From a virus, in IMG/VR virus record IMGVR_UViG_3300044681_000884, positions 1-29,751 of that record: a stretch of DNA of 29,751 nucleotides; one strand, written 5' to 3'. The notes under the pieces were generated by a model. It saw nothing but the letters and a program-made list of their open reading frames with translations, had not been told where the DNA came from and made no database searches. Position 1 is the first letter of the stretch; the number at the start of each line of letters is the position of its first letter. Made by a program: the position numbers and the translations under genes. Positions 1-29,751 of the stretch are shown here, piece after piece.

Positions 1-1
1 T

Positions 2-3000
2 GGAAGTGGTTCAAAATTATATTCTAAATTGCAAACTTGGACAGTAAATCTATATGAAAGATTTAAAGAATATTTACCTGAAGATGATGGATTTTTATCC
101 GAAAGTATAAATCCAGACTATCAACTTCAATATACAAATATATTTTGTCCTGAAAAACTAATAGATGGAGATTCTTCAAGACACTCTTCAATAATTGGAT
201 GGGCATATGATGGAAATCCAATATACGGACCGTATTCATATAAAAATGTTGATGGAACTGGTCCTATTGTTAGAATGAAATCTTCATATAATTTACTGGA
301 ATCTCAAGATAACAGACCATCAATTTCAGATTTTCCTTTAAAATTTTTTGTAGAGGATTACAAATATTATGCAAATGATTCTAGTGATGTTTTAGATGAA
401 TATAATGGAAGATTTTGCGTTACTCCAGAATTTCCATCAGGAACTTATGCATATTTTGCAACGATTGAAGATGGCGAAAATAATATTAAGTTTCCGTATT
501 TAATTGGAAATAATTACAAATCTACTCCAAATTCATTTAATTTTAGCATTTTAGCAAATCAATCAAGAAACTTTTTTGAACTTGGTCTAGTAAGAAATAC
601 AACTCCATATGGATTAACCGATTCTGGAATAACTTACTCGTATTTGAATAACCAGAATTATAATGTTGGATATAGTAAAATAAAACAAGTTTCTCGTGGT
701 TATGTTGAAGGTGTTGATATAATTTTTGGTGGAGAAAATTATAAAGTAGGTGATAAAATATTTTTTAATAATGAAAATACAGGAGGTTATGGAGCATCCG
801 CAAAAGTATCTGAAGTAGTTGGTGCAGCAGTTACCTCTATAAGTTTGTCTAAAACTCTTGCGACAAATGTTGAGCTATATCCAAATAATATAACTTTATC
901 TTTTACCGCATCTTTTGAAAATCCACATCAATTTAAAGATAGGGATATTGTTTATATTTCTGGATTAAGTAGTTCATTTTATTCCATCACTGGTTTATAT
1001 CAAGTAGGCGTAACAACAGATTCATTAAAACTGTCTGTAGGCATAGGTTCTACATCTACAACCGGAATTGTAACATATTTTTCGGTTTTTGGAAATCTTA
1101 ATAATTTTGAGACAAATGATATTCTTACAATAAATCAAGAAAAAGTTAAAATATTAAATGTTGATGGAGATTCTTCTAGAATTAAAGTTCTCAGATCTGT
1201 TAATGGAACTGTTGGGACTTCTCACTCTTCTTTTGATGATTTATATCAAAATCCTAGAAAATTAAACTTTAATTTCAATTCTAGTTCCATTTTTCCTCAG
1301 ACAAAAATAAATAAAGAAATTTATTTTGACCCATCAGAATCTTTGGGAATAGGAACTCAGTATGGTACTGGTATTGGAAAGACGGTAGTATTTTCCAATC
1401 CTGGATATGGTGTAAAGAAAATTTTTGTTCCAACAAAATCAATATATCTAAAGGGACACAATTTAGAAACAGGGGATGAAGTAAAATATAAATTAAATGG
1501 GGGAACATCTATAGGATTCTCTACAGACGGAGAGACTACATTTACATTATCCGAAGATTCTACATTGTACATTGCAAAAATTTCTGACGATTTTGTTGGA
1601 GTTTCGACAGTTAGAGTAACACTCAACAATTCAGGAGAATTTGTAGGTGTAACAGATCAAACAAAAAATGAAAGTACTTTGTATTTTGTAAGTGAGGGAA
1701 GTGGCGTATATCATAGCTTTAAAACAAATTATGATATTATAACCAGTCAAGTATCAAAAAATACTGTTACGGTTTCTACCGCAGAAACTCATGGATTGTC
1801 AGATGGTGATTTTATAAGATTAAATGTAAATTCTGGCATTTCAACTACAATAAAAATAAAATATAATGATACAAATAGAAGACTTATTGTAAATCCAACT
1901 AATTTTTCTTCTGCTGGGGTCAATACTGTTAGAAATACTATAGAGTTGCCCAACCATAATTTGATTAATGGGCAAAAAGTAATTTATAATTCATCAAATC
2001 CGCCATCATCACTAAAGAATGATGGAATATATTATGTTGTTGTTTATGACCAGGACAATATAAAACTATCAGATTCTTTCTATAATTCGACTCTAAGAAC
2101 ACCAGTATTTTTAAGTATAGAATCTGCTTCCGATGGAACTATTTCTTTAATAAATCCAGAGATAAAACTATATAAAAATTCAGACATAACTTTTGATTTA
2201 TCAGATTCTTCATTATCATATACAGTATCCGGTGAAATTTATTCTGCATTTGAATTTGAAATTTATGCCGATGATACTTTTAAAGATGTAGTATCAGATA
2301 TTCAAAGAACAGGAACTGTTGGGGTTGATGCTAGCATCACACTAGATACATCCAATATTACATCAGATAGAATATATTATAAATTAAATCCAATAACAAA
2401 AAGAAAAAATTTACCGGAGATAAAAGAAAGCATTGTTATTGATTATTTTGTTCCCAACAATAATACACTGAATATTGCAAATAGCGAATTTGATGGAATA
2501 TATGAAGTAAAGACACCTACAAATAATACATTTACTTACATACTGCCAAATAATACAGAATCTGTTAGTTATTCTTTACCAGATGGAGTAACTTATTATA
2601 CAAATTCTACAACTTCTTATGGAAGTATATCAAACATACAGATAACAAATTCTGGAAAATATTATTATAATCTCCCTACAATATCCAAAATAGAATCCAA
2701 TCTTGGTTCTAATGCAATTTTAGAACCAAATAGCAAATCTATAGGTCAGATAAAAAAGGTAAATTTGGATAATATTGGATTTGACTTTTCTTCTGATTAT
2801 ACAATAAGACCAACTTCATATCCGGTTTATACTTTTAAAGTAGAACCTTTATATTATTTTAATGAAATTAAAATAACTTATCCAGGAGTTGGATATGTAA
2901 CCCCTTCGAAACTGGTTGTAATAGATTCTTTAAGTGGGAAGGAAATCACGGATTTAGAATTGCAATATGATTTGACGGATAGTTATGTTACAATATTAAA

Positions 3001-6000
3001 AAACACATATCAATTATCACAATTATCGCCAAGAATAATACCAACGAATAATTCAAATGGAATAGGAGTATATTCAGTTTCCTTTAATAATTCTACAAAG
3101 AAAGTTACAATTACCCTGAATAAAATATTTGAAAGTGAAAGTGATTTTCCTTTCAATGTTGGCGATAAAATTCTAGTAGAAAATATTTCTATCACCAACC
3201 CAGAAATTGGTGTTGGATATAATTCAAAGAATTATAATTATATCTTATTTGAAATTACTGACACTGACCCAAATATAGGAGTTGGATCTGCTACTATTGA
3301 ATATAGTTTAGAAAGTCTGCTTGGAACTAATCAAATTCCAGGAACATTTGATTTAGAAAATTCTTTAGGTAGAGTTATCTTAGAACAAGATCTTATTAAA
3401 TTTAGTTCAACTTTAATTAGAGGAGAATATTTTGTTGGCGAAGAAGTGATTGTTGGTGATTCAAATATTGGTTATGTCGAAAGTTGGAATCCCAATAATG
3501 GATTCATAACAATATCTAGATTATCGGGAGAAATTGAAGAAAATCAATCTATAAAGGGAGCAAACTCCTTCGCAACTGCCACAATATCAAAGATATTCAA
3601 AAGTAATTTATTTTTTGAATTATCATCTTCTTCAAAAATTTCCAAAGAGTGGCAGACAGAAACTGGTTTCTTAAACAATGATTTGCAAAAAATACAAGAT
3701 AGTTTTTATTATCAGAATTTTTCATATTCTTTAAAATCAAAAATAGATTATGATACTTGGAAAGATGCTGTAATGACTCTGAATCACCCAAGAGGGTTTA
3801 AGGGTTTTGCGGATTATCAGTTAGAGTCAGAAAGTTCTGTTGGATCTCTAAGTCAATTAGAAAATACTGTTGATGTTCTTGTAGATATTATTAGTTTTTC
3901 AGATTTAAATACTTATTATAACTTTGATACATCTAGAGAAAATAGAATACAAATAAATTCTTCCATAGCATCAAATGAAATTATATTCGATGGAAAAATC
4001 TTAGAAGATCATATTTTATCGATAGGAAATCGAGTCATATCAATTGATGACATTAGTTGGCAGTTTGATAGTACCGAACTTACTCAAAAGAAAGACTTTA
4101 TTTTAACCAGTGAAGGATTGCCAATATTTAAAAGAGAGTTTGATGGCAGTAGTTCGGATATAGTTAATTTAAATGACAATACAATAAAAATTAATAATCA
4201 TTTCTTTGTTACTGGAGAAAAAATTTCATACAATAACAATACAAATTCAACAGCAAATTCAATTGGAATTGGAACAACTGATTTTGGTGTCGGTATTGGA
4301 TTAACTGATAAATTGCCAAGTGAAGTATATGTAGTAAAAATTAGCGATAATTTAATAAAATTATCAAGAACTGCCGAAGAATCTTTAAAATCAGTACCAG
4401 ATACTTTAGATATACTGAGTGTGGGTATTGGTTCTACTCATTATTTTTCGGCATTTAATCAAAATTCAAGAGTTTTAATTTCTATTGATAATGTAATTCA
4501 ATCACCAATAGTTTCTACTGCAGTAACTACTAGAATTTCCCAAAATGTAACTGGAACATCCAGTACAATCTACTTAGATAGTGTGTTACAATTCTTTAAT
4601 GGAGATTTAGTAAAAATTAACAATGAAATAGTAAAGATTAATAGTGTTGGTGTTGGGTCTACAAATATTTTAAATGTAAGTAGAGCATGGATGGGAACTG
4701 AACCATCCTCCCATGTTTTAGGTGATGTTGTAACTAAATTCATAGGAAACTATAATATAATTGAAAATACTATCAATTTTGCAGAACCTCCTTATGGAGA
4801 ATATTCTACCGAACAATTTGAAAGAGACGAAGAAACCAACTTGCTTTTGGAAAAATCAAGTTTTCATGGTAGGTCTTTTATAAAATCTGGTTCTCAAAAT
4901 CAGAGCGAATCAACATATGAAAATAACTATATTTTTGATGACTTATCTGGAGATTTTAGCGGAATATCTTCCGAATTTGTTTTAAAGAGTTCTGGAATAG
5001 ATGTAACTGGAATATCTTCAAACAATATTATTATGTTGGTGAATGAAATAATGCAAATTCCTTCATATGCCACCGATACTGCATCAGATATTAATAACTA
5101 TACTTTAATAGAAAATTCTGGAATAACTTCAGTATATTTCAGTGGTTCTTCAACAATACCAAATGTAGAAGATATCAACACTTCAAGTTTACCAAGAAAA
5201 GGAATAATTATTTCAGTTGGATCTACAGAAGGTTTTGGATATCAACCACTAATATCTGCCGGAGGTACTTCTGTCGTATCTGCATCTGGAACAATTCAAT
5301 CAATTAGTATAGGAAATAGTGGTTCTGGATATAGGTCAGGTATTCAAACTATGGTAAATGTTGGAGTAAAGACTGAGGATTTGGAATATTCAAACATTCA
5401 TTATGTTGGAACTGCTTCTATAAGCGATGGTCATGTTGTAGGTGTTTCTATTACAAATCCAGGATTTGGTTACACTTCAACCAATCCACCAATAGTAGTG
5501 TTTGATTCTCCACTTTCTTATACAGATATACCATTAATATATTCAGAATCATCCGGATCATCTGGAATTGGTACCCAATCTAAAATTGATATTGTTGTTA
5601 GCAATGATTCAAGTGTTATAGAGTTTGAAATAAAAAACTTTGGATATAACTATAATGTGGGCGACGTATTAACAATTAGTACTGGAGGAGCGACCGGAAT
5701 TCCGACAGATACATCAAAGACATTTAGTGAATTCAAAATATTTGTCGATGAAATTAAAAATGACAAATTCTCGGGATGGTTTGTTGGAAAATTACAAACA
5801 ATTGATGATATAAGTTCTTTATTTAACGGCAGAAGAAGAAGTTTTCCTTTATCAGTAAGTGGTGATGACAAATTTACACTATATAAACAAAAAGGATCAA
5901 AAATAGATTTAAATTATAACATATTGGTATTTTTTAATGATGTATTGCAAATTCCTTACGAATCTTATACACTATCTCCAAGTGGAAGTAGAATAATATT

Positions 6001-7351
6001 CTCAGAGGCACCAAAGGGAAGAGATGAAAATGGAGCAGAATCTGGAGATAAGTGTAAGATTCTTTTCTATATGGGAAATAGTGAGTATGATACTGAAACA
6101 GTGAGTGTTGTTGAAAGTGTAAAAATTGGCGACAGACTTACTTTAGGATATGATACAAATCTCGGACAAACTTTTAATTTGCAAGAAGAACCAAGAACAG
6201 TTGAATCTTTGAATTTAACATCAACACTAACTCTTCCTTACTTTGGTAGAGGAATTGCTGAAGATGAATCAGTATTCAGACCAGTTTCTTGGAGTTTGCA
6301 AACAGAAGATTTAATCATAAACTCAGAATTAGTAAGTAAAAGTAGATTGTCAAATGAACCAATAATACAACCAGTGTCATATTTAATAAGTCCAGTATCT
6401 ATCGGAAGTTCTTTCATTTTTGTTGATAATATAAGACCATTTTTTAATGCTAAAAATGAGTCAAATGTGGAAAACTATAGTTTCCAAAATAAGATTACTA
6501 TTATGTCGCAAGAATCAAAGGAACCTGGTTTTGCAACTGCTGTGGTTTCAGTTTCTGGAACAGTATCTTCTGTTTCAATAACTGATGGTGGATTTGGTTA
6601 TACTTCTAATCCAGAAGTTACTTTTGAATCTCCAATAGGTTTTGGAACAACTGCAAGAGCAACAGCAGTTTCTTCAATAACTTCAGGAATAATAACAAGT
6701 ATAGTTGTAACTAATGGAGGACTTGAGTATTCTCAGGAAAATCCACCAAACATTTTGATTGAACCACCAACTTTAAAAATAGAAACAAATGAAGTAACTG
6801 GTTATTTTGGAGATTATGGAATTATTTCTGGAATTTCTACCGGTTCTATCACTGGTGTTGCATCAACAGCAATTATATTTGATTTATTCATACCAAGTGA
6901 TTCATATCTAAGAGATTCTTCTTTGACTGGAATAAGCGGAATAACAACAATCAGTGGAATACAGACTGGTTATTATTTTGTCGTTTATAATTCAAAAATT
7001 GGTAATGGAGTAACTTCATTAAATTCCTCAGGCGAAATAGTTGGAATAGGAACAACATTTTTGGACAATGTTTATAGAGCAGAATCTGTTTCCTTTGCAA
7101 CTTCATATGTTCCATATGAAGGATTGCGTGATGTTATAAAAGTTGTAGTTAGTGTATCATCCTTAAATGGACTAACTGGAACTGGATTTAGCGATTTTTA
7201 TGGTGAATATAGTTGGGGCAGAATTAATTTAAGTGGAAGAGAAAAATCCAATGAATATCCAGCAGAAACTTTGAATGGTGTTGTTGGATTAAGAACTGGA
7301 ACTATTGTTAGAAGAACAAATCAATTGAGATATTCTGATTATGCATCATAA
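2..7351 (+). CDS. giant modular YHYH-domain virion structural protein (5' partial)
   Basis: The reading frame is open to the left edge: codons before the TTG at 29 read through without a stop, so TTG-29 is not the start and the protein is longer than 2,440 residues. Near the left edge it carries a YHYH-type domain: GWAYDGNPIYGP (nt ~197-232), LDEYNGRFCVTPEF, then GTYAYF where the family has Y-H-Y-H. After that come many short beta-rich modules. Some are of the form H-x-L-x-x-G-x-x-V-x-Y...IKLS (nt ~1425-1620, 1930-2110, 4165-4400). Others resemble 'ND-VLQIP' (nt ~5925-6080) or are Gly-Tyr repeats (nt ~5300-5490 and 6540-6770). It lies directly before gp8, the position of T4 gp7 (1,032 residues), but I see no sequence proof of gp7 homology. 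Probably a baseplate or fibre-associated virion protein. Arginine is almost always AGA. Confident that it is a structural gene, unsure of its exact role. Confidence 0.8.
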   Translation, partial: GSGSKLYSKLQTWTVNLYERFKEYLPEDDGFLSESINPDYQLQYTNIFCPEKLIDGDSSRHSSIIGWAYDGNPIYGPYSYKNVDGTGPIVRMKSSYNLLESQDNRPSISDFPLKFFVEDYKYYANDSSDVLDEYNGRFCVTPEFPSGTYAYFATIEDGENNIKFPYLIGNNYKSTPNSFNFSILANQSRNFFELGLVRNTTPYGLTDSGITYSYLNNQNYNVGYSKIKQVSRGYVEGVDIIFGGENYKVGDKIFFNNENTGGYGASAKVSEVVGAAVTSISLSKTLATNVELYPNNITLSFTASFENPHQFKDRDIVYISGLSSSFYSITGLYQVGVTTDSLKLSVGIGSTSTTGIVTYFSVFGNLNNFETNDILTINQEKVKILNVDGDSSRIKVLRSVNGTVGTSHSSFDDLYQNPRKLNFNFNSSSIFPQTKINKEIYFDPSESLGIGTQYGTGIGKTVVFSNPGYGVKKIFVPTKSIYLKGHNLETGDEVKYKLNGGTSIGFSTDGETTFTLSEDSTLYIAKISDDFVGVSTVRVTLNNSGEFVGVTDQTKNESTLYFVSEGSGVYHSFKTNYDIITSQVSKNTVTVSTAETHGLSDGDFIRLNVNSGISTTIKIKYNDTNRRLIVNPTNFSSAGVNTVRNTIELPNHNLINGQKVIYNSSNPPSSLKNDGIYYVVVYDQDNIKLSDSFYNSTLRTPVFLSIESASDGTISLINPEIKLYKNSDITFDLSDSSLSYTVSGEIYSAFEFEIYADDTFKDVVSDIQRTGTVGVDASITLDTSNITSDRIYYKLNPITKRKNLPEIKESIVIDYFVPNNNTLNIANSEFDGIYEVKTPTNNTFTYILPNNTESVSYSLPDGVTYYTNSTTSYGSISNIQITNSGKYYYNLPTISKIESNLGSNAILEPNSKSIGQIKKVNLDNIGFDFSSDYTIRPTSYPVYTFKVEPLYYFNEIKITYPGVGYVTPSKLVVIDSLSGKEITDLELQYDLTDSYVTILKNTYQLSQLSPRIIPTNNSNGIGVYSVSFNNSTKKVTITLNKIFESESDFPFNVGDKILVENISITNPEIGVGYNSKNYNYILFEITDTDPNIGVGSATIEYSLESLLGTNQIPGTFDLENSLGRVILEQDLIKFSSTLIRGEYFVGEEVIVGDSNIGYVESWNPNNGFITISRLSGEIEENQSIKGANSFATATISKIFKSNLFFELSSSSKISKEWQTETGFLNNDLQKIQDSFYYQNFSYSLKSKIDYDTWKDAVMTLNHPRGFKGFADYQLESESSVGSLSQLENTVDVLVDIISFSDLNTYYNFDTSRENRIQINSSIASNEIIFDGKILEDHILSIGNRVISIDDISWQFDSTELTQKKDFILTSEGLPIFKREFDGSSSDIVNLNDNTIKINNHFFVTGEKISYNNNTNSTANSIGIGTTDFGVGIGLTDKLPSEVYVVKISDNLIKLSRTAEESLKSVPDTLDILSVGIGSTHYFSAFNQNSRVLISIDNVIQSPIVSTAVTTRISQNVTGTSSTIYLDSVLQFFNGDLVKINNEIVKINSVGVGSTNILNVSRAWMGTEPSSHVLGDVVTKFIGNYNIIENTINFAEPPYGEYSTEQFERDEETNLLLEKSSFHGRSFIKSGSQNQSESTYENNYIFDDLSGDFSGISSEFVLKSSGIDVTGISSNNIIMLVNEIMQIPSYATDTASDINNYTLIENSGITSVYFSGSSTIPNVEDINTSSLPRKGIIISVGSTEGFGYQPLISAGGTSVVSASGTIQSISIGNSGSGYRSGIQTMVNVGVKTEDLEYSNIHYVGTASISDGHVVGVSITNPGFGYTSTNPPIVVFDSPLSYTDIPLIYSESSGSSGIGTQSKIDIVVSNDSSVIEFEIKNFGYNYNVGDVLTISTGGATGIPTDTSKTFSEFKIFVDEIKNDKFSGWFVGKLQTIDDISSLFNGRRRSFPLSVSGDDKFTLYKQKGSKIDLNYNILVFFNDVLQIPYESYTLSPSGSRIIFSEAPKGRDENGAESGDKCKILFYMGNSEYDTETVSVVESVKIGDRLTLGYDTNLGQTFNLQEEPRTVESLNLTSTLTLPYFGRGIAEDESVFRPVSWSLQTEDLIINSELVSKSRLSNEPIIQPVSYLISPVSIGSSFIFVDNIRPFFNAKNESNVENYSFQNKITIMSQESKEPGFATAVVSVSGTVSSVSITDGGFGYTSNPEVTFESPIGFGTTARATAVSSITSGIITSIVVTNGGLEYSQENPPNILIEPPTLKIETNEVTGYFGDYGIISGISTGSITGVASTAIIFDLFIPSDSYLRDSSLTGISGITTISGIQTGYYFVVYNSKIGNGVTSLNSSGEIVGIGTTFLDNVYRAESVSFATSYVPYEGLRDVIKVVVSVSSLNGLTGTGFSDFYGEYSWGRINLSGREKSNEYPAETLNGVVGLRTGTIVRRTNQLRYSDYAS

Positions 7352-7354
7352 ATA
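7347..7354 (+). promoter_or_regulatory. T4-type late promoter box CATAAATA
   Basis: Seven of eight bases match the T4 late consensus TATAAATA, which is recognised by the phage sigma-like gp55/gp33 factors. The stop codon TAA of the giant upstream gene (7349-7351) lies inside the box. The gp8 ATG begins 17 bases after it. No other box was found before the next genes up to 17064, so it may drive gp8, the DUF4815 gene and two small genes. Confidence 0.6.
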
Positions 7355-7371
7355 ATTTAAAACATTCAAAA

Positions 7372-8928
7372 ATGTCTGCAATTATAACTGATCAGTTTAG
7401 AATATTAAATGCAAAGAATTTTGTAAATTTGGTAAAACAAAATTCTTTTTATACTTTTGTTGGTTTGCCGAATGCAAATGAGATTGACTCAAATTGGGAT
7501 ACAAATCCACCAGCACCAGCAGATAATTTTAATTATCATAATAGTGTTTGGGAAACCATAATTTCTTTAAAAAAAATTAACGAAAGTGACGTAAAACTAG
7601 TTATTCCAAAGATTACTTGGCAATCCGGTTTAACATATGATTATTATAGACATGACTATAGCAGTTCAAATAAAGCTATAGTATCAAGTGCAACAAATTT
7701 ATATTCATCAAGATATTATGTGATGAATAGTGATTATAGAGTCTATATTTGTCTAGAGAATGGAACAAATCCAGATAATCCAAATGGACAACCATCTCTT
7801 GATGAACCAACATTTGTCGATATAGAACCAAGAACTGCAGGATCTAGTGGTGATGGATATATTTGGAAATATCTTTATACAATAAAACCATCAGATATTG
7901 TAAAATTTGAATCAACAAATTATATTCCAGTTCCATCAGATTGGGAGTCTAATCCAGAACATTCTTCTGTAAGAAATAATGCAGTCGATGGGTCAATAAA
8001 GTCGGTAATCATTAAAAATAGAGGATCTGGTGTATCTGGTGTAGAGGGCACTGGAGTATACAAAAATGTACCAATAAAAGGTGATGGTGTTGGTGCAGAA
8101 TGTACTGTAGTAATTAATGATGTTAATAAAGTCGAATCTGTAACGATATCTAATCAGGGATCGAACTATACTTATGGTAACGTTGATTTAGAATCTAAAG
8201 GCATATCTAGTAGCGAAAGACCAGTACTTGATGTAATTATAACTCCCAAAGGGGGTCATGGTTATGATATTTACAAAGAATTGGGTGCTAGAAATGTTTT
8301 AGTTTATTCTAGAATAGAAAATGATGTGCAGAATCCGGATTTTATAACTGGAAATCAGATTGCAAGGGTTGGTATTATAGAAAATCCAAAATCATCTATA
8401 GGTTCAACCCTAACCGAACCTCTTTCTAGTGCAGTTTATGCATTAAAATTAACGGGTGTTGATTATAATAAAGCAACCTTTGTTGCTGATTCTGAAATTA
8501 CTCAAACGGTAGGAACTGGAATCACTGCAGTTGGAAAAGTTATTAGTTATAATAAAAATACTGGAGTTTTAAAATATTGGCAAGAGAGAACTTTAGTTGG
8601 ATTTGCAACTACCGGTTCTATAAACCCAAATCCACAATATGGATTTAATTTAAATAGATTTACAAGTTCTCCTTCGGGCGAAGGTAGTTTGACAATCAGT
8701 GGAAATACTTCAGGGGGAACTTTATCAATTCAACAAGATTTTACCGGCATATCAACAGTATCGGGAATAAATAATATAACATATTACCTTGGTCAGGAAT
8801 TTATCGATGGAATATCAGAACCAGAAGTTCAAAAATATTCCGGCAATATAATTCATATTGATAATCGCCCATCAATTACAAGATCTTCTAACCAAAAAGA
8901 AGATATCAAAATCATTTTGCAGTTTTAA
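7372..8928 (+). CDS. 8: baseplate wedge subunit gp8
   Basis: T4 gp8 is a dimeric component of the baseplate wedge that joins gp10-gp7 and helps assemble the hexagonal baseplate. This 518-residue protein (T4: 334) has the family N-terminus (MSAIITDQFRILNAKNF), the Trp-rich region with SVWETIISLKKI, a GDGYIWKYLY segment near residue 165, and the hallmark GGHGYDIYKELGARNVLVYS near residue 300 followed by FITGNQIARVGIIENP. Extra length comes partly from a Gly-rich beta insertion at residues ~206-281 (SIKSVIIKNRGSG... SVTISNQGSNYTYG), related to modules in its neighbours. The start has no Shine-Dalgarno sequence but sits 17 bases after a late promoter box. The following gene starts six bases after its stop. 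Confidence 0.9.
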   Translation: MSAIITDQFRILNAKNFVNLVKQNSFYTFVGLPNANEIDSNWDTNPPAPADNFNYHNSVWETIISLKKINESDVKLVIPKITWQSGLTYDYYRHDYSSSNKAIVSSATNLYSSRYYVMNSDYRVYICLENGTNPDNPNGQPSLDEPTFVDIEPRTAGSSGDGYIWKYLYTIKPSDIVKFESTNYIPVPSDWESNPEHSSVRNNAVDGSIKSVIIKNRGSGVSGVEGTGVYKNVPIKGDGVGAECTVVINDVNKVESVTISNQGSNYTYGNVDLESKGISSSERPVLDVIITPKGGHGYDIYKELGARNVLVYSRIENDVQNPDFITGNQIARVGIIENPKSSIGSTLTEPLSSAVYALKLTGVDYNKATFVADSEITQTVGTGITAVGKVISYNKNTGVLKYWQERTLVGFATTGSINPNPQYGFNLNRFTSSPSGEGSLTISGNTSGGTLSIQQDFTGISTVSGINNITYYLGQEFIDGISEPEVQKYSGNIIHIDNRPSITRSSNQKEDIKIILQF

Positions 8929-8934
8929 ACAATT

Positions 8935-11900
8935 ATGTCTCAGCAAACTAATTTAAACGTATCTCCATATTTTGATGATTTTGATGCGAATAATGATTAC
9001 TATAGAGTACTATTTAAACCGGGATATCCTGTCCAAGCTAGAGAGTTAACAACATTACAATCAATACTACAAAATCAAATTGAAAAGTTTGGGCAACATT
9101 TCTTCAAAGATGGCGCAAAAATAATACCAGGAAATACAACTTATACTGACATTTATCATGCAGTAGAACTTGAGAGCACCTACTTGGGAATTCCAGTTTC
9201 ATCTTATGTAGATCAACTAATTGGAACTAAAATATCTGGTCTAACTTCGGGAGTTACTGCAATTGTAACCAATATTCTATTACCGCAATTTTCTGAAAGG
9301 GGAAATTTGACTCTATATGTCAATTATTTACAAGCAAGTACTGTAGATAATTTTTCAGAAACATTTCTTGATGGTGAACTATTAAAATCGGATGAAATTG
9401 CAATAACCCAACTATTAGGTACAACCAATATTGCAATAGGAGAGCCGTTTGCCTCATTAGTTGCAAGAAATGCTACTTCTATTGGTTCTGCTTTTTCTGT
9501 TAATGATGGCGTTTATTTTATTAGAGGGTATTTTATAAATGTAAAGAAAGAAACTTTAATACTCGATCAATATTCTAATAGACCAAGTTATAGAATAGGT
9601 TTCTTTGTAAATGAAGAAATTGTAAATTCAAATATAGATGAAAATTTAAACGATAATTCTCAAGGTTTTAATAATTACTCATCGCCAGGTGCAGATAGAT
9701 TAAAAATATCAGTTTCTTTATTTAAAAAATCTTTAGATGATACTGATGACAGCAATTTTATAGAAATTGCTTCAGTCAAAAACGGGATAATTAAATTTAA
9801 AAACGATACATATACACAATATAATTTATTATCAGATGAATTTGCAAGAAGAACTTATGATGAGTCTGGAGATTATTATATTAGACCATTTAATATTTCC
9901 GTAAAGGAATCTTTAAATGACAATTTGGGAAATAATGGCGTATTTCCTTCAAACGTATTTACTGATGGTGGTTCTGTTCCGTCAGAAAATTTAGCTTTAT
10001 ATCAAATTTCTCCAGGAAAAGCATATGTGAGAGGATATGAAGTTGATGTTATAAGTTCTACTCTTTTGGATGTGCCGAAACCAAGGCAAACAAAAACTAT
10101 AGAACAGCAATCATTGATTTATAATACAGGTTCAACACTAAGACTCAATAGAGTTTATGGTGCTCCAAAAGTAGGAGTTGGAAATACATATGTTTTAAGT
10201 CTTAGAGATTCTAGAGTGGGAGTATCTTCCCATACTGCTCCCGGAAAAGAAATTGGGTTAGCTAGAGTCTATGATTTTAGATTAGAGTCTGGTTCATATG
10301 ACTCGGCAAATTCACAATTGAATGAATGGAATATTTCCCTTTTTGATATACAAACAGTAACAGAAATCACCACAAATGAGCCAGTAACATTAAACACTCC
10401 AACATTTGTAAAAGGAAAAAGCACTGGAGCAACTGGATTTTTAAAAGAAAATGTTAATTCAAGCAAATCATTAGTTCTTTATCAGACAACAGGGAACTTT
10501 TCTGTAAATGAAGGTTTAATATTTGATGGGATAGAAAGTAATAGAGTTTCCACCGCAGTCACTTCATATGGATTTTCTGATGTAAAATCTTTATATGGAG
10601 TAGTTGGAACTGCAAATACCTTTACTGCAGATGTAATTCAATCTACAAAATTTAATGTTGGAGTTGCAAATGTAACCCAACAATCAAGTGGCGGAATTAG
10701 TACAATTACCAGTACAAATTCATTATTTCCAGGAAAAATTGTAAAAAATGGCGATCTCTTAAAATATACAGATTCTAGATTTTCTGTTCCAGTATTTGTA
10801 AAAGTAGAAGAAAAAACAAATACATCAATATCAGTATCAGGAATAACAACAGTTGCAGATATATGTGAAGGAAGTTTGCCTTTACAAGACTTATATGTTT
10901 CAGATTTACAAGTCTTGCATACAACTTTAGAATCTTCATCGGATAATACATTATATACAAAACTTCCAAAAAATAATATTTCAAGTGTCAATTTAGCAGA
11001 TGCTTCTTTAACTATAAGAAAAACATATAATACTGGAATTGGAATTAGTATATCTTCAAATGAATTGACAACGATAGTTGCTGATTCTAATGAATCCTTC
11101 TTACCTTTTGATGAAGAAAGATACTTATTGGTAAGATCTGATGGTTCTATAGAACCATTAAGTACTGATAAAGTAAAAATTACAAACGGAAATACTTTAC
11201 AAATTAAAAATTTAGGTTCAGATGACCCAAGTCCAACATTAGTTGCTACTTTAAGAAAAATAAATCCAAAAGAGAAAATTAAGAAAAAAAATAGAGTAAA
11301 AATAATAAATGTAGATAAATCAATTTATGAAGGTTCAGGAACTGGTGAAGATACTTTAAATAATGGTTTAACATATGGAAATTATCCATATGGAACCAGA
11401 GTTGAAGATGATATTATTTCTCTAAATGAACCGGATATTATAGAAGTTCATGGAATTTATGAGTCAAGAGATACTGAAGAGGCATATGCCCCTTCAATGA
11501 GTCTTGCATCTATTAGCGGTCCAACTGCAAAAACATCTGATTTGGTAATCGGAGAGAGTTTGGTTGGACAAACAAGCGGAGCAATAGCTATTGTTGTTGG
11601 ATTGAAATCTGATACTGAAATTTATTATATTACAAAAAACAATACTTCATTTGTTGCCGGAGAGCAATTGTTATTTGGAGAGTCTGGAGTTCTAGCTTCT
11701 ATTGTAGAACTTCAGGGTGGAGATAAAGAAATAACATCGCATTATACACTCAATCCAGGTCAAAAATCTACAATCTATGATTATGGAAGGATTGTTAGAA
11801 AATCAAACTATTCATCGCCAACTAAATCATTAAAAATATATTTTTCAAATCTGTATTATGATTCTTCTGATGATGGAGATATTACAACTGCAAATTCTTA

Positions 11901-14900
11901 TTTTAGTTGCGATTATTCTAAAGAAATTGATTCGGTAAATGGAATAAGACTAACTGATTTGATTGATATTCGACCAAGAGTTAATTCATATAGTGTTTCG
12001 GAAAATTCTTTTTCTCCATTGGAATTTAAAGGAAGAACTTTTAATGCATCTGGAAATTCTGCGAAAAATTCTTTAGCATCAGATGAATCTATTGATATAG
12101 ATTATTCATTCTATTTGGGAAGAATTGATAGAATTTATTTAAACAAGACAGGAAAGTTTCATTTAAAAATAGGAACTCCATCGGAAAATCCAGAAAAACC
12201 AATACCGGTAGATGATTCTCTAGAAATTGCTTCTATAACACTGCCTCCATATCTTTACAACACTTCTCAAGCATCTATAGAATTTATATCTCACAAAAGA
12301 TATAGGATGACTGATATTAAAAAACTTGAGGATAGAATAAAAAATCTTGAGTACTATTCTTCACTATCTTTGCTTGAGAATAAAGTTGAAAGCCTAACAA
12401 TTCAAGATTCCTTTGGGTTAAACAGATTTAAGTCTGGATTTTTTGTTGATAATTTTTCAGTCAATGGTCTTTCACCACAGACTCTACAAGACAATTCATT
12501 TGAAATTAAAAACTCAGTAGATACTAGAAATCAAGAATTAAGACCACTTAATCCAAGCAAGAATATAAATTTAACTCCTTTCAGAAATGAAAATGATGCG
12601 AACATTGATAGTACAAATGTAGTAAAAAATGGGTCTTTAATCACTCTAGATTATTCTGAAGTTGAGTGGAATTCTCAAAAAATTGCTACAAGAACAGAAA
12701 GTGTTACTCCTTTCATTATTAACTATTGGACAGGAATTCTAGAATTAACGCCATTTAGTGATAATTGGGTTGGAACTAAAAGAGAAGCATCAACAAAGAC
12801 AAATATAGATGGTGCATATGAACTAGCTAGAAAAGTATTTGATATTGGAGAAGATGGATTTTCACCAACAACTTACAATGAGTGGCAAGAAGTTTGGAAT
12901 GGAACTGAAGTAAAAGATCCTATTAAAAAGGGAGAACAATATAATAAAGTAGATACTGCAGGATATCTTACCACTACTACAGTCCTGCAAGATTATGTAA
13001 CTCAAACTTATGAAACTGGTTATAAAGAGAGAACTGGTTCAAGAATACAATTATCATCAACAGAACAAGAGATAACTCTGGGTGATAGAGTTATTAAGAG
13101 AGATAATTCTCTTACAATGAGAGCGAGAAATATTCAATTTGTCGCCAGAAATCTAAAACCGTTGTCTGAAGTAATTCCAATCTTCGATAATGTAAATGTC
13201 GCCCAATATTGCATTCCGAAACTTATTCAGATTTCGATGGTGCAGGGACAATTCCAATCTGGAGAAAATGTTAAGGCAGTAAGAAGTGATGGGACAACAA
13301 TAACTGGCATTTTTAGAATTTGTTCTCCAAATCACAAATTTGGTCAAATAGACGATCCATCCGATACTTTTATTATAAGTCCATACTCTCAGAATCAAGA
13401 TGAGATAATAGAAGAGCAGTATTCATCTTCTTCAAATATATTGAATATTGACACCGAATCTTTATCTGATTATGAATCACAATATTCTGGATTTATAACA
13501 TCAGATGTTACATTTTATGGAACAACTAGCGGAGCTCAAGCAATATTATCTACACCAAGAACTAGACTAATACCAGATTATACATCAACTCTAATTGGAT
13601 CTTTCTATCTACCAAACACAAGCACTATAAGTTTTGGTACCGGAACTAAAACATTCACTCTCCTCGGAAATTCTACCAGAGCAGATGAAAATTTTGTTTC
13701 AAGTGGAATAGTAGAAACAGTTCAAGAAAACATTATATCAGTCAAAAATCCGGTTATTACTAATAAAGAAATATCTCCAGAAAGAGGAGAAAATGTTAGT
13801 AGATTGATTGATGAAGATACTACAACACAAACAGTTTCTTCAAATACTGTTGATAATACACCTGTATATTCTCCACCACCTTCATATTCTCCACCTTCAT
13901 ATTCCCCACCAGCTCCTTCACGCATCCCCGCTCCTGCACCAGCACCTGCCGTTGTTGTAACATCACCCGTTGTTGTACCAACATCACCCCCAGTAACAGT
14001 TATAAACCAAGGAGGGGCACCAGTTTATGCATCAGGTGCAATACAAAGGATTAAAGAAGCTGCTGCATCAATTGGAATAACTGGAACAATAGCAGATATA
14101 ACAAAAGCTCTTGGTATTAATAATATTGACAGGAATAATAATGGAGCTATTGCAAGAGAAGATGGAGATAAGATAGTCAAGAGACTTATTAATAGAGGGG
14201 CAGAAAATATTTGTGCTAGAAATGATCCTCTCGCACAATCTTTTGTTGTTGAAGAGGCAACGGGCGTTTTCTTGACAAGATGTGATATTTTCTTCGAATC
14301 AATTCCAACAAATACAGAAGATCCTGTTATTCTAGACATTCGAACAATGGTTGGTGGATATCCATCCACTGTCATAGTTCCATTCTCAGAGGTATCATTA
14401 AATCCAAAAGACATTCAAGGTAAAACTTCGAATGATGGTTCAATTGCAACTTCATTTTCATTCAAATCTCCAGTTTATTTGGAAGGTGGAAAACAATATT
14501 GTATTTGTTTAAGATCAGAATCTCCGGATTATTCTGTATTCATATCAAGAGTTTTAGAAAACGACCTTGAAACTGGTGCATTTGTAAGCCAACAAAATAC
14601 TTATGAATCTCTATTTAAATCACAAAATGCGACAACTTGGGTAGCAAGTCCATTAGAAGACTTGAAATATATTCTTCATAGAGCGGATTTTGTACAATCT
14701 GGAATTGTCAATTTCTATAATCCAACAAGAAGTATTGAGAATTTGAATCATCCTAAACTATATCCAGACTCACTGAATTTCAATTCCAAAAAAATTAAAA
14801 TTGATTTATCTTCTCAATTAGATGATAATGAATTGGTAATAGGAAACACTATAATTCAAGCAAATAAAACTGGAAGAGGTGATTATATTGGAAGCGCAGG

Positions 14901-16671
14901 GTCTGCTTTTGGAACTTTAACTACAATAAATCCAGGAATAGGATATACCCCATCAGATGGTTCATTTACATTTAATGATGTAAAATTAGTTTCTATAACT
15001 GGAAGTGGTAAAAATGCAACTGCAAATATTACCATCAACAATGGAGAAGTTGTTGCGGCTGGTGTTACAATTGTTAATGGGGGAAGTGGTTATGTTGTGG
15101 GAGATGTTCTTGGAATTTCATCAATAGGTACTCAAGATGTTGGATTAAATGCAAGATTCTCTGTCGGTATCATTACGTCAGTTAATCAATTAATTTTAGA
15201 TAATGTTCAGGGAGAATTTGACGTTAATGTTGCAAATACATTACAATATATAACCGGTGTCGGAACGACTACTTTGAATTATCCAGGCAGTGTAACAATA
15301 TCAGAAATATCCACTATAAATGATGGATTGCACATCAAGGTCAATCACAAAAACCATGGAATGCATTCTGATCAGAACTATGTTTCTATTTCTGGAGTAG
15401 AAAGCGACGTACCACCAACTAAATTGACTTCATCTTATGGCAGAGATTCAACAGGTTCTATTTTAGTAGTAGATTCTTCATCATTTGCAACATTTGAAGG
15501 TGTTGGCGTGGGGACAACAAACCCAGGATATGCTCTCATTGGAAATGAAGTTATTGAATATACTTCAGTTTCTTCTGGTTCTATTGGTGGAACAATTGTT
15601 AGAAATGTTTTTTCGACAGGAAACATTCCAGAACAGTATCAAATTGGAACATTAATTTCAAAATATGAGTTGAATGGAATTTCTTTAAGAAGAATTAACA
15701 AATCTCATTTATTATCAGATGTGGATACTTCCATCATATCAGAACCAATATCTTTTGATTCTTATCACATTAAGATTGATACTTCATTAAATGGCACTGA
15801 TAGAAGTAATGAATTAGAAGGATTTCCATTATTATTCATCAGAGAATCTAAATCTGATGGTGGAGAAAATATAAGATCTTCTGAAAATATTCATTTTGAA
15901 ACTATTCAACCAAACGTCGTCAATACAACAGTAAATGGTACTTCTATTTCGGCAGAAGTTAGAACAACAACCGGTAAGAGTTTGAGTGGTAATGAAGTTT
16001 CATTTATTGATAATGGATACGAACTAGTGACAATAAATGAAAACAATTATTTAGACTCTTCCAGAATAGTATGCTCAAATCTAAATGAGACACTAAGATT
16101 ATCTGGAGAAAAATCATTATCTTTAAGACTATACTTATCAACAACAACATCTACAATAAGTCCAACAATAGATGCAAATTCAGTATCAACTGTATTGGCA
16201 TCAAATAAAGTTAATGATGTAATTTCAAATTATCCGGAAGATAATAGAGTAAATAGTATAGTAGAAGATCCAACTGCATTCCAATATGTAAGTAAGGAAA
16301 TTGTGCTTGAGGCATCTGCATCATCTATTAAAATAATATTAGATGCACATACAAATCCATATTCAAATATAAGAGCATTCTATGCTATTGGAGAGAATCC
16401 AAATTTTGCACCAATATTTGTACCATTCCCAGGTTATATGAACTTGGATTCCAATATGGAGATTGTAAATCCAGAAAATAATGACGGTCTTTCTGATAAT
16501 TACATAGTTCCATCATTATCCGAAAAAATATCGGTTGATTATAAGGAGCATACATTCACCATAGATAATTTACCTTCATTTAGACATTTTAGAATAAAAT
16601 TAATTGGAACCTCAACAAATCAAGTTTATGTTCCCAGAATAAAGAATCTAAGAGTTATTGCTCTTGCATAA
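8935..16671 (+). CDS. giant DUF4815-type virion/fibre-like structural protein
   Basis: The first ~70 residues match the DUF4815 pattern: FDDFDANNDYYRVLFKPGYP, VQARELTTLQSILQNQIEKF, GQHFFKDGAKIIPG. Residues ~1123-1155 hold the conserved YRMTDIKKLEDRIKNLEYYS coiled-coil segment. Residues ~1642-1692 are a proline-rich hinge (YSPPPSYSPPSYSPP...). Next is a short helical segment with a Ca-loop-like motif at 1732-1743, and then the DPLAQSF domain. Gly-Tyr repeat modules occur at nt ~14880-15140 and a G-N-E-V-I-E-Y module at nt ~15440-15650. The unique C-terminus ends in PRIKNLRVIALA. It occupies the slot of T4 gp9-gp12, none of which is seen. Role inferred: baseplate-peripheral or fibre protein, perhaps oligomeric through the coil. 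The start lacks a Shine-Dalgarno sequence and lies six bases after the gp8 stop. 2,578 residues is far longer than any T4 baseplate protein. Confidence 0.8.
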   Translation: MSQQTNLNVSPYFDDFDANNDYYRVLFKPGYPVQARELTTLQSILQNQIEKFGQHFFKDGAKIIPGNTTYTDIYHAVELESTYLGIPVSSYVDQLIGTKISGLTSGVTAIVTNILLPQFSERGNLTLYVNYLQASTVDNFSETFLDGELLKSDEIAITQLLGTTNIAIGEPFASLVARNATSIGSAFSVNDGVYFIRGYFINVKKETLILDQYSNRPSYRIGFFVNEEIVNSNIDENLNDNSQGFNNYSSPGADRLKISVSLFKKSLDDTDDSNFIEIASVKNGIIKFKNDTYTQYNLLSDEFARRTYDESGDYYIRPFNISVKESLNDNLGNNGVFPSNVFTDGGSVPSENLALYQISPGKAYVRGYEVDVISSTLLDVPKPRQTKTIEQQSLIYNTGSTLRLNRVYGAPKVGVGNTYVLSLRDSRVGVSSHTAPGKEIGLARVYDFRLESGSYDSANSQLNEWNISLFDIQTVTEITTNEPVTLNTPTFVKGKSTGATGFLKENVNSSKSLVLYQTTGNFSVNEGLIFDGIESNRVSTAVTSYGFSDVKSLYGVVGTANTFTADVIQSTKFNVGVANVTQQSSGGISTITSTNSLFPGKIVKNGDLLKYTDSRFSVPVFVKVEEKTNTSISVSGITTVADICEGSLPLQDLYVSDLQVLHTTLESSSDNTLYTKLPKNNISSVNLADASLTIRKTYNTGIGISISSNELTTIVADSNESFLPFDEERYLLVRSDGSIEPLSTDKVKITNGNTLQIKNLGSDDPSPTLVATLRKINPKEKIKKKNRVKIINVDKSIYEGSGTGEDTLNNGLTYGNYPYGTRVEDDIISLNEPDIIEVHGIYESRDTEEAYAPSMSLASISGPTAKTSDLVIGESLVGQTSGAIAIVVGLKSDTEIYYITKNNTSFVAGEQLLFGESGVLASIVELQGGDKEITSHYTLNPGQKSTIYDYGRIVRKSNYSSPTKSLKIYFSNLYYDSSDDGDITTANSYFSCDYSKEIDSVNGIRLTDLIDIRPRVNSYSVSENSFSPLEFKGRTFNASGNSAKNSLASDESIDIDYSFYLGRIDRIYLNKTGKFHLKIGTPSENPEKPIPVDDSLEIASITLPPYLYNTSQASIEFISHKRYRMTDIKKLEDRIKNLEYYSSLSLLENKVESLTIQDSFGLNRFKSGFFVDNFSVNGLSPQTLQDNSFEIKNSVDTRNQELRPLNPSKNINLTPFRNENDANIDSTNVVKNGSLITLDYSEVEWNSQKIATRTESVTPFIINYWTGILELTPFSDNWVGTKREASTKTNIDGAYELARKVFDIGEDGFSPTTYNEWQEVWNGTEVKDPIKKGEQYNKVDTAGYLTTTTVLQDYVTQTYETGYKERTGSRIQLSSTEQEITLGDRVIKRDNSLTMRARNIQFVARNLKPLSEVIPIFDNVNVAQYCIPKLIQISMVQGQFQSGENVKAVRSDGTTITGIFRICSPNHKFGQIDDPSDTFIISPYSQNQDEIIEEQYSSSSNILNIDTESLSDYESQYSGFITSDVTFYGTTSGAQAILSTPRTRLIPDYTSTLIGSFYLPNTSTISFGTGTKTFTLLGNSTRADENFVSSGIVETVQENIISVKNPVITNKEISPERGENVSRLIDEDTTTQTVSSNTVDNTPVYSPPPSYSPPSYSPPAPSRIPAPAPAPAVVVTSPVVVPTSPPVTVINQGGAPVYASGAIQRIKEAAASIGITGTIADITKALGINNIDRNNNGAIAREDGDKIVKRLINRGAENICARNDPLAQSFVVEEATGVFLTRCDIFFESIPTNTEDPVILDIRTMVGGYPSTVIVPFSEVSLNPKDIQGKTSNDGSIATSFSFKSPVYLEGGKQYCICLRSESPDYSVFISRVLENDLETGAFVSQQNTYESLFKSQNATTWVASPLEDLKYILHRADFVQSGIVNFYNPTRSIENLNHPKLYPDSLNFNSKKIKIDLSSQLDDNELVIGNTIIQANKTGRGDYIGSAGSAFGTLTTINPGIGYTPSDGSFTFNDVKLVSITGSGKNATANITINNGEVVAAGVTIVNGGSGYVVGDVLGISSIGTQDVGLNARFSVGIITSVNQLILDNVQGEFDVNVANTLQYITGVGTTTLNYPGSVTISEISTINDGLHIKVNHKNHGMHSDQNYVSISGVESDVPPTKLTSSYGRDSTGSILVVDSSSFATFEGVGVGTTNPGYALIGNEVIEYTSVSSGSIGGTIVRNVFSTGNIPEQYQIGTLISKYELNGISLRRINKSHLLSDVDTSIISEPISFDSYHIKIDTSLNGTDRSNELEGFPLLFIRESKSDGGENIRSSENIHFETIQPNVVNTTVNGTSISAEVRTTTGKSLSGNEVSFIDNGYELVTINENNYLDSSRIVCSNLNETLRLSGEKSLSLRLYLSTTTSTISPTIDANSVSTVLASNKVNDVISNYPEDNRVNSIVEDPTAFQYVSKEIVLEASASSIKIILDAHTNPYSNIRAFYAIGENPNFAPIFVPFPGYMNLDSNMEIVNPENNDGLSDNYIVPSLSEKISVDYKEHTFTIDNLPSFRHFRIKLIGTSTNQVYVPRIKNLRVIALA
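13858..14010 (+). repeat. proline-rich hinge with short degenerate repeats inside the DUF4815 gene
   Basis: About 50 codons encode a Pro/Ser/Tyr then Pro/Ala/Val string (SPPPSYSPPSYSPPAPS, PAPAPAPAVVV). At DNA level, copies of tcatattctccacc recur. Locally richer in C than the surrounding AT-rich gene. It separates the N-terminal two-thirds from the Ca-loop/DPLAQSF part and probably acts as an extended flexible linker. Confidence 0.8.
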
Positions 16672-16673
16672 TT

Positions 16674-16892
16674 ATGAGATATGCTAAAGTAGATGGTCAT
16701 GTTAATTTGGTAAGGGATTTAGAAACCAATTGTATCATTAACACTAATATGAATGAATATCAAAAATACTTATCAATGAAAAAACTAAAAGACCAAGATG
16801 ATAAAAAGATTCAAAATATTGAAAATGATTTGAACAATATTAAAAATGATATTAATGAGATTAAAACTTTATTAAGGAATTTGGCAAAATGA
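16674..16892 (+). CDS. small coiled-coil conserved phage protein
   Basis: This 72-residue protein has an N-terminal segment (YAKVDGHVNLVRDLETNCI) of a type that I recognise from small ORFs in the structural clusters of marine T4-like phages. A basic, heptad-rich C-terminal half follows (residues ~38-70, IENDLNNIKNDINEIKTLL), predicted to be a coiled coil. It starts two bases after the DUF4815 stop (TAATTATG) with no Shine-Dalgarno, which suggests translational coupling. Its stop overlaps the next start in an ATGA. Function unknown. Possible roles are accessory structural or assembly protein. Confidence 0.7.
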   Translation: MRYAKVDGHVNLVRDLETNCIINTNMNEYQKYLSMKKLKDQDDKKIQNIENDLNNIKNDINEIKTLLRNLAK

Positions 16893-17065
16893 ACCCAGAC
16901 AGCATAGAACTAGAAAATTTGAGTAAAAGTTTTGAATATTTTAAAATATCGTCGGAGATTGATAATATAGATAATATTGAAGATGTAAAAAATATTGCAA
17001 AATGTTACTTTAAGTTATATTTAAAGCAGCAAGAAGTTGTATCACAATTAATTATATCCAAATAA
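16889..17065 (+). CDS. small conserved hypothetical protein upstream of gp13
   Basis: A 58-residue ORF (MNPDSIELENLSKSFEYFKI ... KLYLKQQEVVSQLIISK) begins inside the stop of the preceding gene (ATGA overlap) and ends at the TAA overlapping the gp13 late promoter. It is acidic at the N-terminus and helical throughout. The pattern 'ELENLSKSFEYEK-S-EID' is familiar to me from small ORFs next to gp13 in T4-like cyanophages, but I cannot assign a function. It is short, but the overlap with its neighbour, the clean codon use and the exact fit before a promoter support it as a gene. Confidence 0.7.
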   Translation: MNPDSIELENLSKSFEYFKISSEIDNIDNIEDVKNIAKCYFKLYLKQQEVVSQLIISK

Positions 17066-17071
17066 TAAATA
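17064..17071 (+). promoter_or_regulatory. T4-type late promoter box AATAAATA
   Basis: Seven of eight bases match TATAAATA. The box begins on the second base of the upstream stop codon TAA (17063-17065). The gp13 ATG is 18 bases downstream, with a strong AAAGGAG ribosome binding site at 17076-17082 between them. Expected to drive gp13 and gp14. Confidence 0.6.
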
Positions 17072-17089
17072 TTTTAAAGGAGTAAATAA

Positions 17090-17938
17090 ATGGCGCAACC
17101 ATCTACTAGACAAGAACTAATAGATTATTGTAAAAGGAAATTGGGAGCGCCAGTTTTAGAAATTAATGTAGCTGATGAACAGATTGAAGATTTGGTAGAT
17201 GATGCTATACAATTTTTTCAAGAAAGACATTTTGATGGGGTTTATCCTACATTCTATAAGTATAAAGTAACAGCACAAGACATTGCTAGAGGGAGAGCAA
17301 GAGGGTTAAATCAAAACTCTATTGGTATTACTACAACTAGTGTAACGACTAATATAGTAGGAACTGCCACTACATTTTCTTATGAGGAAAATAGTAATTA
17401 TTTACAAGTTCCTCCTAATGTTATTGGTGTCAATAAAATTTTCACTTTTGATGGAGCAAATACCATCACACATAATATGTTTAGTGTCAAATATCAATTA
17501 TTTTTAAATGATATTTACTATTGGGGAACTACTGAACTATTAAGTTATGCGATGGTAAAGACATACTTAGAGGATTTAGATTTTCTATTAAATACTCAAA
17601 AACAAATAAGATTTAATAAAAGGCAAGATAGATTATATTTAGATATTGATTGGGGATCAGTAACAGAAAACCATTATTTTATTATAGATTGTTATTCAAC
17701 TTTAGACCCAAATGATTATTCGAGAGTATGGAATGATTCATTTATAAAGCCATATTTAACCTCCCTTATTAAAAGGCAGTGGGGACAGAATATGATGAAA
17801 TTTACTGGGGTTAAACTTCCTGGCGGAGTAGAGTTAAATGGAAGGCAAATGTACGATGATGCACAAAAAGAAATTGATATTTTGATGGAAAAAATGTCAA
17901 ATACTTATGAACTTCCTCCATTAGATCTTATTGGATAA
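17090..17938 (+). CDS. 13: neck protein gp13
   Basis: In T4, gp13 and gp14 form the neck that closes the filled head and provides the site where the tail joins. This protein is 282 residues (T4: 309). It shows the family's N-terminal region STRQELIDYCKRKLGAPVLE with ADEQIEDLVDDAIQFFQERH, and the C-terminal half with SFIKPYLTSLIKRQWGQNMM, FTGVKLPGGVELNG and QMYDDAQKEI. The start is fixed by AAAGGAG seven bases upstream, behind a late promoter box. gp14 starts two bases after its stop, matching the partner relationship. Confidence 0.93.
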   Translation: MAQPSTRQELIDYCKRKLGAPVLEINVADEQIEDLVDDAIQFFQERHFDGVYPTFYKYKVTAQDIARGRARGLNQNSIGITTTSVTTNIVGTATTFSYEENSNYLQVPPNVIGVNKIFTFDGANTITHNMFSVKYQLFLNDIYYWGTTELLSYAMVKTYLEDLDFLLNTQKQIRFNKRQDRLYLDIDWGSVTENHYFIIDCYSTLDPNDYSRVWNDSFIKPYLTSLIKRQWGQNMMKFTGVKLPGGVELNGRQMYDDAQKEIDILMEKMSNTYELPPLDLIG

Positions 17939-17940
17939 TT

Positions 17941-19347
17941 ATGTTAAATCCATTTTTTCTTCAAGGATCCAAGTCAGAACAGAGTCTGATACAAGATTTA
18001 ATAAATGAGCAACTTAGGATGTATGGGGTTGAAGTATATTATTTACCTCGATATTTTATAACAACTAAAAAAGTAATAAGAGAACTTATTGAATCAGAAT
18101 TTAAAAGTGCTTATCCAATAGAAGCTTACTTAGATAATTTTGAAGGATATGGAGATAATACAACGATATTATCTAAATTTGGAATACAAGCACTTAATGA
18201 AATAAATTTAATAATTTCTAGAGAAAGATTTGAAACTTATATTTCTCCACTTATAAAAAATCAATCAAATATTAAACTTTCATCAAGACCAAAGGAAGGA
18301 GATTTAATTTATTTTCCCCTTGGAGATAGATTATTTGAAATAAAATATGTAGAACACGAAAAACCTTTTTATCAGCTTCAAGGACTTTACACTTATCAAT
18401 TAAAATGCGAACTATTCCGTTATGAAGATGAATTAATTGATACTGGTATAGAAGAAATTGACGATAATATCAGTGGCAGTATTGGGGGAGATACCATTCC
18501 TGTTGGTCCAATACAAAAACTACAGATGGTTGGATTTGGTATAACGGCGTCTGCAATTACAGGAGTTGTAAATGGCGGTATTAGATTAATAAATGTAACA
18601 AATAGAGGAGGAGGTTATACAAGCATTCCATCTGTAGGAATTTCATCTGCACCCTTGAATGGACAAACTGCTTCAGCAATTGCCAAAATGATAAGTGGAA
18701 TAGTGGTATGTAATGACAATACTAATCCATCAGCACAATCGGTTCAAAGCGTCGAAATTATAAATCCTGGTTATGGATATACTATGACTCCCGGAGTCAG
18801 ATTTATTGGAGGAGGAGGCAGTGGTGCATCCGCAAATGCGATATTAGGTGATGGTATAGTTGGAATTATTACTGTTACTAACTCTGGTTCTGGTTATATA
18901 AATCCCCCAACAATAACATTTATCGGAGATTCTACAATCTCTGCAGCAGCGACTGCAGTGGTTTCTGCTGCAGGTTCAATTACTTCAATTAGAATTACAA
19001 ATGCAGGTCTTGGATATACTGAATCACCTTTAATGACTATTGGTGACCCTTCACTTACTTCAAGCGGAAGTTTTATATTTAATGAGGTTGTGTCCGGAAC
19101 TCAAAGTGGAGTAACTGCTAGAGTTAGGTCTTGGAATTCTATTACAAATATATTGGAAGTTTCTAATATAAATGGTCAATTTATACCAGGAGAAAACATA
19201 GTAGGTTCAGCATCAAGTGCATCTCATTATTTAAGAAAGGTAGAAACTACTTCTGCTAATGATGGATTTACCAATAATGATGAAATCGAAGAAGAAGCAG
19301 ATAAAATAATAGATTTTAGTGAGAGAAATCCTTTCGGAATGCCATAA
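17941..19347 (+). CDS. 14: neck protein gp14 with internal repeat insertion
   Basis: This is the partner of gp13 in the head-neck complex. Residues 1-~175 are the recognisable gp14 core (MLNPFFLQGSKSEQSLIQDL, RMYGVEVYYLPRYFI, EGDLIYFPLGDRLFEIKYVE, FYQLQGLYTYQLKCELFRYE). The last ~25 residues (EEEADKIIDFSERNPFG) look like the family C-terminus. Between them, residues ~205-375 hold four copies of a Gly-Tyr beta repeat (around 214, 268, 306 and 346), followed by an SGVTARV...GQFIPGENIVG module at ~388-425. T4 gp14 has 256 residues, so the insertion accounts for the 468-residue length. The start follows the gp13 stop as TAATTATG without a Shine-Dalgarno, so translation is probably coupled. Confidence 0.88.
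   Translation: MLNPFFLQGSKSEQSLIQDLINEQLRMYGVEVYYLPRYFITTKKVIRELIESEFKSAYPIEAYLDNFEGYGDNTTILSKFGIQALNEINLIISRERFETYISPLIKNQSNIKLSSRPKEGDLIYFPLGDRLFEIKYVEHEKPFYQLQGLYTYQLKCELFRYEDELIDTGIEEIDDNISGSIGGDTIPVGPIQKLQMVGFGITASAITGVVNGGIRLINVTNRGGGYTSIPSVGISSAPLNGQTASAIAKMISGIVVCNDNTNPSAQSVQSVEIINPGYGYTMTPGVRFIGGGGSGASANAILGDGIVGIITVTNSGSGYINPPTITFIGDSTISAAATAVVSAAGSITSIRITNAGLGYTESPLMTIGDPSLTSSGSFIFNEVVSGTQSGVTARVRSWNSITNILEVSNINGQFIPGENIVGSASSASHYLRKVETTSANDGFTNNDEIEEEADKIIDFSERNPFGMP
18580..19060 (+). repeat. four Gly-Tyr beta repeats inside gp14
   Basis: Four protein repeats of the pattern [I/V]-x-[I/V]-x-N-x-G-x-G-Y-x-x-x-P-x-[V/I]-x-[F/I]: NRGGGYTSIPSVGI, NPGYGYTMTPGVRFI, NSGSGYINPPTITFI, NAGLGYTESPLMTI. 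Spacing is about 38-54 residues. The DNA is only partly similar between copies, so the repeats are old or under protein-level selection. Confidence 0.8.
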
Positions 19348-19350
19348 ATA
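19343..19350 (+). promoter_or_regulatory. T4-type late promoter box CATAAATA
   Basis: Seven of eight match to TATAAATA, with the gp14 stop TAA (19345-19347) inside it. The gp15 ATG is 35 bases downstream, preceded by AAAGGAAG at 19371-19378. It probably drives gp15 and gp16. Confidence 0.6.
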
Positions 19351-19385
19351 GTAAATAATTAAATAATATTAAAGGAAGTATAGGT

Positions 19386-20387
19386 ATGTTTGAATATTTT
19401 TATCACGAAGTTTTAAGAAGTACAGTTGTTGCATTTGGTTCTTTATTCAATGATATTAGTATTAAGCATACCGACAATAACAAAAATGTAAAAAGTGTTA
19501 TTAAGGTTCCCCTTGCATATGGACCAACTCAAAAATTTCTTGCAAGATTAGAACAATCTCCAGATTTAAATAAGCCTATTCAGATTACACTCCCGAGAAT
19601 GTCTTTTGAATTTACTGGATTGACATATGATTCAACAAGAAAGGCAACTACAACTCAAACATTTACCTCAAAATCTTCTTCAAACGGGACAGAAACAAAA
19701 AAGGCATATTTACCAGTTCCGTATAATATGCAATTTGAGCTCAGTATCATGTCTAAATTGAATGATGATGCTTTACAAATTATAGAGCAAATTTTACCAT
19801 ATTTTCAACCGGCATATACTATGACAGTAGAATTAGTAAATGAAATTAATGAGAAGAGGGATATTCCAATAGTTTTGGAAAGCATCACAATGCAAGATGA
19901 TTATGAAGGAAACTTTCTATCAAGAAGAGTGTTATTATACACATTAAGATTTACTGCAAAAACTTATCTTTTTGGACCAGTTTCTTCTGCAACAAAGGAT
20001 ATTATCAAAAAAACTACAATTGGTTATATTGCTGGAGATACTACAAATTCTCCAATAAGGGAGGTTGTTTATTCCGCACAACCAAGAGCAATCAAAAATT
20101 ATACTGGAAATATTTTAACAACATTAACCAAAGATATAGATACAGAAGATACATTGATTCACATTAATGATTCTTCATCAATAATTTCTAATACTTATCT
20201 TGATATTGAGGGGGAAGAAGTATTTGTAAAACTTGTTTCCGGAAATACTATTACAGTAGAAAGAGGTAAAGATGGAACACAAATTACTTCCCATTTAATT
20301 GGCGCAGAGGTAAAATCCATAACAACTGCAGACAGTTTGTTAATAGAAGATGGTGATGATTTTGGTTTTAGTGGTTCAAATTTATAA
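19386..20387 (+). CDS. 15: tail sheath stabiliser / tail completion protein gp15
   Basis: T4 gp15 is a hexameric tail terminator that binds the last sheath and tube rings and connects tail to neck. This protein has 333 residues (T4: 272). The core covers residues 1-~200: MFEYFYHEVLRSTVVAFGSL, FNDISIKH, SVIKVPLAYGPTQKFLARLE, ITLPRMSFEFTGLTYDSTRK, VPYNMQFELSIMSKLNDDAL, QIIEQILPYFQPAYT, LYTLRFTAKTYLFGP. Residues ~245-311 are an added C-terminal module (EDTLIHINDSS ... IEGEEVFVKLVSGNTITVER, GKDGTQITSHLIGAEV), related to modules in the two giant proteins. The Shine-Dalgarno AAAGGAAG lies seven bases before the ATG. Confidence 0.92.
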   Translation: MFEYFYHEVLRSTVVAFGSLFNDISIKHTDNNKNVKSVIKVPLAYGPTQKFLARLEQSPDLNKPIQITLPRMSFEFTGLTYDSTRKATTTQTFTSKSSSNGTETKKAYLPVPYNMQFELSIMSKLNDDALQIIEQILPYFQPAYTMTVELVNEINEKRDIPIVLESITMQDDYEGNFLSRRVLLYTLRFTAKTYLFGPVSSATKDIIKKTTIGYIAGDTTNSPIREVVYSAQPRAIKNYTGNILTTLTKDIDTEDTLIHINDSSSIISNTYLDIEGEEVFVKLVSGNTITVERGKDGTQITSHLIGAEVKSITTADSLLIEDGDDFGFSGSNL

Positions 20388-20397
20388 ATTTTAGCAC

Positions 20398-20826
20398 ATG
20401 ACAAAAAAATTTGATAAGTTAAATCAGTCTTTTAATACAAGTGCTGAAATTATATCTAAAAAAATAGATACTAATATAGAAAGTATAGAGACAACTACTT
20501 CTAGTATTTCGGAAGATATTAAAAAAGATTACGAATATACTAGAGGAAATTTATACTCTTTAATAGAAAAAGGTCAAGAAGCTATTAACGGTATTCTTGA
20601 GTTGGCCCAGGAAAGTGAAATGCCTAGAGCATATGAAGTTGCCGGACAACTCATTAAAAGTGTTGCAGATGCCACGGATAAATTAATGGAACTTCAGAAA
20701 AAATTAAAAGACGTTGAAGAAAATAAAATAAAAGGACCAACAACAGTCAATAATGCATTATTTGTTGGATCTACAGCAGAATTAGCAAAATTTTTAAAAC
20801 AACAATCTCAAGAAAATATAGAATAA
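20398..20826 (+). CDS. 16: small terminase subunit gp16
   Basis: gp16 forms a ring that recognises phage DNA and regulates the gp17 ATPase/nuclease at the start of packaging. The 142-residue protein (T4: 164) is highly helical and charged. It shows the conserved central segment DIKKDYEYTRGNLYSLIEKG, QEAINGILELAQESEMPRAY, EVAGQLIKSVADATDKLMEL, and a C-terminal VNNALFVGSTAELAKFL tail. The start at 20398 is ten bases after the gp15 stop with no clear Shine-Dalgarno. Unusually, it is not adjacent to gp17: a 555-residue gene with its own late promoter lies between the two terminase genes. Confidence 0.92.
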   Translation: MTKKFDKLNQSFNTSAEIISKKIDTNIESIETTTSSISEDIKKDYEYTRGNLYSLIEKGQEAINGILELAQESEMPRAYEVAGQLIKSVADATDKLMELQKKLKDVEENKIKGPTTVNNALFVGSTAELAKFLKQQSQENIE

Positions 20827-20832
20827 TAAATA
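20825..20832 (+). promoter_or_regulatory. T4-type late promoter box AATAAATA
   Basis: Seven of eight match to TATAAATA, overlapping the gp16 stop TAA (20824-20826). The next gene starts 24 bases downstream. It separates expression of the mosaic gene, and probably of gp17, from gp16. Confidence 0.55.
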
Positions 20833-20856
20833 TAATGAGATACTTAATGAATCTAA

Positions 20857-22524
20857 ATGCCCAAAAAACATCATAAAACATTTAAAGATGTATCTGAAGA
20901 GGGTCTTAGAGATTGGTTTGGATCATCTAAATCTAAAAACAAAAAACCTGGTTGGGTAAATGTTGTAACTGGTGGAACTTGTGCTAGTGATGAACCGGGA
21001 GAAGGCGTTCCTAAGTGCGTCTCCTCAAAAAAAAGAGCAAGTATGACAAAGGCAGAAAGACTTTCTGCAGCAAGAAGAAAAAAGGAAGCAGATCCGGGAC
21101 AACAAGAAAAAACGGATGCTGCAAAACCAACATACGTTTCAACTGATAGTCCAAGAAAAAAAATGAAAGAAGAATTAGAACTTCAAGAAGTCAAGGATAA
21201 ACCAGGAAAAGGTAGTGGCAAAAAAGATGCGTGCTATAATAAGGTAAAATCTAGATACGACGTTTGGCCAAGTGCATATGCATCTGGAGCACTTGTAAAA
21301 TGTCGTAAAGTCGGTGCAGCAAACTGGGGAACCAAAACGGAGGAAACTATGCACGAAGAAGAAAGATACTGCCCTTTATGCGATAAAAGAGAAACAAGAT
21401 CTGAATGCTCTTATGGAGAGAAAGCATGGGATAAAGTCTCAGTTAAAGACGAAGAATACTCGATGGCAAGGTCAGAACTCAAGACCATTGAGGACGCAGT
21501 AAAAAGACTCAAATCAAAAGTAAATAGAGGTGAAGGAGATCTAGAGGCATGGGTTCAATCAAAAATCACTAAAGCAGCAGATTATATTGACACAGCTGCA
21601 GATTATGTTGCAAGTGGTGAAATGGAAGAAGAATTAAGTCCTAGAATTAATCCAGAAAAACACAAATCACAAAGATTGTCATCGGCAGCAAAAAAAATTG
21701 AGAATATGACAACTGCTCAACAAGCACAATTACCACAAAAGGCAAAAAAAGTCGTTGGAGTAACACTGCCAAAATTTGAAGAAAAATTAGTAGATAAAAT
21801 TACTAAAGAAATTCTCGATGAAAAATGTTGGAGTGGATATAAAAGGAAAAAAGGAACTTCTAAATTTGAAAAGGGTTCTTGTGTAAAATCAGAAAATGTC
21901 ACTATTGAAGACGCAAACGGAAATACATTTGCAGAAGTTATTGATATTATTAAACCTGAACCAATTAAAGGTTTTAAGTCTCAAGTAAATGAAGCAACAA
22001 GACTTCAGGCACAAACTGGAAATGTAATCGCGGTTACTTTAAACTGGAGAGGAAAATATTATTCTCTAAAAATGTTTTTTCCTCAAGTTAAACTTCCAAC
22101 ACGTAAAGAAATTAATGATGAACTTCAAAAAGTTTATCCAAATTGCAATGTAATTTATCATTCTGTTTCCGAAATTCAACCCGGACAACCTCTAATCCAG
22201 GCATTTGGTCCTCAAGGTGGAAATACTGCAAAACCAGGAGCAAATAAAAACTATGTAAAACCAATGGGAGAAGAAGTTGAGGTTGATGAAGACTGGCAAA
22301 AAGTAAATCGTCAAGATAGAACTGATGGATTGAGTTCCGCTGCAGTAAAGGCATATCGCAGAGAAAATCCAGGTTCAAAACTTAAAACTGCTGTTACCAC
22401 ACCTCCTTCAGAATTAAAACCAGGTTCGGCGGACTGGAAAAGGAGAAGAAATTTCTGTAGTCGTTCTAGAAGTTGGACTGGAGAAAGAGGTAAGGCAGCA
22501 CGCAAACGCTGGAATTGTAATTAA
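20857..22524 (+). CDS. domain-mosaic cysteine-containing phage protein (DUF5872/DUF6321-like segments)
   Basis: 555 residues built from short segments I recognise from T4-like marine phages, none with a known function. Residues 8-95: GLRDWFGSSKSKNKKPGWVN, VVTGGTCASDEPGEG, PKCVSS. Residues 110-158: DACYNKVKSRYDVWPSAYAS, GALVKCRKVGAANWG (DUF5872-like). Residues 172-184: CPLC...C, a possible metal site. Residues 198-255: helical MARSELKTIEDAVKRLKSKV with EAWVQSKITKAADYIDTAAD. Residues 324-342: CWSGYKRKKGTSKFEKGSC. Residues 357-448: a predicted alpha/beta segment (YYSLKMFFPQVKLPTRKEIN). Residues 478-555: a basic Arg/Lys tail with FCSRSRSW and RKRWNC. The DUF numbers are from memory. It lies between gp16 and gp17 under its own late promoter, so it is probably made late. 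It could be an internal head protein or packaging accessory. No Shine-Dalgarno is visible before the ATG. Confidence 0.75.
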   Translation: MPKKHHKTFKDVSEEGLRDWFGSSKSKNKKPGWVNVVTGGTCASDEPGEGVPKCVSSKKRASMTKAERLSAARRKKEADPGQQEKTDAAKPTYVSTDSPRKKMKEELELQEVKDKPGKGSGKKDACYNKVKSRYDVWPSAYASGALVKCRKVGAANWGTKTEETMHEEERYCPLCDKRETRSECSYGEKAWDKVSVKDEEYSMARSELKTIEDAVKRLKSKVNRGEGDLEAWVQSKITKAADYIDTAADYVASGEMEEELSPRINPEKHKSQRLSSAAKKIENMTTAQQAQLPQKAKKVVGVTLPKFEEKLVDKITKEILDEKCWSGYKRKKGTSKFEKGSCVKSENVTIEDANGNTFAEVIDIIKPEPIKGFKSQVNEATRLQAQTGNVIAVTLNWRGKYYSLKMFFPQVKLPTRKEINDELQKVYPNCNVIYHSVSEIQPGQPLIQAFGPQGGNTAKPGANKNYVKPMGEEVEVDEDWQKVNRQDRTDGLSSAAVKAYRRENPGSKLKTAVTTPPSELKPGSADWKRRRNFCSRSRSWTGERGKAARKRWNCN

Positions 22525-22526
22525 TC

Positions 22527-22534
22527 TTTAGGAG
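22527..22534 (+). promoter_or_regulatory. ribosome binding site of gp17 (TTTAGGAG)
   Basis: AGGAG lies six bases before the gp17 ATG at 22541 and supports that start over internal methionines. The gp17 start has no late promoter box of its own, so its message probably begins at the box at 20825. Confidence 0.6.
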
Positions 22535-22540
22535 TTTGTT

Positions 22541-24199
22541 ATGACAAATAATGATGTTTATCTTGGCAATCCGTTATTAAAAAAAGCGAATACCACTCAC
22601 GAATTTACTGAAGAGCAAATTCTTGAAATCTCCAAATGCATGAGTGATCCTGTTTATTTTGCAAAAAATTATGTAAAAATTGTAACTCTTGATCATGGAT
22701 TGCAGCCATTTAAAATGTATCCATTTCAAGAAAAACTTGTAAATAGATTTCATGAGCACAGATTTAATATCTGTAAGATGCCTCGTCAAACGGGGAAATC
22801 AACTACCGTAGTATCTTTTCTTTTACACTATGCAGTATTCAATGATAATGTAAATATAGGCATCCTAGCAAACAAAGCAGCAACCGCTAGAGAACTATTA
22901 GATAGATTGCAGACAGCATATGAAAATTTACCAAAGTGGATGCAACAAGGAATCATATCTTGGAACAAGGGTTCTTTGGAACTTGAAAATGGAAGTAAAA
23001 TCTTGGCTGCTTCTACTTCTGCTTCTGCAGTTCGTGGTATGTCATTCAACATTTTATTTTTGGATGAATTTGCGTTCGTCCCAAATCATATTGCAGATTC
23101 ATTCTTTGCTTCAGTTTATCCTACGATCACTTCGGGTAAAAATACAAAAGTAATTATAGTATCAACTCCACATGGTATGAATCATTTCTACCGAATGTGG
23201 CATGATGCTGAAAAAGGTAAGAATGAGTATATATTTACAGATGTTCATTGGAGTGAAGTTCCTGGAAGAGATGAAGAATGGAAAAAGCAAACTATATCAA
23301 ACACTTCTGAACAACAGTTTAAAGTTGAGTTTGAATGTGAATTTTTAGGTTCTGTAGATACCTTAATTGCTCCATCAAAACTAAGATCCCTTGTTTATGA
23401 CCATCCTAAGACTCGCAGTGCTGGATTAGATGTTTATGTAGATCCAGAAGAAAACCACGATTATCTTATTACTGTGGATGTTGCAAGAGGAGTAGGAAAT
23501 GATTACTCTGCATTTACTGTTGTTGATATAACAGAATTTCCTCACAAAGTAGTTGCAAAGTATAGAAATAATGAAATAAAACCAATGCTTTTTCCAAGTA
23601 TTATTGATGAAGTTGGAAAAAGTTACAATGATGCTTATGTGTTATGTGAAGTTAATGATGTTGGGGATCAAGTGGCAAGCATTCTTCAATATGATTTAGA
23701 ATATAAAAATTTACTGATGTGTTCAATGAGGGGAAGAGCAGGTCAAATTGTAGGCCAAGGATTTTCTGGGAAGAAAACTCAACTTGGAGTAAAGATGTCA
23801 AAGACGGTAAAAAAAGTCGGATGTCTTAATCTTAAAACAATGATTGAAGAGAATAAGTTATTTTTAAATGATTATGAGATTATTGCAGAACTCACAACAT
23901 TTATCCAAAAACACAATTCCTTTGAAGCAGAAGAGGGATGTAATGATGACCTTGCAATGTGTTTAGTAATTTATGCTTGGTTAGTAGCTCAAGATTATTT
24001 CAAAGAACTTACAGATCAAGATGTGAGAAAACGATTATATGAAGAGCAAAAAAATCAAATAGAACAAGATATGGCACCATTTGGTTTTGTATCTGATGGA
24101 TTAGACAGTGGTAGTTTTGTAGATAATGATGGTGATAGATGGTTTGTTGATGAATATGGCGATCGTTCAAATGAATGGGAGTATATGTGGAAATATTAA
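22541..24199 (+). CDS. 17: large terminase subunit gp17 (packaging ATPase/nuclease)
   Basis: This is the motor that pumps DNA through the portal and cuts the concatemer. At 552 residues (T4: 610) it has all key motifs. Walker A is MPRQTGKST at residues 80-88. Walker B is ILFLDE at 171-176, with the catalytic Glu at 176. The coupling motif VSTPHG is at 207-212. The RNase H-fold nuclease carries its acidic triad in TVDVARGVGNDYSAF (D313), LCEVNDVGDQ (E370) and GCNDDLAMC (D469/D470). The C-terminal tail APFGFVSDGLD...WEYMW is as in marine T4-like terminases. A TTTAGGAG ribosome site precedes the ATG. It is followed one base after its stop by a zinc-finger ORF. It appears intact. Confidence 0.97.
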   Translation: MTNNDVYLGNPLLKKANTTHEFTEEQILEISKCMSDPVYFAKNYVKIVTLDHGLQPFKMYPFQEKLVNRFHEHRFNICKMPRQTGKSTTVVSFLLHYAVFNDNVNIGILANKAATARELLDRLQTAYENLPKWMQQGIISWNKGSLELENGSKILAASTSASAVRGMSFNILFLDEFAFVPNHIADSFFASVYPTITSGKNTKVIIVSTPHGMNHFYRMWHDAEKGKNEYIFTDVHWSEVPGRDEEWKKQTISNTSEQQFKVEFECEFLGSVDTLIAPSKLRSLVYDHPKTRSAGLDVYVDPEENHDYLITVDVARGVGNDYSAFTVVDITEFPHKVVAKYRNNEIKPMLFPSIIDEVGKSYNDAYVLCEVNDVGDQVASILQYDLEYKNLLMCSMRGRAGQIVGQGFSGKKTQLGVKMSKTVKKVGCLNLKTMIEENKLFLNDYEIIAELTTFIQKHNSFEAEEGCNDDLAMCLVIYAWLVAQDYFKELTDQDVRKRLYEEQKNQIEQDMAPFGFVSDGLDSGSFVDNDGDRWFVDEYGDRSNEWEYMWKY

Positions 24200-24200
24200 T

Positions 24201-24431
24201 ATGGATATAAACAATCAAATAAAATTCGGACATTTACTTTTTACTGATAGAAAATGTAGAGTGTGTGGAGAAATAAAAAACTTGATGGATGGATTCTATA
24301 GAACAAGAAAAGACAGAGGTCCCGTAGCATCATCATATTCATATGAATGTAAAAATTGCACGATAAAGAGAATAGTTGCAAATAAGATAGTATCAAAAGT
24401 TATATGTAAGTGGGAATATCCAGATTGGTAA
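24201..24431 (+). CDS. small zinc-finger protein between gp17 and gp18
   Basis: A 76-residue protein with two Cys-x2-Cys knuckles: C19-R-V-C22 and C50-K-N-C53, separated by a 27-residue loop containing FYRTRKDRG, likely one zinc site. The layout resembles the zinc-binding N-terminal part of small phage HNH/endonuclease VII-type proteins, but no HNH or catalytic motif follows. The frame extends upstream to an ATG at 24126 inside gp17, giving 101 residues. I chose ATG-24201, one base after the gp17 stop, because the extra residues lie in another frame of the conserved gp17 tail. Function unknown: a DNA-binding accessory protein, or a remnant of a homing-endonuclease-type insert. Confidence 0.65.
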   Translation: MDINNQIKFGHLLFTDRKCRVCGEIKNLMDGFYRTRKDRGPVASSYSYECKNCTIKRIVANKIVSKVICKWEYPDW

Positions 24432-24470
24432 ATATTCACGTCAAGTTTCCCCTGCGTAAAGTATTTTTTT
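24430..24470 (+). terminator. imperfect terminator-like hairpin before gp18
   Basis: The left arm AAATATTCACG (24430-24440) can pair with CGTAAAGTATTT (24455-24466), with one mismatch and one bulged G, around a loop of about 14 bases. T's continue to 24470. It overlaps the stop of the zinc-finger gene and ends just before the gp18 late promoter. The stem is weak and AT-rich. Confidence 0.3.
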
Positions 24471-24478
24471 AATAAATA
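24471..24478 (+). promoter_or_regulatory. T4-type late promoter box AATAAATA
   Basis: Seven of eight match to TATAAATA. It is the only box here that lies fully in intergenic DNA. The gp18 ATG is 35 bases downstream, with a CGGAG ribosome site at 24503-24507. Likely a strong promoter, since sheath and tube proteins are needed in large amounts. Confidence 0.6.
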
Positions 24479-24513
24479 TTTTTTAGATAAACTGAGATTT
24501 TACGGAGAAAAAA

Positions 24514-26754
24514 ATGGCGACTCCTCAATTATCTCCAGGCGTGCTCGTCAGGGAAGTTGATTTAACAGTAGGAAGAGCTGATAATGTTTTAGATAATATT
24601 GGTGCTATTGCTGGACCTTTTTCGATTGGACCTGTCGATTATCCTATCGATATAACCACAGAGCAAGAGTTAATTAACGTTTTTGGAAAGCCAATATCTA
24701 CAGATTCTCAATACGAATACTGGATGAGTGCTTCTTCATTCCTTTCATATGGGGGTGTTCTAAAAGTAGTAAGAACTAGTGGCAGTACTTTAAACAATGC
24801 AAATGCTGGAGTAGGTATTGCTGCATCAACATCATTGAAAATTGATAATTACGATGATTATACTGCAAATCATTCAGAAGGAAATAATTTTACCTTTGCA
24901 TCCAAAAATCCTGGTTCTTGGGCAAATAACTTAAAAGTTTGTGTTATTGATGATCTTGCCGATCAAATTATTGGAATTACAACAACAGATCTGGGAAGTT
25001 TAGGAGTTGCAGTTGGATATGGCATTACTTCTGCATTAAATGCAGTTTCAATTCCAGAAACAGGAACAACTTCAACTTTTACTGGTTATTTAAAAGGTAT
25101 TATTACCGGAGTGACTACTGATGCAACTAATCAAAATAGCAGCATTTCTGTAAAAATTACTTCAAGAGTTTCATCGTCTGGTACTGAAACACAAATTGAT
25201 TATGCTGAAGGCACAACTTTTGCTGCTTTTACAAATTCTTCAGTATTAACATTTGTTAATAATTCAGGAATTACGACAGGAACTGCAACTGCTGCTTCAG
25301 TTTCTGATTGGTATGAGTCACAAACATTAGGTTTAACCAATACGACAATTTACTGGAGATCTATTGCGCCAAAGCCAACTACAAATAGATACTCTCTCGA
25401 AAGAAATGGAAAAAATGACGCAATTCATGTTGTAGTTGTTGATGATCTTGGAACGATTACTGGAAATCAAGGTACAATTCTTGAAAAGCACTTAAGTCTT
25501 TCAAAGGCACTTGATTCCGTATCTGCAGTCAATTCTCCACAAAAGATTTGGTATGAACAATATCTTGCAGACTATTCGTCTCAAGTTTATGCTGGAGGAA
25601 ACCCTTCAAGCGCAGCGGATGCTTATTGGGGAACCGCACCAAGAGCAACTGGATTTACAACTTATTCTGGAGTTGCTGCTGCATCATTTACTCCAGTCTC
25701 TAATTCAGATGGCCTTTGGGGATTAAATGCTCAAGATGTTACTTTCAGTGCAATTGGAAACAAAACTTATACATTGACTGGGGGGGTTGATTATTCCTCT
25801 TCAGGTGGAATGAAAGCTACTTTAGGAGATTTAATTACTTCCTATGATAAGTTTTCAAATAAAGATGAAATTCAGGTAGATTATCTAATCATGGGACCTG
25901 GATTAGATAATGTTGAAGAATCGCAGGCAAAAGCAGGTTATTTAATCTCATTGGCAGAATTAAGAAAAGATTGTATTGCCACCATTGGACCACATAGAAC
26001 AGATTTAGTTGGTGTTACAAACACTACTACACAAACAAATAATCTTATTAAGTTCTTTAGTGGAGTCAATAGTGGAGTCAATAGTGGAGTCAATAGTTCT
26101 TTACCATCTTCATCTTATGCAGTATTTGATAGTGGGTACAAATATACTTATGATAGATTCAATAACAAATTTGTTTATATTCCTTGTAATGCCGATGTTG
26201 CCGGTCTAATGTGCCGCACCAACATTGTTGCATATCCTTGGTTCTCTCCGGCTGGTCAGCAAAGAGGAATATTGAACAATGCAATCAAACTTGCATATAA
26301 TCCAAATAAAGCACAAAGAGATAAACTCTATCCACAAAGAGTCAATGCAATAGTAACTCAACCTGGAATTGGAACACTCCTCTTTGGGGATAAAACTGCA
26401 CTGGGATATGCTTCCGCATTCGATAGAATCAATGTTCGTCGTTTATTCCTCACAATTGAACAAGCACTTCAAAGAGCGGCTCAGGCACAACTCTTTGAAC
26501 TTAACGACGAATTAACTAGAGCAAACTTTAAGAATATTGTTGAACCTTATCTACGTGATGTTCAAGCAAAGAGAGGTTTGTATGGATTCTTCGTTGTTTG
26601 TGATACCACAAATAATACTCCAGATGTCATTGACAATAATGAATTTAGAGCGGATATTTTCTTAAAACCAGCGAAATCTATTAATTATGTAACTCTTACT
26701 TTTGTTGCAACTCGTACTGGAGTAAGTTTTGAAGAGGTTGCAGGTACTGTTTGA
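24514..26754 (+). CDS. 18: contractile tail sheath protein gp18
   Basis: gp18 polymerises around the gp19 tube and contracts during infection. The 746-residue protein (T4: 659) begins with the family's N-terminal strand region MATPQLSPGVLVREVDLTVG, followed by NIGAIAGPFSIGPVDYPI. The conserved C-terminal assembly domain is at residues ~580-740: AYPWFSPAGQQRGILNNAIK, LYPQRVNAIVTQPGIGTLLF, GDKTAL, SAFDRINVRRLFLTIEQAL, FVVCDTTNNTPDVIDNNEF. The middle (residues ~100-520) is the variable outer part. Residues 516-527 are three perfect SGVN repeats. A run of seven Gs lies at 25780-25786. CGGAG seven bases or less before the ATG supports the start. gp19 follows after 38 bases. Confidence 0.96.
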   Translation: MATPQLSPGVLVREVDLTVGRADNVLDNIGAIAGPFSIGPVDYPIDITTEQELINVFGKPISTDSQYEYWMSASSFLSYGGVLKVVRTSGSTLNNANAGVGIAASTSLKIDNYDDYTANHSEGNNFTFASKNPGSWANNLKVCVIDDLADQIIGITTTDLGSLGVAVGYGITSALNAVSIPETGTTSTFTGYLKGIITGVTTDATNQNSSISVKITSRVSSSGTETQIDYAEGTTFAAFTNSSVLTFVNNSGITTGTATAASVSDWYESQTLGLTNTTIYWRSIAPKPTTNRYSLERNGKNDAIHVVVVDDLGTITGNQGTILEKHLSLSKALDSVSAVNSPQKIWYEQYLADYSSQVYAGGNPSSAADAYWGTAPRATGFTTYSGVAAASFTPVSNSDGLWGLNAQDVTFSAIGNKTYTLTGGVDYSSSGGMKATLGDLITSYDKFSNKDEIQVDYLIMGPGLDNVEESQAKAGYLISLAELRKDCIATIGPHRTDLVGVTNTTTQTNNLIKFFSGVNSGVNSGVNSSLPSSSYAVFDSGYKYTYDRFNNKFVYIPCNADVAGLMCRTNIVAYPWFSPAGQQRGILNNAIKLAYNPNKAQRDKLYPQRVNAIVTQPGIGTLLFGDKTALGYASAFDRINVRRLFLTIEQALQRAAQAQLFELNDELTRANFKNIVEPYLRDVQAKRGLYGFFVVCDTTNNTPDVIDNNEFRADIFLKPAKSINYVTLTFVATRTGVSFEEVAGTV
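26059..26094 (+). repeat. perfect 12-bp tandem repeat x3 in gp18
   Basis: agtggagtcaat is repeated three times without a mismatch, encoding SGVN-SGVN-SGVN in frame just before a Ser-rich loop (SLPSSSY). Copy-number change would stay in frame, so this is a likely site of length variation in a surface loop of the sheath. Confidence 0.95.
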
Positions 26755-26777
26755 TAATATTATTCAACAAATAACTC

Positions 26778-26785
26778 AAGGAGGT
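26778..26785 (+). promoter_or_regulatory. strong ribosome binding site setting a GTG start for gp19
   Basis: AAGGAGGT is the best Shine-Dalgarno match in the window and lies seven bases before GTG-26793. It makes the GTG the clear start of gp19. There is no ATG in that position. Confidence 0.8.
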
Positions 26786-26792
26786 AACAATC

Positions 26793-27377
26793 GTGGCAAG
26801 ACTTAAAACAATCTCTGATTTCAAAAGTGCTCTAACTGGTGGTGGCGCTCGTCCAAATCTATTCGAAGTTGAATTAACAACTTTTCCAACAGGAATTAGT
26901 TGGGATGCAGACAAATTTAAGTACTTATGCAAAGCAGCTGCTTTGCCAGGTTCAAATGTTGCAAGTATAGATGTTCCATTTAGAGGAAGATCATTTAAAG
27001 TTGCTGGAGATAGAACAATTGATGCTTGGACAGTAACTGTCATTAATGATGAAGATTTCAAATTGAGAAGAGCATTTGAATCTTGGACTGAATTAATTGC
27101 AAAACTTGATAATAATTTGGGTGCTACAAACCCTAGTGCTTATATGAGTAATGCAACAGTTTATCAACTTGGAAGAGGATCTACACTAAACAGCACTGCA
27201 AATTCAGGTGCAGATAGTTCTATTTTAGCAGCATATAAATTTATTGATATTTTCCCAACAAGCGTATCTCCAATTGATTTATCTTATGATAGTGGAGATA
27301 CTATTGAAGAATTTACAGTGGAATTCCAAGTCCAATCTTATGAGATTATAAGTTCATCTACGGCATCTAAAGTCTGA
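26793..27377 (+). CDS. 19: tail tube protein gp19 (GTG start)
   Basis: gp19 stacks as hexameric rings to form the inner tail tube through which DNA passes. The 194-residue protein (T4: 163) has the family pattern: an N-terminal ARLKTISDFKSALTGGGARP followed by NLFEVELTTFP, KYLCKAAALPGSNVASIDVP, FRGRSFKVAGDRTIDAWTVT, VINDEDFKLRRAFESWTELI, and a C-terminal beta region IDLSYDSGDTIEEFTVEFQV. It starts with GTG behind AAGGAGGT. It shares the gp18 transcription unit. Its TGA stop overlaps the promoter box before gp20. Confidence 0.95.
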   Translation: MARLKTISDFKSALTGGGARPNLFEVELTTFPTGISWDADKFKYLCKAAALPGSNVASIDVPFRGRSFKVAGDRTIDAWTVTVINDEDFKLRRAFESWTELIAKLDNNLGATNPSAYMSNATVYQLGRGSTLNSTANSGADSSILAAYKFIDIFPTSVSPIDLSYDSGDTIEEFTVEFQVQSYEIISSSTASKV

Positions 27378-27383
27378 TAAATA
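27376..27383 (+). promoter_or_regulatory. T4-type late promoter box GATAAATA
   Basis: Seven of eight match to TATAAATA. It overlaps the gp19 stop TGA (27375-27377). The gp20 ATG is 23 bases downstream. The box is flanked by the inverted repeat AGTCT/AGACT (27371-27375 and 27383-27387). Confidence 0.55.
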
Positions 27384-27406
27384 GACTAAAGATAAAAAAA
27401 TAAATT

Positions 27407-29080
27407 ATGGCAAGATTGTTTGGTTTTTCTATTGAAGACGACGAACCATTATCTCCAGGCGTAGTCAGTCCTGTTCCCCAAAATAATGAGGATGGGACTG
27501 ACCACTACCTGAGTAGTGGTTTTTTTGGTTCTTATGTAGATATTGAAGGAGTTTATAGAACAGAATTTGATTTAATTAAAAGATATCGTGAAATGGCACT
27601 TCACCCAGAGTGTGATAGTGCTATTGAAGATATTGTAAATGAAGCAATTGTATCAGATACGAATGATACCCCAATAGAAATTGAACTTTCAAATCTAAAT
27701 GCTAGTGATGGCATCAAGAAGAAAATTAGACAAGAATTTAAATATATTCTTTCATTATTAGATTTTGATAAAAAATCTCACGAAATTTATAGAAATTGGT
27801 ACATTGATGGCAGACTATATTATCATAAGGTAATTGATTTAAAAAATCCACACGAAGGTATTCAAGAATTGCGTTACATAGACCCAATGAAGATGAGGTA
27901 TGTAAGGCAGCAGAAAAAAAGTGAAAAAGATAAAAATAGATTATCAAATATTAATAGTGATAATCCTATGGACTTTGAATTTCCTCAGATAGAGGAATAT
28001 TTTGTTTATAGTCCAAAATTAACGTATCCTACAGGGAATCCTTCTTCTATGGGAGGTTCTCAAGGAATTAAAATGTCTAAAGATTCTGTAACATATTGCA
28101 CTTCAGGTCTTGTAGATAGAAATAAAGGATCAACTCTTTCGTATTTACATAAAGCAATTAAGTCTCTCAATCAGTTAAGAATGATTGAAGATTCTTTGGT
28201 AATTTATCGTTTGTCTCGTGCTCCAGAACGTAGAATTTTCTACATTGATGTAGGTAATCTTCCTAAAGTTAAAGCAGAACAATACCTACGTGATGTAATG
28301 ATGAGGTATCGCAATAAACTTGTTTATGATGCAAATACTGGAGAAATTCGTGATGATAAAAAATTTATGGCTATGCTTGAGGATTTTTGGCTTCCAAGAA
28401 GAGAAGGTGGCAGAGGAACTGAAATTTCTACTCTTCCTGGGGGACAAAATCTTGGAGAAATAACAGATATCGAATATTTTAAAAAGAAACTTTATAGGTC
28501 TTTAAATGTTCCACCATCAAGAATGGATGGAGAAGGTGGATTTAATCTTGGTCGTTCATCTGAAATTCTTAGGGATGAAGTTAAATTTAGTAAATTTGTT
28601 TCTAGATTGAGAAAGAGATTTTCTTATATGTTCCACGATATGTTGAAAACTCAATTAATTCTAAAAAATATTATTACCCCAAAAGATTGGGATATTATGG
28701 AAGAGCATATTCAGTATGATTTCCTATATGATAACCATTTTGCAGAACTTAAAGATGCGGAACTTCTTAATGAAAGATTAAATATGGTTCAAGTTGCAGA
28801 ACCATATGTGGGTAAATATTTCTCCCAAGATTACTTAAGAAGAAAAATCTTGCGTCAAACTGATGAGGAAATTGTAGAACAGGATAAAATTATGAAGAAA
28901 GAAATTGAAGATGGAATAATTCCAGATCCAAATCAACCAATAGATCCAAATACAGGTATGCCTTTAGACCAAACATCACAAATGGATTTGGGGCAACCCG
29001 TCATGGAACCAGAACTCAATGCTTCTTCTACCGAAATAAATGCAAAACCAGCAGAAATGCCTAAAGGTGGAGAGATATAA
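27407..29080 (+). CDS. 20: portal vertex protein gp20
   Basis: gp20 forms the dodecameric portal at one head vertex: the initiator of head assembly, docking site for terminase, and DNA channel. The 557-residue protein (T4: 524) shows the conserved blocks DIEGVYRTEFDLIKRYREMA with LHPECDSAIEDIVNEAIV (residues ~46-83), ELRYIDPMKMRYVRQ, YCTSGLVDR, SLNQLRMIEDSLVIYRLSRA with PERRIFYIDVGNLPK, QYLRDVMMRYRNKLVYDANT, FWLPRREGGRGTEISTLPGG, YRSLNVPPSRM, and a C-terminal tail rich in Pro, Asp and Met. The start has no Shine-Dalgarno. Codons ~32-40 contain a terminator-like hairpin. Arginine is often CGT, unlike the giant tail genes. Confidence 0.96.
   Translation: MARLFGFSIEDDEPLSPGVVSPVPQNNEDGTDHYLSSGFFGSYVDIEGVYRTEFDLIKRYREMALHPECDSAIEDIVNEAIVSDTNDTPIEIELSNLNASDGIKKKIRQEFKYILSLLDFDKKSHEIYRNWYIDGRLYYHKVIDLKNPHEGIQELRYIDPMKMRYVRQQKKSEKDKNRLSNINSDNPMDFEFPQIEEYFVYSPKLTYPTGNPSSMGGSQGIKMSKDSVTYCTSGLVDRNKGSTLSYLHKAIKSLNQLRMIEDSLVIYRLSRAPERRIFYIDVGNLPKVKAEQYLRDVMMRYRNKLVYDANTGEIRDDKKFMAMLEDFWLPRREGGRGTEISTLPGGQNLGEITDIEYFKKKLYRSLNVPPSRMDGEGGFNLGRSSEILRDEVKFSKFVSRLRKRFSYMFHDMLKTQLILKNIITPKDWDIMEEHIQYDFLYDNHFAELKDAELLNERLNMVQVAEPYVGKYFSQDYLRRKILRQTDEEIVEQDKIMKKEIEDGIIPDPNQPIDPNTGMPLDQTSQMDLGQPVMEPELNASSTEINAKPAEMPKGGEI
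27501..27526 (+). terminator. perfect hairpin with T-run inside the gp20 coding sequence
   Basis: ACCACTAC (27501-27508), loop CTGA, GTAGTGGT (27513-27520) forms an 8-bp perfect stem. It is extendable by a G-T pair and is directly followed by six Ts (27521-27526). It has the form of an intrinsic terminator on the + strand, about 95 bases into gp20. The encoded peptide HYLSSGFFG appears conserved in related portals, so the fold could be incidental to codon choice. Confidence 0.5.
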
Positions 29081-29083
29081 ATA
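29076..29083 (+). promoter_or_regulatory. perfect T4-type late promoter TATAAATA
   Basis: Full eight of eight match to the T4 late consensus, enclosing the gp20 stop TAA (29078-29080). The next ATG is 23 bases downstream, with a modest TTAGG ribosome site at 29095-29099. It probably starts the head-core/prohead unit that continues to the right of the window. Confidence 0.7.
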
Positions 29084-29106
29084 AAGAAAATTACTTAGGT
29101 ATTAAA

Positions 29107-29262
29107 ATGGATGACCTTCTTGACATGATTGTTGCTGATGAATCCCCTTCACAAATCAGTGACAAAATCAAAGAACTTCTTTTTACAAAATCGGCAGAAA
29201 AAATTGATGAGTTTCGTCCAATCGTAGCGAACTCAATGTTTAATGGAGAAACAGAAGAGTAA
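29107..29262 (+). CDS. small prohead-core-like protein (gp67-like)
   Basis: A 51-residue ORF: MDDLLDMIVADESPSQISDK, IKELLFTKSAEKIDEFRP, IVANSMFNGETEE. In T4 the short gp67, a prohead core component, follows gp20. It has the same arrangement: an N-terminal helix, a central M/L-x-x-[K/R]...I segment, an 'IAxxxF/L' element and an acidic end. The position and pattern support a gp67-like scaffold/core protein, but the similarity is too short to be certain. It is shorter than T4 gp67 (80 residues) and lacks its long Asp/Glu tail. The stop TAA shares its last A with the next ATG. Confidence 0.6.
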   Translation: MDDLLDMIVADESPSQISDKIKELLFTKSAEKIDEFRPIVANSMFNGETEE

Positions 29263-29751
29263 TGTCTGATTTATCCGAGTTCTTCAAAGTAATTGCCGAA
29301 GCAAAGAGTGTCCGTAAGGAAGAAATGGAGACTCTTATTGGAAATTCCTTTGAGGAACTTTTTGTGGAGAAAATAAAACCAAAACCAAAGAAGAAAAAGG
29401 TACAAGAAGTCAAAGAAGAACCAAAGGAAGAGGTTATTGATGAAGGTCTTCTAAACATTCCTCCAGAAGAAAAGACACCAGACCCACTTACTCCACTCAA
29501 TCAAAACTACGCAACACTTGATGATTTACAAAATCATTATAAACTCTTCCTCAATCGTATTCAGCAACAACTTTCCACATTAGGTGGAGGTGGTGAAACT
29601 CGTCTTGAGTTTTTAGATGATGTAGATAGAAACTCTGCAAAAACTGATGGTTATTATCTAAAGTATGATGCATCAATAAACAAGTGGGTTGGTGATGATA
29701 TTGTTGGTATTACAAGTATCGTATCTATTACTGGTATTACTACATATTATC
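29262..29751 (+). CDS. virion structural protein, N-terminal part (3' partial)
   Basis: The ORF starts on the last base of the previous stop (TAATG) and is open to the right edge: 163 residues visible. Residues 1-35 are an amphipathic helix (LSEFFKVIAEAKSVRKEEME). Residues ~37-76 are a Lys/Glu/Pro-rich linker. Residues ~76-107 hold a segment I recognise from structural proteins of T4-like marine phages (DPLTPLNQNYATLDDLQNHY, KLFLNRIQQQLS). Residues ~117-143 (FLDDVDRNSAKTDGYYLKYD, INKWVG) look like a fibre-type 'LDDV...G..LKYD...W' module. It sits where T4 has head core/protease genes, but it does not look like gp68 or gp21. Likely a decoration or head-associated fibre protein; function inferred only from context. 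Confidence 0.65.
   Translation, partial: MSDLSEFFKVIAEAKSVRKEEMETLIGNSFEELFVEKIKPKPKKKKVQEVKEEPKEEVIDEGLLNIPPEEKTPDPLTPLNQNYATLDDLQNHYKLFLNRIQQQLSTLGGGGETRLEFLDDVDRNSAKTDGYYLKYDASINKWVGDDIVGITSIVSITGITTYY

Follow-up and report, generated by a model that had tools for sequence, protein, structure and literature searches.

The open reading frame at 20857-22524 most plausibly encodes a modular internal head protein that is packaged together with the DNA, a reading to which we assign a probability of about 0.65. The window, by which we mean the whole 29,751-nucleotide stretch analysed here (IMG/VR virus record IMGVR_UViG_3300044681_000884, positions 1 to 29,751), represents part of the genome of a T4-like cyanophage (Kyanoviridae); all window coordinates below are on the plus strand. 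T4-like cyanophages abound in the ocean, and many of the proteins in their virions are still hypothetical. An internal head protein had been one of the suggestions of an earlier, sequence-only reading of the window, and it is well supported by the shuffling of modules among relatives, by published virion mass spectrometry for two of those relatives, and by T4-type capsid-targeting sequences (CTS) on stand-alone copies of the modules.

The protein would be expressed late, enter the prohead core ahead of DNA packaging, be retained in the mature head alongside the genome and probably be ejected with it. Its C-terminal DUF6321 domain would be the constant part, and the other modules (small cysteine-pair, basic or alpha/beta units) would serve as exchangeable cargo on flexible linkers; by analogy with the T4 internal proteins, they may shield the entering genome or condition the host. 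For the window protein itself we infer the location inside the head, the ejection and the molecular function, and the charge of its last 75 residues suggests contact with DNA. An anonymous conserved gene, T4-GC 119, thereby becomes a candidate for genome-delivered cargo.

Genomic position and identity of the gene

The window gene (encoding 555 residues) does separate gp16, which encodes the terminase small subunit (20398-20826, with support from synteny), from gp17, which encodes the large subunit (22541-24199), and the late promoter ascribed to it is likewise supported: a late-promoter-like element, ATAAATA, lies at 20826-20832, 25 nt 5' of the start codon. The same element is enriched before related genes, occurring within 60 nt upstream of 68 of 129 of them compared with 18 of 750 random positions. 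Within the window it is rarer than expected by chance (9 sites, against 22 expected from shuffling), and all nine sites are on the plus strand, most of them just before genes; the majority stand about 18-36 nt 5' of late genes.

Among annotated proteins, the closest match belongs to Synechococcus phage S-SRM01, which comes from a Singapore reservoir; matches are present in 385 phage records, with hosts that are nearly all Synechococcus or Prochlorococcus. Matches by tblastn and blastp to SSM2_109 of S-SM2 and SSM1_115 of S-SM1 assign it to the T4-GC 119 family (the gene is named T4-LIKE GC 119 in the S-SM1, S-SM2, Syn19 and S-SSM7 records), and in PHROGs the family corresponds to phrog_727 and phrog_3477, both of unknown function. 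The family gene lies between gp16 and gp17 in all 30 TerL-selected contigs that have both terminase genes, a frequency that describes near relatives rather than T4-like phages at large, because family loci were collected through similarity to the window's own proteins. In S-SSM7 the GC 119 gene is sited outside this interval. Further genes, including metabolic ones, occupy the interval, and it is a named hot-spot in Sullivan et al. 2010, who credit Millard et al. 2009 (PMC3037559).

The gene had been put forward as the best candidate in the window for an undescribed system, which is correct in part. The family has already been catalogued since 2010 in ocean and lake viruses, its C-terminus is a Pfam domain and the interval is a published hot-spot; on the other hand, T4-GC 119, phrog_727 and phrog_3477, which share family, position and modules with the window copy, are catalogued without function or module structure, and our literature search returned no function, module structure or head-targeting tag for the family. 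Its modular build and its head-targeting tags appear undescribed.

The deposited S-SRM01 record (MW015081.1) labels gp17 (L002:9617-11338) 'tail sheath protein' and attaches 'terminase large subunit' to the gene that follows it; in the RefSeq copy, NC_070963.1, the gene at that locus is named terminase.

A string of nine modules

We delimited modules in the window protein using profiles built on relatives and obtained nine, A to I, ranging in size from 23 to 82 aa. The sequence-only reading had proposed a string of at least six short domains, several with paired cysteines; the string holds at a count of nine, and the five cysteine pairs are all present. Module A (residues 15-96; 20899-21144) has Cys42/Cys54, module B (residues 124-158; 21226-21330) Cys126/Cys149, module C (residues 170-192; 21364-21432) a CPxC motif (C172/C175) plus Cys184, module F (residues 322-344; 21820-21888) Cys324/Cys342, and module I (residues 478-554; 22288-22518), the basic DUF6321 domain, the invariant Cys534/Cys554. 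C430 is a further cysteine that had been missed. Module D (residues 200-256; 21454-21624) is acidic with two predicted helices, modules E (residues 264-299; 21646-21753) and G (residues 348-373; 21898-21975) are defined by their profiles, and module H (residues 379-448; 21991-22200) has a predicted beta-beta-alpha-beta arrangement. The C-terminus is very basic, as had been noted (pI 11.4 for residues 481-555).

The description as a domain mosaic is apt, as the modules are shuffled among relatives. In S-SM2, the BLAST match to window residues 197-261 lies upstream of the match to residues 12-116, and there are dozens of module orders among the 143 relatives with at least four modules. This recurrence of the modules in changed orders means that the modular string is not a chance reading. 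Among complete relatives that possess DUF6321, the domain closes the protein in all but S-SSM7, in which a further module comes after it. Relatives also contain inserted domains (DUF192, DUF5661 and DUF3008), and these together with DUF6321 are the only supported Pfam matches in the family; a match to HrpB7 (E 0.015) was dismissed, as it falls far short of its cut-off and covers residues predicted to be helical. Most near relatives begin with a DUF5661 module; this is missing from the window copy, which starts inside their J-A linker.

Against the profile of Pfam family DUF6321 (PF19846), the C-terminal domain of the window protein scores 27.8 bits, below the gathering cut-off of 28.5, while relatives score far above it. 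Alignment with full members shows that its middle segment is shortened and that the invariant G, Y, L, R, FC-x-R and W-x-C columns are kept. With a query from P-SCSP2, DUF6321 is single-copy in each of the 212 matched phage records.

A full-length AlphaFold2 model was unusable (mean pLDDT 49). A model of H-I (pLDDT 69) predicts the beta-beta-alpha-beta arrangement for H and a small helical unit for I; it matched no PDB fold at E <= 0.001, and its top matches in a viral structure library were mostly members of the same family, with the S-SCSM1 'Virion protein' first. A PDB sequence search with the window protein gave no match.

The architecture resembles that of polyvalent proteins (Iyer et al. 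2017, PMC5512222) in having many shuffled domains on one polypeptide and in being packaged in virions, the latter here in relatives only. It differs in that the window protein is without recognisable enzyme domains, its modules are only 23-82 aa long and a candidate conflict function is not apparent.

Modules encoded as separate genes

Modules of the window protein also occur as separate genes, A and B standing alone in P-SCSP2, CRP-207 and CRP-901. The T7-like Prochlorococcus phage P-SCSP2 has five tiny consecutive ORFs between its scaffold and major capsid protein (MCP) genes, which run from B through an EF-hand-like and a helical unit to A and then I, and the order portal-scaffold-B-EF-helical-A-I-MCP is found in 80 related T7-like contigs, in which I precedes MCP by about 123 bp. 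DUF6321 lies between the scaffold and capsid genes in pelagiphage HTVC131P and upstream of terminase in Methylophilales phage MEP401; modules A and B lie upstream of the terminase genes in roseophage CRP-207. In roseophage CRP-901 they are neighbouring small ORFs, B and A (L173:2974-3370), absent from the deposited annotation, and in a flavophage the two are fused. Ma-LMM01 is an exception, with its DUF6321 gene distant from the head genes.

That cyanophages, pelagiphages, roseophages and a flavophage have these modules in common suggests one function for many hosts. A wider interpretation, which we offer tentatively, is that aquatic phages of unrelated lineages draw on a common kit of small head-packaged modules, each with a gene of its own next to the capsid gene in T7-like phages and fused into a single shuffled chain on a constant DUF6321 end in T4-like cyanophages; together with T4-type tags on many other proteins, this might amount to a general system for injecting exchangeable mini-proteins as cargo alongside the genome.

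Capsid-targeting sequences

In the T4 record, internal proteins IPII and IPIII start with MKTYQEFIAEA and IPI with MKTFKEF. The first ten residues of IPIII are sufficient for head targeting, with positions 4 and 7 weighing most in targeting and 8 and 10 in processing (PMC9026906). We found that modules G, H, I, K and M also exist as small proteins of their own that begin with MK(S/T)F-xx-F, the CTS of the T4 internal head proteins. The cyanophage contigs encode more than 100 stand-alone H, K, M or G-H proteins with an N-terminus of the form MK[STN]F/Y..F, and position 10 is nearly always Glu or Asp. H stands alone with a CTS in nearly 60 contigs, G is part of a CTS-headed G-H protein in two (L156 and L158), and S-SZBM1_192 consists of MKTFKQYITEA followed by DUF6321. 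A near relative (L010) has a stand-alone H gene, which in the window genome would be expected just past the window's end.

CTS-like stretches also occur inside linkers of family proteins. The S-T4 protein has an internal KSFEQFIGEM that scores 17.2 bits (T4 IPII scores 20.2) and was reached by none of 1500 shuffles; corresponding stretches score 15.4 bits in S-SSM4 (0/1500), 12.8 in S-RIM8 (2/1500) and 11.7 in S-SM1 (2/1500). Judged by their sequences, these four proteins look as if CTS-headed genes had been fused.

The N-terminus of the window protein was rejected as a CTS (score -36), and its best internal match, KTFKDVSEEG (residues 7-16; 20875-20904), is unconvincing at 5.3 bits, a score reached by 37 of 1500 shuffles. 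By strict criteria the protein is therefore not filed as IP-class, and since it has no canonical N-terminal CTS, its entry into the head would depend on DUF6321 or on other modules. We nevertheless propose that it works like an IP-class protein. It resembles T4 IPI, IPII and IPIII (and Alt) in being late, basic and, in relatives, virion-borne, and the MK-x-F/Y-xx-F tag is common to the T4 proteins and to CTS-headed stand-alone copies of its modules; it differs from them in that it strings many modules together and lacks a clear N-terminal CTS, and no similarity to the IP bodies was seen.

As a positive control, nicotinamide-nucleotide adenylyltransferase (NMNAT) from S-SCSM1 virions starts with such a tag. 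The N-termini of cyanophage virion NMNAT/cytidylyltransferases read MKSFLQFLKEA in S-SCSM1 (ORF91, L280:1501-2730), MKSFFQFLSEA in S-SM2 (L268) and MKSFTSFFTEA in P-TIM68 (L290), and a T4-type CTS would explain the presence of NMNAT in virions. We found no description of a CTS in cyanophages in the literature searched, most subscription journals being outside its scope; these tags offer a direct, testable route to listing head-packed proteins.

Eight genes of S-SRM01 (L298-L302) have a start of the CTS pattern, among them two long basic proteins encoded in tandem (L301:716 and L301:1543), and from their sequences they are candidates for further head cargo. Beside the family gene of S-SM2, the small gene SSM2_108 (L303:1-429) has a CTS-like start, then a stretch that nearly duplicates mature gp23's N-terminal arm (PTNSVGNGGYTSAGGQTVAGYD), then module K; it is possibly a capsid mimic or duplicate.

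Virion proteins in relatives

Two relatives place members of the family in virions. S-CREM2 gp137, which consists of H-I (DUF6321 profile E 3e-37), was detected in CsCl-purified virions with 4 unique peptides but only 4.1% coverage, and the adjoining gp136 with 8 unique peptides (PMC10665884 Table 3); gp136 starts with MQTFSMFFSE. S-SCSM1 ORF29 is a family member with the record label 'virion protein'. This label appears to denote detection by mass spectrometry, as ORF91 (QFG06348.1), named as detected in the S-SCSM1 paper, has it and TerL does not; the paper's count is 45. Against this, the 30 virion proteins listed as detected in S-SZBM1 do not include its split relatives (191, 192 and 194).

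The detections could also be accounted for by a prohead core or packaging factor that acts ahead of packaging or while it proceeds, in concert with gp16, gp17, the portal or the scaffold, its virion copies being a residue rather than delivered cargo. The constant gp16-gp17 position is in keeping with such a factor, as are the stand-alone modules, which in T7-like phages adjoin the scaffold and capsid genes and in MEP401 and CRP-207 precede the terminase genes. However, the S-CREM2 virion table (PMC10665884 Table 3) lists gp137 and not the terminases, the high turnover of modules would be unusual in a core part of the assembly machinery, and other genes, metabolic ones too, are found in the same interval. 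Position is the sole direct support for the packaging modulator that had been suggested alongside the internal head protein, and we consider a role of this kind unlikely.

Linkers and proteolytic processing

Somewhat less probable again is a head-packaged polyprotein that the prohead protease gp21 would cut at L/I-x-E sites in the linkers, releasing small proteins. gp21 cuts after L/I-x-E (PMC9026906), and the broader motif [LIV]xE is enriched in the linkers of the family (136 observed, 94.5 in shuffles) and depleted in the modules (38 observed, 65.4 in shuffles). The only two [LI]xE sites of the window protein are both in linkers and may be gp21 sites: LQE in the A-B linker (residues 109-111; 21181-21189), where 48 of 53 relatives have L/V/I-Q-E, and LDE in the E-F linker (residues 320-322; 21814-21822), which is kept in a minority only. 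The existence of the modules as separate genes elsewhere would also suit this explanation, but T7-like phages that encode the same modules separately need no cleavage. Enrichment of the strict motif [LI]xE is weak (69 observed, 57 in shuffles), LxD is more enriched (52 observed, 28.9 in shuffles), and a conserved site is missing from most linkers. Cutting at every linker is unsupported, given a moderate and unspecific [LIV]xE enrichment and a conserved site in the A-B linker only.

We regard it as very improbable that the protein is a structural component associated with the tail or fibres, or a late protein foreign to the virion and detected there as a contaminant: some relatives adjoin tail-fibre-like genes and CsCl purification leaves room for contaminants, as the S-CREM2 authors say of other proteins (PMC10665884), but stand-alone copies of the window modules have a CTS, detections were made independently in two phages, and synteny in T7-like phages is with scaffold and capsid genes.

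Two further S-SCSM1 virion proteins are tiny, SSCSM1_97 (L304:31122-31307) and SSCSM1_93 (L304:29627-29836). One resembles the gp23 N-terminal arm and the other is a stand-alone DUF3008 unit with a C-terminal CTS-like RTFKEFLE.
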